From NCBI GenBank assembly GCA_900208305.1, contig OAPG01000008.1:1-64000 (forward strand): a stretch of 64,000 bases of DNA, written 5' to 3'. The number at the start of each line of letters is the position of its first letter. The stretch's first letter is position 1. The notes beneath the pieces are model-generated. The model searched no databases and was not told the DNA's origin. It saw only the letters and a list, made by a program, of their open reading frames with translations. The position numbers and the translations under genes were made by a program. Shown here piece by piece: positions 1 through 64,000 of the stretch. The DNA comes from Melanopsichium pennsylvanicum. Lineage: Eukaryota > Basidiomycota > Ustilaginomycetes > Ustilaginales.

Positions 1-96
1 TAACCCTAACCCTAACCCTAACCCTAACCCTAACCCTAACCCTAACCCTAACCCTAACCCTAACCCTAACCCTAACCCTAACCCTAACCCTAACCC
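1..96. repeat. Telomeric repeat array (left chromosome end)
   Basis: Sixteen uninterrupted copies of TAACCC, so the TTAGGG strand points off the left edge. This is the telomere repeat of many filamentous and basidiomycete fungi. The array stops abruptly at a C-rich junction, after which unique and repeat DNA follows. Confidence 0.98.
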
Positions 97-384
97 CCTA
101 CCCCAAAGTGTGGGGTGGGGCAGATATGATGGTGGTGCTCATAGTTACAGTATAGCCAGAGGCAACAAGACAGCCGTAAATGCACTGCTGTTGATGCACA
201 ATCTCACTTTCACTCATCATTTGTGAGCATAATGAACATATACATGTTACATTCCTGACAACCACACACACATTTCTCAAGCAAACTCTTCAAAATACAG
301 ACAACATTGTGATGCAATGGGCTCTTCATTGTGATGACTTTGCTTATGCACGTCTGCATCAATACCCATTGAGACAGCTCAAAT
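97..384. repeat. Subtelomeric dispersed repeat, copy 1
   Basis: No gene is seen here. Read on the minus strand, about 105-345 closely matches plus-strand 54140-54485. Shared stretches include a block ending in ATCATATCTGCC and the motif GGAATGTAACAT. The two copies are inverted relative to each other and differ mainly by scattered transitions. The function is unknown; it is probably an old transposon relic shared between the chromosome end and an internal site. Confidence 0.75.
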
Positions 385-386
385 TA

Positions 387-1079
387 GGCAGTTTAGGGTC
401 TGCCATTCTAAGGGTGTCTGGATTGCATCATCTGCAACCCAGACAAAGGTGATGATTGTGGTGGTTTAGAGTGTTGTCTGGGTCGCGCACTTTCGAGCTC
501 AATTTAACAATTTCAAATTTTTTCCAGATGATGCCTTCGTGCGAGAAAAACCATTGTGATCAAAGGATATCCAATGGAGCCAATGAGCAGCCAATACAAG
601 TGATTGCAGCTGATTTTAGTACAGTTGTCACAATAAGACACCAAACTTTATGGCTATAAGCTCATTGTTTGCTTGGGGTGCATACCCCACATTTTGCTTT
701 TGTACGCTGTCAAACCTTGTACTGCAGGCATTATGATATCTCAAAACAGCAGCAATCCACCCACTCCACCTGATCTTGGGCTTGCCATGTGGGGGATGGA
801 GATGGCGTGAGTACTCATATCAAGCCTTGATGGCAACAAAACAGTCTCCACAAGCCAAATTTCTCAACACAAACATCCTCATTTTCTTGGAACCAACTTT
901 CTCAGACTCTCACACCAAGACAACTTGTTGCCAACCCATATGGTTGTTAACTTTGTATGGAGCTATCCACCCATATGGGGATCTAGGGCACACACAACGT
1001 GCATGAGATATGCACGGTCTTTGAATTACTGCATAAGCGAGCCCAAAACAACCCAGACGATGGCAGACCGAAAACTGCC
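387..1079. mobile_element. Non-autonomous TA-flanked DNA transposon (MITE-like), copy 1
   Basis: The 693-bp element begins GGCAGTTTAGGGTCTGCC and ends GGCAGACCGAAAACTGCC, an imperfect terminal inverted repeat of about 18 bp. It is flanked by TA on both sides (385-386 and 1080-1081), as expected for Tc1/mariner/pogo insertion. There is no transposase reading frame inside. It lies about 455 bp upstream of the UTP10 start codon. A second copy of almost the same length sits in opposite orientation at 8300-8993, and a truncated third copy begins at 18810. Confidence 0.85.
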
Positions 1080-1536
1080 TATTGTGTGTCATATGAGCTT
1101 GTGAGGTTTGACGTGTATCGGCGCGAGAAAACGAGGTGAAGACAATCTTTCTTCGGAACTCGGATTCTTTTTCAACGTAAATTTTTGATTTTTGATTTTC
1201 GAGGTTTTTTTGTAAAGCTTTTTTTTTTCCCCTCGATAGAAGACGGGTGCTACAAAGGCCGAGGAAGGAAAGGAGCAATTTTAGAGAGCGCAGCTGCTGA
1301 GCTTTTTGCTTCCAAGAAAAAAAGAAACCAAAGTTGCACACACTGTTCTACAGGTCGTACGGTGCAGCTTGTCCAAACACTCCGACCATCTTACATTTGT
1401 ACTCGCAACCTGTACCTATAGACCTGCTTCACAGCTACATCAACATCGCACACGAGGTATGAGAATGCTGTCCACCGCATGGTAAAACCAACATCACCTC
1501 CGTCTCCCTCCGATCCGGATCGACTGCTTTGAAATC

Positions 1537-4500
1537 ATGGCCTCATCACTTGCGGCTCAGCTAGCCAACGTGCGCTCGCACAATGCAGAGCGCCTCACGT
1601 CGTCAGCAGCTTTGGTCAAGCAAATTTCCTATCTATTCTCACCCAAGACTGCGGCACAACAGGATCTCTTCACCGTTCACGCTCTCGGTGCTAGCGGATG
1701 GACCGAGCTTTCTTCCGAAAATGCTTCTCTCCAAAGCTGGAGCAGCTCTTCGCTCCTCTTTGGTGAGGAGAGCAGAAGCATGGATCGCCTTATGCTGCCG
1801 AAAGAGGACAACGAAGCGATCGACAAGGCCGTCAAGGAATTCCTCTATCTCACTTCCCCTTTCCTGCTCTCTAAAGGTACATCCAAGTGTCTCGAATGGC
1901 TCGTCCGCCGTTTCCGCATCCACGAGTTCAGCGTTCAAGATGTTCTCGCTGCTTTCCTGCCGTATCATGACACGCAGCAATTCGCACGTATGCTCTCGAT
2001 CTGCAAGCTCGAAGGACAGCCCCACCTTCAGTTCCTGCTCTCGGTAAAAAAGACCGTCAGCCCCCTGCCTGCCGGTGTCTTGCACGCTGCCATTCTCGCC
2101 CCTGCCAACACCTCCCCCAGCTTGGATCTCCTTCGATGGATCTCGGGACTCATCGCCATTGATGTCTCATCGGAGCTCCGTGCCGCTCCTCACCGCGCAC
2201 TCGTCAATTTCTGGACCTCGACCCTGGTTCAAGTCTGCGCCGCACGCTCTCGCATAGACGACAACCAGCAGGTCGCTGGTCTCTCCAAGTCCTCTAGCAA
2301 CTCGAAGAAGTCAGCAAAGACTCATGCAGAAAATGCACAGGCTATTCTCACTGTTCTTCTCCCGTCTGCGGTCCGTTGCGCAGGTACCGCCTCCCTTGGT
2401 CAGGACGCACAGATGGGTGGTTTCATGCTTCTCTGCACTATTGCGCAGTCCTTCCCACTTAGCAAGGAAGCCATTCAGGGCATCTTTACTAGCTTGGCAA
2501 AGCTCCTCAACACCTCCCACGTCACTCCTGCTGTCAACCGGGCCCTCGTCTCGTGCGCTTTCGCTCTCTGCTCCAGCGCCGTCACCGTTCCGGACCCGCT
2601 CATCACACAAGCCACAAAAGAAAAGCGACTGATTCCGGATAGTCTGGCTGCTCTGCTCGTCTTGTCGCTCGACACCGCTAGCTCTATCAACGCTCTTGCC
2701 AAGGCTTACGATGCTCGTGTATTTTTGGCCCACTTCATTGCCGCGCTCATTGCTTGTCTATCACATGGCGCTTCAGCTGACCTCCTCTGCAGCTTGCTCC
2801 GGGGCCAAGCTGTTCACGACGACCTATGCATCCAAGCCTCCAAGCTTCTCCTCCGCCTTCGACTCGGCACTCCCATTGGTTCGTCGCAAGCACCCGAGAC
2901 TGCATTCGAAGCCCACTTCATCGGCGAGCATCTCGGCGAGGCGCACAAGAATCGGCTTCGCACGCTTCACACCGTGCGAAATCGCAGGCCTCACGTCTTC
3001 GATGCCGCTTTGCGCGACTGCACAAAGAAGGACCAGTCCGAGGCACAGATTGCCGCCATATGGCAGACTGTCCAGGCCGTGATCGCACTCGAGTCTGGCA
3101 CTTCCCTCGACGAAGCGTCTATTGGTAGGTTAGGTGGCAAGTCTGACATTCTTTGGCTCTCCATCCACTCTGCCGAAGCCTCGCAGCGCGCACTGGCTCT
3201 CAAGCAGCTCCACAAGGAAATCAAGGATGGCCTTGCCCTCTCACACGATACCATGGTGCGCGAGGCTCTTCATGCGCGCGTTCAAGACTCGTCTGGTGAC
3301 GTCTTGCAGGTGCTGTACTCGAAGTCAAACGTTCTCCTCGATGCATTTGATGAGAGCACCCTCCTCACCATGGTCGCAGAGGCGCTGGACGAAGACAAAA
3401 TCACTGTGGAGCGATTTGACCATCATTTCTCGTTCCTTCTTAATGCGTACCTGAAGCGCCACCCAGACTCGACGGACAAGATTGCTCAAGCCGTGTGGCC
3501 GTACTTGCTGCACACTCCATCTCGTCTGGCTATTGCAAGCTCGGTCATCAAATTCCTTTCTCAGAGCAACAACACAGACGGTGTTCTCAGCGCTGTCGCT
3601 GCCTCCATCCACGAGTCGATGGCTCCAGCTGATGCCAATGATGCCATTGCAAAGGCCATGGCTGTTCACCTCTCCCAAATCGAGGCTTCTGAACGCGAGG
3701 GCTGGGTCAATTTCCTCTACTCAGCTGCCAAAGATGGCAGGAAAGCTGGCACAGCGAGCCAAGCCACTTCGTGTGATTTGGCTCTGTTCACTCTGATCCA
3801 TCTAGCTGGTGCGCTCGAGGACAACGACTTTGTCACTCTTGCCGATAATGTGCTCCAAAGTGTAATATTACCTTGCCTCCCCGCTACGGGTGCACTCACT
3901 GCCGAGCAAACGAAGCAGCTCTCCGCCGGTGGCTTGCAGGAGACACTCAAGGCTTCCCAGCACTGCAAACAGGCCAAGACGCTCTTCAAGGAAGCCGGTA
4001 CTGAACAATCTGCCGCGCTGCTGATCATCTACCTTCTCATCCAACTTATCCGCTGTGCTTCCGTTCCGGCGTTTGACACCTTCCTCACGTCACAAGTATC
4101 TGCTGATATCGCACATGCAAAGACCCTCCTCGGCAACCTTTACTCGGTTGTCAACATCTATCCTCTGCCGGCTAGTTTGTCTAAGGTTCTGCTGCAGATC
4201 TTGCTTCTCAAGACGGCGGATTCAAGCTTGCCCTTCCTAGCTTCGATCTGGACAAATACTGGAGCATCTTACACACCCGCTGTCCGACTCGCTGCTTTGC
4301 GCCACGCTGATGCCTATCTCCACGCCCAGGCTCAGGCCGGCGCTCAGCAGGAGCCCGAGGACTTCCAGGTCGTAGTGCCTCTTTTACTCGTTGCTTTGTC
4401 CGACGCAGAGGCAGCCATCCGCCTCGCAGCTGTCTCTTGCCTTGACCGAATCCGCGACATTTGCAAGCGCGCCATCGGGACGCCCAAAGGATCCAGAAAA

Positions 4501-7500
4501 AGGGGAAAAGAGCTCGACATCTTCGGCTTCGAATCGTTCCACGGTGCCAAAGCGTCGGACCCTATGCAGTACATTGACCTCGTTTCGCTCGTCTTCTACC
4601 TCGAGCAGCTTCTCGAACGCAAAGGTGCATTCAGGAATGATGCTTCTGTGCTTTCCCAGCTGCACAGCGAGTTGCTGCAAATTGGGCGCCAGGATGGACG
4701 TAAAGAGGTCGCTTACAAGCACGCTTCGGTATGCTTTATCGTTTCTCACATCCTTTGCATCGATTCTCTGCCGAGCAGACTTGTGCTGTTGCAGTCCTTG
4801 GCCGGTGTCAGTGACGCTGCCAAGTTGGAGATGCTCCTCCCTCTCATCAAGGATGTGACCCTGGGCAAGGTGGCTGCGGCTAGCAAGGGTTTGCGCACTA
4901 GCGAGGACCGCGAGCTTTACCTTGAGCTGCTCTTCTCAAGTTACGACCGAAGCTGCCGTTCTGTCGTTGATGATTTCTCCACCGGTGCTTGGTCCGTCTT
5001 CTTGGAAGCCATCGAAGGCAAGGATGGCAAGAGGCTTGTACAGAAGGCTGCCGTTCGAGCACTCGACAAAGCTGGTCTCTTCGCCGCTCTCTCGCCCACC
5101 ATGCGCAAAGAGAGCTACCTCCACCTGGCAAGCATTGTGGCCGACCCCTCGCTTCCTGCCTCGCCCGAAGTGACCTCTGCCCTCCGCGAGCTCCAGGTTG
5201 ACTCTGCTATCCTCATCGCTGTCTTCTCTCAGCTGCGCGAGACCATCCTGTCCAAGGCACTCAGCGGTCCGGAATCCAAGCGCGCCCGCACGTCTCTGGG
5301 ATCCGACGAGTCCATGAAGCGCACCTGCGCCGTTCTCGTCGCCGTCCTCGAGTCTGCTGTCGGTAGCAAGTTGCTGTGCTCTGGCGTTTTGATCTACGAG
5401 CTCTTCGAAGTGCTGCGCGTGGCAGTCGATTTGCACTCTGGTCTCTTGGCGACAAATGCCGAGCAGATGATGCAACTGGCCATGTCTTGCATCGGAAAGG
5501 TGCTCCCCGAGTCGGCTGCTTCCATTTCTGCGGATGTGGCGCAGGTCTTGAGGGCCGACACGATCGTCAGCGTGATCAAGTCGTCCAACAATCCTCAGAC
5601 TTTCCAACACGCCTTGCTGCTCTTGTCGAAGATCGCAAACATCGCTCCCGAGGCTGTCTTGCACAACGTCATGCCGATTTTTACCTTCGTTGGCAGCACC
5701 GTTCTGCAGCGCGACGACTCGTTCAGCTTCAGCATTGTCGAGAAGGTCCTCAGCTCCATCGTACCTGCTCTCGTCAGCTCGTGGAAGGACAGAGAGGCTG
5801 CCAAGCATAGCAAGTTTGTCCTCCTCTGTGAAGCTAGGGCGTTTGTGCGCATCTTCACTGATGCTGCTGCACACGTTCCCAGGCATCGCAGGCAAATGTT
5901 CTTCAGGCTGCTCGTCGACATCCTTGGCGCCGAAGACTTTGCTGGTGCGGTGGCAATGCTCTTGGTGGACAGGTCGGCGCACAAGATTGTCAAGCAGCCC
6001 AAGAGCGATGCCGAGCAAACGCTGCAGCTACCTCTCGCTGTCGTTTCCCCGCATGGTGCGTTGGTGCAGGTGAGGGTGCTGCACCAGGTTTGGGAGGAGG
6101 TGCTTAGGATTTGGGCCAACAGGGATGAGACAGACTCGCTTAGCGAGCTTGTCTTCCTCGACAGGGCTGGCCGGCTCGACAAGGAGCACGTGGATCACGC
6201 GTCTGAGCCTGCCAGACAGGTGCAGGCGCTGATCATGTTCATTCGTCAAGTGCTTAAATCCAAGTCTTTCGCTGAGGAGATCGAGGGCGTGCCTGTAAGC
6301 GAACTCGGGCCGGAGCTGGAGGCCTTCATCCATCTCGCGCTCGAGACCGTCGCCAGGACTCGCTCTGCGCAGCCCACCATTTCCGGACTCGCTCTCCAGG
6401 TTCTCGACGGTGTCATGCCCTTTGCACCCGTTGCAAATGTCTTGGCTGTCGTGTCGAGCTTGGTAGAAGGCGGCAGTGTGTCGCGCAAGACCAGCGGCTT
6501 CTCGCTGTTTGCCAGTCGCGTTGCCGTCATGCCTTCAACTTCGGAAGACCGCGCCACTGTCGCGACCTTCACACCCACCATCGTCAAGGCTGCCGTCGAG
6601 GTCATTCAATCTTCCCTTACCACCTCGCATGGTGGCAGCGATGCGGAGGCTCTTCGCCAGGCGGCTTTGGACGCCCTCAAAATCATTTCTTCCTCTGCTC
6701 AGCACTCTGAGCACGCTGTCATGGCTTCAACGCTCCCTGTTCTCATCAAGCTTGGCAAGGCCGGTGCCGAGGCCGAGAGTGGTCACCGCGCAGTGCCCTC
6801 GGCGGCCCGCATCAGCGTCTTCTCCATCTCTCGCAGGCTTACCACTAAGCTTGGTCACCGTCTTATTCCCCATATCGCTGCTTTGGTGCCATTCTGCTTG
6901 TCCATCGTCTCCCAACCCTCTAACACCGCTGTTGCCCTCGGAGGCAGCGATGAAGAGGAAGAAAAAGCAGCTGCAGCGGGCAACTCAAACGTCTCCAGCC
7001 TCCGCACTGGCGCCTTGGACAGTATCACGGGTCTCTTCAGTTCCGTACCCACATTCATGACAGCTTACATCCCCCAAGTCATTCGCATGTCGATCTCCTT
7101 GGAGCTCAAGAAAGCCATGTCCAGCGCCAGTGGTTCTTCCACTGCTGGCGAGCGCTCGCTCAATCTTCTTATTTCGACACTTATCCGCAAGACCCCTGCC
7201 AAGGAGGTGCTCGAGGCGAGCTTTAAAGTTTGGGACGAAGAGCTGGCTTCGCTCAACACCGAAGTTGAAAGCAACGCGGAGAGGTTGGCTGGCGTTTCCG
7301 AGTTTTTGGGCAGGGCATTGAGGCAGAGCGACAGAGAGGCTATCACCGGTACCTACAAGATCGTCTTCCGATTCTTGCTGAAGGCTCTGGATCTGCGCAG
7401 GAGCAACCACAAGTTATCTCAGGATGCTATCGGTAGGATCGAGACGAGTTTGGTGGGCTCTGCATTCATGCGTATGGTTCTCAAGCTCAACGAGGCGTCT

Positions 7501-8232
7501 TTCCGACCTTTGTTCATGCGCATGTTCGATTGGGCCGTGTTGGATCTTGTCGATGATGTCGATAACGATTCTGCGGCTGAAGCTGAGGGTATCATCGCTC
7601 GACAGATCGTACTGTTCAAGACGTTCAACGCCCTTTCCGAGACGCTGCGTAGCTTGGTATCGAGCTACTTTGCAGTGTTGCTGGACCAGGTGACTGAGCT
7701 TCTCGACACTTGGAGCAAGACTGCTCGCGCAACACAGGGACAGAAAGAGTTGTGGAATCACGTCATTCGTTCGATTTCGCTGTCTGCTAAGAACGACGAG
7801 GGTATCTTCTGGAACCCGGCCCGCGTAGCTAAGATCATTGATCCTCTCCTTGGTCAGATGGATTTGCTCAACGGCAAGACGAAGATTGTTGATCCCTTGG
7901 AGTTCGTCGCATCAGTCGGATCTGTGGTTATTGGATTGTTGAAGAATGTAAACGATGAAGCAACACTGAAGATGTTCAACGGAAAACTCTTGCAACGCGC
8001 TTCAGCCACAAGGACCGCAAACTCTCTTGTGGTCAGGTCTGCGGCTACGCAATTGTTGACCCAAATGTGGGCTGCACAGAAGGATCACTTGTTGGGATTG
8101 GTTCCAGAGACCATTGCGCAGTTGTCCGAGCTGCTGGAAGACGACAATGAGGAAATTGTTGGTCATGCGAATGAGTTCCGCGCCAGAATCGAGGGTGCGT
8201 TGGGTGAAAGCCTCGAGTCGTATCTCGCCTAG
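1537..8232 (+). CDS. UTP10: U3 snoRNP-associated HEAT-repeat protein Utp10 (HEATR1/BP28 family)
   Basis: A single intronless frame encodes 2231 residues, close to human HEATR1 and longer than yeast Utp10. The N terminus (MASSLAAQLA, then LFSPKTAA and LYLTSPFLL) and the all-helical, leucine/alanine-rich body fit the family. The C-terminal section with RPLFMRMFDWAV and FNALSETLRSLVSSYF resembles the BP28 C-terminal domain. Family members are nucleolar scaffold proteins of the t-UTP subcomplex, needed for rDNA transcription and 18S pre-rRNA processing. The start is the first in-frame ATG after a pyrimidine-rich 5' region. The gene lies only about 1.4 kb from the telomere array and is bracketed by two inverted transposon copies. 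Confidence 0.93.
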   Translation: MASSLAAQLANVRSHNAERLTSSAALVKQISYLFSPKTAAQQDLFTVHALGASGWTELSSENASLQSWSSSSLLFGEESRSMDRLMLPKEDNEAIDKAVKEFLYLTSPFLLSKGTSKCLEWLVRRFRIHEFSVQDVLAAFLPYHDTQQFARMLSICKLEGQPHLQFLLSVKKTVSPLPAGVLHAAILAPANTSPSLDLLRWISGLIAIDVSSELRAAPHRALVNFWTSTLVQVCAARSRIDDNQQVAGLSKSSSNSKKSAKTHAENAQAILTVLLPSAVRCAGTASLGQDAQMGGFMLLCTIAQSFPLSKEAIQGIFTSLAKLLNTSHVTPAVNRALVSCAFALCSSAVTVPDPLITQATKEKRLIPDSLAALLVLSLDTASSINALAKAYDARVFLAHFIAALIACLSHGASADLLCSLLRGQAVHDDLCIQASKLLLRLRLGTPIGSSQAPETAFEAHFIGEHLGEAHKNRLRTLHTVRNRRPHVFDAALRDCTKKDQSEAQIAAIWQTVQAVIALESGTSLDEASIGRLGGKSDILWLSIHSAEASQRALALKQLHKEIKDGLALSHDTMVREALHARVQDSSGDVLQVLYSKSNVLLDAFDESTLLTMVAEALDEDKITVERFDHHFSFLLNAYLKRHPDSTDKIAQAVWPYLLHTPSRLAIASSVIKFLSQSNNTDGVLSAVAASIHESMAPADANDAIAKAMAVHLSQIEASEREGWVNFLYSAAKDGRKAGTASQATSCDLALFTLIHLAGALEDNDFVTLADNVLQSVILPCLPATGALTAEQTKQLSAGGLQETLKASQHCKQAKTLFKEAGTEQSAALLIIYLLIQLIRCASVPAFDTFLTSQVSADIAHAKTLLGNLYSVVNIYPLPASLSKVLLQILLLKTADSSLPFLASIWTNTGASYTPAVRLAALRHADAYLHAQAQAGAQQEPEDFQVVVPLLLVALSDAEAAIRLAAVSCLDRIRDICKRAIGTPKGSRKRGKELDIFGFESFHGAKASDPMQYIDLVSLVFYLEQLLERKGAFRNDASVLSQLHSELLQIGRQDGRKEVAYKHASVCFIVSHILCIDSLPSRLVLLQSLAGVSDAAKLEMLLPLIKDVTLGKVAAASKGLRTSEDRELYLELLFSSYDRSCRSVVDDFSTGAWSVFLEAIEGKDGKRLVQKAAVRALDKAGLFAALSPTMRKESYLHLASIVADPSLPASPEVTSALRELQVDSAILIAVFSQLRETILSKALSGPESKRARTSLGSDESMKRTCAVLVAVLESAVGSKLLCSGVLIYELFEVLRVAVDLHSGLLATNAEQMMQLAMSCIGKVLPESAASISADVAQVLRADTIVSVIKSSNNPQTFQHALLLLSKIANIAPEAVLHNVMPIFTFVGSTVLQRDDSFSFSIVEKVLSSIVPALVSSWKDREAAKHSKFVLLCEARAFVRIFTDAAAHVPRHRRQMFFRLLVDILGAEDFAGAVAMLLVDRSAHKIVKQPKSDAEQTLQLPLAVVSPHGALVQVRVLHQVWEEVLRIWANRDETDSLSELVFLDRAGRLDKEHVDHASEPARQVQALIMFIRQVLKSKSFAEEIEGVPVSELGPELEAFIHLALETVARTRSAQPTISGLALQVLDGVMPFAPVANVLAVVSSLVEGGSVSRKTSGFSLFASRVAVMPSTSEDRATVATFTPTIVKAAVEVIQSSLTTSHGGSDAEALRQAALDALKIISSSAQHSEHAVMASTLPVLIKLGKAGAEAESGHRAVPSAARISVFSISRRLTTKLGHRLIPHIAALVPFCLSIVSQPSNTAVALGGSDEEEEKAAAAGNSNVSSLRTGALDSITGLFSSVPTFMTAYIPQVIRMSISLELKKAMSSASGSSTAGERSLNLLISTLIRKTPAKEVLEASFKVWDEELASLNTEVESNAERLAGVSEFLGRALRQSDREAITGTYKIVFRFLLKALDLRRSNHKLSQDAIGRIETSLVGSAFMRMVLKLNEASFRPLFMRMFDWAVLDLVDDVDNDSAAEAEGIIARQIVLFKTFNALSETLRSLVSSYFAVLLDQVTELLDTWSKTARATQGQKELWNHVIRSISLSAKNDEGIFWNPARVAKIIDPLLGQMDLLNGKTKIVDPLEFVASVGSVVIGLLKNVNDEATLKMFNGKLLQRASATRTANSLVVRSAATQLLTQMWAAQKDHLLGLVPETIAQLSELLEDDNEEIVGHANEFRARIEGALGESLESYLA

Positions 8233-8299
8233 AAGCAAATCAACAAAGAGCTCTTTTTGTTAATAGAGACGTTTAAGTGCACCTCCATCGCAATGAATA

Positions 8300-8993
8300 G
8301 GCAGTTTTCGGTCTGCCATCGTCTGGGTTGTTTTGGGCTCGCTTATGCAGTAATTCAAAGACCGTGCATATCTCATGCACGTTGTGTGTGCCCTAGATCC
8401 CCATATGGGTGGATAGCTCCATACAAAGTTAACAACCATATGGGTTGGCAACAAGTTGTCTTGGTGTGAGAGTCTGAGAAAGTTGGTTCCAAGAAAATGA
8501 GGATGTTTGTGTTGAGAAATTTGGCTTGTGGAGACTGTTTTGTTGCCATCAAGGCTTGATATGAGTACTCACGCCATCTCCATCCCCCACATAGCAAGCC
8601 CAAGATCAGGTGGAGTGGGTGAATTGCTGCTGTTTTGAGATACCATAATGCCTGCAGTACAAGGTTTGACAGCGTACAAAAGCAAAATGTGGGGTATGCA
8701 CCCCAAGCAAACAATGAGCTTATAGCCATAAAGTTTGGTGTCTTATTGTGACAACTGTACTAAAATCAGCTGCAATCACTTGTATTGGCTGCTCATTGGC
8801 TCCATTGGATATCCTTTGATCACAATGGTTTTTCTCGCACGAAGGCATCATCTGGAAAAAATTTGAAATTGTTAAATTGAGCTCGAAAGTGCGCGACCCA
8901 GATGACACTCCGAACCTCCACCTTCATCACCTTCGTCTGGGTCGCATCATCTGCAACCCAGACACCCCATACGAGGGCAGACCGAAAACTACC
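8300..8993. mobile_element. Non-autonomous TA-flanked DNA transposon (MITE-like), copy 2, inverted
   Basis: The 694-bp element is flanked by TA at 8298-8299 and 8994-8995, with ends GGCAGTTTTCGGTCTGCC and GGCAGACCGAAAACTACC. It is the reverse complement of copy 1. About 600 bp (8300-8905 against 470-1079) are nearly identical by eye, while the outer 90 bp have diverged and include a small internal flip (GCATCATCTGCAACCC against GCAGATGATGCGACCC). It begins about 70 bp after the UTP10 stop codon. No coding capacity. Confidence 0.85.
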
Positions 8994-9081
8994 TAATGCT
9001 GCAATGGCGTGTGCAAATCCCTACGATTGGGTCTCATTGTCATTCCTGTTCTCTAATTTGCAGACGGCATGGATATTGTCT

Positions 9082-12000
9082 CTAGCTATCCGCAGGTTCG
9101 GGCTCACCCTTAAAGTAATTTCTATAGATCACAATCGACTGACCTTTGCTCAACTTTGGTGAGTTGCCAGTAGCTACCTTATTCCCCAGCCTGTCCATTC
9201 CATAGGTCATCGGCTTGAGAGCAGGCTTGACTCCCTCATAGCATCTAATTCCGTACCGAGCACCTTTGCCCACGAAAAGCGGGCGGTACCACCTCACGCG
9301 CTTAACACCTTCACCCGAACCGTACGAACTCGAGCTCCTGGTTGGTGTCGAGTATGGCGCGAGATCACCTTTACCCTGTCTGTGACTGCCGAGATCATCC
9401 GTAATGATGCACGCTTCTGGTTCGTGGTCATGACGATCAGGGCTGGGAGGTCGCTCGTAAGGGCGCTGAATCTTGGTGATCTTGTATCGCGCCAGGGTTT
9501 TTTCGTTGTGCTTCTTGTTGACGGTATCTGCGAGACGCAGCTGGTCGGTCAGCGAGAGTGGCAAGTCGATCTTGCGAGCTGCAATGATGTCGTTCAGGCT
9601 CAGAGCACGCCCTCGTGAGGGTGGCACTCGGGTCGCCGAGGACGTTAGTGGTCGTGAGGCTGAGCGCGTGGAGCGCAAAGGCCGGCCTGTTAAAGTTGTG
9701 GTCGATACTGTCGCTGTCATCGCTCCCGCCCCATTGCTTGGCTCCTTTGAGTGCATTGCCGCAGCGTCCATGACCTCGGCGTGCCTACACGTCAATGTTT
9801 CTCCGGCCGACTGAGTCGCAAGGCTGGAATGGGTTTGCTCCACAGTATCGGATTGTGGTGAGCTGGACGCTTCGCTTGAAGGCAGCTCGTCTGCAACTGA
9901 GCTCGTTGGTGCCGACATGCTAGAGCTTGTCTTGCGATTTCGTGCCTTTTCTTGCATAGCCAAGCAGCGCAAACGCTGCTGTTCCGGGTCAAAGATCACA
10001 TGAGGTGTGGAGCGCGCAGATGAAGGCGGCCTGGCAGGTGGCAGAGGGACGACCGGGCTCGAGGAACGAGCCGGTGCTGCTGCTTCCACTGTCGTGCTGG
10101 TTGGTTTGGCCATCTTTTCCTGCCCGACAAACTCTACGTACCCTTGGGTCCCTGCTTTCGCGGATGAAGCCCTGATCCCTGATGAAGACATCTGTCGACG
10201 AGGAGGAACAGAATCGGTCGAACGCTCTTCAGGCCGTTTCGTCGCCACAGTAGCTTGACGGCTTGCAATAGCTTCGACTTCAGACCTCATCAGGTTTTTA
10301 GGTGACGACTTCTGGACAGAACTCGGTGTCTCTGCTTGCTGCAGGACCTCGAAAGCCTTTGCTGGGCTTCCGCTTGTAGGCGAGACCGTAGTTTGAGCTC
10401 GCGGAGCTGTGGCGCTCGGTTCGGCGCGCTGAGAGGGTGCAAGTCTAGCAATGGCCATCGGTACGGGTCTCGACGTGGGCTTCGCTGTATTCGCTGCTGC
10501 TGTCAACGTCGCTGGTCGGGGCAGTCTCGACCCAGGGCCAGCTGCTGGAGCGGCAGCCGCCGCTGTCTTGCGTCTAGGCAATCCACTGAGAGTTTTGGCT
10601 TGCTTGGTAGGTGAGCTGAGCTTGTTCCCGAACACGGCTGAAGCCGGACGGTGGAGACGGGATGCTTTGGATGCGACTGACGATCCTTGTAATGAGGAGG
10701 CCAGTCTCGATGTGGCTTGGGTAGACACTGCAGCAGGAGCGGGTGAGGCGGCCGATACGTTTCGTGAGAACGCAGCAGCAGGAAGACTGGTGCTCTGTCC
10801 TCCGAGCCTGACTGCACCGGCGCTGATTGCTCGTGATGCCTTAGAGGCCACGCTCGGTATTCTCGCTGCAATTGGTGCTGGTGCATCGCCTTGCTTTGCG
10901 GAGACTTGTCGAGTTGCTGTCGGTGGTTGCATTTGCACCCGACGGGCTGGGACCCTGTCGGCCTTGGTGCCGTATTCGTTCGATCGAGCGGAGCTGTTGG
11001 CATATGCTTTATGTGGCGAGTACGATGCTTTTGCGGGTGAGACTTTGACACCGAAATCGGCTTCGTGCTGATAGACTGGGACTCGGCGGGCTGTCTGCCT
11101 AAACACGGGACCGGGTGTCTCGGGCTTGGCCTCAGTCACGGCCGTGGGTGGGGTACAGGGCATGGCTGTCGAGCCACCCGCTTCGTTGCGAATCGGCGAC
11201 AAAAGAACTGTAAGCTGCTTTATGCCTTGCTCTGGCGACTTGGTCGTATCTGGCGCGATTGTGGCTTTGACAGGCAGAGGCAAGTGAGCAGCTCGTAAGT
11301 CTCCACCTTCGACATGGAAGGCCCGGTTTGGCGTTGTGACAAGTTCCGGCTCGGTAGACCTTACGGAGAGCGTACCTGGAGCTAATACCGTTTTGAAGGG
11401 GGATGCGCTTCGAGGCTCCAACACGGCCGGCTCATCGACATTATCACTGTGCTTCCTCTGGGACACAGTCCTCTGGCCTTGTATGGGTGATTGGGTCGCC
11501 ACTCCTACGGATCGAGAGGGGCTCTGCCGCCTTTCAGCCCCGACGATGCTCGTCTTGTCAACCGGCGCGGACAAGCCGCTTGAGATGAAGGGCGAAGGCA
11601 AACCCTCATGTTGTGCAAAGCGCATCGAAAGTGCTCTTTTGGAAGGCGTCTCTGGCACCCTGCTGGTGATAGGCGAGATATTTTGCAAACACGCAAAGCG
11701 AGAAAGACCTGTGCTCGGAGGGAAGGGAAGCGTGGCCGAAGGCTGTCGGAAAGGTGTCGAGTAAGGCAGAGGCACGGTTTGATGAGAGGGCGTAGCGTGC
11801 TGGAGGGGCGTACCCTGTTGATCAGCCATCGACTGACGGAAAGGTGTACTTGAGCTAAAAAAGAGCTCTTTGCCGGTACACTTCTTTGGAGATGTCGATA
11901 GTTTTAGCGCTTCCAATGACAATTTCGGCGAGCGTCGAGGTGGGCGTACAGGAGATGCGAACTCCTTGTTCTGAGCCATTGTGGCGCCGATAAGAGATTC

Positions 12001-13149
12001 AATCAGGCGGACAGGGCTCTGCTCTCCACTAGGAAATTCTGAGCGGTGTTTGGAAGGGCTCTTGGACGCTCGACAAGGGCTAGCTTTAGCTGCAATGAAA
12101 GGATTGGTGTTCGCCTTCTCGCCGATCACTGCTTCTAACCGTTGGGCGTCAGGCTGGGCTTTCCTCGGCGCATCCCCTTGGTCTTGCGGCTCTGTCTGTT
12201 CCACAGGTTTTATCTGGTCTACTTGCCGTTCTTGCACAGGTCGTTGCGCCGATTGAGCTTCTTCAACATCCTGTGGCGATTCAGAATCTGCGAAATTCTG
12301 ATCATGCTGCGGCGTCTCTTCCGGAGTTGCCAGAACATCCGCCATAGTCATGGTGCTACGCCTTGGCGATGCTACTTGTTCCATGTCTCGGTCTGAGCCA
12401 AATAGGGTGAGCGTTTGCCTTGAAGAGAAGTTCCGAGCACTGCTTCGTCCCTGAGTAGGAGAGCTGGCTGATAGCGTTGGGGATGACAACAGCGTCATCC
12501 CGTTCCTCAGCGGCGTGGGGGCTGCCTTGTTCCACGACCACCCTCCGACGCACATGGTTTCATCCACTAGCATGGTATCATCAGGATTGAAGCTGATCGG
12601 TCGCCGTCTTGCGAGGTCTAAGCTGTCTTTGTGCTTTAACCTTTTCTCGAGTACTCGTTGTTCATAGCGCAGCCTTTTCTTCTTCTCCGCGGAAGATGGC
12701 TTGCCGAAGAATACCACTACGGAATCGTCCGACTCATAGGAAGAGGAGAGGATGTCATCACTCTGAGGATTCACGGTTCGGCCCAGTGCCGACTCATACT
12801 TGGTTGGGGAGCTTCGTGAGCGAAGTGGAGACGTACGACGGGTGGGACTTTGGAATAGTGGAAAGCCCTTAGGACAGGGGCTGTTTTCGGAAACGCCGGC
12901 GTCGAGGGTCTTTGCTGACGTTGAAGGCTCGCTCGGAAGGGAAGATGCGATGTTTTCCTTGTCGAAGGCATTCTGAGGCGAAGAGATCACAGCGCCGGAC
13001 AGACGCGGGCTTCTGCGCAATCGTCGTGGTGATACATTTGCTGGTGTAGGTTTGGCGTCGGATGGCCCGAATCCGGTAGAGGCAAGTCCTGGTCTTGTCG
13101 GACTAAGGTTGTGTGGTGCCGACGGAGGCGTAGGAGAGTCAGCTTGCAT
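9082..13149 (-). CDS. Large disordered protein with KEN box and conserved C-terminal block
   Basis: An intronless frame of 1355 residues from the ATG at 13149. It is not a recognised family. The chain is rich in Ser, Pro, Ala and Arg and almost certainly disordered. It carries a KEN box near residues 64-66 and many S/T-P sites followed by basic residues (SPTK, TPSK and SPSK types), the pattern of CDK substrates. The last 130 residues look more ordered: SLNDIIAARK, then KRVRWYRPLF with aromatic and basic residues. RVRW fits the RVxF/W docking motif of protein phosphatase 1. A cell-cycle or cytoskeletal regulator is a reasonable inference, but nothing here proves it. An in-frame GTG two codons upstream was rejected in favour of ATG. 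Confidence 0.8.
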   Translation of the reverse strand: MQADSPTPPSAPHNLSPTRPGLASTGFGPSDAKPTPANVSPRRLRRSPRLSGAVISSPQNAFDKENIASSLPSEPSTSAKTLDAGVSENSPCPKGFPLFQSPTRRTSPLRSRSSPTKYESALGRTVNPQSDDILSSSYESDDSVVVFFGKPSSAEKKKRLRYEQRVLEKRLKHKDSLDLARRRPISFNPDDTMLVDETMCVGGWSWNKAAPTPLRNGMTLLSSPTLSASSPTQGRSSARNFSSRQTLTLFGSDRDMEQVASPRRSTMTMADVLATPEETPQHDQNFADSESPQDVEEAQSAQRPVQERQVDQIKPVEQTEPQDQGDAPRKAQPDAQRLEAVIGEKANTNPFIAAKASPCRASKSPSKHRSEFPSGEQSPVRLIESLIGATMAQNKEFASPVRPPRRSPKLSLEALKLSTSPKKCTGKELFFSSSTPFRQSMADQQGTPLQHATPSHQTVPLPYSTPFRQPSATLPFPPSTGLSRFACLQNISPITSRVPETPSKRALSMRFAQHEGLPSPFISSGLSAPVDKTSIVGAERRQSPSRSVGVATQSPIQGQRTVSQRKHSDNVDEPAVLEPRSASPFKTVLAPGTLSVRSTEPELVTTPNRAFHVEGGDLRAAHLPLPVKATIAPDTTKSPEQGIKQLTVLLSPIRNEAGGSTAMPCTPPTAVTEAKPETPGPVFRQTARRVPVYQHEADFGVKVSPAKASYSPHKAYANSSARSNEYGTKADRVPARRVQMQPPTATRQVSAKQGDAPAPIAARIPSVASKASRAISAGAVRLGGQSTSLPAAAFSRNVSAASPAPAAVSTQATSRLASSLQGSSVASKASRLHRPASAVFGNKLSSPTKQAKTLSGLPRRKTAAAAAPAAGPGSRLPRPATLTAAANTAKPTSRPVPMAIARLAPSQRAEPSATAPRAQTTVSPTSGSPAKAFEVLQQAETPSSVQKSSPKNLMRSEVEAIASRQATVATKRPEERSTDSVPPRRQMSSSGIRASSAKAGTQGYVEFVGQEKMAKPTSTTVEAAAPARSSSPVVPLPPARPPSSARSTPHVIFDPEQQRLRCLAMQEKARNRKTSSSMSAPTSSVADELPSSEASSSPQSDTVEQTHSSLATQSAGETLTCRHAEVMDAAAMHSKEPSNGAGAMTATVSTTTLTGRPLRSTRSASRPLTSSATRVPPSRGRALSLNDIIAARKIDLPLSLTDQLRLADTVNKKHNEKTLARYKITKIQRPYERPPSPDRHDHEPEACIITDDLGSHRQGKGDLAPYSTPTRSSSSYGSGEGVKRVRWYRPLFVGKGARYGIRCYEGVKPALKPMTYGMDRLGNKVATGNSPKLSKGQSIVIYRNYFKGEPEPADS

Positions 13150-14069
13150 GATCACGGTTGGCCGACGAAGTGCTGCTTAGTATGCGACTGTTGCGTCGAC
13201 AGCGAGCGATGACCTGAATGATCAGGGCAGATACATGAAGTGGGATCTGGACGATGATCAGCTTGGGTGTTGAGGGTCGAATCTGACGACTCAGGTCGGA
13301 AATCGGGTCGATTGGCCGTGCTGAGTCAATTGGTGCAAGGTGGAAGGAACGATGATGATGAGGAGGATTGCAATCGTGAATGGACAATGGACGGCAAGTA
13401 TGAGCGACTTAGAGGCAAGTCAGCCGACGTCATTCAAACCTAAACGGAACCGAATAGTGCAGTGACGAAGTTTGACGATTCGCCAAGTCCAATGAACAGA
13501 GTGACTGTAATGTGCGACCTTGGAATCTATACCGGGAAACTCATCATCGGTCTGAGTTTGGGCGTCAGGCTATCATCATCCCGTTGGGACATTCACAGGC
13601 CAGGCTCTGTGCGCATGTTTGAGCTCTCGGCACAGTGAAATTCAAGCCTGTCGCTCACGCGCGCGGCCAAATCTCGCGTGCGTATGTCACGTGCTCAACT
13701 TTTTTTGAACTATTCCGGATCCTTCCCCGATCTTGGTGAGCAGCCTCCACTCTATATGGCTCAAGTGCTTCTGTAGCCGTAAAAACAGACAACATGACTG
13801 TCTCTGATTCACTTTGGCTTGGGTCAAGACCCTGCATTTCAATCAAGGTCTTGATTTTGCTTCTCCCACCATCAACCTCAGACAAGAGGGATCCAAGGTC
13901 ACCATGTATGCATCAAATCACCTCCTGAATGTAGCATGAAGGTATCCAAGCTTCTACTGCAACCAGCTTCTTGGCCACTTCTGCAAAGAATTGTGCAAGA
14001 TTCCAGGGGATACATATTGATGCATCCCTAAGCATTGCCTTTGCACCCTTTTAATGTAGGATGATTGTT
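13150..14069. other. Intergenic region, no gene seen
   Basis: This holds the upstream region of the disordered-protein gene. From about 13730 it turns into CpG-poor, TG/CA-rich sequence typical of the old repeats elsewhere in the window. Only short unsupported frames occur. Confidence 0.5.
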
Positions 14070-14210
14070 GCTGCAGCAATTTGATGAGAGCGCCAAGGCC
14101 ATCTTTGCATCACAGTTGACACTGGCGCCTCCAAGGCTGTCTCTTCTTTTGTTGGAATTACCAAATGGCCCATCATTGCCACCACATCAATCCAGACAGG
14201 GAATGCCTGA
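14070..14210 (+). pseudogene. Retroelement protease relic
   Basis: A short plus-strand stretch reads ITVDTGASKAV at 14109-14141, the catalytic DTGA/S motif of a retropepsin, followed by a plausible strand segment. It is followed by an in-frame stop at the end of this stretch, and no reverse transcriptase follows. The surroundings are CpG-poor. It is probably a remnant of an older LTR element, distinct from the intact one at 45.5 kb. Confidence 0.5.
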
Positions 14211-14329
14211 CAAGGAATACTAGATCTGCTTTGGCAAAGCCTGTTGAGTCTTGGTTAACAACCTCCCCAACTCTATGGCAAAGGGCATCATTGACTGGCA
14301 AGATCTTGAGCGCACCACCAGCATGTGTT

Positions 14330-14762
14330 TGTTAAGGCCGTAGGGTCTAGGTACCACGTGGCGGCTAAAGCCAGGATAGGGTCTACAGGTATGGAGAGGT
14401 TGTAGGCGTAGGCGACACAGGCGGTTGGGGGTCAGAGCACACTACTGCATTGCTATAGAGCTAACTAAGTAATACATGCGACAAGGTCCAGAGGCAACCT
14501 CATGTCAAGCGGGGGCAGGGTAGTAAGGTCCAAGAGCTATCAGCCACCTCCCACCGCGGCGCTACAATGTTAGATTGCCAACGGTTGTATTCTGTTTACG
14601 GAGGGGCCAGCCGTGGTTGGGCGGTAGGAGGATTGTGTTAGGCCAACCGCTCCTCTGTGAGGGGTCCGGAGAGGGTTGGTCAGGGCCCGATTGCGACAAT
14701 TGCTCAATCGGGAGGGGGGCCGAGCGCCCCCTCTTTGGACTACGGTTGGTGGGTCACTAACA
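14330..14762 (-). mobile_element. Solo LTR of the 45.5-kb gypsy family, with target duplication GTGTT
   Basis: 433 bp running TGTTAAGG to CACTAACA on the plus strand, the reverse complement of the LTR at 53179-53608. It has one copy of the 231-bp upstream unit. The five bases before (14325-14329) and after (14763-14767) are both GTGTT, a perfect target-site duplication. It therefore arose by recombination between the LTRs of a complete insertion. It interrupted an older repeat whose continuation starts at 14763. Confidence 0.93.
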
Positions 14763-14912
14763 GTGTTGCAGATGTTCTCCAAGTCTGGAGCAAGTTGTTG
14801 CCTATACTTCAGTGTTGCATGAAATGGGTACATCAGCTGTGGTTCTAGCTGGTGCAGTGGTTTTGCTGCTCACCATGTCTTGGTTGAGTCCCCAATTCCC
14901 AATCCCTGACAC
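14763..14912 (+). repeat. Dispersed old repeat, pair with 20242-20401
   Basis: About 150 bp (TTCTCCAAGTCTGGAGCAAG and onwards to CCCAATTCCCAATCCCTGAC) recurs as the reverse complement at 20242-20401 with scattered substitutions. It is probably part of an old retroelement. No function can be assigned. Confidence 0.7.
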
Positions 14913-15189
14913 AACTGTCAATTTAATGGCTTCTCTTCTCCAGCCTCACAATGGAGAGAAAACGACCTCCTCCCTGCCCTCTTACCATTTCTTGGCCAAA
15001 GCCTGCTCCAATGCAAAAAGGGCAAGACCAAATCATCCAGCAAGTCAGTAGATTGTGCCTAACCAACCTGACCAATATTGGTTGTTCATTCTTACAATCC
15101 CTCCATACCCAACTGCCCCAACCAGTTGTAGCTGCAGCATGGTAACCCAGACCCTACAACCTTAACACTACCCTCCCCCAACCTCTGGC

Positions 15190-15720
15190 ACCCTTCTCCC
15201 TGGAGGTCATTGATTGTATTATATAGCTGTATCACCCTGATGGGAGCACTGCTCAATACAAGTAGACTATTCCTGATCACCATCATGGTGTAGATATCTC
15301 TCATGCAAGCCCTAATCTCCTGGTGCCAAGCTGTCCAGCATTCCTGCACACTGATGGTACAAGACCCTTGGTGCATACTAACACAGTGCCAACTGAACTT
15401 TGAGGCTAACTCCTCCCACTTCCCTACCAACCAGCAAAAGATCAAACTGGCAATAGGAGGCTTGACAGGGATTCCATGCAAGCAACTCTGTAATGTCCAA
15501 CCGTTGGGCAAATCCCAAATCTACCTCTAGTCATGGACTGCATTCTGCAACAAGCTGCTTTGCTCATACAGAGACCCCAACCCAGACGACACTGCCCAAC
15601 TTGAGCTCCAATCCATGAAGCAGAGGGGCACATTTACCAAACAGGCAGCAAAGTTCCACTCACTTGCCGCAAGTGCAATTGCTGTACAACATGTGAACAT
15701 CACCTTCTTAATGTGGTCTC
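15190..15720 (+). pseudogene. Decayed gypsy gag fragment and linked repeat
   Basis: The frame at about 15380-15490 reads QCQLNFEANSSHFPTNQQK, matching QCELNFEANPSKFPTDARR of the intact Gag at about 46.85 kb. A second frame from 15567 reads YRDPNPDDTAQLELQSMKQR, matching the next Gag segment. Stops and frame changes separate them. The upstream 15190-15370 block recurs at 59640-59830. It is a relic of a Gag related to, but clearly diverged from, the intact element. Confidence 0.8.
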
Positions 15721-15816
15721 AACTTCAGACCACAGGCTGGCAAAATATTCTTCCCGCCTTTTGCCTGACCCATCTGAGCAGAAAAAAATACACTGTTGAT
15801 TAACGCAACAAATAAT

Positions 15817-15899
15817 TGACCAGCCTGGGGCTCGAACCCAGAATCTCCTGATTAACGTTAATATCGTAGTCAGACGCCTTACCATTGGGCCAACCGGCC
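15817..15899 (-). tRNA. tRNA-Arg(ACG) with 11-nt intron
   Basis: The minus strand folds into a full cloverleaf. The acceptor is GGCCGGT paired with GCTGGTC (with G-U pairs) and discriminator A. The D arm is GCC/GGC, the anticodon stem TCTGA/TCAGG, and the T arm CTGGG-TTCGAGC-CCCAG. The anticodon loop holds ACG (15865-15867) and is expanded by an 11-nt intron at 15853-15863, placed after position 37 as in nuclear tRNA introns. The mature length is 72 nt before CCA. The A and B boxes are intact. A T run on the minus strand about 30 nt downstream can serve as Pol III terminator. Confidence 0.92.
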
Positions 15900-16077
15900 G
15901 TTGTGCGAGCTGCTGGGCAACCTCATATATGTATACAGCGTTGCTGACGCTATCCCGGACAGTCTTGGGCTTTAATTTCGCCGACTCTACCCAGCAAGAC
16001 AATGATGGATGCAGACGAGATCGGCACATGAAGTAGAATCTGCTATTTCTCTAAGTTAAGTCCACAAAAGTACAGTT

Positions 16078-18258
16078 CTACACAAAGACACGAAGTAGGT
16101 AGAGGTAAGTAGCCGCAACCGCACCCGCGCCCAGTGTTGCAGTTAGGAAGAGGACGACCATCATCTCGCGCATGAGCCGTTGCCATTGACGCACCAACTT
16201 GATGTTGGATTCCTTATCCTCCGGAACGTCCACGTGAGCATTGGACTGGGTCTCGACATTGACCTTGCCGCCATTGATTGCCTCGGTATTTGAAGTTGCG
16301 CTAGAGGGAGAAGGCATCTCGAACTTTGTGCGTTTGTTGCCAAAGCTGAAGACGATAAGACGACGTAGTAGAGGTCGTGCGAGTTCGAGCTTACGCTTCT
16401 CCCACGATGTGCGTGGATAGAAGGTACCAAACAGAATAGGCACCTGCATGCCGAGAAAAGCGATGTCAGTGAGGACCTCGCGCCTGGCAGAAGAAGCCGG
16501 CAATGCGAGAGAATCGGCTAGTGACTTGCCAAGAAGGCGGCGCGAAATGGCCACATGTGCCGACAGTGGTGTGTGGAAAGGTGGTCGATCCGCACAAGCA
16601 ATGAGCACGGGGATGGTCGGTCCTTGCATTCTGGGACCAGCAGTGGCACCCTTTCGATCGCCTTGCTGACTGTCGAGAATCTCGACCTTGTTGAAGAGAT
16701 GAAGGATAGTGCACCATAAAGTTCGATCTGCTGCTTGAGCATCGCCGAAAGCTCTACGCAATAGAGCAGGTTCGATACCCATATAAAATCCAACATGCCG
16801 CCAAAGTGCAATATAGTCGTTGCGCTCCTGTGCGGTCGGTGAGATTCCAATCCGGTGCAGCATAGCGAGCGGAGCTGAAGAGAAGGCACACAGAGTGCCG
16901 AGCATGTCTTCTTGATTGATGGGTACTCCGTTCTTTTCCAAATTATAGGCTGTGCCGCTTGTTGTGCCATTGCGTTGCTTTTCGGCCAGCTTGAGGACGC
17001 GGCTTCGCACGTTGGTGTGGAGCAATCGAACACGAACTGCGGATTGCCAACCTTCGCCCCCCTTTTCCGGTGGTGGGAGTCCGGCGTTTGCAGCAGAAGG
17101 ACTACCGGTCAACGGCGTAGTAGTAGAGCTCGGAGGGCAGAGGCTGCCCGCGCACTCGACAACGTCCAATACGAATTGCGTTGTCTCCAAAAGGCGGTTC
17201 CAGGTGCGATCTGCTCTTGGCTTGTCAAGATTAAAAACGCGCTTGAGATCATCGATGGTTGGAAGCGATGCAGTACCGGTGGCTCTGGCAACCTTGCCAT
17301 TGGCGGACGCAGTGGGCACCAGGTATGCGGTCTGCTTCAGCACTTCTGTGATTCTGGGTGAAGCGAAACCACCGGCAAGGCTGAAATGCAACAATACTGT
17401 CAATATGGGACCGGCATATCGGTAAAAGACGTCCTGACCGCGTCGAAGCACTTCCGCTTCTGCTTCGAGTTCGTCGCGTTCGTCTTGGGCATCGAAAGGA
17501 GCAGCATCTAGTGCTGACCAGATGGGGAGACTCGATGCTGGCTCCTCCTGCAACGTGGAAGAGTAGCGAGGCCATTTCTCTAGGCGACTGATCTGTTGTG
17601 AGCCGTAGCGCGATCGATACCAGTCCACGCCAAGAGCGCCTGCACCTGGCGGAGGTCTGCGGTCGACTGCGCTCCAGAACTCTTCGCAGGCTATGCTCTC
17701 GTCTTTGGCTTCACGTTGGCCAGTGACTTGGTCGTAGATCCTGCGTAGGGTATCAGTTGTGGCTTGTCCAGCTGCATTTGGAACTGACAGCAGTTCGTCG
17801 AGGGCGCTGTCAGCAATAGGATCACCAATCTGACGAAGCTGTTCGAGCTTGTGGGGGTGGATGCATTGCTGATCCCATTCAGCGATACGACCCCAGGATT
17901 CGATCATGTCACCGTCCTTGACAGCATCAGAAACATCCCAGTTGATATCCTTTTCATGTCTGAGTCCGTTGCGATGCGCATGCCATTTTAGCGTAGTCGA
18001 GGCTTGAAAGCGTGACAACAGGGAGTTGGTAGGCGGCAAGGGTGTCTCTTGCCCAGAGAATAGATAGTCGGTGGGTGAGAATTGAAACGGTCGATGAACC
18101 AGAGCCACGTAGATCTGACAAGTGGTTTCAATAGCAACATTCCTGGCTGCAGGAACCGAAAACAGAAGCAGTGCGATGAGTGCAGTCCATATGAAAGCTG
18201 GTGTGCTTACGTGAACTAGCACATCTTGGCCAAGCTGCGAGAAAGATAGGCTAGGCAT
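16078..18258 (-). CDS. ER-bound oxygenase mpaB / latex-clearing-protein-type (DUF2236) membrane protein
   Basis: 726 residues in one frame. There is one membrane segment near residues 19-40 and another at the extreme C terminus (MVVLFLTATL to the end). The central region has the marks of the DUF2236 heme-oxygenase fold: RVRLLHTNVRSRV with the conserved R, H and R, then MLGTLCAFSS, and WRHVGFYMGIEP. Characterised relatives are mpaB, which cleaves a farnesyl chain in mycophenolic acid synthesis, and rubber oxygenase Lcp. Most fungal members have no known substrate. The gene stands alone between repeats, so context gives no substrate clue. Confidence 0.82.
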   Translation of the reverse strand: MPSLSFSQLGQDVLVHVSTPAFIWTALIALLLFSVPAARNVAIETTCQIYVALVHRPFQFSPTDYLFSGQETPLPPTNSLLSRFQASTTLKWHAHRNGLRHEKDINWDVSDAVKDGDMIESWGRIAEWDQQCIHPHKLEQLRQIGDPIADSALDELLSVPNAAGQATTDTLRRIYDQVTGQREAKDESIACEEFWSAVDRRPPPGAGALGVDWYRSRYGSQQISRLEKWPRYSSTLQEEPASSLPIWSALDAAPFDAQDERDELEAEAEVLRRGQDVFYRYAGPILTVLLHFSLAGGFASPRITEVLKQTAYLVPTASANGKVARATGTASLPTIDDLKRVFNLDKPRADRTWNRLLETTQFVLDVVECAGSLCPPSSTTTPLTGSPSAANAGLPPPEKGGEGWQSAVRVRLLHTNVRSRVLKLAEKQRNGTTSGTAYNLEKNGVPINQEDMLGTLCAFSSAPLAMLHRIGISPTAQERNDYIALWRHVGFYMGIEPALLRRAFGDAQAADRTLWCTILHLFNKVEILDSQQGDRKGATAGPRMQGPTIPVLIACADRPPFHTPLSAHVAISRRLLGKSLADSLALPASSARREVLTDIAFLGMQVPILFGTFYPRTSWEKRKLELARPLLRRLIVFSFGNKRTKFEMPSPSSATSNTEAINGGKVNVETQSNAHVDVPEDKESNIKLVRQWQRLMREMMVVLFLTATLGAGAVAATYLYLLRVFV

Positions 18259-18809
18259 GCTGTTTTTGCGACGAAGTTCAGAAGGTCCGGCAACGTAGTA
18301 GGGCGTCGAGGTTTTTTAAGAGGTCAAGTCCGGCTGCGCTAGTATCTCTTCATTGCTTTAGGGTGAGTGCAGGAATTGTAGCAAGGTCATAAGGATGGCA
18401 AAAGGAAACAAATTGATGACTGTGAACCGGTGCCTTTGTGGCTGCGATATGCCGCAGGCGACTATCGAGTATCGCTCGTGTGACTGGAAGCCTTGTGATA
18501 ATCTGCAACGATGTTTGTATACTGGAATAGACAAACGTGCATAACATAACAGCCAGGTCTGTGAGGGACAAGAATAGGATCGCGTACTGTCGGGGAGGTG
18601 GAAGGGGTCGAAGAGCCAAAGAATGGAGTGTTAAGCTTAGTTTGGGGTAGGGGCAGGACAAAAGACGTGTTTGGGGGGGCAAGGCGGAGTAGTCAAGCTG
18701 ATGAGCAAGAGATGGGATCTTCAGATACATGGGCCAGGCGGGCGGTCGCACAACCATGGCTGCCACTCTTGTTGGAAGAAGCGGCCGCTCCACTTGGCTT
18801 AGCGTAATA
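18259..18809. other. Intergenic region, no gene seen
   Basis: Upstream region of the oxygenase gene. A 147-codon minus-strand frame here has low-complexity composition and no recognisable motif, so it is not annotated. CpG content is normal, unlike the flanking repeats. Confidence 0.5.
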
Positions 18810-19110
18810 GGCAGTTCTCAGTCTGCCATCGTCTGGGTCCTTTAGAGCTTGCTTATGCAGTAATTCAAAGACCGTGCAATTCATGCACGTTGTGTGTGCA
18901 CTAGATCCCCATATGGGTGGATAGCTTTAAACAAAGTCAACCCAGATGGTTTGGCAACAAGTTGTCCTGGTGAGATAGCCTCAGAAAGTTTGTTCTGAGA
19001 AAACAAGGGTGTTTGTGTTGAGAATTTTTGGCTTGAGGAGTGTGTTTTGTGGCCATTGAGGCTTGATATCGGTACACACACCATCTCAATCCCCCACATT
19101 ACCCCACAAA
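18810..19110. mobile_element. Truncated copy 3 of the TA-flanked transposon
   Basis: It starts after TA (18808-18809) with GGCAGTTCTCAGTCTGCC and follows copy 2 (8300 to about 8600) through the landmarks TTATGCAGTAATTCAAAGAC and GATCCCCATATGGGTGGATA. Homology fades near 19110, so the right half is missing. It is more diverged than copies 1 and 2. Confidence 0.8.
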
Positions 19111-19257
19111 ACCTTATCATTTTGGATTTGGCAGGACCTGCAGGCATTTGAAATCAATTGACGCAATCATGCACTTCACCCACACCATTTCTCAGGCATG
19201 TTGATGCCATATGCGTCTCCTTGCAGTTGTTGCTGCTGCCACACAGAGCTTGCCAAC

Positions 19258-19793
19258 TGTTAGTGACCCACCAAACGTAGTCCAAAGAGTGGGCGCTTGG
19301 CCCTCCTCCCGATGGAGCAACCATCGCGGTTGAGCCATGACCGATCCTCTCCGGATCCCTTGCAGAGGAGCGGTCGGCCTAACTCCTGATTGAGCAACTG
19401 TCGCAATCAAGCCACAACCGATCCTCTCCGGATCCCTCGCAGAGGAGCGGTCAGCCTAACACAACCCTCCTACCGTCCAACTGCGGCTGGCCCCTCCATA
19501 AGCAGAATACGGCTATTGGCAACCTAACATTGTAGCGCCGCGGTGGGAGGTAATTACTGCAGTTGGCACGGGAGGTGGTCGATAGTTCTTGGACCTTACC
19601 ACCCCGCCCCCGCCTGACATGAGGTTGCCTCCGGACCTCTGTTGCATGTATTACTTAGTTAGCTCTATAGCAATGCAGTAGTGTGCTCTGACCCCCAACC
19701 GCCTGTGTTGCCTACGCCTACGACCTCTCCGTACCCGTAGACCCTATTCTGGCTGTAGCCGCCCAGCGGTACCTAGACCCTACGGCCTTAACA
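19258..19793 (+). mobile_element. Solo LTR of the gypsy family with internal duplication
   Basis: TGTTAGTG to CCTTAACA in plus orientation, 536 bp, about 100 bp longer than a single-unit LTR. A stretch of roughly 76 bp carrying CTCTCCGGATCCCT-GCAGAGGAGCGGTC occurs twice (about 19350 and 19425). There is also a short insertion near 19555. No convincing 5-bp target duplication was found, suggesting an older or rearranged copy. Confidence 0.85.
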
Positions 19794-20659
19794 TTGCCCC
19801 CTCAGTCCTAGCACAATGCAACTGATGCTCTGCAGCGCTATGGTCTCCTTGATGACCCAGATATTATTGATCCCACACTGGAACCACAATCTTGTATGTA
19901 ATTGCAATTGAATGATTTTGCATTGCTCTGTGACAGCAAGAAAGCTCAAACCATCATATTGAATGTAATTACAACAGCATTGGCTCATCATGATGCATTG
20001 GTAGCTCACAATAACATTTGGGTGCAGTTACAATGACATGAAGTTAATAATTTCAAAATGTTTGACTTGGATTGCAAATGGTGAGCAGTGCTACAAACTT
20101 CATCATGATAACATCAAGCTGGTGGACACAAAGACTGTTTGAAATAGCAACTGAAAAAGAAATATGGACTAAAAACAGGATCCACTTTTTACAAAATGTG
20201 GCTACCATTATGATCTATCATCAATGTGGTTAGTCTGTTAGGTGTCAGGGATGGGGAATTGGGGACTCAACCAAAACATAGTGAGCAGCAAAACCACTAC
20301 ACCAGCTAGAACCGTAACTGGTGAACCCAAATCACGCAACACTGAAATATAAGCAACAACTTGGTCCAGACTTGGAGAATGTCTGCAACACTCACTGGTG
20401 GTGCCTCTGGTGACATTTGATACAAAGAATAGACAGTGAGGTACAAATGGTTGCTGAAAAGGGAACAATGTCAAGAAAGAAGATTTAATCAAAGGAAACA
20501 AACCACCTCAATTTGGCAGCAAAAACATTCCCTCTGACATGCTCTAACACAATTTTCTTGCCCACCTAAGTAATTGCATCATTGATGGCACTAATCTTAA
20601 CAAAGTCATATTGTATGCTAATGTCATTACAAGAAATTCAACACCATTTCTAAGATGGC
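19794..20659. other. CpG-poor repeat debris, no gene
   Basis: It contains the 20242-20401 inverted copy of the repeat at 14763-14912. The plus strand at about 19810-20030 also has broken reading frames that could be old retroelement coding sequence. Nothing intact is visible. Confidence 0.5.
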
Positions 20660-20899
20660 ATTTAAGCTGTAGGAATTGCTGTTGCTTACTATTGCATTGC
20701 TAGTAGTATCCTATATACATGAGTATTGGCTTTGCTCAATCTAACAACTGAGCTAGCCAGGAGTCTTAGCTCCAAGCTGTCAAATCTCACTGGTGAGTCT
20801 AAGAATTGTGCATCAGTCAGGTCAGTAGCGGTTGGCCCTGTTAGGTCCTTGTTGCGTAAAGTTGAATTTTCATTGAACTTTCATTGCGTTGCTTCAACT
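20660..20899 (+). repeat. Direct repeat, copy 1 (decayed)
   Basis: About 240 bp repeated at 20998-21227, sharing CAACTGAGCTAGCCAGGAGT and GTAGCGGTTGG. This copy has TG or CA at many places where copy 2 has CG. Confidence 0.75.
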
Positions 20900-20997
20900 T
20901 ATAATGTCAATATAGAAAAACTAATGTTAAGCAAACAAATGATGTTACACTTTACAATCACGTCCACAGACAAACTACGTCAATCTAAAATAACCCA

Positions 20998-21227
20998 CGT
21001 TAAAGTTGTAGGGATTGCTGTTATTAACTATTGTATTGGTTGTGGTGTGCTATGTACATGAATTTTGGCTTTGCTTGATCCAACAACTGAGCTAGCCAGG
21101 AGTCTTAGCTCCGAGCTATCGAATCTCATTGGTCAGTCTGAGAACTATGCGTCAGTCGGGCCAGTAGCGGTTGGTTCTGTTAGGTCTTCGTCGCGTACTG
21201 TTGGATCTTCATCGCGTCGCTTCAACT
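20998..21227 (+). repeat. Direct repeat, copy 2 (better preserved)
   Basis: Second copy of the 20660-20899 repeat, about 340 bp downstream. It keeps CpG sites (for example TCATCGCGTCGCTTCAACTG). It lies about 200 bp upstream of the REC1 start. Confidence 0.75.
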
Positions 21228-21433
21228 GTTAAAGCGTGGCAAGAGGAAATACAACGACCAGGGTCCAATAGTCTCAAAAAGTCGGGATATCAACTAAGTC
21301 ACCACTACACAAAAATTCAGGGCTTGGCTGAGTCCATCGTCGCAAGTGCCATTTCACACTTCCCTCTTGTTCATCCATTCGCATGGCTCTTCTCGGGATC
21401 GGAGCAGAAGACAATCTTTAGCGCCATAATGGC

Positions 21434-23209
21434 ATGCCCCTTCAAGCGCCAGCAGTCACTTCAACGCCTAAGGTATGTCCTTTCAAGTTTCATTCATAAA
21501 ATCATCCTCACGATCAGCTTGCCTCACCCTGACCGTCCACTTTCACGCCTCGAATCAACTTTTTGGTCACGGTCGCATGACCTCAACAGATGCTGACCGC
21601 CAGCCTGTCAGATGTCACAGGGCTTGCAAATCTTCTCAAGTCGGTGTCAATCCAGACTCATGCTGTTGTGATTGCTTCCAGCTCAGGCCTCGAGATCATC
21701 ACTGAGCTGAATCGCACTCTCCAGGCGCACGCCTACCTCTACTCGCACATGTTCGATTCTTACAACTTCGAACAGCCGTCTTCCACGTCATCACATTCTA
21801 TAGCTGCCCTTTCGCGTCCAAAAAGGCGCTCGAGAGCTGCACCAAATCAGACAGATGCTGTCGACACGCAGTCTTCCTCCGGCTCGTCGGATCACGAAGA
21901 GACCCGGTCACCGCGTTCTTCACCAGCAGAGCCGACGCGCATACGCAGTCACGGTGCAGATGCCCAAGTGGCAACAAGCCAGGAAGAGCCGGCGAGCGTA
22001 TCCTTCGAGGTGAATCTTCAGACATGGATCTCTTGCCTCGACATCTTTGGAGGTGTAGGCCCTTCGCGACCGCACGCACACCCCGGCTCTCATCGAGATG
22101 TGGGCAGAGCTGGCGGAATAGCTTCAAGCGGGCGAGGATATGTCAGAACACGAGAGGGCACTGTGGATCCCCACGGTGCCGACCGTGGCACCTTGGCTGA
22201 AGGTGACTTCGATCGAGATCAGCCCCCAGCTACTACAAAGGCAACACGCATGATGCTCAGCTACCAAGGACATGGCCACCCGCTCGTTTTGGAACTTGAA
22301 CAAGAAGCCAACGTGCTCACCAGATGCTCTATATCAACCTATGAGCCAAGCTTCCTCATGGACATGGTCTTTGATCCACGCAACATGGTCGCTCAAGTCA
22401 TTGCCGGATCCGAATTGTTGCAATCTGCCTTCTCTGAGGTCGATGCGAGTTGCAAGAAGATTTCAATACACGTATCCTCTCCTCACTCTACAACAGACAT
22501 GGACGAAAACGATACGTATGATACGTCGAGATCCACAGGTGGCATCAACAAGGCGAGAAAAGCGAGCATGCTCAAGTTCAGAGCCATCTCAGACACAGGG
22601 TCCTCGGAGATGCAGTTTCCCGCCAGCTTGTCTTCGGCCGATCCGACGGGCGTCATGGAAAAATTCATTGCCCTTCCTGGCAGCAGCGAGCAGTGGTATG
22701 ATTTTACGCTTCTCTTGCATACCATGACCGTTTTGCGCTCGTCAATCAAAACATCTCTCAGGATGGACGAGGCTGGATTGATCAGCTTTCAGTTCATGAT
22801 GCCAAAATATCGACGCGCAGCCGCACCGGCTGTAGCATCTGCAGCAGCAGGCCCTGCCCCAGGTCAAGCTGCTCTCGAAGATGAGCAAGACGCTTTCTGC
22901 GAGTTCTTGGTAAGTCTTGCCGCGCAGATCGTCGAAGCATGCTAATCTCGATTGCATGTCACGCAGTGCACTGACCAATGCTTCACTTTCGGTTCCAACA
23001 TTTTCATCTCTCCTCATTCACCTCGCTCAATCTCGTTTCACTGCTGGCGAAACTCACACCTCCACGTTCACTACACCGTGGCACCACGCCCGAACTCTCT
23101 CACAACCCGACCCGAGCTTGTGACCACGCGACATTCGATACGTCATCCTTGTTTTTCCTTGCATCGAACACAGTGCTGTCCACTCGACACAAGCGCTTTA
23201 ATTTTTTGA
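21434..23209 (+). CDS. REC1: Rec1/Rad1 subunit of the 9-1-1 DNA-damage checkpoint clamp
   Basis: Proposed exons are 21434-21472, 21590-22909 and 22967-23209 (533 residues). Both introns are phase 0: GTATGT...CAACAG, and GTAAGT with a GCTAATC branch-like site and CGCAG. Rad1 landmarks are LKSVSIQTHAVVIASSSGLE (N-terminal clamp lobe), LQTWISCLDIFGG, and the C-terminal LISFQFMM followed by FCEFLC. Rad1 forms a PCNA-like ring with Rad9 and Hus1 that loads at damage sites. Ustilago maydis REC1 is the founding member and has a similar length. A long acidic, Ser-rich linker is inserted after the first lobe. Without the 3' intron the protein would end 14 residues after the FCEFL block. The first exon (13 codons) is inferred from splice signals only. 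Confidence 0.87.
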
Positions 23210-24049
23210 AGTGCATAACCACCCTCTCATCTTTAGGAACGTGCCTGTGGCTCCCTTGAGAAGTTGACATGATGTAGATTGACTTTCTGGTCAAGGTGTG
23301 GGAGGCCATCTGAAATGATTGTTTGGAAAGTTAGCAGAGCTGCAAGCTCCTTGAGACCGCATGTCGGCATCATCCTTGTCGGATACAAGTTCCGAAGCAA
23401 GAAAACATCTTCGAAGCACGTCTTTGAACAATAATCGACGCTGCTTTGGCGTAGACTGTAACAACTCAACAATTGAGTATGTGGGTTTAATGTTGACGCA
23501 GCATTCCGAACATACTTCACTTCAGGGATCGGCAAGGAGGTGTATCAGGACCACCCTTTGCCCAGTCTCGCCTACTCTTCTGTAGGAGCCTGCATAGAAC
23601 TTGGACAGCACGATGGACATTCTGCTACGCAGAAGGCGCGGATGCATGACATCCGTTCATCGCATCATGTACATCTCCATCGTATTACAGTTTGCCCGAG
23701 ATGAAGCTTCCTTTCGCACTCGGAGATATCTGGAACACGTCCCACAGTATTTATGAAGGCGCAACAACGACCCTCAGTCATGATTGAGCTTTACCCCACT
23801 CGAACTAATATGAAATGGGCTGGCAAGTTCATTCGGAACAAATTGCCTCACGGTCTAGTGGAACAGGAGACAATCTGCTTGAATTCGCGCTGACAATGGC
23901 CATGTGCCAAACTTGCAATCGCTGATTTTGACGCCCAGAAAGCAAGAAACTAGGTACATATAAGAACATCCAATGTCGATCTCGGATGCTCGTTCAAAAA
24001 GTCATCTACAATTAAGTTTCGCTCCAAATCGACAACCTCACCGCCAATC
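23210..24049. other. Intergenic region, no gene seen
   Basis: Short overlapping frames only. A TATA-like CATATAAG at 23957-23964 sits about 90 bp upstream of the next gene and is its likely core promoter. Confidence 0.5.
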
Positions 24050-25041
24050 ATGCAAAAACTTCCTTTCCTCGTCCTGGCCACGCTCTTAAAGTTGGCTACC
24101 ATAGTGTCGGCAACTCATATTGCCACCGGGAGCTTCACCGCGGTGACCCTGAATGTTGCTGGCCTTCCCGAAGACTTGAATGGTAATGGCGAAGGTGACA
24201 AGAAGGCAAACTCCATCACGATTGGCCAAAAGTTCGCTCAGTACGATTTCGATATTATCAATGTTCAGGAGGTGAGTTTCGGTCCCAGCTTCAAGCGCCC
24301 ACTTCGAGAGGCAACGATTCTGACATGGAAACTATAATCTGATCAACTGTGCACTCACAGGACTTCAACTACCACGCGTACATCTACAACAATGATGACC
24401 ACCCTTACCGTACGCCAACTTCAGGTGGTGTACCCTTTGGTTCCGGCCTCAACACCCTTAGCACCATCCGGTTCAAGGATCTTGTTCGTGTCGACTGGGA
24501 GGAGTGCGACCCCAACGAGGGCGATTGCCTCATTCCTAAGGGCTACACTGTCGTCACTCTTGTGCTGCCTGGTGGTTATGAGCTCGACGTCTTCAACCTG
24601 CACATGGATGCTGGTTCTGACGCTGGCGACTCTACTGCACGCACCTCAAACTTCAATCAGGTTGCTCAAGCCATTGCCAGTCGTTCCGACCCTGCCGGGC
24701 GCGCCGTGATTGTGATGGGTGACACCAATAGTCGGTACACGCGTCCCAAGGACAACCTTTTGTCCTTTTTGTCCCAAACTGAGCTCACTGATACGTGGGT
24801 TCAGCTCGTCAGGGGCGGCAAGGCTCCCGCCTCCACCGATCCTGCTTTGGTCTGTGCTTCACCAATCCCTCACACAACCAACTGCGAAATAGTAGACAAG
24901 GTCCTGTACAAGAACGGGAAGGACGTGACTCTGACGCCCAGCAATTGGCAGTACCTGGGTATGCAATTCACGAATGCTACCGGCGCCCCTCTCTCCGACC
25001 ACACACCCATCTTTGTCGACTTTTCTTACACTGTAGCGTAG
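24050..25041 (+). CDS. Secreted endonuclease/exonuclease/phosphatase-fold hydrolase
   Basis: Two exons, 24050-24271 and 24361-25041 (phase-0 intron GTGAGT...CACAG), encode 300 residues. Residues 1-21 form a signal peptide (KLPFLVLATLLKLATIVSA). The DNase I-like fold is shown by VTLNVAGLP, IINVQE with the catalytic Glu right at the exon junction, FNLHMDAG, VMGDTNSRY and the C-terminal SDHTPIFVDF with the catalytic Asp-His. Relatives include secreted sphingomyelinase C, nucleases and inositol phosphatases; the substrate cannot be told from sequence. NAT is a possible glycosylation site. Secretion by a plant-associated fungus makes an extracellular scavenging role plausible. Confidence 0.88.
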
Positions 25042-25893
25042 CTTTACTCATCTTGCCCACCACGTGACCCTCGAAGGTGCGATGCTGTACTTGTGCTCCC
25101 CTGAGAGAGTGTTGGAGGCAAAGAAGAGGTGTGAGTGGCTTGTTTCACGTATCAAGCAAAGACGATCCATGCATGTAGTGGCACCGGCGCACAGTTTCTG
25201 CATCTTGAGATTCATCAGAAGCAGGACCAAATGCAAAAGTGCTATTCTGGTAAATGGTCAAGTCTGATGGCCAAGCTCCCCACGCTTATTATGTCTGTCC
25301 AAACGAAGAAGGAGTACTCGGCGATTTTTTTTGTGCCGAGCATCGTTCGAATTAAGCTCGAATTATGCAAGATTCAGGGCACGTTCTCAATTAGCTGGTA
25401 AGCATCTTTCACATCAAGCTCTTTTCGTTCCTTGTCTTGTGGCCGCAACAATCCCAAACAGGCAAGCTCGCAACCTTGTGGTCGGAACAACCTCATGTCG
25501 AAGAGGCTTGAGAACGTGCCATATTGACCATTTGATATGATCTTCTTATCAGGCGTGAAAGGGACGCAGTTGACCGGTCAATTGCTGCCAAAGCAGATGT
25601 TCCGCACTTAAGGTCCCAAGACCTGTTTTCTTGTCGAGCTTACCGGCCTTTGACCCTTACTGTGTGCTGAGCTTAGTCTGCTAGTGGCGACATCGACCGC
25701 AAACGCCGTTCTCGCTCGGCGCTGAGGCCAGAGGCTGCTTTCTACCAGCAGCATGAAGGGGGGATTGTTTGGGCTCTCATTCTGTATTTAGACACATCGT
25801 AGTCGGGTCCTTGTAGTCTTCCTTTCTCTTGTTTGTTAACAAAATCCTCTGTACTATCTTTGGTAGACACACTTGCCAGTATATACGACAAAG
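25042..25893. other. Intergenic region, no gene seen
   Basis: Terminator region of the hydrolase gene and promoter region of the phosphatase gene. No repeats or supported frames are visible. Confidence 0.5.
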
Positions 25894-27348
25894 ATGGGTC
25901 CGAGAAAACCAGCTTTGCTCGCTCTCGCGAGCACACTTGGCTATGGCACTTCGCTCTGGCCCAACCTTCAAAACGGCCAGCCCGTCGATCCATATGTGCT
26001 TACCAACTTCGGCAGCTGGTCTTTCTACGTTCCCGGCGGAGACATCGGGCGCTATGGCATTCACAATGTTATGTTTCCCGGCTGCGAGGTTGAACAAGTC
26101 AATCAGTTGATGCGTCACGATTACCGCGGAGCTTCTAAGAGCGTCAGCAAGGGCATTGCGAATGTGATCTCCAAGCTCGTCAATGCCAGCAGTTATGAGA
26201 AGGCGGATTGGTACTTCAAGATTGGAGATGGTGAGCGTCATCCGGAGCTGGACTTCCTGTCCAAGCTAGAGGACAACTACCAAGCTGTGACCCCTGAGCT
26301 GCTCACCTCGTATGGCGAGCAGGATGCTCACGCCAGCGGTTACCGCTTCCAGAAAGATTACGGTCACCTCTTGGGTGGAAAAGATTGGTACAACGATCCC
26401 GTCAATAAATCTCTGCCTGTCTTTATCAGGACCACGGACCAGGAAAGAGTCAATGTCACCAGCTGGGCTTTTTCTGAAGGCTTCATGGGTCTTGACTGGC
26501 GCAAGCGTCTCGCGGCTCCACTCTTGACCTTGCCCGACAGCCTGTCGACTTTCAACACTTCTCTCGCTGTCGGCACATGCCCCTATTCGGAGCAAGACAG
26601 CTCTTCGGACAATGCCTTCGCTGCATGGAATGACATATGGCTTCCCAAGGTGGTTCAAAGGCTGCAAAACGCTCTTCCTAACCTCAACTTGACTAGCTCG
26701 GACGTTCAGGCTCTGCAGAATGCGTGCCCCTTCCAGTCTGCCTACCTTGGTCACCTCTCGCCTTTTTGTGCCATCTTCACCCTGAAAGAATGGCAGCTGT
26801 ACTCTTACGGCCAGGATCTCCAGCAATTCTTCAACTCAGGATACGGTGGACCCCTTGGCCGAGCCTGGAGTGTCGGATGGGTTAACGAAATGCTCGCCCG
26901 TCTCACCGACACGCCAGTCAGAGATCAAACTTCGACCAACAGTACGATTGATGCTGATCCCAACACTTTTCCTCTGAATCTGCCTGTCTACCTCGACTTT
27001 ACTCACGACACTCAAATTGCCTCCGCCTTATCCGTCATGGGTCTCCTGAAAGACAACTTGGACCCAACTACACCGCCTAAGGAGGACAGAAACTGGAACG
27101 CTGCTCACATTGCTCCCATGGGAGCTCGTATGGTCGTCGAACGTCTCAACTGCAAGAACAAGCCGCACAAATACGTTCGTGTTATTCTCAATGACGCTGT
27201 TGTTCCTCTGTCGGGCCTCAATCGGTGCAGCATCCGGAACCAGGGTAGATTGCACGCCGAGGCTGGTCTCTGCAAGGTTGACGACTTTGTTGCCAGCCAA
27301 AGCTTCGCTCAGTCTGGCGGCAACTGGACGAACTGCTATCTTAGCTGA
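25894..27348 (+). CDS. Histidine acid phosphatase / phytase-like protein with divergent active site
   Basis: 484 residues from the ATG at 25894; an upstream in-frame TTG was rejected. Branch-2 histidine phosphatase features are the N-terminal R-H-x-x-R (R74-H75-D76-Y77-R78) and the C-terminal catalytic FTHD (H371-D372), separated by a long alpha domain with many Cys and N-glycosylation sites (NKS, NVTS, NTS, NLTS, NWT). Such enzymes release phosphate from phytate or other monoesters, usually outside the cell. The canonical RHGxRxP is altered to RHDYRGA, so the Gly and Pro are lost. The N-terminal 20 residues are mildly hydrophobic and may be a weak signal peptide. Activity is therefore uncertain, but the family is clear. 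Confidence 0.8.
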   Translation: MGPRKPALLALASTLGYGTSLWPNLQNGQPVDPYVLTNFGSWSFYVPGGDIGRYGIHNVMFPGCEVEQVNQLMRHDYRGASKSVSKGIANVISKLVNASSYEKADWYFKIGDGERHPELDFLSKLEDNYQAVTPELLTSYGEQDAHASGYRFQKDYGHLLGGKDWYNDPVNKSLPVFIRTTDQERVNVTSWAFSEGFMGLDWRKRLAAPLLTLPDSLSTFNTSLAVGTCPYSEQDSSSDNAFAAWNDIWLPKVVQRLQNALPNLNLTSSDVQALQNACPFQSAYLGHLSPFCAIFTLKEWQLYSYGQDLQQFFNSGYGGPLGRAWSVGWVNEMLARLTDTPVRDQTSTNSTIDADPNTFPLNLPVYLDFTHDTQIASALSVMGLLKDNLDPTTPPKEDRNWNAAHIAPMGARMVVERLNCKNKPHKYVRVILNDAVVPLSGLNRCSIRNQGRLHAEAGLCKVDDFVASQSFAQSGGNWTNCYLS

Positions 27349-27855
27349 GTCTAGTCATTTCTATCTAGGACAATTGAATCTTGAAAAAACCATGTCCCCA
27401 GGTTGACGAGGACATGTTCGAATTTGAGTGAAAGAAAGAGACTGCAGAACCGAGGATTCACGCGTGGTCCTCCACCGCAGTACTGACTATGCGATACCTT
27501 CCTTAACTTCGCAGGTCGGACGGGATGCGGTGCTTTCAAGGTTCTATGGCCGCAAATATCGAGAACTCAGCTTGTATGCATCATGTACCAACTCAACGCA
27601 TTGACAAAATTGTAGTCACTTTCAAACATTGGGCCTGTGCAAACACTTCGAACGCAAACCAATACTCGGGAGAGACATGAGCAGACGACATCGGCCGAGA
27701 GCATGAGATTGCACTGCGTTGTATCATAGTACATCGAGGCTCGTGAAAACGCTTTGCTTCTGTGTAAGGCTCATTTCATCAGTGTAAGCAGATGCAAGCG
27801 CAATCCTAGAGTGTGTTAGGAAAGGGAGGATAAATCGTGATGTTTGAAAAAAGTG
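27349..27855. other. Convergent intergenic region, no gene seen
   Basis: Lies between the 3' ends of the phosphatase (plus) and the transporter (minus). No features. Confidence 0.5.
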
Positions 27856-29257
27856 TCAAAGCTTGCTGGCGACCTGACCACCGGCTGCCATTGCGGCGAC
27901 GAAAACAAGCAATTCGGAAACACTGGACAAGCTGCCTTTCGCGATAGCCTCAGTGCCTAAAGACGCCAGAGAAGCGAGCGCAGGTCCGGGGCACTGCAAG
28001 AAAACAAGAGGGAGAAGAGTTTGACAGCACGAGTCAGTCAAGTGCTGCCTTTGCCTAACGTGAATGTATCTTTTACTTACCAAACCGGTCGCTCCCCAAC
28101 CAAGACCAAAAAGAATAGATCCGATGACGAGCTTTGCGTCAATTTTGAAGGGGTTTGCAGGTGTTCCCCATTCAGGAGCGACGGCCGATAAAGCAGGTCG
28201 AAAACGAGCGTTTGATTCGTCCGTCCTTTTGTTGGCGCTATTTAGCAGCTTGTCCTGCTTCGGCTTGACGTGGCGAAAGTATGCGATCGAAGCCGGGATG
28301 ATGCCGCCAATTGCTACCATGGCGAGAGAGGGATCCCACGCACCTGCAGAGACGAGCCTAGGGGTCAGCTTAAGGAATCCAAGCACCTTGGAAGGCCTCA
28401 TCATTCCGCTGACACCTAGAGCAAAGCTGAAATGAACGCCGACGGCGAAGGCAATGATCTTAGCTGCGAACAACTGGCTTGCTTTCTTCTTTTCGGAACT
28501 CGCAAGTGGGTCTGTGACATCGAGCAGCTCAGGCACGATTCGATAAAATAGAGCCGGAGCTTGAAGAGCCAGAAGAGTGCCAAATCCGGGTTGCGGGAGG
28601 CGGACTGGGAAGTGGCTAGCGGTGCTGTACTTGACCGCGGAGACGCGAATATCGGCCTCGTTGAGCAGCGAGACATGGGATAAGACAGCGACGCCGAAGA
28701 ATGTTGCAGTTGCCACAATGGATCTGACGGACAATCTGGAGAGGCCGCAGAGGAAGTGACCGGATGTGCAGCCACTGCCGAGCTGTGATGGCGCATTGAG
28801 AACCGAAGAAATGTGTCAGCTGTTTGAGCTTGGCGTAGAAGAGCTTGAGTAGTGATCAGGTACTGACCTTGGTGCCAAAGCCAACGAGACCACCGAATAC
28901 AGCAACAGAAAGGAAAGAGGTTTGCTTTGTGGCGCTGACGGCATCAAAGATTGGTACGCCGAGTCCGGTCTCGATCTGAGGGCGTGCCAAACCGAGAACT
29001 GCACCTCCGAGGAGGATTCCGGTCGTGAAATATTGTGCTACGATAGGGAAAATGGGCGCCGGTGCCAAGGAGACGGTAGAAGAATTGTGCTTCTTGCCCA
29101 TTGCAGCATTGAGTATGGACGAGACTGTCAAATGGAAGAAGCCCGAGATGCCTAGCACCAGACCCAATTTGGAAAGGAGGGTATGGAGCGATGCGGCCAT
29201 CATCAGCCCACCGGCAAGGCTGTGAAAGGGTGTAAAATCTGCGAATCCAGCTGCCAT
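27856..29257 (-). CDS. YeeE/YedE-family sulfur (thiosulfate-type) membrane transporter
   Basis: Three exons on the minus strand, 29257-28868, 28782-28081 and 27993-27856, with phase-0 introns GTCAGT...CACAG and GTAAGT...TGCAG. The spliced product has 409 residues and about ten hydrophobic helices. The two signature loops of the family are rebuilt only after splicing: [13 protein letters not shown] (Cys135) across intron 1 and GWGATGL-CPGPAL (Cys365) across intron 2. In bacterial TsuA the equivalent cysteines relay thiosulfate. Fungal members are assumed to move reduced sulfur compounds. Each intron falls exactly in a functional loop, so the splice sites are well supported. Confidence 0.92.
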
Positions 29258-30414
29258 CTTTCAGATTATCAATGATATCGCTTTAAGGGAAAATATGCTG
29301 AACAAGGACTGTGAAGAGAGGGAGTCTTGACGGAGGATAGTTGTGGTCAAACACACGCCGATTTAGCTTCAAATTTAGGGCAAAACTACGATCTTAGACC
29401 CTGTTGAGCTTAAACTTCGAAAATGTAAAAATTAGAGCGTTTTCGGTGCACCTCCGTCGTGATGTCGCGATGACTTTGAGTCGTCTCGATGCGTTCTTAA
29501 TGCTCTGCCACTACACAAGGGTACAAGATGGTCCCTCCTTGTAGATGGCAATACCACAACTACAAGCAACCCAAAATGCAGTCTAGGCTAGCTTTGCCAA
29601 GGCAAACAGCACCAATGCAAGGAAATTTGCCAGCAACACCAGCTCCACAATGAACACCAGCTCCACCATTGCCACATGCACCACCATTGCCACAAGCAGA
29701 ATTGCTGTCTCAGATGCAAATAACTGACAACATTGCATATGGCACTTCAACTTGCACCATCACAGGGGTTGATTGCAATGCAAAACATTCCAAGTCAGAT
29801 CATCAACAAGATCCTCAACAGGATTGTTTTCCTCTGGAATCATGTGCATTCACTGCAAAATGAGGCTCCTTTGAGCCAGACTTGGACAGCATCAAGGACA
29901 GCTTTGTATTGATTCACACCAATGCAAGCTTTGCAGAGGCTGCCATTGGTGATATGCCATATGCTGACAAGTCAGAAACAAATGAGTAGACAAGTCAGGA
30001 CAATTTCCACAACATTGACATAATCAAAGCAACTTGGCCAACTTCAAGGATGATCATGCCGCCATTGGAGCCAAAACCAGTCCAGTTGGATGATGCAGCA
30101 CCATGAGTGAGATGGCTGTATCTTCTTGTCCTCTTCCTCATTGCCTTTGGCGGTGTGCCAGATCATCTGGCAACCCTTATCATCACTAGTTTCAAGACCA
30201 TTATTGAGTCTTTACTCAAGCAAGTTGAGACCAAACTTCTGGCTGCCACAACCCTCTTCAACATAACACAGACCGCTAGCAGAATCTTTGTAACACCATC
30301 CAGCATTTGCAAGAACATTGGAATACAGGAAGATTTCATCCGGTACGCTGTTTGCTGTGTCTGTGCAAGGTGTCAGGGGCCAATGTGCTAACTTGGGGTT
30401 CCGTTTGATACCCG
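29258..30414. other. Promoter region then CpG-poor repeat debris
   Basis: 29258-29440 is the upstream region of the transporter gene. From about 29440 the sequence changes to low-CpG, CA/TG-rich DNA. The block around GGTGCACCTCC and ATGACTTTGAGT (about 29455-29490) recurs near 54155-54195. No intact gene is seen. Confidence 0.5.
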
Positions 30415-30520
30415 GTGAAATCTGGGGTTTTATCGTGTTTTGTTCAATATCCAGTGAAATCTGGGGTTTTATCTTGTTTTGTTCAATATCCTGTGAAATC
30501 TGGGGTTTTGTTGTGTTTCA
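30415..30520 (+). repeat. 39-bp tandem repeat, about 2.7 copies
   Basis: Units starting GTGAAATCTGGGGTTTTAT occur at 30415, 30454 and 30493, each separated from the next by the TTTTGTTCAATATCC segment. The unit length is a multiple of three, which keeps a spurious reading frame open. Confidence 0.9.
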
Positions 30521-30931
30521 AAATGAAAGCCGCTGGAAATGCAATCTCTATCCAATTTCACTCTGAGACCCGCTGGAACCGTCCCAAGTCAACTAGCCCC
30601 CGTGAACACTCCATTCAGCGGTAGTGCGGCTTGTCTAGATGATTGTGTGACCTGCACTACGCACAAGTGTCCTTAATGCACGCGTTGGTTGATGTCTACA
30701 ACGTCTCCTGCAAACTTGAGCGCCGTTGTTGTGTCTGGTAAGGCTACGGTGTGGGTTCTGTCGCCGCGGTTGAGGTTCCGCCTACAGTGGAGGTGCTGTA
30801 GTGTCAGTAGAGGTGCTGACAGTTGTCGAGTGTGTTTGGTTTCTGAACACAAACACTTTAATGCTGCAATACCTGGTGATTGCAGCGGAGACAAGAAGTA
30901 GATACTGAGGAATTTATAACATATAACTAAG

Positions 30932-31453
30932 GTGATGAATAATAGAGTGGATGAGCTCCACTCCTCCATGATTGAAACGAATGTTTCATCCGGACTCATT
31001 CTGAGTCCCTGTAACACCCACAAGGGATGGGGCACCACCCCAGCCAACGCCCCGGGCAAAGAGGAGGACACCAAGCTTTGTCTTGATGCTTCTGCTTGGG
31101 ATGGTGGCCAAGACAAACTAGAGGCATTCCTGGAGCAATGCCAGATGCAGTTTGCCCTTAACTCTTGCGCATACCCAGATGAGGGCATAAAGGTGCCTTT
31201 TGCTATTGCGTGCATCTCTGGCGCATCCTGCAACTGTGTTTGCAACATTTGCAAAGCAGGAGCGCCTCCCACATGGATGTCCACCTGGAGCGCCTTCAAG
31301 GAGGAGTTGCAGTGCCAGTATGGTGACCCTGTGCTGGAACACACCGCAACTGTCAAACTACTGACCCTGCATCAGACCGGGTTTGTAGCCAACTATGCCG
31401 CCCAGTTCCAAGCCCTTGCCTGCTCAGCCATCTCACCCCAGCTACTAGTGTAG
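30932..31453 (+). pseudogene. Decayed gypsy gag fragment
   Basis: A 173-codon frame contains WDGGQDKLEAFLEQCQMQF, matching WDGSQDKLEDFLDQCELNF of the intact Gag, and further on TWMSTWSAFKEELQCQYGDP, matching the WMSSWRAF region. It stops long before the zinc knuckle, and no pol follows in frame. It belongs to an older, diverged gypsy lineage, similar to the relic at 15.4 kb. Confidence 0.82.
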
Positions 31454-32261
31454 TTCAAGGCAGGCCTCACAAACAACATTCAGTGGGTGCTGATCACCCA
31501 GAGTGGGCTCACATTTGAGCAGTATGTTGTTACAGGCGCAGGCCAGGGTACATGATGAGTGTGGATCACAATCAGCGTACGCAAAAGGGACAGGTGCTGC
31601 GCATGCTGAGAGTTGGAATTTCTCTAAGTCCCAGCGTACATAAAGAACCAGGCCGCTGGTGTATGTTGAGCAAACATGTGCAAAGAGGTGGCTCTTTGAC
31701 TACGTTTGCACTCTGCACCGGGTCAACAGCCAGGAGGCTGTAAAACAATAGAGCAACACCATTAGGGCCACAGGAAGGGTGATTGATGCCGGTGGGAATG
31801 GTACTACTGCCATCAGACTAGGGTGCAAGCTCCAATGGAGTCAGATAGGGAGACAATGGCGCTTGGGCCTTGCCCACACAAAGCGCTGGGGCCTTGTCCA
31901 TGGGGAAGGGGCACTGCCACATTGGCCGTAGGAGTATACATGGCAGGGTAGCTCAGGGGCAGCTTGCTGGAGAGCTGACGGATATATATACCTTGTTGCT
32001 GGCCAATGAGAAGGAGCAGAAGCTCATCCATTCTTCACTATATTTTCTTATTTGTTCAGTACCTCATGTTACAGTTGTTAGTCAGTCAGTAGTGTGGCAA
32101 TAGCAGAGCTTGCCACCATCTCAGAGAGCCAACTCCATCAATAACAAGTGCCCAAGAAGAAGCATCATACCTCTGCACACATGGAGTCTGAACATGATGT
32201 GTGAATTCAGATATCCATGAAAAGGCACAAAATGGTCTATGCTCTTTGGCAACAAGGAGTC
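31454..32261. other. Repeat debris and intergenic DNA, no gene
   Basis: Follows the gag relic. Low CpG to about 31550, then mixed composition. No supported frames. Confidence 0.5.
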
Positions 32262-33900
32262 TCAAAGAGTCCTACTTTCGTAACGGAGACCAGAGTCTTT
32301 CTTGTCATCCTCACTGCCTGCCCTCTTCTCCTCGTCAGCCTCGTAGCTAGCATTATGGGGCTCGAGAACATCCTGCTGGTGTTGTAAGTGCGCCTCTCGC
32401 TCAACTTTTGACACACTTCCAAAGATGATGTCCATCTCTTCGAGACTTCTGCCCTTGGTCTCGGGAAGGAAGAAGACGAAGGTGGAGAAGGCGACGACGT
32501 TGAGAGAACCAAAGAAGAAGAAGACCTTGTAGTCCATAGCGTCGATCATGTACGGACTTGCCTGCGCCTGAGCGAAGTTGAAGAGCCACTGAGTCGCCGA
32601 TGCAAGCGCAAGACCATAGTGGCGGGTACCATTTCCGAAGATTTCGCTGACGTACACCCAACAAAGGGGGCCCACTCCAAGCGAGTAAACAAGCGCAATG
32701 AGGTAGACCAAACCTGCCATGGCACGAGAGGCAGGAGGCGGGTTGTCCGAGGTAGCGCTTGGAGGGTAGGTCTTGAGCAAACTTCCGATAATGAAGAAAA
32801 GAATACCCATGCCCAAAGCAGAAACGAAGAGCGACCAGCGTCGACCGACGGTCTCGACACCAAACATGACCCAGAGGAAAGTAGCGACGAACTTGACAAC
32901 ACCATAGATACCCGAAGCGAGCAAAGCGGCAGAGGTTCCGTTGTAACCGATTGACTTGAAAATCTGTGGCGCATAGTACCCGACGGTATTTTGACCGGAC
33001 CATTGCTGGAGGACGAAAATGGTGAAGGTGATGAAGAATCGAATGTTGATGCCTTTGGTGAACAAGCAGTAGCGAAGAGAGACTCTCTCGGCGGCCTCTT
33101 CACGGATTGCAGCATTGATTTCAGCCATCTCGAGCATAATGTCATCATCATCAATACGGCGACGGCGAAGGAAGGCAAAATTGCGAAGTGCTTCCTCGGT
33201 TCTTCCGACCTTGGCAAGCCATCGAGGGGACTCTGTAGCAAAGATCAAACCAATGCCCATTAGGCCGGAAGGTACGAGTTGAAGTCCAAAAGGAATGCGC
33301 CAGATATTGGCGCCGAACTTGTAGCGTTGTGCCACACCGTAGTTGGTGAAGTACGACACCATGACACCAGCGGCGAGAATGACCTGTATGATAGAACGAG
33401 GTTGATACGTGGTCAGTGCAAGTCCTCAATAGCTTCGAAGATATCCAAGAAGAGCTTACTTGGAACATGCCCGTGATTCGTCCGCGCACATCTTTGGGAC
33501 AGCATTCGGAAACGTAACCCGAAGCAATGGAAGTGATACCACCGATACCAAAACCAGCAACCACACGACCAACATAAATGAGAGGAAGATGACCTCCTAC
33601 ACCAGGAATGACTTGTAAGACCGTGCCAAGTGCAATGAACAAGTTGAAGAAGAACAAAGTCTTCTTGCGGCCGAACTTGTTTGACAGGAAGGGAGCCGGC
33701 AGAGAGCCGAAGAAGGCACCAGCCTGAAGAATGGCGACGACAATGGATGAGACTTGCTTCTTATCCTTGACATTGAAGGCTTTCAGGAACCCGGATTGGG
33801 CAACTACACCGCCCGCAACACCGGTTTCCCATCCAAACAGGAAGATCCCGAGGTAGGCAATGACGGCAAGGTAGTAGACATGCACATTTTGGAAGAACAT
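32262..33900 (-). CDS. MFS sugar/quinate transporter
   Basis: Two exons, 33900-33460 and 33383-32262, joined by a phase-0 intron (GTAAGC...ATACAG), encode 520 residues. Major facilitator sugar-porter marks are the first-helix GWETGVAGG, the loop NKFGRKKT, GRVVAGFGIGG, ESPRWL, the helix-7 LQQWSGQNTVGYYAPQIF, the second-half ETVGRRW, and PETKGRSLEEMD at the end of helix 12. The closest remembered resemblance is to fungal quinate permeases (QutD/Qa-y type); a hexose substrate is equally possible. The C-terminal tail is hydrophilic and acidic. The start is an ATG directly before a cytosolic YYLA helix, as usual for this branch. Confidence 0.93.
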
Positions 33901-35280
<1,380 letters not shown>

Positions 35281-35331
35281 GAAAAAACAACAACAAAAAA
35301 AAGACACCCAAAACAGTAACAGTCATTCTTC

Positions 35332-36319
35332 ATGTTGGCTTCTCGCCAATCGTCATTCCCGCAACAGGGCCAGCAGCAGTACGATGCGCATTACGCACAA
35401 CAAATGCATGCAACACCTCCTCAGCCATCACAGCATCTCATTCACTCTTTGCATAGCTGCGTCAACTCCACAGCCGCATGTGTTCAGACTGTAAGCCTCC
35501 TCACTCTTTTGCCATCGCTTCTAAATGTGTTTCCTCTGCAGTCGCTTACCTTGTCTTTGCTCTTGGTGCGCGTGTCTCTGTGAATGTTTCTGGGGAAATT
35601 CGATCAGATGAAAGAAGCCATCGATACATTGGAATTTGCGATTCAAGATCATCCGAGGTTGATGACGGTGCTCAAATCTCAACGCGTACGTATGCTCCTC
35701 CATTCTCTGCGATCCATCCCCTACCACTATTCCTTGTTTTGTTTTGTTTCTAATTTTTAGGCTCGTTGGAGTTTTGTCTGACCTACTTTTTTTTCATCTC
35801 CTCTGTTCACTTCCAAACTTGCATGGTTGATTTTGGTGATTTTGGTTTTGACGGGAGAAATAGCATTTCGACCTTGTTTCACAACACGACATTGATCAAG
35901 CACGAGAACACGTTGCATCCGAAGTTCGACCCCACGTCGAAGAACTCTGTCGACGTGCCACAAGTGAGATTCAACGTCAAGATCGACGTGCGGTTGCACT
36001 CAAGAACAAGAACGAAGCTTTACAACAACGCATCGCAAACCTTCGCTCCATCGAAAGTCACCAGTCTAAACTCACCGGCCCCTCCACCATCACCACCACC
36101 ACCACCACCAATAGCAACAAGACTAACAATTCAATAACAACAACACCATCAGATGCAGCAGTACGACAGGCACATAAATCAGCCGAGACAGAGGAACAAA
36201 AGCAGCTCAATTTCAAACTCGAAAAACGACAGGAAACACTAGAAGGGTTGAGGAGGAGGAAAGAAGCTCTCTTGGCCAAAGTGGATGAGTTGGAGAGCGA
36301 AACAAATGGTCTCCTATAA
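35332..36319 (+). CDS. SPC19: DASH/Dam1 complex subunit Spc19
   Basis: A three-exon gene that has no long single frame: 35332-35490, 35608-35685 and 35864-36319, 230 residues, both introns phase 0 (GTAAGC...GATCAG and GTACGT...AAATAG). The joined protein reads SLHSCVNSTAACVQT, then a short helix to FAIQDHPRLMTVLKSQR, then HFDLVSQHDI and EVRPHVEELCRRA. Known Spc19 proteins have the same order and, as far as remembered, identical spacing from the Cys-Val to the PRL motif and on to RHFEL. The tail is coiled-coil with a Thr/Asn-rich stretch from CAC/ACA triplets. Spc19 is a ring subunit coupling kinetochores to microtubules. A nearer acceptor at about 35542 would give an early stop. Confidence 0.9.
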
Positions 36320-36685
36320 GAACGATAAGGGTCTAAAGATATTTGTTTGCAGGTCTTGACTTTTGCTTCTGTATGTGTAACACAAATCGACAGCTTCCGA
36401 ATCACTTAAGAGTCAACGAAATGTGAGAAACGTTTCCAGCTCGAGCAACTTGTCACAATCTCGATCTCGTTTGCAGCCGTGTTTGTTGGTAGGAATAGCA
36501 ACCGTTTGCTTCCATAATCTATGTCCCATTGCTCTCAGAAATGTAACAATGAGGTCCAGAATCACCCATGACCAGTATTTTGACCAACTTCAACCGTTTT
36601 GCAAGTGCCAAAAACTTGAACATCAAAATGAAGAGAGAATGTTAAGTACGAAAAGAGCGATCGATACACAGCATACAGTGTCTAT

Positions 36686-39600
36686 CTAAAGCTCGACTTT
36701 ACCCCTTTTCTTCCCGCCATCCTCCCTTTCGCCTCCTTTCGTAACACTTTCGCTAGCAGCTCTAATCCGCATCTCCAATTTCTTGATTTGTGCTTCTGCC
36801 TCGACGAGCATCTTTCTAACATCACCTGCATCTCCTTCCCCTCCCTGCCGTGGCATCACCACCTGGCTGCCGAACCTGTCTACATTCTGCTGGTACAATC
36901 TTTCGAGTACCTCTGCCACAGTTCTAGCAATCGCATCGGGAGAGGCATCGTTACCACCTGGCGGTGTGATGTACACATTTGGTGCAAACACTCGTTCCAT
37001 CACCCTCGCCCCTTGCTTTCCATCACTGTGGTGCGAACCTGGCGACATAGGTCCGTAGTATCCTTGGTCGTTCAAGTAGCCTCTGTTGATTCCCGAGGCC
37101 TGCATCCAATCGAGGTGTTGGACGAATTGAGTTGAGTGGGTAAGCGAGGAAGAGCCACGACGCAGTGTATAGAGGTTGGAGAGGAGAAGCACCAAGATGA
37201 CGAATCCAAAAATGAGGGTTTGGAGGCTGACTTGTTCGACTCCAATCATTTCAAGTGCGCCACCAACGAGATCGCCAACCATACCAAAGCCATCCTTGAT
37301 TTTGTCCACAATCCCACCATCACCACTCGCGCCACTGCTACTCGCACCTCCGCTGGCGGAAGCGTTGACGGACTTGTCCGTGTTGGCAGCATTAGCTTCA
37401 CCCGCAGCCGCAGCGCCTTTCTTAGAGTTGGGTCCAGGCGTAGCCGCTCTAGCAATCTCCTCTACCGCCGCAGCATCATCTCCTTCTTCCTTGAACTCGC
37501 TCGTATGATCGGTGAGGTACTTTCTCACCGCCTCATTCAACTCCTTGTAGTACTGCTTCTGTCCATCCAAACACGCCTTATCAACGATACTCTTCAACAT
37601 ACTCCTGCCACTCCATTCAACCTGACACGTCACATATACATGACTCACATTGCCCGTCCCAGCCCACGTTATACACGTTTTGGTCTTGACACTGAAACTT
37701 CCACCGCTCGGCACATCTGGCGTCTTTGTCGTGGTGAGCGTTACGACGTAATTGTCAAAGTCGACATGCAAGTTCTCATCCGTGAGCATGCACTTTGTCT
37801 GCTTGGGCCCGAATCCTCCTGCGAGTGGTTTGATGTAGGAAATGTTGCGGGACAAAAGATTGCGGTTGTCCGACGAAGGAGACCATTCCGAAATTTGGAG
37901 ATCCATCAATTTCTGATTGTCCGTCCAGAACTGTTTCATGAATGTGGATGTGAAGAGCAGGTTGTAGATCTTTTCGGGAACAGCCGGGTACGTGGTGTCC
38001 AGAACCACCGAGGGGAAGTGTTCCTTTTTGTCTTCGCAGGGACACTTTGTCTTGGGATGCGCAACGCGCTTGCCTCCAGGGGCAGGCGAGCGGGATTGCG
38101 GGATGAGAGGGGTTCCAGATCGTGCGGCGGCAGCTGCTACTGCGGCGAGGTTCTCGTCCCTCACACCAGTCTTTGTTCCCTTTAGCTTACGCTTCAATCG
38201 AGCTCGTTTGGATTGTTTGCACTCGCTGCCATCTTTACCATCCTTTTCTCCTTCGCCACCCTTCCCGTCCCCGCCAACACCAGCGGCAGTGGCGGAATCA
38301 TCGCCCCCTTCATCGATCTCCGAGTACTCGTCGCTCAAATCGGCTTGATCCGCCGCCGCGATGGGTACACCCGGATGGCTTAACTTCCAAATGTTGACCG
38401 TGAGGTCATACGTCGCATCCCTCGAGAGGAAACTCGTAAAGTTGTGCTTCGACTGCAGAGTCGAGATCTGAATCGCGTTTGGAATCACGAACGCCGTCAT
38501 CCTCTTCTCTATGGAAATGATCTCTGAAAAGGGGAGCACGACGTTGGTGACCCAACCAAAGATGTTTGCCTTGAAGCAAAGATGGTTCTCGGAGATGTAC
38601 AGTCGACCCTGGATCAGGATTTCACGAACAAATGCGCAACCATAGTCTTCGATGAGGTAGTCATCTCCGGGTACTTGAGGGAAAAGTTGGTGAAATTCGT
38701 GGTTGCGTTTAGAGGATGCGACGGCAAACCCGGTAATCTGAGGACCCACGTCTTCCGGCCACGTGGTTTCTCCATCAATGTGGTCACCGCCACCGTTGGG
38801 TGCTCCGGCTTCGGGTGGAACGAGACCGCCACCGCCGATGTGGTGGATGCCTTCAGGAGTGAGTAGGGGCGAAGTGATGGGCATTCCAGGAACACCGCCG
38901 ATGGAGGAGAGTAGGGCGGCAGAGGCGGCACCAAATCCAGCTGCTGCACCCAGACCACTTGCGCAAGAATGATCGCTGGTGACAGAGCCATCGTAGGACA
39001 TGAAGCTGCTCCCGCTGCGGTCACGGTGTGGTCGAAGCGGTGTGGCGTGGCCCTCCTCATCCTTCTCGAGCACGCTGCCGGTCGAAGGATCGCGGTAGAT
39101 TCCACCGCCAAAGCTGGATACGTGATCTTCGTCGCCGAGGCCTGCACCTGCCTTGTTAGTCTCCTTTATCTTTTTGGTGGAAGCGGTGTCGGATTCGCTC
39201 AAAGCTGCTTGGCTGTGCTGCAATACGCCGGCGTGACCTACGCCCATGCCGGCGATACCACTGGCAGCCAGCGCTCCAGCGATACCGGCGGCCGGCCCAC
39301 CCTTCTTGGCTTTATTCGCCTTGCTTATGTTGCTGCAGTTGCTGTTCTTGCGAATACGGGCAAAAGGGCCGGGAGCGAGTCCATTGGTGGAACCAGCATT
39401 TGACGGCCAGCGAGGGCTGCCGTCTTGCTGGGTTGGAATGTCTGTGGGCTTCAGAAGCGCGCCGCTGGAGGCGCTCTTGGTCATGACTTGGTCCGAGGCA
39501 CGCTGTGGAGAGGTGGTGGTCTCCATGAGGGTGCTTGCGCGCTGAGGAGAAACCCTTGTGGAGTCGGAAGGAGCAGCCAAGCCTGACTCGGACGTGTGCA

Positions 39601-40579
39601 CGGGCGCATAGACATTGGCTCGGTTGATGATGTCTTCTAGTGAATCGGATCGTGGTACTTCGGCGCGGATGGGTGCGGGTGTGACTAGAGTGGGCATGGT
39701 GGATGAAGCAGTGAGCGAGGGTGAAGACGGGATGGAAGCAGCACCCATTGAAACAAGCTGGCCGAGAGTATCTGCGCCGTTGTTTGCATTGACAAGCTGC
39801 GGTGCGTTGTCAAAAGCATCCATGGAAAGATTACCGTCACCAGGACGATCTGAGGATGGAGCTCGCCTGACAATGACGGGAGTGGAGTTGTTGGGATGTG
39901 GCTGATGCGCGTAATGTGCTGAATGGTGGTTAGCATGCACGGTGTGAGAATGATGCGAAGTGGAGAGATGGTCATGATCGTCTTCAAAGACACTTCCGGT
40001 TTCGTCACCGGAATGATCTTGGTAGTCTTGGGCAGTAGCCATGGCTCTCCTCATTAGCTCGTGCCTGTTGAGTGGTTCTGGCTTTGCATGACCGTCATCG
40101 CTGGGAGCCACTTTTGAGCCTCTGCGAGAATGCTTTCCACCAGATTTGGTGATGAGAGCATTGCCAGGCTCGCTGCGCCACTGAGTGGGGGCGGATGAAG
40201 AAGGACGGGGCATATTGCGAGACGAATTGGAGGCTGCTGCACTTTTCGGATCAAAGCGAAGGGAATTCGAGGGGGAGAGATTGATGGCGTTCGGGTGGGT
40301 GATTGTGACAGTAGAGATGCTGGAATTGGTGGGGCTTTGATGGCGCTTGTCTAGACTGGACAGATCTGTGACGTCGATTGCAGGCAATTTCACTAAGCTT
40401 GAAAAGGGTGATACTGGAACCGAGCTGTTAGTGTAGCCAGACGCTGAACTAGAAGCGTAGGATTCGTCTGTCGGTTGTGCCGATTGCAGAGTACTTGATG
40501 CTGATTTGTAGCGCCTGCGATCAGGAGAATTGGTTGAAGCGTCCTTGTCTTTGCCAAAGATTTTTCTAAACGTCGACAT
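36686..40579 (-). CDS. GRAM-VASt (Lam/Ysp-type) sterol-transfer membrane protein
   Basis: 1297 residues, intronless. The first 600 are disordered, rich in Ser, His and Pro. A GRAM domain lies at about 625-705 (DDYLIEDYGCAFVREILIQG, then LCFKANIFGWVTNVVLPFSE). A VASt (StART-like) domain follows at about 860-1020 (TYPAVPEKIYNLLFTSTFMK, then QVEWSGRSMLKS). One transmembrane helix lies at about 1115-1137 (LIFGFVILVLLLSNLYTL). This order matches yeast Lam1-Lam6 and animal GRAMD1 proteins, which move sterol between ER and plasma membrane at contact sites while anchored in the ER. The C-terminal 150 residues after the helix would be lumenal. Confidence 0.93.
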   Translation of the reverse strand: MSTFRKIFGKDKDASTNSPDRRRYKSASSTLQSAQPTDESYASSSASGYTNSSVPVSPFSSLVKLPAIDVTDLSSLDKRHQSPTNSSISTVTITHPNAINLSPSNSLRFDPKSAAASNSSRNMPRPSSSAPTQWRSEPGNALITKSGGKHSRRGSKVAPSDDGHAKPEPLNRHELMRRAMATAQDYQDHSGDETGSVFEDDHDHLSTSHHSHTVHANHHSAHYAHQPHPNNSTPVIVRRAPSSDRPGDGNLSMDAFDNAPQLVNANNGADTLGQLVSMGAASIPSSPSLTASSTMPTLVTPAPIRAEVPRSDSLEDIINRANVYAPVHTSESGLAAPSDSTRVSPQRASTLMETTTSPQRASDQVMTKSASSGALLKPTDIPTQQDGSPRWPSNAGSTNGLAPGPFARIRKNSNCSNISKANKAKKGGPAAGIAGALAASGIAGMGVGHAGVLQHSQAALSESDTASTKKIKETNKAGAGLGDEDHVSSFGGGIYRDPSTGSVLEKDEEGHATPLRPHRDRSGSSFMSYDGSVTSDHSCASGLGAAAGFGAASAALLSSIGGVPGMPITSPLLTPEGIHHIGGGGLVPPEAGAPNGGGDHIDGETTWPEDVGPQITGFAVASSKRNHEFHQLFPQVPGDDYLIEDYGCAFVREILIQGRLYISENHLCFKANIFGWVTNVVLPFSEIISIEKRMTAFVIPNAIQISTLQSKHNFTSFLSRDATYDLTVNIWKLSHPGVPIAAADQADLSDEYSEIDEGGDDSATAAGVGGDGKGGEGEKDGKDGSECKQSKRARLKRKLKGTKTGVRDENLAAVAAAAARSGTPLIPQSRSPAPGGKRVAHPKTKCPCEDKKEHFPSVVLDTTYPAVPEKIYNLLFTSTFMKQFWTDNQKLMDLQISEWSPSSDNRNLLSRNISYIKPLAGGFGPKQTKCMLTDENLHVDFDNYVVTLTTTKTPDVPSGGSFSVKTKTCITWAGTGNVSHVYVTCQVEWSGRSMLKSIVDKACLDGQKQYYKELNEAVRKYLTDHTSEFKEEGDDAAAVEEIARAATPGPNSKKGAAAAGEANAANTDKSVNASASGGASSSGASGDGGIVDKIKDGFGMVGDLVGGALEMIGVEQVSLQTLIFGFVILVLLLSNLYTLRRGSSSLTHSTQFVQHLDWMQASGINRGYLNDQGYYGPMSPGSHHSDGKQGARVMERVFAPNVYITPPGGNDASPDAIARTVAEVLERLYQQNVDRFGSQVVMPRQGGEGDAGDVRKMLVEAEAQIKKLEMRIRAASESVTKGGEREDGGKKRGKVEL

Positions 40580-41964
40580 AGGGATGACGCTGGTGATCTG
40601 CCTACAAGCAACGTTAGAGAACGAAATGGAGCTGGGAGATCTATGCTCTGCCTTGTGCGGTGCCCAAGCGTCGTGATCAATGTGATGCTTTAAAGTATGA
40701 GTATAGTGTCGGTTGGAGCGTTGGCTGGCATGTACAATTACTGTACAGAGTGTTGAAGCATAAGAAATAATAATATTTGTAATAATAATGCTCGCAATCG
40801 CTCATGCCCTGAAGCGAGTGGGCAAAGCAGCCTGAAATTAAATAGAGCGGTTTCAACGTAGTGCAAGTGGACAGACACTGTTCCGCAGCCGCTGCTACAC
40901 GACCTAACGCTCCCCACCCTACTTTACGATTTTCAATGACGCTGCTTTGTGGGCATTTCAAAATGTGATTTTTTTGGGTTCATCCAAGTTTGGACGTGGA
41001 GCAAGTCAGCTGAGCCTCTTCTATCTTTTCACTCTACACGCACTCTGACGCACACAACCCTCGCTCCATGCTCACCCTCCTGTGACTTCACATCGTCGTG
41101 GAAATGGAAAGGGAACGGGCGCTTACCTAGCCAACAGAGTCAAGCAGCTTATCAGTCAGCTCGATACAGTATAGAGTAAATGAACATCATATAAACAAGC
41201 CGACAAGATATGACTCCTTCGAGTTTCGCAAAGAACCCAGATGGCTCCATCCAACAGCGTGGTGGCGCACACATTTACTCGGTATGGCATGTGCGAGTGT
41301 TTGTCGTGATTCACTGTACAGTATGACTGTTTTCAACCGGACACGATGCTCCAGAGACCACACACACCGCTTTTCTCAATCACCCATGAGAGAATGTTTT
41401 AACGACGGCAAAGCGACTACCGAAAGCGAGGTGCGTCGGTCATCACGGGTCCAACACATGCCAAAATAAGGCTGGCTCGCACAAACTCAAACGCCCACCA
41501 GACTAAGACATGCCTCTTACCCAATCAAATCAGATACTGCGTGCCACACTGAATCACATCGCGCAAGACCATCGAGTTAGTCTGATGGGCTTCCAAAACC
41601 ACCAAGTCTTGGAACGGTGTGTGTATTTGTGTCTCTGTGGCTGACGTTTTCGCAAGCTGTCATTTCTTGCATCCAAATGCCATCGGGGGCGTACCACGCG
41701 TTTGGCTCGCTTAGATGCCCTTTTGGTCGCACAGTTGTTTTGTGCAGCATAGCCCTTACATCGCCTACACCTATCCTTGTGCCCGTCCGGTGTCATGCTC
41801 TTCCGATGTCAACATCATCCGGAACCGCATTTCCGTGTTTGGCGTGCAAGCCAAATTCTCGTGGCAAAGCACACGCTTGTTGCTTCTAGACCATCACCAA
41901 CATCGTCATCTTCGCGACCTAGACACTCCATACACTTCTCGCTGTCAGCAGCGACGCAGCTACC
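40580..41964. other. Divergent intergenic region, 1.4 kb, no gene seen
   Basis: Lies between the Lam-type gene (minus) and the protease gene (plus). It contains several TACTGTA/TACAGTA motifs (near 40739, 41165 and 41318). Short frames have no recognisable product. Confidence 0.5.
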
Positions 41965-42878
41965 ATGTTCGGTCTTGGCAACGGCCACCCTTCCGATCCA
42001 CTTATCGTGTCTACAAACCAAGCTTGCTTGCACAAATCCGATCTAGAGGTGAGTTGTCCGCATCAGCTTTTGTGCTTATCCTTCGCAACAATACCATTGT
42101 CTCATCGCTTCTTTCTTTTTGCCTCTTATCTCTGTTTGCTGCATCAACATAGACGTTGAAACATGACGAATGGCTAGGCGACAATGTCTTGGCCTTCCAC
42201 GCCGAGTGGCTAGACGCTCTAGCTCGCCAATTCAACCCCTCTGGCTTCTCTTCTCAAGTCAAGATGTTCCCACCAGCCGTCGTAGAAGTCTTGGTTACTC
42301 TCCACAGCGCCGCATTCGATGCCTCTTCTGCCGTACCAAAGCCAAGAGAACGCTTCTTACTGCTCCCGGTCAGCGACCGCTACAGCCCTTCCAGTCCAGG
42401 TCACGCATCCAACGGAAGCCATTGGAGCCTCCTTCTCGTCGATGCAGTCAACGGTCTTGCCTTTCACCTCGACTCTCTCGGAGACTGCAATCGCACAGCA
42501 GCCAATGCGGTACATTCTAGCATCCTCAAACTCATTCGACTGTCCACAAACACATGTTCTGCACCACCAGTGCCGATCAGAGTAGACTGCCTTCAGAAGC
42601 AGGAAAATGGCAGCGATTGTGGCATCTACGTGCTCCTCCTCTCCAGCTTACTTCAACGCCGCCTCAACACCCCTGCTGCTTCATCATATGACCTCGGAGC
42701 CGTCGTAGAGACCGTCTGCGCAGACGCTACACCAAAGCACGTTACCAAGTTTAGGAAAGTGTATCTGAAGTGGCTTCAAGCGTGGGGCAAGGCAACACAC
42801 CATGAAGAACACGTGGACCCAACGCGCAAGGTTAAAGTTCAGTATATGGAACTTTTCTCGGAAATCGGTGTGGAGTAA
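41965..42878 (+). CDS. Ulp1/SENP8-type cysteine protease (probable NEDD8-specific)
   Basis: Exons 41965-42048 and 42153-42878 (phase-0 intron GTGAGT...CATAG) give 269 residues. The C48 triad is His118 (GSHWSLL), Asp135 (FHLDSLGD) and Cys184 (GSDCGIYV), with the preceding Gln at QKQENGSDC supplying the oxyanion hole. The compact size with no long N-terminal region, and the opening DWL-type segment (DEWLGDNVLAFHAEWL), favour the SENP8/Nep1 deneddylase branch over SUMO proteases. Such enzymes process the NEDD8 precursor or remove it from targets. The first exon adds 28 residues and restores the helix before the WLGD motif. Confidence 0.88.
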
Positions 42879-43059
42879 ATAAATAAGCTTGAATTCAACA
42901 AATTAATTCTTTCCTTGATTTTGGGCTGAGAACTAAAGCATGCTTGTGAGCAACATGAACGTTTGAGGTCTTCCATTCCTTGCTTCCGCATTACCAGGAT
43001 CCATTGCACATTCTCAACCAGCAAACAAGCTTCCGCGAAACGGAGAACTCTCAATTACG

Positions 43060-44349
43060 ATGTCGGATCCAGTGCAGGCTACGCGCAAAGCCGCCATTAA
43101 ACGCGAAGCCAAACGGAATCGTGAGCGCAAAGAACAAGCACACGAAGCACGCACATTACGACAGGACACCACCGCTCTCGAACGACAGATCCGGCGTCTC
43201 GAGGCCAGACAAAACATACTAAACCAGCAAGACGTAGAAGAACTCGAGCGCTTGCGAACCGAAGTGGTCAAGGTCAAACGCATTAAGGAGGAATACATTC
43301 GCAAGCATCCCAATCAGCGCAACTTTGTGCGCGGCTACGAAGACAATGCGACCAGCTCTTTTGCAACAAAGCAAGCAATCGGCTCGTCATCCAGCTTCAT
43401 ATCGTCGCGGCATCCTTCAGCGCCTTCATTGACCCCTCAGAGCACCACCAGGGATCCACGATGGAGCGTCTACTACGACCATGTCTTCAATCCCTACGGT
43501 GCACCACCTCCAGGGATGCCGTACGTGGAAAAGACGCACGCGCAGCTCATCGCTGAGGGGCTTTCGGATGCTGCCAAGCCGCCACCGCTTCCTGAAGAGG
43601 CAGAGGATATGGTCGGATCGCAAGACGAAACAGATGGTTCAAGCGTGGATGAGGACTTGAAAGATATCATTATGCCCTCTGGTCCACCGCCGATCCGACT
43701 TCTTCCCGGCAACCAGAACGGCTCAGCTGCAAAGACCAGCGGCACAGAGCACGGAAGAGGCGTATCCGGCACATCACGGGGGAGGGGTAAATGCAACAGT
43801 CGTGGCGGAAGAGGTCGTGGATCCGGCACAGCACACCATCAAGGTGGTTGGCCCGGACCCACGCACAACGCGAGGCTAAATCAAAATTCAGGCAGCCTTC
43901 CTCCACGACCTTTAGGTGGTTTCCCTGCGCGACCACCGCAGCTAATGGCCACTAACGTTGCCCCAACCTCTTTTGCACAATCATCCGAGTCACCTCGACC
44001 ACCTGGTCCACCACCATCCTTACCTGATGGCGTTGTGATCTCCGCCGAGCCCCAGCTACGAGACTTAAAGAAGGAGTCGACCGCCTTTGTCCCCGCTGCC
44101 ATCCGCAAGAAGCAAGCCGAAGAAAAGGCAAGGGCCAAGCGGGGCTTGCCAGGTAGAATCGACGCGGCTCCTATCGCTGAAGATATGTTTAAATCTGCTT
44201 CAGCGTCGTACAAGGATCGAGCTGACTTGTTAAAGTCTGTACAAGCTCATCTGCCTCCCAAAGGTGCTGACGGGTCAAGTCAGAGAGGCAAAAATAGCAG
44301 CAGGAAGGAGTACAATCAGTTCTTGAGCGAGGTTGGTGATCTACTCTAG
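43060..44349 (+). CDS. WBP11/NpwBP-like nuclear splicing-associated protein
   Basis: 429 residues, one frame. The first 90 residues form a highly charged helix (ATRKAAIKREAKRNRERKEQ, continuing with long Arg/Glu heptads) as in the Wbp11/ELF5 N-terminal domain. Proline motifs follow (PYGAPPPGMPY, SGPPPIRLLPG, PRPPGPPPSLPDG), an RG/GR-rich stretch around residues 230-255, and the late block STAFVPAAIRKKQAE that is typical of WBP11 homologues. Relatives bind WW domains and PP1 and act in pre-mRNA splicing. It begins about 180 bp after the protease gene on the same strand. Confidence 0.82.
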   Translation: MSDPVQATRKAAIKREAKRNRERKEQAHEARTLRQDTTALERQIRRLEARQNILNQQDVEELERLRTEVVKVKRIKEEYIRKHPNQRNFVRGYEDNATSSFATKQAIGSSSSFISSRHPSAPSLTPQSTTRDPRWSVYYDHVFNPYGAPPPGMPYVEKTHAQLIAEGLSDAAKPPPLPEEAEDMVGSQDETDGSSVDEDLKDIIMPSGPPPIRLLPGNQNGSAAKTSGTEHGRGVSGTSRGRGKCNSRGGRGRGSGTAHHQGGWPGPTHNARLNQNSGSLPPRPLGGFPARPPQLMATNVAPTSFAQSSESPRPPGPPPSLPDGVVISAEPQLRDLKKESTAFVPAAIRKKQAEEKARAKRGLPGRIDAAPIAEDMFKSASASYKDRADLLKSVQAHLPPKGADGSSQRGKNSSRKEYNQFLSEVGDLL

Positions 44350-44586
44350 GGACATTGCCGCCGATCTGCCCTTAGAAGCAAGCCCGTTCGCAACGCGCCG
44401 AAGACCTCCCGAAGCTCCACTTGGCAATCCCACGTAACGCCCGCTTCATCACACCATCTCCGACCTCGGCGTGTCAATAGTGGGGCGAGCATATTCATGA
44501 ACCCACTTCATATCTATAGCTTTTTGGATGCTGCTTTGCTCGTATGAGTTGCCGAAACGTACAGGCTCGAGGGGCCTGAGCAAGAC

Positions 44587-44596
44587 TTATATATAG
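44587..44596 (+). promoter_or_regulatory. TATA box
   Basis: TTATATATAG about 105 bp upstream of the secreted-protein ATG, at a suitable distance for its transcription start. Confidence 0.5.
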
Positions 44597-44698
44597 AGAT
44601 GGTCAACGCTCTCTGGCCCGTCGTCGTAAAGGCGTGAAAACATCAGGCCGTCCTTGCTTTGATGCACGTCTTTCTTCGAAACGTCTTCTTCGGTCAGC

Positions 44699-45241
44699 AT
44701 GAGATTTAGCAAGCTTAACACCCTTCTCCATTTCGCCCTCACAACCTGCATTACGCTAACAGCTGCGGCCTCTATCTCTCAAGGGCTGCCCGAAAGTGCT
44801 TCTCCCCTCGCCCCCCGCCTGAAATGCACCGTGGATGGAGACGACTCACCCGAAGCTGCATTACGCCAGGTGGATCCGCATGCGCTCAGTACCATGTACT
44901 GTGCTATCGGGTGCGATTATGTGGTCAACAATGCCATCCCTCATCCGCAGTCGACGTCTATCAAGCCGAACTGCTTTGTAGACAAAGTGGAGGACAAGAT
45001 TGTAATGAAAAAGTACAAAGCCAAGGACGGTAAGGATGAAAATAAGAGAAGAAGGCAGGAGCAAACGAGAAAGGGCGGCAAGGTTGGAAAGAGGGATATC
45101 GATGCGTATACGGTTGAAAAAGCGACATTCACGTTCAGCTGCACGCATCCAAACGGGCAGGATTACACGGAGGCTGCGGCTAATTGGATTAAGCTGGAGA
45201 TGTCCATCTGTAAAAAACCTGGTCGTGCCTCACTACCTTAG
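44699..45241 (+). CDS. Small secreted cysteine-containing protein, function unknown
   Basis: 180 residues with a clear N-terminal signal peptide (residues 1-24, hydrophobic LLHFALTTCITLTAAAS). The mature chain has six Cys, a Lys/Arg-rich middle (about residues 100-130) with a KR pair at GKRDID that could be a Kex2-type site, and a C-terminal LEMSICKK. It matches no family known to me. Small secreted proteins of this kind in smuts include candidate effectors, but nothing here shows a host role. The intact retrotransposon begins 260 bp downstream. Confidence 0.75.
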   Translation: MRFSKLNTLLHFALTTCITLTAAASISQGLPESASPLAPRLKCTVDGDDSPEAALRQVDPHALSTMYCAIGCDYVVNNAIPHPQSTSIKPNCFVDKVEDKIVMKKYKAKDGKDENKRRRQEQTRKGGKVGKRDIDAYTVEKATFTFSCTHPNGQDYTEAAANWIKLEMSICKKPGRASLP

Positions 45242-45502
45242 TCAACAACAGATTGGTGACATGTTTGAACCAATTTCCTTTTACCATCATTCTTTTCCGC
45301 GTTGTGCCAAGTGGTGCCCGGAGACAAGACTGCGATAAAGGGCGGCTGGTGAAAAAGGAGAAGGTGGCTTCAGCCTTGTTGGATTGGGTCGAAATTTGAT
45401 GCAACCCAACCCTTGAATAAGGTTCAGCCCGACTCGAGAGCTTGCGTGTTCCAATGCGGAAGCCTGTGCCGAACTTCAAGCACGCACGTGGCCATTCACT
45501 GC

Positions 45503-46195
45503 TGTTAGTGCCTACCAACCGGAGTCCAAAGAGGGGGTGCTCGGCCCCCCTCCCGATTGAGCGATCGTCGTGATCGGTCCCCGACCAACCCTCTCCGGAC
45601 CCCTCGCAGCGGAGCGGTCGGCCTGACACGATCCTCCTACCGCCCAACCGCGGCTGGCCCCTCCGTACGTAGGATACGACCGTCGGCAACCTAACATTGT
45701 AACGCCGCGGTGGGAAGTGACCGATAGTTCCTGTGTTAGTGCCTACCAACCGGAGTCCAAAGAGGGGGTGCTCGGCCCCCCTCCCGATTGAGCGATCGTC
45801 GTGATCAGGCCCCGACCGACCCTCTCCGGACCCCTCGCAGCGGAGCGGTCGGCCTGACACGATCCTCCTACCGCCCAACCGCGGCTGGCCCCTCCGTACG
45901 TAGGATACGACCGTCGGCAACCTAACATTGTAACGCCGCGGTGGGAAGTGACCGATAGTTCCTGTGTTAGTGCCTACCAACCGGAGTCCAAAGAGGGGGT
46001 GCTCGGCCCCCCTCCCGATTGAGCGATCGTCGTGATCGGGCCCCGACCGACCCTCTCCGGACCCCTCGCAGCGGAGCGGTCGGCCTGACACGATCCTCCT
46101 ACCGCCCAACCGCGGCTGGCCCCTCCGTACGTAGGATACGACCGTCGGCAACCTAACATTGTAACGCCGCGGTGGGAAGTGACCGATAGTTCCTG
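45503..46195 (+). repeat. Three tandem 231-bp units in U3 of the 5' LTR
   Basis: Units start at 45503, 45734 and 45965, each TGTTAGTGCC... to ...CGATAGTTCCTG, and differ at only a few positions around GATCGGTCCCCGACCAACC. 231 is divisible by three, so a repetitive minus-strand frame runs through all copies by chance. The 3' LTR and the solo LTR at 14330 have one unit. Confidence 0.97.
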
Positions 46196-46394
46196 TACCT
46201 TACCACCCCGCCCCCGCCTGACATGAGGTTGCCTCCGGACCTCGTCGCATGTATTACTTAGTTAGCTCTATAGCAACGCAGTAGTGTGCTCTGACCCCCG
46301 ACCGCCTGTGTCGCCCCGCCTACGACCTCTCCGTACCCGTAGCCTCCATCCCGGCTGTAGCCGCCCGCGGTATCTAGACCCTACAGCCTTAACA
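45503..46394 (+). repeat. 5' LTR (expanded)
   Basis: 892 bp. The length exceeds the 3' LTR (430 bp) by exactly 462 bp, that is, two extra copies of the 231-bp unit at its start. It ends CCTACAGCCTTAACA. Confidence 0.96.
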
Positions 46395-46395
46395 T

Positions 46396-46405
46396 TACAT
46401 GCGAC
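46396..46405 (+). other. Putative self-priming primer-binding site
   Basis: TACATGCGAC begins two bases after the 5' LTR and is the exact reverse complement of GTCGCATGTA at 46244-46253 inside the LTR. No TGG-type tRNA primer site is present. This matches the arrangement in Tf1, where the transcript's own 5' end folds back as primer. It implies transcription starts near 46244. Confidence 0.6.
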
Positions 46406-46433
46406 CTCCCCACGGGACGACGTCGTAACCAAG

Positions 46434-47669
46434 ATGAGTACACGCTCCAACCGACGAAACCAAACGGACGCCTCCCCCCAAGCGGAGGGAGACGCTCCCA
46501 CCATCTCCCCCAGCGGAGACGAGCCCGCCAGCGTTGTTGCACCCTCGGGCAAACCGCCCGCCGCCCTGACCACCTTGGTCCAAGGGCAAGTGGATATCCT
46601 GGCGCTTCTGCGTGAAACCTCTGAACAACAGCGGCGCATTACCGCTCTGCTAGAGGCCGCCTTCTTCCCCAGGGAGGATCAACCTAGACCGGAGTCTTCT
46701 CAGCACTACCAAGGAGCAACCGCTGCCCAGGTCCCCCCGCCAACCGTAGCCCCCGTCTACGTGGAGGCCGCGCCCCGCGAGCCAGAGATTCGACTCCAGG
46801 CTCCGGAATGGGACGGCAGCCAAGACAAACTGGAGGACTTCTTGGATCAATGCGAACTCAACTTCGAGGCTAATCCCTCCAAGTTTCCGACGGATGCCCG
46901 TCGCATCATGTTTGCCATCGGCAACATGACGGGCAAACCACGAACCCGCATTCGCAATGTGCGACAACAGGAGGGGGAGGATCCGCCCTGGATGAGCTCC
47001 TGGAGGGCCTTTTGCGTCGACCTCCGTTGCGTCCATGGCGATCCCGACCCCAGCTACACCGCACGCCTCCAACTGAATGCCCTCCGCCAGAAGGGATCAG
47101 TATCGGAGCACGCGGCGGAGTTCATGTCGCTGACGGCCAAATTGCACCTGACCGACCAGCAGCAGGCGTTGATGCTGTTCGAACAAAGCCTCCGGCCGCG
47201 CCTACGGGAAAAGCTCACCCACGTGCCGATGACCGACATCCGTGACTTCATCAACGCCGCCATTGTCACGGAGCGCCGGATGCAGGTGATACAGGAGGCC
47301 ACGACAAGACCCGCGGAGTCACAGCTGCGACACCGACCGCCCCTCCCAGCCGTGACGGCCAAACGAGAGCCCCCGGAGGGACCCCGCAAAATGGAACGAC
47401 CTCCACTACCGGCCAAGGACCCTACGCGTGATGCGGCGGAACGCCTCCGCCAGCACCGACGGACCAACGGGCAGTGCTTCGGCTGCGGTGGCAGCGACCA
47501 TTTGGCCCGTGACTGCCCGAAGGCGCCCCAAACACAAACTCTCCGGGCACATGCTATTTCATTCGACAACGATTCCGGGACTATACTCGTCAACCCCATG
47601 GATGACGGGTCAGCCTCCAACCCCAACAGTGACCTATCGGATTCGGAGGATCCCCCGGAGGGAGACTAA
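46434..47669 (+). CDS. gag: Gag polyprotein
   Basis: 411 residues from ATG 46434 (AAG-ATG-AGT context), the first ATG beyond the LTR; an upstream in-frame start would lie inside the LTR. The capsid-type retrotrans_gag region centres on WDGSQDKLEDFLDQCELNF and continues through SEHAAEFMSL. A CCHC knuckle (CFGCGGSDHLARDC, spacing C-x2-C-x4-H-x4-C) lies near the C terminus. The tail is acidic. It overlaps the pol frame by 37 bases. Confidence 0.94.
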   Translation: MSTRSNRRNQTDASPQAEGDAPTISPSGDEPASVVAPSGKPPAALTTLVQGQVDILALLRETSEQQRRITALLEAAFFPREDQPRPESSQHYQGATAAQVPPPTVAPVYVEAAPREPEIRLQAPEWDGSQDKLEDFLDQCELNFEANPSKFPTDARRIMFAIGNMTGKPRTRIRNVRQQEGEDPPWMSSWRAFCVDLRCVHGDPDPSYTARLQLNALRQKGSVSEHAAEFMSLTAKLHLTDQQQALMLFEQSLRPRLREKLTHVPMTDIRDFINAAIVTERRMQVIQEATTRPAESQLRHRPPLPAVTAKREPPEGPRKMERPPLPAKDPTRDAAERLRQHRRTNGQCFGCGGSDHLARDCPKAPQTQTLRAHAISFDNDSGTILVNPMDDGSASNPNSDLSDSEDPPEGD

Positions 47670-50600
47670 GGGTCGATGGGTTCCTTCGGTCCGAACCCAT
47701 CGACAACCTAAGCCAGCTCCGGGTGCTCGCCGCAGCATTCTGGGCAGCCCACCGGACCGACACTCCCGTCGTGGAGCAAGAGGGATCCGTTCTCCGGATC
47801 CATCGACACCCTACCTTACCAACCTACAAATGCTTGGTAAGCGTCGGCGACATGCAAGGCCTTGCCTTGCTCGATACCGGCGCCACCGCCTCTTTCATTA
47901 CTCCCGAAATGGTCGCAACGGCCAACATTCCTACCCACTCCCTCCGTAAATCCGTCCACGCCACATTCCTCCAGGGCATGTCGGCCGCCATCAGTCGCCA
48001 CGCGGCGGTGGATATCATCATCAACAACCACTGCATCACCTCACGCCACCGACTCTTCATCACCCCCATGACCTCCCACGACGTGCTGTTGGGGATGGAT
48101 TGGATCGAGGCCGCCAGGCCGGAGCCAAACTATACCCTCCGTACGTGGGACCTCCGGGTCCCCCACACCGTCACGGTGCCCTCCAACCCCAAAATCGAAA
48201 AGAACAAACTCCACAACTTGGTCGGCCGGCGACAGCTGGTCTCCACTGAGGAGGACCTGCTGGTCCTCCCAGAACCGGAAGAGGAGCTACTGCCCCTCCG
48301 AGCTTCCGCGACCGACCTCGCCGTCCTACTGCCAGAGTACCGCGAGTACGCCGACGTCTTCAACGCCGAGAGGGCCGACCAATTGCCTCCCCACCGCCCA
48401 CACGACCACGAGATCAACCTGGAGGCTGGCAAAACCCCTCCCTACGGCGCACTCTACTCCCTGTCGCACCGCGAACAAGAGGAGCTCCGGAACTACCTCC
48501 GGAAGATGCAGGCCATTGGATTCATCCGACCGTCGAGTAGCCAAGCTGCCGCGCCCCTCCTTTTTGTACCAAAGAAGGACGGTCGCCTCCGGCCGTGTGT
48601 GGACTACCGCGCCCTCAACGCCATCACCGTCAAGGATCGCTACCCGATCCCCCTCATCTCCGAACACCTTGATCGGCTGGCGACGGCCAAGATCTTCACT
48701 AAATTCGACCTGAAGGGTGCCTACAACCTCCTCCGGATCGCCCCTGGCCACAAATGGAAGACCGCATTCCGCACGCGCTACGGCAGCTACGAATACCTTG
48801 TCATGCCGTTCGGCCTCTGCAACGCTCCGGCGACCTTCCAACGGCTCATGAACCACGTGCTGTCGGATCTCTTAGACGTGTCCGTCATCGTATATCTGGA
48901 CGACATCCTAGTCTTCTCCGACAACGAGGCCGACCACCACCACCACGTCTGCCAAGTGTTGGATCGACTACGGAAGCATCAGCTGTATTGCGCTCCGGAC
49001 AAATGCGAATTCCACACCGACTCCGTCGAGTTCCTCGGCTACCTCGTCAGTCCCGACGGCCTCTCCATGGACCCGACCAAGGTCAACACAGTCTTGGAGT
49101 GGCCGCCACCACAGTCGATCCGACAGATCCAAGTCTTCCTCGGATTTGCCAACTTCTACCGTCGCTTCATCCGCCACTATTCTCGTGTAGCGGCCCCCCT
49201 CACCGACCTCCTGAAAGGAGGAGCCTCCGGAAAGGTAGATCTGCCCCCGGAAGCAACGGCAGCCTTCAACCGGCTGAAAGAAGCGTTCACCTCTGCCCCT
49301 ATCCTCCGGCACTTCTCTCCAACGCTCTACACCGTCGTCAAAACAGACGCGAGCGATGCTGTGGTAGCCGCCGTGCTGTCGCAGTGGCACCCACAGCCGG
49401 GCGCCGACGCGAGCGCCGAGCCCAACAGCCGCTCGCATACCCTCCATCCTGTGGCATACTGGTCGCGAAAGATGATCCCGGCGGAGCGTAACTACGAAAT
49501 CCACAACAAGGAACTCCTGGCTATCGTAGACGCCTGCGGCGCTTGGAGACACTACCTCCATGGCCTCACCCGACCGTTCCTCATTTACACCGACCACCAG
49601 GCGCTCCAGTATTTTCAGACAAAGCGACAACTCAACCGTCGCCAAGCCCGCTGGCAAGCCGACCTGGCTGAGTTCGACTTCGTCCTCCACTACCGTCCGG
49701 GTAAGGAGGCCGTCCGCCCCGACGCTCTGAGTCGCCGGCACGACTTGTTCCCCGACGGACCGTCGCGCCCAGACCCCGCCAACCAAGCCACTCTCCTCCC
49801 TGCAAACTTGTTTGCAAGGGCAGCCGGCGTACACTCCTCGGACCCCCTGCCTACGGAGTGGATCGAAACCCTCCGGAAAGCGGCCAACCTCCCCCCAAAC
49901 GTTGCCGTCCGCGATGGTGTCCCGTACACCACAGAGGGTCACGTCTACCTGCCACCCCAATTACGGGACAAGGCACTCCACCTACTGCACGACCACCCTA
50001 CGGCGGGACATCCTGGCCGCAAGACGACCCTCCATCTCATGCGTCAACGTTTTTACTGGCCAACCATGGCGCAGGACACCGACAGCTATGTCGCCTCTTG
50101 CGCGGCCTGCCGAAGGGCAAAACACCCCCGTCACAAACCCCACGGCTACCTTCTCCCGTCGGTCCCTCCCAATCGGCCGTGGTCCACTATTACCATGGAC
50201 CACATCACTGACCTCCCGCCCTCCCTTGCCAACGGCACCACCTACAACTCCATTCTTGTAGTCGTCGACCGCCTCACCAAGTTTGTGGTCTTCATTCCTG
50301 CAAACAAAACCGATACGGCGGAGACTTTGGCGTACCAGCTCCACCGCTACGTCTTTTCATACTTTGGCCTCCCGGACACCATTGTATCTGACCGAGGAAC
50401 CACGTTTGTAGCTTCCGTTTGGACGGAACTCCTCCGGGCCCTCCGGATTAAAGGGTCTTACTCGTCGGCCTACCACCCTCAAACAAATGGCCAGACCGAG
50501 CGAGCCAACCAGACGCTGGAGTTGTTCCTCCGCTTTTATACGGCCTACGACCACAGCGACTGGGCAACCCTCCTGCCGACAGCCCAGCTCGCGCTGAACC

Positions 50601-51229
50601 AAAGACCGTCGGCAACCACAACCATCGCCCCGGCTATAGCTTGCTTCACATTTGCACCTCGAACACACCCCTCCATCCCCCCGGCCACCTCCAACGTTCC
50701 GTCGGCGGATAAAGTGCAGGTGTGCCAGGACGCCATCGCCAAAGCCAACCTTGCCGTCGCAAAGTGGTTTAACCGTTGCAGGAGCGACGTCTCGTTCCGC
50801 CGGGGGGACCTGGTGCTCCTCCGTACCAAGCACCTCCGCAGCGACCGACCCTCCCACAAGCTCTCCAACCCCCTCGCCGGCCCGTTCAAAGTCGACGAGG
50901 TGATTAGCGACCGAGCCTACCGACTCCTCCTGCCTCCGTCGTGGAAGGTCCACCCCGTCTTTCACGTACAGATGCTGGAGCCATACCCCGACGGAGTCAG
51001 GGAGTCCAGCGACGCCCCCCAACCGACTACTCGGGAGGACGACTACGCCAATTTCAAAGTCGAGGGCGTATTGGACTCCCGCCGCCGCGCCGGACGCCTA
51101 CAGTACAAGGTCTCCTGGGTAGGGTACCCCCCAAGCTGGGTCCCGGCGGAAGACGTGGACCGCGCCCCGGATCTGGTCGCTGCGTACCACGCCGCGAACC
51201 CGACCAAGCCGGCCCCTACCTGGCGTTAG
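47633..51229 (+). CDS. pol: Pol polyprotein (protease, RT, RNase H, integrase, chromodomain)
   Basis: The frame opens after a stop at 47630-47632 and runs 1198 codons, in the -1 frame relative to gag. No suitable ATG precedes the protease, so it is probably made as Gag-Pol by frameshifting within 47633-47669. Domains in order: retropepsin LLDTGATASF; RT with FDLKGAYNLLR and YLDDILVFS; RNase H with KTDASDAVVAAV, KELLAIVDA and YTDHQAL; integrase zinc finger (HPTAGHPGRKTT, CAACRRAK); integrase core D-D-E (TMDHITDLPP, VSDRGTTF, HPQTNGQTERANQ); and a C-terminal chromodomain (YKVSWVGYPPSWVPAEDVDR) that may target heterochromatin. No internal stop or shift was seen. Confidence 0.95.
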   Translation, partial: PIGFGGSPGGRLRVDGFLRSEPIDNLSQLRVLAAAFWAAHRTDTPVVEQEGSVLRIHRHPTLPTYKCLVSVGDMQGLALLDTGATASFITPEMVATANIPTHSLRKSVHATFLQGMSAAISRHAAVDIIINNHCITSRHRLFITPMTSHDVLLGMDWIEAARPEPNYTLRTWDLRVPHTVTVPSNPKIEKNKLHNLVGRRQLVSTEEDLLVLPEPEEELLPLRASATDLAVLLPEYREYADVFNAERADQLPPHRPHDHEINLEAGKTPPYGALYSLSHREQEELRNYLRKMQAIGFIRPSSSQAAAPLLFVPKKDGRLRPCVDYRALNAITVKDRYPIPLISEHLDRLATAKIFTKFDLKGAYNLLRIAPGHKWKTAFRTRYGSYEYLVMPFGLCNAPATFQRLMNHVLSDLLDVSVIVYLDDILVFSDNEADHHHHVCQVLDRLRKHQLYCAPDKCEFHTDSVEFLGYLVSPDGLSMDPTKVNTVLEWPPPQSIRQIQVFLGFANFYRRFIRHYSRVAAPLTDLLKGGASGKVDLPPEATAAFNRLKEAFTSAPILRHFSPTLYTVVKTDASDAVVAAVLSQWHPQPGADASAEPNSRSHTLHPVAYWSRKMIPAERNYEIHNKELLAIVDACGAWRHYLHGLTRPFLIYTDHQALQYFQTKRQLNRRQARWQADLAEFDFVLHYRPGKEAVRPDALSRRHDLFPDGPSRPDPANQATLLPANLFARAAGVHSSDPLPTEWIETLRKAANLPPNVAVRDGVPYTTEGHVYLPPQLRDKALHLLHDHPTAGHPGRKTTLHLMRQRFYWPTMAQDTDSYVASCAACRRAKHPRHKPHGYLLPSVPPNRPWSTITMDHITDLPPSLANGTTYNSILVVVDRLTKFVVFIPANKTDTAETLAYQLHRYVFSYFGLPDTIVSDRGTTFVASVWTELLRALRIKGSYSSAYHPQTNGQTERANQTLELFLRFYTAYDHSDWATLLPTAQLALNQRPSATTTIAPAIACFTFAPRTHPSIPPATSNVPSADKVQVCQDAIAKANLAVAKWFNRCRSDVSFRRGDLVLLRTKHLRSDRPSHKLSNPLAGPFKVDEVISDRAYRLLLPPSWKVHPVFHVQMLEPYPDGVRESSDAPQPTTREDDYANFKVEGVLDSRRRAGRLQYKVSWVGYPPSWVPAEDVDRAPDLVAAYHAANPTKPAPTWR

Positions 51230-51412
51230 GCACGGATACGAGCGACGGTCGCCGTCGGGAGACCCCCCCGCCAGAACCAAAACCCCTCCGGTCCCCGACC
51301 TCTGGGGTAGGAGACCCGGTCGGGCTCCCCTCACCCCCACTCCCACACACGGACACACACACACGCAAGCGACAGAAAAGAAAACAAGTGCATTCGAGGA
51401 GGGGCCCCGGGG

Positions 51413-52868
51413 CTAGTCCCTCAGGAAGCCATCCAACCACGCCCAGACCACGTCCACCTGCTGTCGCGTGTTCTGCGACAGTTGCTGGATCTCGCTGATC
51501 CGGCGGAGCTCTCGCTCGCCGCCGGTCCTCAGCGACTCTGTCAGCAACAGCGCAGCCACGTCGGCCAGCCCCTGTTGAAATAACTCAGTCCCCTCCTGCA
51601 CCCCGTGGAAGAGGGACTCGGCACGCCTTACGGCCGCACCCAGGTCCCCCAGGCCCGTAGCGGACTCCCCCGGCTGGCCTTGGGCCCGCGCCCGAGTGCG
51701 ACGCCGCTCTTGGGCAGCCTCGGCTGGACGGTCGGGGCGAGACCTAGCTCGCTTGCGAGCCGCCTCCCGCTCCCGACCCACCGCGCCCACCCGAGCCACC
51801 TCCTCCCTCAGTTCCTCCTCCTCCTCCGGGATCTCGCCAAGTGTCCTCAGCGACAACCTGACGTTGGGGTGGGGGCGGCGACGCCGACCGACCCCTCCGG
51901 ACCTCCACCTCTCAAGCAAGCACGCGTAAACCCTCATTCGGAGGGGACCTTGGGCGCCGCCAAGTGGTGGGACTGTCGAGGAAAACAAAAGGAGGAACAA
52001 GAGTCAGCCGACCACCCAGGACATCGCGACAGACGCCCGACGGAAATACTTACCGCGCATATCCGCGTCGCAGGGTTGCCCGTGCTGCCCCTGACACCGA
52101 CGGCAGCGGAGATCGCCTCCCGCCCGCTCACAGGCAACGCCGGCGCATACGCAGCCATAGCAATTGCCCCACGTCTCGGCCCATAGCGGGGCAAGGTCTG
52201 TTGTATCGGCCACGGAAACACAAACGTCAGTAGCGATCCCAATCAACACAGCAATGGAACAAATACTTACCATCACCAACGAGTTCCGGAGTGATCTCGA
52301 TGGGAACCGAAGGACGCGACCACGGCATCGAATTCCGGGGCGCCAGGACGAGGGAAGTGTTGGTCGATGCAGAGGAAGGAATGGCCGACGGATCGGCAGA
52401 CTGTTGACGCACGGCGCGCTCGCGACGGCCCGAGTTGGCCCCCCGGGAAAGGTGAGCACGCGGAGAACGGCGCACCCCCCGGATGGGACCAGCGGAGGTC
52501 TCCGACGGCCGATCTGTCGTAATCGAAACAAGGGGGAGGGAACAAACGTCAGTAACCCATTCCACGGCACCGACCGGTGGTTGTCAGGCCCTCTGGGCCC
52601 CCCATCCGCAACCGAATCACGACGGAACCACGATCGACTCACCTCCGGAAGCGGGTAACGTTGTTGTTGTTGTTGGTGCTGTTGTTGTTGTTGCTGCTGC
52701 TGCTGTTGCCGACGCTGCCGCCGTCGCGGACGTAGGCGATGGAGGGGGAACGGTACTGACACCGGCCGACGGGTTGTTGGCCGGGGAATCCATGGAAGCG
52801 TCTACTGGTGATGACGACATTGCAAAAAAAAGACAATCCAAGGAAGCGTCTGCTGGTGGCGACGACAT
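51413..52868 (-). CDS. Antisense four-exon gene in the retrotransposon: Zn2Cys6-like, coiled-coil protein
   Basis: Minus-strand exons 52868-52643, 52513-52271, 52197-52054 and 51972-51413 join to 390 residues. Introns of 129, 73 and 81 nt have GTGAGT, GTAAGT and GTAAGT donors, CAG acceptors and CTGAC branch-like sites, and all are phase 1. The N terminus is Ala/Thr/Pro-rich with a 48-nt internal repeat. Residues 157-204 hold C169-x2-C172-x6-C179-x8-C188-x2-C191-x7-C199, which fits the spacing of the fungal Zn2Cys6 binuclear cluster. Residues from about 245 are charged and helical, and the protein ends in an amphipathic segment (QQVDVVWAWLDGF). A TATA-like GGATATAA lies 70 nt upstream; an alternative ATG at 52937 would add 23 residues. 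Function unknown: DNA binding or regulation of the element is inference. Confidence 0.72.
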
Positions 52869-52937
52869 TGCGAAAAAAAAAAAAAAAGAATGGGGAAGAA
52901 TGGGGGAAATCGAGAAGGAAAACCCGTCGAACCCCAT

Positions 52938-52948
52938 CCTTATATCCC
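52938..52948 (-). promoter_or_regulatory. TATA-like box for the antisense gene
   Basis: GGATATAAGG on the minus strand, about 70 nt upstream of ATG 52868 and only a few bases before ATG 52937. This favours the inner start. Confidence 0.4.
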
Positions 52949-53164
52949 TCCTCGATAGCTACGCACGAGCAATGGCGCACAGTCAATTCCGCCGGTCCAA
53001 GGCATTGTGGGTGGTATTGCCCCATTGCTGCGCATCCGCGATTAAATTGCCGAGACGAGCGTCGCAACTTGTACAGAGAGGCGCCCCTGGCGCGGATTAA
53101 GGTTGAGGGAGTACAACCCCCCTCGCCCTCCTGTCCTATCAGCCGCCTGGGGACCAGTCAGCCT

Positions 53165-53178
53165 GAACCGGGGGGTAA
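53165..53178 (+). other. Polypurine tract
   Basis: GAACCGGGGGGTAA directly abuts the 3' LTR, the expected plus-strand primer of an LTR element. Confidence 0.6.
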
Positions 53179-53608
53179 TGTTAGTGCCTACCAACCGGAG
53201 TCCAAAGAGGGGGTGCTCGGCCCCCCTCCCGATTGAGCGATCGTCGTGATCAGGCCCCGACCGACCCTCTCCGGACCCCTCGCAGCGGAGCGGTCGGCCT
53301 GACACAATCCTCCTACCGCCCAACCGCGGCTGGCCCCTCCGTACGTAGGATACGACCGTTGGCAACCTAACATTGTAACGCCGCGGTGGGAAGTGACCGA
53401 TAGTTCCTGTACCTTACCACCCCGCCCCCGCCTGACATGAGGTTGCCTCCGGACCTCGTCGCATGTATTACTTAGTTAGCTCTATAGCAACGCAGTAGTG
53501 TGCTCTGACCCCCGACCGCCTGTGTCGCCCCGCCTACGACCTCTCCGTACCCGTAGCCTCCATCCCGGCTGTAGCCGCCCGCGGTATCTAGACCCTACAG
53601 CCTTAACA
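53179..53608 (+). repeat. 3' LTR
   Basis: 430 bp, TGTTAGTGCC to GCCTTAACA, with a single 231-bp unit. It differs from the 5' LTR units by a few transitions (for example ACAATCC against ACGATCC, GTTGGCA against GTCGGCA). Confidence 0.97.
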
Positions 53609-54139
53609 ACTGCGCCATGATAAGCAGTCTTGGATTGGTCATCATCAAGCATTGTCCTTGATGATGATGATGATGAGATTGTCATTGACGTGGAGGTAAT
53701 GATCCGGCCCAGTCATGTGTGATACCAAGGCTTTTTGCTTCTCAACCCACATCCCAACAAAAAATCAATATACATATATAATTAGAGGTTTTGGATACAA
53801 AATGGGAATGAGGATGAGCTGAGCTTTGATAAAGGTGATTGCAAAACTGGGCTCACTGTGTATGGTGTGTCAAAAGCATGATGAGAATGAGATTGCTCAG
53901 GACATGAGTTTGAACTTCCAAGAAAATTGTGGACGCATCTTGTGATCATTTTTCCTCAAGTAATGCCCATTCATCATACAGATTGTTTGGTCTACTTTTA
54001 AGTGTGTATTGTTGTGATGCCACTTGATGTTGGCATATCCTGGTGCTCCAAGTCTTTGCAGCCATGAATGCTTAGGACAAGCTTTGTTGAAGCATGCAAT
54101 GAAGTGAGTTGGTAAAGACAGAGCACCATCTTCCATTTT
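53609..54139. other. AT-rich, CpG-poor repeat debris
   Basis: Pre-insertion DNA around the retrotransposon. Almost no CpG, and short frames without recognisable products. Confidence 0.5.
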
Positions 54140-54485
54140 GAATAGAGCAGATTTGGTGCACCTCCATTGCAATGACTTTGAGTTGTCTTGATGACTTCTT
54201 ATGCAGACATGCATAAGCAAAGTCATTGCAATGATGAGACCATTGCATCGCAATGTTGTCTGGATGACTTCCAGACAAAAATTGTCTGCATCTTGATGAC
54301 TTTGCCTGAGAAAGATGTGTGGTTGTGAGGAATGTAACATTGATATGTTCTTTATGCTTACAAATGATTAGTGAAAGCAAAAGTGTGCATCAACAGTGGT
54401 GTGTTTGTGGCTGTCTTGTTGCCTCCAGCTACAACTATGAGTACCACCATCATATCTGCCTCACCCCACCTTCATAGCTGCACTC
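54140..54485 (+). repeat. Dispersed repeat, copy 2 of the subtelomeric sequence
   Basis: Reverse-complement match to about 105-345 next to the telomere (GTGTGGTTGTGAGGAATGTA, then TGGCTGTCTTGTTGCCTC). The GTGCACCTCC and TGACTTTGAGTTG block also recurs near 29455 and, in part, at 8278. Confidence 0.75.
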
Positions 54486-55725
54486 AAACAGAGGCCCCAA
54501 ACAGATCTCAAGCCTTGCCAGTGCATGCCTTGCAAGTTTTGCAAGAACTTTGTACAGCTTTGGGGGCAGGGGGTGGGTGAATGAGACTCAGGAATGTGGG
54601 TCTAATTGACTCAAGGAAACACAAATCTTATTCAGGCAGGGTCTGCAAGCATGTGTGACTGATCATGAGCACAAGCACTAACTACCATCTGGACTGGCTA
54701 AGAATGCAGTATTGGCAATTTGATTGAATCAGCAAAATTCATAATTCAGCATGGTGATTGTGAAACTACATAGTCCAAACTCCAAGATTATTGAGACGCA
54801 TATCTCATCAAGACAATCAACCAAACCAGTCCATCCAGACAACCACCATCTTTCAAATCCTGACCTTGGCTAGATAAGCCATTGCATCAAGATGGTGAGC
54901 ACCAAAGCTGCTCTACTGTTGTCCAGAAGAGAAACAGACACGTGGTGTGCCCACAAAATGATTAGGGCCGTGCAGGGAATTGAACCCAACTGATTTCCAA
55001 CTAGTATTGGAAAAATGGAGAGAATATCAGAAATGGTTCGTGCGGGCAGCAGATCTGAGAATGCAGTGTAGCTACAGTATATGGTGCGGTAAATTTAATT
55101 TAAATTACAGTACAGTTAATCAGATTGCAGCAGTGTGCGTGTGTGGCTTTTTTTTCCCCTGTTTTTGACTGTCTGCGAACTTTGGGCTGCGCGTGCACAG
55201 TCTACGGACCGGTGCAGCTAAAGTTCTTTCGCTTTCGCCAAGCTGCTCATGGTGCTCACACATTTTCAAGAGAGGTCGAGGGTGTGACTTCGCAATGCAA
55301 CTCAGAGGGGCTTGAATCACTCATACTGCCGCTCTATCTGTCTATGAATCAGCTTCCCGCCCCAGTTTCGTATTCATGGCGCCTAGCGGTTAAAGTTTGT
55401 TCAAACGCTCTAGCACGGCCTGTCTCCTTTCTGCCCACCATTATCACACTTGCCCCCCTCGACGTCGTCTCCTTGTTGAGGCGGAACCACACGCATCTCA
55501 ATCGCAAAGTCGAGCTTCTCGACTCACTCTCGCTGAAGCCATCGTATCAAGCTTCCGCCCTCGAGTCGGAGCTCCTCGGTTGTTTCTCTGATCATCCATC
55601 TGTTCTCAAGCAAATCTATCCACCTATCCGTCGCTTTCGTCGCCAGCCGTGGTACCCGTCTACGGTCCCTAGTCGGCTGCTCCGAGCAGTCTATCAATAC
55701 TAAAGCTATACAAGCGGCGCTTTAA
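54486..55725. other. Repeat debris, then promoter region of the acyltransferase gene
   Basis: CpG-poor to about 54960, then normal composition. ACAGTA and TACAGT motifs lie near 55073 and 55107. A pyrimidine-rich region precedes the start codon. No supported gene. Confidence 0.5.
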
Positions 55726-58700
55726 ATGAGTGGCTCATCCGACACCACACCAGCAGTCTCTCGAGATCCTGCTCCGAATCCTACATTCAAACCGTTATCG
55801 GCATCCCATCCGACGTCTTTGCGACCACCAGTGATCGACACCAATCCCTCCCATCTCTCAAGGAACGATTTCCCAAAAAAACATCATAACACTGCCATCG
55901 CTGAAGGCACCGCGGCAGAGCAGGGATCGAAGCAGAAGGAGCGACAACGACGTGACAAAGCAAAGCATCTCTCCCTCTCCACAATCAAACCCGTACCTTA
56001 CTCCCGCCAAGGTGACTCGCCATCCTTTCAAGCAGTTCTCAGAGACTTTGATCGATTGCTCAGATCTCTTCCTATCCCCATCCACCGTCTCGTCCCAGCC
56101 ATCGTAGCGAGACTCATCTGTCGAGTGTTTCAATATCAAAACATCATGGCGTCCAATATTGCTTTCGACATTGCCCTATTCTTCTGGCGCATCATCATCA
56201 ACCTCTTCTTCCGTGAGATTCGACCTCGCTCAGCATGGAGGGTCCCCCGGGAAGGACCCGTCATCTTTGTGGCTGCACCACATCACAATCAGTTCTTGGA
56301 CCCGCTTCTTTTGGCGAGTGAAGTGAGGAGGGCGAGCGGCAGAAGAGTGGCATTCCTGATCGCGGAGAAGAGTGTCAAGAGGAGATTCATCGGTGCAGCT
56401 GCGAGGATCATGCAGAGCATTCCCGTAGCAAGAGCTGCGGACAGTGCAAAGCCCGGCAGAGGTTTCATCTCCCTCCATCCCTCCGGTGACACTCTTTTGC
56501 TGCAGGGATACGAAACGGCGTTCAAGTCCCAATTGCAGCCAAAGGGGCAGATCATGCTGCCAAAGGCGTGTGGACATGCTACGGCTGAGGTGGTAGAGGT
56601 CATCAGCGATACCGAAGTCAAGATCAAGAAGGAGTTCAAGGATCCTCGCGCGCTCGATATGCTCCTTGGAAAGATCCCGCAGCCCGACACATCCAAGTCC
56701 GAGAAGAAGGGGGCAAAGCCTTCTGGCTCTAGGGCCATGGAGAAAGTTCAAGCCGACCTCTCGGAAGGCAAAGCATGCAAATACTCCTGTCTACCCTTCG
56801 TCGACCAGACTCAAATGTACGCAAAAGTCTACGAGAAGCTCGCAGAAGGAGGATGTCTCGGCATCTTCCCTGAAGGCGGATCGCACGATCGTACCGATCT
56901 TCTCCCACTCAAAGCCGGTGTCGTCATCATGGCCCTCGGCGCCATGTCCGCCAACAAAGATCTCAACGTCCGCATCGTCCCCGTCGGCCTGTCGTACTTC
57001 CATCCTCACAAATTCCGCAGCAGGGCAGTGGTCGAGTTTGGGTCTCCCATCGACGTCCCGCGTGAACTCGTCGGATTGTTCGACGAGGGTGGAGAGGGTA
57101 AGCGCAAAGCGGTGGGCGAGATGATGGATATTGTCTACGACGGGTTGAAGGGTGTCACTCTGAGAGCACCGGATTATGAAACCTTGATGGTGATACAGGC
57201 TGGACGAAGGCTGTACAGGGCGCCAGGGCAGAGTTTGAGTCTAGGACAGACCGTGGAGCTTAATCGGAAATTTATCATGGGTTATCTTCAGTTCAAAGAT
57301 GAACCGCGAGTGGTCAAACTTCGGGATGAGATCCTCAGGTATAACAAGAAGCTTCGTTACGCCGGTTTGCGCGATCATCAAGTGGAACGGGCAACGCGTG
57401 CAGGATGGCGCTCCCTCGGTCTGCTCGCTTACCGTCTCGGCCTTCTTGGCCTGTGGGGCGGCCTCGCTCTGCCCGGAGCTGTGCTCAATTCGCCCATCAT
57501 CGTGCTCGCCAAGATCATCTCGCACAAGAAGGCCAAGGAAGCCCTCGCAGCATCCCAAGTCAAAGTGGAGGGACGCGACGTTTTGGCAACGTGGAAAGTG
57601 CTCGTCTCTCTTGGGTTTGCTCCTATCCTCTACTCGTTTTACGCTGCGCTCGCAACGTACTTTGCACACAAGCTCGAATTCTCCCCGCGAACGCGCGCGC
57701 TGATGCCACTGTACACGTTGGTGGTGCTGCCCACCATGTCGTACTCTGCGCTCAAGTTTGCCGAAGTGGGCATCGACATTTACAAGTCGCTCCCGCCTCT
57801 GTTTGTCTCGCTCATCCCGGGTAACCACAAGGTGATTTTGGGTCTGCAGCAAACAAGAGCCAAAATCAGCGCGGACATGCATGCGCTGATTGACGAATTG
57901 GCACCGCAGGTGTGGGAGGATTTCGCAGAGAACAGTATGCTGCCCAACGCAGCAGCACCACCGCCTCCGCAGAGGGATGCGTTGGTGTGGAAGCAGAAGA
58001 AATCGACGAGTCGTGCGGGTAATGATGCGTTGACACATCCGTTGCAGTGGATGGACGAGAGGCTGTTCGGATGGGGCAAGAGGCGTCGTTCCTCAACGCG
58101 TAGGGTTATGACTGCGGAAGAGATCAAGTCTCTTCGTTCGGCAAGTGTAGCAGCGGGAGATAGTGGTAATGCGATTGATGAAGCAGATGAACAAGAAGAG
58201 AGGGAGCAGCAGGAGGAGCAAGATGATGGTGAGAGATCGTGGGGCGATGTTTCGGAAGGATCCAGTTTCACAGAAAGTGGGGAGGAGGATGAGGGCGATT
58301 ACGAGGCAGTGTTTTCCATGTTGAATCCTACGAATCTCGTAAATGGGATAAGATCGGGTGGTGGAGTTTTGAGTCCAGGTACTCCTGGTTCAGGTGGGAC
58401 AGGAGGGAGGAGGAGCAGGACCCATTCGCGTTCGAGAAGTGGTTCGCGTGGCAGTGTGGGAGGTACGGGTGAGACTTTTGCAGAGAAACGGAATCGATCG
58501 AATCAAGATCTAAGGGCGCTGATGCGGGAAGGTGGAGCCATGTCGCCTACTGCAACTCGCTCTCAGGGCATTCTTGATGGTGCAAACTCAACCCCGGTCT
58601 CGAACTCTTCTCGTGCTGTTGCTACTCGCACTTCTGCTCTCCCTGCAAGTTTCACCAATATCGACAGCACCACGACCGCCGCCAACAGCAACACCAACAG

Positions 58701-58971
58701 TGGTGGTGGTGGTGGTGGTGCGACCGCAAGGAGGAATCGGACCCACTCCTTATCGGAGGATGTTCACGTGCAAGAATTGAAAAATGCAGGTCCGGCAGCT
58801 AGGAAATTGCCGTTTACGGCTGCGAGTCAGGCATTTGAGGTGCAACACGAACAGCTCCAGGCGGATTACGGTGTGGGGAACAAGCCAGGTGTATTGCCCC
58901 GATTGGAAGATATGATGAGTGCCGAAAACACTCCTCCCGCCACACCCGCACATGACGCATACAGCAAATAA
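55726..58971 (+). CDS. SCT1: Glycerol-3-phosphate/DHAP acyltransferase (Sct1/Gpt2 type)
   Basis: 1081 residues, intronless. The PlsC-type domain has block I H187-x4-D192 (PHHNQFLDP), block II around MQSIPVARAAD, and block III FPEGGSHDRTDLLP (from F381). A region of about 90 residues between blocks II and III (FISLHPSGDT to the KIPQPD segment) is the insert typical of yeast Sct1/Gpt2. Several membrane helices follow at about 560-700. The enzyme makes lysophosphatidic acid (or acyl-DHAP), the first step of glycerolipid synthesis, in the ER. The C-terminal 300 residues are disordered, with acidic, Ser/Arg and Gly stretches; in yeast the equivalent tail is phosphorylated. Gpt2 would be an equally good name. 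Confidence 0.92.
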   Translation: MSGSSDTTPAVSRDPAPNPTFKPLSASHPTSLRPPVIDTNPSHLSRNDFPKKHHNTAIAEGTAAEQGSKQKERQRRDKAKHLSLSTIKPVPYSRQGDSPSFQAVLRDFDRLLRSLPIPIHRLVPAIVARLICRVFQYQNIMASNIAFDIALFFWRIIINLFFREIRPRSAWRVPREGPVIFVAAPHHNQFLDPLLLASEVRRASGRRVAFLIAEKSVKRRFIGAAARIMQSIPVARAADSAKPGRGFISLHPSGDTLLLQGYETAFKSQLQPKGQIMLPKACGHATAEVVEVISDTEVKIKKEFKDPRALDMLLGKIPQPDTSKSEKKGAKPSGSRAMEKVQADLSEGKACKYSCLPFVDQTQMYAKVYEKLAEGGCLGIFPEGGSHDRTDLLPLKAGVVIMALGAMSANKDLNVRIVPVGLSYFHPHKFRSRAVVEFGSPIDVPRELVGLFDEGGEGKRKAVGEMMDIVYDGLKGVTLRAPDYETLMVIQAGRRLYRAPGQSLSLGQTVELNRKFIMGYLQFKDEPRVVKLRDEILRYNKKLRYAGLRDHQVERATRAGWRSLGLLAYRLGLLGLWGGLALPGAVLNSPIIVLAKIISHKKAKEALAASQVKVEGRDVLATWKVLVSLGFAPILYSFYAALATYFAHKLEFSPRTRALMPLYTLVVLPTMSYSALKFAEVGIDIYKSLPPLFVSLIPGNHKVILGLQQTRAKISADMHALIDELAPQVWEDFAENSMLPNAAAPPPPQRDALVWKQKKSTSRAGNDALTHPLQWMDERLFGWGKRRRSSTRRVMTAEEIKSLRSASVAAGDSGNAIDEADEQEEREQQEEQDDGERSWGDVSEGSSFTESGEEDEGDYEAVFSMLNPTNLVNGIRSGGGVLSPGTPGSGGTGGRRSRTHSRSRSGSRGSVGGTGETFAEKRNRSNQDLRALMREGGAMSPTATRSQGILDGANSTPVSNSSRAVATRTSALPASFTNIDSTTTAANSNTNSGGGGGGATARRNRTHSLSEDVHVQELKNAGPAARKLPFTAASQAFEVQHEQLQADYGVGNKPGVLPRLEDMMSAENTPPATPAHDAYSK

Positions 58972-59639
58972 AGTTGACTGGTTTCGTCAACAAGAAGCTT
59001 CAGAGTTGTTCAAGTCAAGAACAAAGAAAAGATGCATGGGCAAGAGGGGGAGGAGAAAGGAGAAGGGAACGCAAAGAACCAATTTAAAAGGAAGAAAGAC
59101 TCAAAAAAGATCTCTGTGAAAAGTAAAAAAAAGGATGACATCAAATGCATGGATGAATGTCCTTGTTGTTGTTCTGTACGCTTACAGCACATGACAGTAC
59201 ATTACTATACTGTGCAATAATTTACTGTACTGTACAATGCTGTGATCAATGAGATCCAAAATGCAGGGGGAGAATAACGAGATCATGAGACCTGTATACA
59301 AAGAAACAACCCTCTCATTTTTTGCATGTGATCAACTCCCATACACACACACCAGGACAAGAAAGGGGGGCAGGAGGGAAGCAAATGATTTGTGTTGCAT
59401 ATTTTGACTTGAGAAGTGACTTGCAGTAGTATGAATCTGTTAGGACCCCACCTGGGTGCACCTGATACAGGGAGGAACTGTTGCCAATTGCATTTGGCAC
59501 CTCCACATCACCTGCGCCGCCAGTGCAACACATGCAACCTGCGCAACCTGCAAAGAATCCTGCAATGCCCACATGACCCACTTGGGTAGTGCTGCAGCCC
59601 CCCTACCTTCCCCTTACCTCCTCTGACCTCTAGCGCCCC
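58972..59639. other. Intergenic region, no gene
   Basis: Terminator region of the acyltransferase gene, including a cluster of TACTGTA/TACAGTA motifs at 59195-59240, then CpG-poor DNA. Confidence 0.5.
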
Positions 59640-59830
59640 ATCTTCCTGGAGGTTGTTGATTGTATTATATAGCTGTATCACCCATAGGGGAGCACAGCTC
59701 AATACAAGTAGACTATTCCCAATTGCCATCATCATGTAGATACCTCTCATGCAAGCTCTAATCTTCTTGTGCCAAGCTGCCCAGCATCCCTGCGCACCAG
59801 TGGTACAAGACCCTTGGTGCATTCTCACAC
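59640..59830 (+). repeat. Old repeat, pair with 15190-15400
   Basis: Shares TTGTATTATATAGCTGTATC, ATACAAGTAGACTATTCC and ACAAGACCCTTGGTGCAT with the block preceding the gag relic at 15.4 kb. It breaks off where the transposase relic starts. Confidence 0.75.
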
Positions 59831-59834
59831 TGAC

Positions 59835-60482
59835 CTTGCATATGATGTCTCAATTGGACCAAAGAGAGAAACATCAAGAGGTTGTATGACATGATTAGAG
59901 CATGTGCTGGGAGGCACACCGCCACAATATTCAGAGTCCAACACTTGTCAATTTGTCAATAAAGTCAGTTGTAACATGACATCCATGACTGTCAAATACC
60001 AGCAGCCTCCATTCCTCCTTATGGTTGTCTGCAAGCTTTTTCTGTGGCTCAAATACCCTGATCAACCACTCCAATGCCAAGCTATTGCTGATGTACCCCT
60101 TTTCTGAGCTTGCAAAGTACCAGTCAGCACCAACACCCTCCATCTGGCAATGATTGCCTAGCCTGTACCATGAACCTTTCCATATGACAAGTGGCTCCAG
60201 CATCTGCCCACTGGAACCAACACATTCCACCACAGTTGTTGAATTACAATTGCTGGGATGCAAGTGAAAGGCATTGCACTTCTGAGCTGGCACAACTACC
60301 TTGTGGCAAGTAAAACATCCCATCATCACACCAATTTTGTCCATGTTGATGATTTTTTCTCTTTGAAGGTGGTGTTCCTCAATTGTGCAACAAGATACTT
60401 CAAAGAAGGGCACAAAGGTTGCAAGAGAAGCTCTGTTAAGTTGCTGATTATCAAGAAACCAGTCATATTTTGATTGAAGATT
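59835..60482 (-). pseudogene. Pogo/Fot1-like DDE transposase relic
   Basis: A minus-strand frame (60413-59931) reads INMDKIGVMMG with the first catalytic Asp, then TTVVECVGSSGQMLEPLVIW and LLVFDSHGCHVTTDFI with the second Asp. After a frame change near 59935 the coding continues as GGVPPSTCSNHVIQPLDVSL, then FGPIETSYAR, ending by about 59835. This is the DDE_1 catalytic core of the pogo branch of Tc1/mariner. The N-terminal DNA-binding part is missing, cut off at 60483 by an LTR insertion. Confidence 0.82.
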
Positions 60483-61162
60483 TGTTAAGGCTGTAGGGTC
60501 TAGGTACCGCAGGGCAGCTACAGCCGGGATAGGGTCTACAGGTACGGAGAGGTTGTAGGCGTAGGCAACACAGGCGGTTGGGGGTCAGAGCACACTACTG
60601 CGTTGCTATAGAGCTAACTAAGTAATACATGCGACGAGGTCTGGAGGCAACCTCATGTCAGGCGGGGGCGGGGTAGTAAGGTCCAAGAGCTATCGGCCAC
60701 CTCCCACCGCGGCGCTACAATGTTAGATTGTGTTAGTGCCCCACCAACCGTAGTCCAAAGAGGGGGCGCTCGGCCCCCCTCCCGATTAAGCGATTGTCGC
60801 GATCGGGCCCCGACCGACCCTCTCCGGATTTTTGCAGAAGAGCAGTCGGCCTAACACGATCCTCCTACCGCCCAACCGCGGCTGGCCCCTCCGTAAACAG
60901 AATACAACCGTTGGCAATCTAACATTGTAGCGCCGCGGTGGGAGGTGGCCGATAGCTCTTGGACCTTACTACCCCGCCCCCGCCTGACATGAGGTTGCCT
61001 CCAGACCTCGTCGCATGTATTACTTAGTTAGCTCTATAGCAACGCAGTAGTGTGCTCTGACCCCCAACCGCCTGTGTCGCCTACGCCTACAACCTCTCCG
61101 TACCCGTAGACCCTATCCCGGCTGTAGCCGCCCCGCGGTACCTAGACCCTACGGCCTTAACA
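60483..61162. mobile_element. Inverted (fold-back) LTR pair of the gypsy family
   Basis: 60731-61162 is a complete plus-oriented LTR (432 bp, TGTTAGTG to CCTTAACA). 60483-60730 is the reverse complement of its last 248 bp (60915-61162). The two halves thus form 248-bp arms around a 184-bp loop. No matching target duplications were found at the outer or inner borders, pointing to rearrangement rather than two clean insertions. Confidence 0.88.
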
Positions 61163-63798
61163 CAATGATAAAGAAGGTGTTGGTGATGCTGAAGGTGATT
61201 GTGTTAGTAGAGCAGATGGAAAACAAATTCTTGTGATGCATCGAGTCTCATCATGCATGGATGTTCATTAGCTTGTTTGCCAATTTGCTTACATCTGTGC
61301 GTGGCGGGTTGCAGATTTGCTCAGTCAGAATTAAATAATTTTGTCATTTGGTAGAGAGGTAGGAGTAGAAGGGTGTCGGTTGTTCTTGGAAAAGCAAACT
61401 GCTGGAAAAGGCAGGTCAGTTGATCATGGACGTGAAGCTAACTGCAGGCAGTGAAATCTCGAAAATTTTCAGGCAGCAGAAAATCCAACTTTGATGCAAT
61501 GATTTTGATTTCACCAAATCCATCAACTGTATGCAACGCGGGTTGATGAAAATCTGTCAGCGAAGAGGAGGAAGGGCGAATGACCGGTCCACGGTCTTTG
61601 ACTCTGCTTTGCTTTGCGTATATCACAGAGAAGTGGAACAACATTTTCTTCTTGTCCATTTCGGGTGGTGTGACGAAAGCGGACGCACAGCCTACTGAAG
61701 GATCAAAGGGATTGGCTGGCCATCAGCAGAGAAGTATTTAAAAGATCGGGTCGATGAATGTATCTAGAAGAACTGTTTAATAGGAAAGCCTGCAACACTA
61801 AGATCAATTTTCGAATGAAATTACCCATGAATAGCGGCTGTCAGCAAAACCAAGTTTGCCATCCGTCTTGGCTGAAACCAGCAGCTGAGGCCTTATGTAC
61901 ATTACGGACGGAGACCAGAGATGCTAATGTAGAGCACATCGATGATGCGAACAACAAAACAGTGCAAATACAAAAAGGAAAGGCAGAAACGATGTCGGAG
62001 AAGCACTCCGAGAGAGGCCTTTCTTGTATCGTCATCGAGGCAATACTGCCTGAAAAATGTTCTGGCCTTGGTCTTTTGCGATTCGCCGTCACCCCCCAAG
62101 CCATTGTGCTCCTACATGCAAGCCAGAAAAAGGGTCTGGACTGTAATTGCTTTTCGCCGTATTCAAAACCTATTCTGCTGAGAGAAGGGCTGGAGAGGGC
62201 TTTGAAATTTGCAACTCCGCCCTCTCTACACCCTTCACCGTCCAGTATTCAAATTTTTGGCATTTTGAGATCCTTGGCCGTCTCTTTGTGCTTACCTTGC
62301 ATCCACAACTAAATTGATCTGCTCTAGACTATCTCAAAAGTATATTGGCACCTTCCCTGGCTCCCTGCCTACAAACAAGATCTTTTGGGATTCTATTTGA
62401 CTGCCCATACAACTGCTTGCTGGCCTTGAAACTGTCGAGCAGGCTATCTACAAACTCAAGTAGATAGACCTCGCGATTTTCTAAACTTGATGACCCGAAC
62501 TGTGTACAGTAAATTCAAATCGCTGTACATTGCATTACTGTAACTGACAGTGATATACATAAGTTTACTATATAAAAAAGGTCTCGCTTACGCATCTCTA
62601 AATTGGATCCTCTTTTCCCAATTACCGCTTGGCATCGGAATTCTACACTTACTTCTTTCGGCGGTCACACTCTCTGTCGCTTGCCGTCTCACAATTACAG
62701 TACGGATTTCCGTAACATTCCTTGCCTAGCTTGCCTTTTTTCCTTTTTTTTTAGAGCAGCTGTTTCGCAAAAACAGCCTCCAAATTACCATCCACTCTCG
62801 CTCAGTCACAGCACCGAGTTCTGTTTCCGGCGTGTCCCTCTGGTGAATCACTTAATCCTGCCCTGTGTATCACGTTTTGGCGGTCTTCTTTTTTGGCGGG
62901 ACTCCGCTTGATCTGTTTGGCGCTGATTTGGGACATATTCAGATGATCTCGGCAAAATCTCTCTCTCTTCGGCTTCCATATCCTTGCACATCGATCGCAC
63001 CACCTCATCCGAACCGCCTAGCTACTACATCATCATCCCCCTCACCAGCGATCATCATCATTCGCACACCCCAGCAGCTGCCTCAAACCTGTTTTTTCAC
63101 CCTTCTTCTCGTTCTCCCTCCATTTCTCGGCCTCTCAGCTCAGCTTTCCTCGGCTGCTATCCTCCGGACCGGTAATCTTCATCTGCCCCATCCACACAAT
63201 CTCGATTGAAACTCTGACGCCCATCTGCAGCACCAATCCCCAACGTTGCGTTCATCCCTCTCAAAGTCAGTCGAATACAGTCCCTGATCATCCTGCTTTC
63301 TGTCCTCTTACCAGAGCTTCATGACCCGATATCCTGTTCCGTGTTCACCATCTTGATACTATCCTTCCATCTCTGTCCGCACCCCTGATCTACTCCACAC
63401 CGCATCAAGTAGGTTTCAACATCACGCATAGTAAACGGCAAAGCAAGCATCGTATCATTCCGCACGCATCGTCGCACTTTTAGCGGCACGCCGCTTCACG
63501 CAGCAACAATAACCACGACACACATTGTGCACCATTGCCAACGCATTCAGCAGGAAATCTTCGATCTGACTCTTCCATCCGTGCCATGCCAACGTTGAGC
63601 GACGCCTTCGGATCCCAACGGCGCCAATAGAACTGTACAAGCATCAAGCACATCGGAACCACCACCTTTCACACTCCAGCAGCGAAGTGATCGACATCAT
63701 CTGTGTCCTAGCTCGCGTTTGTATTTCCTTATCTGTGGCCACTGTCACCTCCATCCATTCGGCGAGAGACCTAGTCATTCGCGGTGCGCTCCGCTTCC
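61163..63798. other. Long intergenic region, no convincing gene
   Basis: 2.6 kb of normal CpG content. A plus-strand frame at 61758-62312 (184 codons) has unremarkable composition and no motif. A TATATAAAA box at 62569-62577 and a long pyrimidine-rich stretch (62600-63780) suggest the promoter and long leader of the gene beginning at 63799. Confidence 0.5.
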
Positions 63799-64000
63799 AT
63801 GCCTGACGGCATGTCGCAACAGCCACATGTACCACCATCAGCCATGGCATTGCCCTCCCGCAACGTTTCTGCTGCTTCCTCCCTGCGCGCCCCTTCCACC
63901 GTTGCGCTTCTCAACGCGCGGCGATCTTACCTCGACGAGTCCGCGCTTTCCCCACAGGAATACATTGTCTACCTCTCGAGCTGTGCATGTATCAAGTCCG
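63799..64000 (+). CDS. Start of an unidentified gene, cut by the window end
   Basis: From ATG 63799 the frame stays open to the last base (67 codons). The first 30 residues are Ser/Pro/Ala-rich. They are followed by an ordered-looking segment (ARRSYLDESALSPQEYIVYL, then SSCACI) with helical character. I do not recognise the family from this fragment. The upstream leader is long and pyrimidine-rich. A second in-frame ATG lies four codons in. Confidence 0.6.
   Translation, partial: MPDGMSQQPHVPPSAMALPSRNVSAASSLRAPSTVALLNARRSYLDESALSPQEYIVYLSSCACIKS

What the first reader, a model, noticed from the sequence alone, without database searches (positions are those of the whole stretch)
51413..52868. 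A spliced, antisense Zn2Cys6-like gene carried inside an intact LTR retrotransposon
Seen: on the strand opposite gag-pol, four exons separated by three GT-AG introns, all phase 1, with GTRAGT donors and CTGAC branch-like sites, join into a stop-free frame of about 390 codons. The joined protein has six cysteines spaced 2-6-8-2-7, within the fungal Zn2Cys6 pattern, and a charged helical half. A TATA-like box sits at a sensible distance. Three introns all restoring the same frame is very unlikely by chance. Inference: antisense placement protects the introns, because the genomic sense RNA cannot be spliced at them, so the gene survives retrotransposition. It may be a captured host regulator or an element-encoded controller of transcription, silencing or integration. 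Antisense reading frames are known in some plant LTR elements; I know of no described fungal intron-containing case.
Basis: partly seen in the sequence, partly recalled or inferred. Interest (0 to 1): 0.88.

Follow-up and report, generated by a model that had tools for sequence, protein, structure and literature searches.

The report
Spliced backwards gene in fungal retrotransposons
Jumping elements in a smut fungus carry an extra, intron-containing gene on the strand opposite their own replication genes; related element families here have such a gene too, and selection has preserved its protein, so it probably helps the element regulate itself.

Summary
The window lies in Melanopsichium pennsylvanicum, a smut. 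An intact Ty3/gypsy chromovirus (LTRs 99.3% identical, 5-bp target duplication) carries, antisense between pol and the 3' LTR, a four-exon gene (52868 or 52820 to 51413) with three phase-1 introns. No joined frame of 370 codons arose in 400 shuffles. Of 30 aligned copies (of 36 near-full places), 29 keep the frame and all keep three introns. Between-clade dN/dS is 0.50.

The strongest evidence lies outside the coordinates. A sister family (RT about 62% identical) has an antisense spliced gene with dN/dS 0.30 (0.23-0.39). A third and a decayed fourth have relatives of it. All share C-x2-C-x6-C-x8..20-C-x2-C-x7-C. Family A has no detectable sequence similarity to the others, and Pfam's Zn2Cys6 model does not match.

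In the third family, 20 copies share one deletion of the gene and 9 of them keep a clean full-length pol frame, so the gene is dispensable in cis.

Antisense extra genes are known in plant LTR elements and fungal Boty (brtn). This is a new variant: spliced, cysteine-cluster, in several basidiomycete families. Best guess: self-regulation. No RNA evidence was available.

The parts
52643..52868 (-). Exon 1 of the antisense gene (ATG at 52868 aligned in 20 of 30 copies; ATG at 52820 in 30 of 30); low-complexity Ala/Thr/Pro/Ser N-terminus
   Evidence: from 52820 its length varies only by multiples of 3 in the 29 frame-intact copies
52514..52642 (-). Intron 1 (129 nt, GTGAGT...CAG, phase 1)
   Evidence: donor GTGAGT in 29 of 30 copies
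52271..52513 (-). Exon 2
   Evidence: length changes of 0, -9, -18 nt across copies; between-clade dN/dS 0.49
52198..52270 (-). Intron 2 (73 nt, GTAAGT...CAG, phase 1)
   Evidence: donor GTAAGT in 29 of 30 copies
52054..52197 (-). Exon 3: 144 nt, holds all six motif cysteines; skipping it would keep the frame
   Evidence: cysteines invariant in 20 distinct sequences; absent from four database gene models P0001-P0004
51973..52053 (-). Intron 3 (81 nt, GTAAGT...CAG, phase 1)
   Evidence: donor GTAAGT in 29 of 30 copies
51413..51972 (-). Exon 4: charged C-terminal half, predicted mostly helical; stop TAG at 51415-51413
   Evidence: no length change in 29 other copies; between-clade dN/dS 0.32; helices predicted, mean pLDDT 61
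52936..52946 (-). TATA-like box of the antisense gene, between pol and the 3' LTR (not inside the LTR)
   Evidence: GATATAAGGAT in 29 of 30 copies
46266..47669 (+). gag frame, stop to stop (Ty3 capsid, Retrotrans_gag; CCHC knuckle just below its cut-off)
47633..51229 (+). pol frame, 1198 codons stop to stop: protease, RT, RNase H, integrase, chromodomain; -1 relative to gag by coordinates
45965..46394 (+). 5' LTR (430 bp)
   Evidence: 99.3% identical to the 3' LTR
53179..53608 (+). 3' LTR (430 bp); 5-bp duplication ACTGC at 45498-45502 and 53609-53613 flanks the element
   Evidence: read from the printed flanks

Best explanation
This is a functional accessory gene of the retrotransposon. A promoter between pol and the 3' LTR drives an antisense transcript; the host spliceosome removes three introns; the product is a small protein with a low-complexity N-terminus, a cysteine cluster that probably binds metal, and a helical, perhaps oligomerising C-terminus. 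Because new copies are made from the sense RNA, in which these introns cannot be spliced, the introns survive each round. The most likely job is regulation of the element in trans (feedback on sense transcription or chromatin at the LTR). Shown: structure, conservation of splice sites and frame, purifying selection, a like gene in sister families, dispensability in cis in one family. Inferred: transcription, splicing in vivo, metal binding, nuclear action, and the sign of the regulation.
For: Protein-coding status: 0 of 400 shuffles; 29 of 30 frames intact and splice sites nearly invariant; between-clade dN/dS 0.50, bootstrap 0.33-0.74, with L024 left out. The true frame of exon 4 is the lowest of six (0.32 against 0.50-2.13). 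Sister family B: dN/dS 0.30 (0.23-0.39), true frame lowest of six in both exons (next best 0.49 and 0.38), third codon positions diverge most, exon gaps only 21 nt against intron gaps of 1, 2, 4, 6 and 17. Families B and C are homologous (37% over 209 aa, two-sequence E 6e-34); D has the same motif and intron site, read by eye. Among 21 long copies the antisense frame is intact in 20, gag in 13, pol in 13 (Fisher P 0.02). Database gene models use the same junctions in part, read by eye. Accessory rather than essential in cis: 20 family C copies lack the gene by one shared deletion; 10 have an open pol frame of at least 1291 aa, one of them with a stop inside RT. Regulatory role: analogy with antisense, spliced HBZ/APH proteins, several of which act on LTR transcription (passages of PMC10186651), and with antisense ORFs of plant elements (passages of PMC7264820 and PMC11963269).
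Against: No RNA data. The family A substitution signal is weak in event counts: 217 nonsynonymous, 124 synonymous, 2 stops against 224.7, 111.2 and 7.0 expected, all 30 copies. At shared variable sites of exons 2-4 P = 0.19, though singletons give P = 0.0075 (27 copies). Within the major clade dN/dS is 0.70; exon 1 is near neutral and exon 3, the cysteine exon, is 0.63 between clades. A 200-codon plus-strand frame that has no other support survives in 28 of 29 other copies, so frame survival alone is weak. No domain is recognised; the exon 3 model is low-confidence, shows beta strands rather than the helices of Gal4-type clusters (fold recalled), and neither of the two PDB chains that could be compared matched. 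Four of the six family B copies read have one in-frame stop. Family A is not detectably homologous to B/C. Four database models leave the cysteine exon out.
Confidence: 0.5

Rival explanations
1. The protein is functional but acts in the replication cycle, for example nuclear import, particle assembly or integration targeting, rather than as a regulator.
For: Purifying selection does not say which function is kept. Long helical C-terminus (low confidence). Plant GENE23 is nuclear and an import role has been discussed (PMC7264820 passages).
Against: Family C copies without the gene amplified to 20 places, several with full pol frames; a needed factor would have to come from other copies.
Confidence: 0.27
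2. The antisense transcript itself is what matters (double-stranded RNA, small RNAs, interference with sense transcription); the protein is incidental.
For: pol and the antisense gene converge, with stop codons about 184 nt apart, so overlapping transcripts are likely. Antisense RNA roles are discussed for plant elements (PMC7264820 passage).
Against: Protein-level selection: dN/dS 0.30 in family B, frame-specific in both exons; exon indels in threes.
Confidence: 0.12
3. A captured host gene carried as a passenger.
For: Introns and a Zn2Cys6-like spacing resemble fungal regulators.
Against: Matches seen in this genome look like element copies or fragments; no PF00172 hit at the family A exon 3 places; three protein searches with family A found only M. 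pennsylvanicum entries; B, C and D share a homologous gene across families, so there at least it is not a recent capture.
Confidence: 0.06
4. A chance open frame with chance splice-like signals.
For: GC-rich DNA holds long spurious frames, for example 265 codons minus and 200 codons plus here.
Against: 0 of 400 shuffles; splice-site conservation and sister families.
Confidence: 0.02

Closest known systems
brtn of Boty-like elements (Botrytis cinerea; Zhao et al. 2011, Virology; paper itself not seen)
   Same: Fungal Ty3/gypsy element with one extra antisense gene: gag-pol with CHROMO domain and brtn in PMC4227169 (passage); [quoted passage not shown]
   Different: Ascomycete. Intron status and sequence not seen, so homology not tested.
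Antisense additional ORFs (aORF-3R) of plant elements: Grande GENE23, RIRE2, Retand TRP28
   Same: Antisense between pol and 3' LTR, kept in most copies and across related families; regulatory role suggested (passages of PMC7264820 and PMC11963269).
   Different: Other protein domains; plant hosts; the word 'intron' was not found in either main text. The smut genes have introns (three in A, one seen in B, C and D) and a cysteine cluster.
HTLV-1 HBZ and HTLV-2/3/4 APH
   Same: Antisense, spliced, near the 3' end of a retroelement; several modulate sense LTR transcription (passages of PMC10186651).
   Different: Promoter lies in the 3' LTR there, apparently outside it here; HBZ is a bZIP protein, and no Pfam domain was found here.
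Antisense homing endonuclease genes with spliceosomal introns in nuclear group I introns (PMC9548176)
   Same: Selfish element that carries sense or antisense genes interrupted by spliceosomal introns (title and start of abstract seen in listing).
   Different: Group I intron in rDNA, not a retrotransposon; endonuclease.

Membership tests
Antisense additional ORF between pol and 3' LTR (aORF-3R) | Lies between pol and 3' LTR, antisense to gag-pol | tested here: met
Antisense additional ORF between pol and 3' LTR (aORF-3R) | Present in most copies, not in one transduced copy | tested here: met
   28 of 38 family A RT places have exon 4 within 3.6 kb; of the other 10, 6 have it within 13 kb and 4 have none; 30 copies aligned
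Antisense additional ORF between pol and 3' LTR (aORF-3R) | Transcribed in antisense | not testable with these tools
   no RNA data; only a conserved TATA-like box
Ty3/gypsy chromovirus | Protease, RT, RNase H, integrase, then chromodomain; paired LTRs; target duplication | tested here: met
Fungal Zn2Cys6 (PF00172) regulators | C-x2-C-x6-C-x5..-C-x2-C-x6..8-C spacing (pattern recalled) | tested here: met
   for A; B and C; D by eye (middle loop of 18-20 in B, C, D)
Fungal Zn2Cys6 (PF00172) regulators | Match to the PF00172 profile | tested here: not met
   no PF00172 match at E up to 10 for A, B and the part of C before its stop; 72 genome hits, none at the family A exon 3 places
Fungal Zn2Cys6 (PF00172) regulators | Helical two-metal cluster fold (recalled) | tested here: inconclusive
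Fungal Zn2Cys6 (PF00172) regulators | Zinc and DNA binding | not testable with these tools
   needs protein
Boty brtn | Sequence homology to BRTN | not tested
   BRTN sequence and source paper not held
HBZ/APH antisense proteins | Antisense promoter in the 3' LTR | tested here: inconclusive
   the TATA-like box noted is outside the LTR; start sites unknown

The most novel reading that the evidence does not exclude
The antisense strand is an intron-safe niche in which basidiomycete Ty3 elements evolved a spliced regulatory gene. The 144-nt cysteine exon is a frame-preserving cassette (skipped in four database gene models), so one gene could give isoforms with and without the metal cluster, for example activator and repressor, as a splice-controlled switch on copy number. 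Loss of the gene in family C, followed by spread of the gene-less lineage, would be escape from self-restraint.
Probability: 0.15. Interest if true: 0.85.

Novelty: new variant of a known kind. Interest (0 to 1): 0.62.

Why it matters
If the gene is expressed as read, retrotransposons can carry a spliced gene stably, because copying through the opposite strand protects the introns. Several families in one small genome, one with a natural gene-loss lineage, make the open question of what antisense genes of LTR elements do directly testable: gene-bearing and gene-lacking siblings can be compared side by side.

Tried and rejected
Captured host gene: disfavoured, because matches seen in the genome look like element copies or fragments and no PF00172 hit lies at the family A exon 3 places. 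Chance frame: rejected. Frame survival across copies as proof: rejected as weak, since a control frame also survives in 28 of 29. Homology of family A to B/C: not found by profile comparison (probability 0.2% in both runs). Zn2Cys6 fold: not supported by the model. A viral-contig scan with pol matched two stretches by pattern and confirmed none. Papers: ten searches, of which I saw listings, plus passages of PMC8365987, PMC11963269, PMC7264820, PMC4227169, PMC9603552 and PMC10186651; in these I saw no fungal LTR element described with a spliced antisense protein gene. Only open-licence papers are held, and the listing includes a fungal paper on antisense noncoding RNA from transposons (PMC10648671), not opened. 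A more distant family (RT 39% identical) was looked at only in part: I recognised no antisense gene in L040 and L047, which are crowded with other element fragments.

Full report
What is there. The window belongs to Melanopsichium pennsylvanicum: the protein hits are entries of that species on contigs whose lengths equal those of the window's assembly (contig lengths). At 45503-53608 sits a Ty3/gypsy element. Its 430-bp LTRs are 99.3% identical and a 5-bp duplication, ACTGC, flanks it. gag has capsid domains; pol has protease, RT, RNase H, integrase and a chromodomain. It is a chromovirus.

The antisense gene. On the minus strand, four exons join into 390 codons through three phase-1 introns with GTRAGT donors, CTGAC branch-like sites and CAG acceptors. 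A dynamic-programming search that demands such signals finds 390 codons here, nothing of 370 or more in 400 dinucleotide shuffles (maximum 344), and no more than 197 in seven antisense windows of gag-pol.

Copies. A search of the genome listed 44 matches to the stretch, of which 36 are near full length; only 40 of 90 candidates were scored, so this is a lower bound. I aligned 30 of these 36 (the window, 20 and 9); six were not fetched. 29 of 30 keep the frame from the ATG at 52820; L024 has a 5-nt exon 1 deletion. Each donor has its usual sequence in 29 of 30: L026 has AT for GT at intron 1 and a changed sixth base at intron 2, and L012 a changed fourth base at intron 3. All acceptors are CAG. 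All 30 keep all three introns. In the 29 frame-intact copies exon lengths differ from the window copy by 0, 3, 6, 9, 18 or 24 nt; introns differ by at most one base; the flanks also show changes of 1 and 4. Exon 1's changes lie partly in triplet repeats, so that part of the pattern is weak evidence. Exon 4 is open in 36 of the 38 places that cover it (counted from the rows).

Selection in family A. With L024 left out (29 of 30), dN/dS between the two clades is 0.50 (exon 1 0.99, exon 2 0.49, exon 3 0.63, exon 4 0.32), bootstrap interval 0.33-0.74. In exon 4 the five other frames give 0.50-2.13. Against this, event counts on a tree are close to neutral expectation (217 nonsynonymous, 124 synonymous and 2 nonsense, expected 224.7, 111.2 and 7.0, 30 copies). 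A test on variable sites with 27 of 30 copies (L024, L016, L020 dropped) gave P = 0.19 for shared sites and 0.0075 for singletons in exons 2-4. About half of the events are C-to-T or G-to-A at CpG, so much of the variation looks like decay after insertion. A plus-strand 200-codon frame survives in 28 of 29 copies, which warns against reading too much into open frames in this GC-rich DNA. In the 21 long copies, the antisense frame is intact in 20, a gag frame of at least 467 codons in 13 and a pol frame of at least 1198 in 13 (in L028 one 1204-codon frame is counted for both; Fisher P 0.02). Some of the losses are nested insertions or stretches cut by my fetch limits.

Sister families settle the coding question. 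An RT search showed a group of copies about 60-63% identical in RT. Two families among them, B (L039) and C (L038), have spliced antisense genes in the same place. In B, six copies (L039 and five others, of 30 near-full places) give dN/dS 0.30 (0.23-0.39); the true frame is the lowest of six in each exon; third codon positions diverge 0.134 against 0.080 and 0.048; exon gaps are only 21 nt, intron gaps 1-17. Four of the six copies have one in-frame stop. B and C proteins are 37% identical over 209 aa (C read past its stop with X). A decayed relative, D (L046; 31-34% to B), shows the same exon junction and motif by eye. In B, C and D the intron falls between the second and third cysteine; in A the whole motif is in exon 3. 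A shows no sequence similarity to B/C. So position, orientation, splicing and cysteine spacing are shared; common descent of A's gene with the others is possible but not shown.

Dispensability. With the C query, 20 places show segment 1-323 (or 1-311) directly joined to 1683-1934, one shared deletion that removes the gene; only 4 places hold the query whole, plus fragments, with 40 of 79 candidates scored. Of the 20, 18 have an RT hit within 4 kb, and 10 of these have an open pol frame of at least 1291 aa, one of them with a stop inside RT. Of the 4 whole ones, one has a 1291-aa pol frame, and that copy (L038) has a stop in its antisense exon 2. The gene is thus not needed in cis. Supply in trans from other copies is not excluded.

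Protein. No Pfam match for family A, no PDB sequence match of weight (best E 0.086, to low-complexity stretches), none for exon 3 alone; for family B only a sub-threshold Rubicon-domain hit, E 0.36. The exon 3 model is low in confidence, has strands, and neither of two PDB chains compared matched. Exon 4 is predicted helical, best in its last 75 residues (block means of pLDDT 71-78). Database entries contain parts of this gene: four models (P0001-P0004) join exon 2 directly to exon 4; P0006 and P0007 include exon 3. I do not know whether RNA supported those models.

Mechanism. Shown: anatomy, conservation, selection on the protein, like genes in sister families, dispensability in cis. Follows from how LTR elements copy (established knowledge): antisense introns are not spliceable in the sense RNA and so persist; the 30 of 30 copies agree. 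Inferred: transcription from the TATA-like box, splicing, metal binding, nuclear regulation. Retroviral antisense proteins offer the closest mechanism (passages of PMC10186651).

Known or new. [quoted passage not shown] Boty also via PMC8365987 and PMC4227169). New here, as far as the searches named under Tried and rejected go: spliceosomal introns, the cysteine cluster, presence in several basidiomycete families and a gene-loss lineage. The conclusion of PMC7264820 itself asks for a look at antisense and spliced transcripts (passage).

Noticed in passing
45503-45964: The first 231 bp of the LTR are present twice more in tandem in front of the full 5' LTR, inside the target duplication; perhaps slippage during or after integration.
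   Followed up: partly
L040:5438-7972 and L047: A database model (P0006, MEPE_01710) joins antisense exons 2 and 3 to a SNase/Tudor gene fragment next to a deleted family A copy; the same fragment is seen at two places on contig C3. Real fusion or prediction artefact is open.
   Followed up: partly
L040:1402-3801: In a distant Ty3 family (RT 39% identical) an RNase H-like stretch seems to follow the chromodomain at the end of pol; judged by eye, no domain search made.
   Followed up: no
exons of 51413-52820 in 30 copies: 183 of 343 inferred changes are C-to-T or G-to-A at CpG although CpG positions are 254 of 1125, a signature like methylated-cytosine decay.
   Followed up: partly
genome contig C8, about 511935-517866, and C2, 109507-117494: Two family A copies lie in opposite orientation on C8 with small pieces between them, and two lie in the same orientation about 6.5 kb apart on C2.
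   Followed up: no
52820-52868: What looks like a 48-nt in-frame tandem duplication at the start codon adds 16 residues; its ATG is aligned in 20 of 30 copies.
   Followed up: partly
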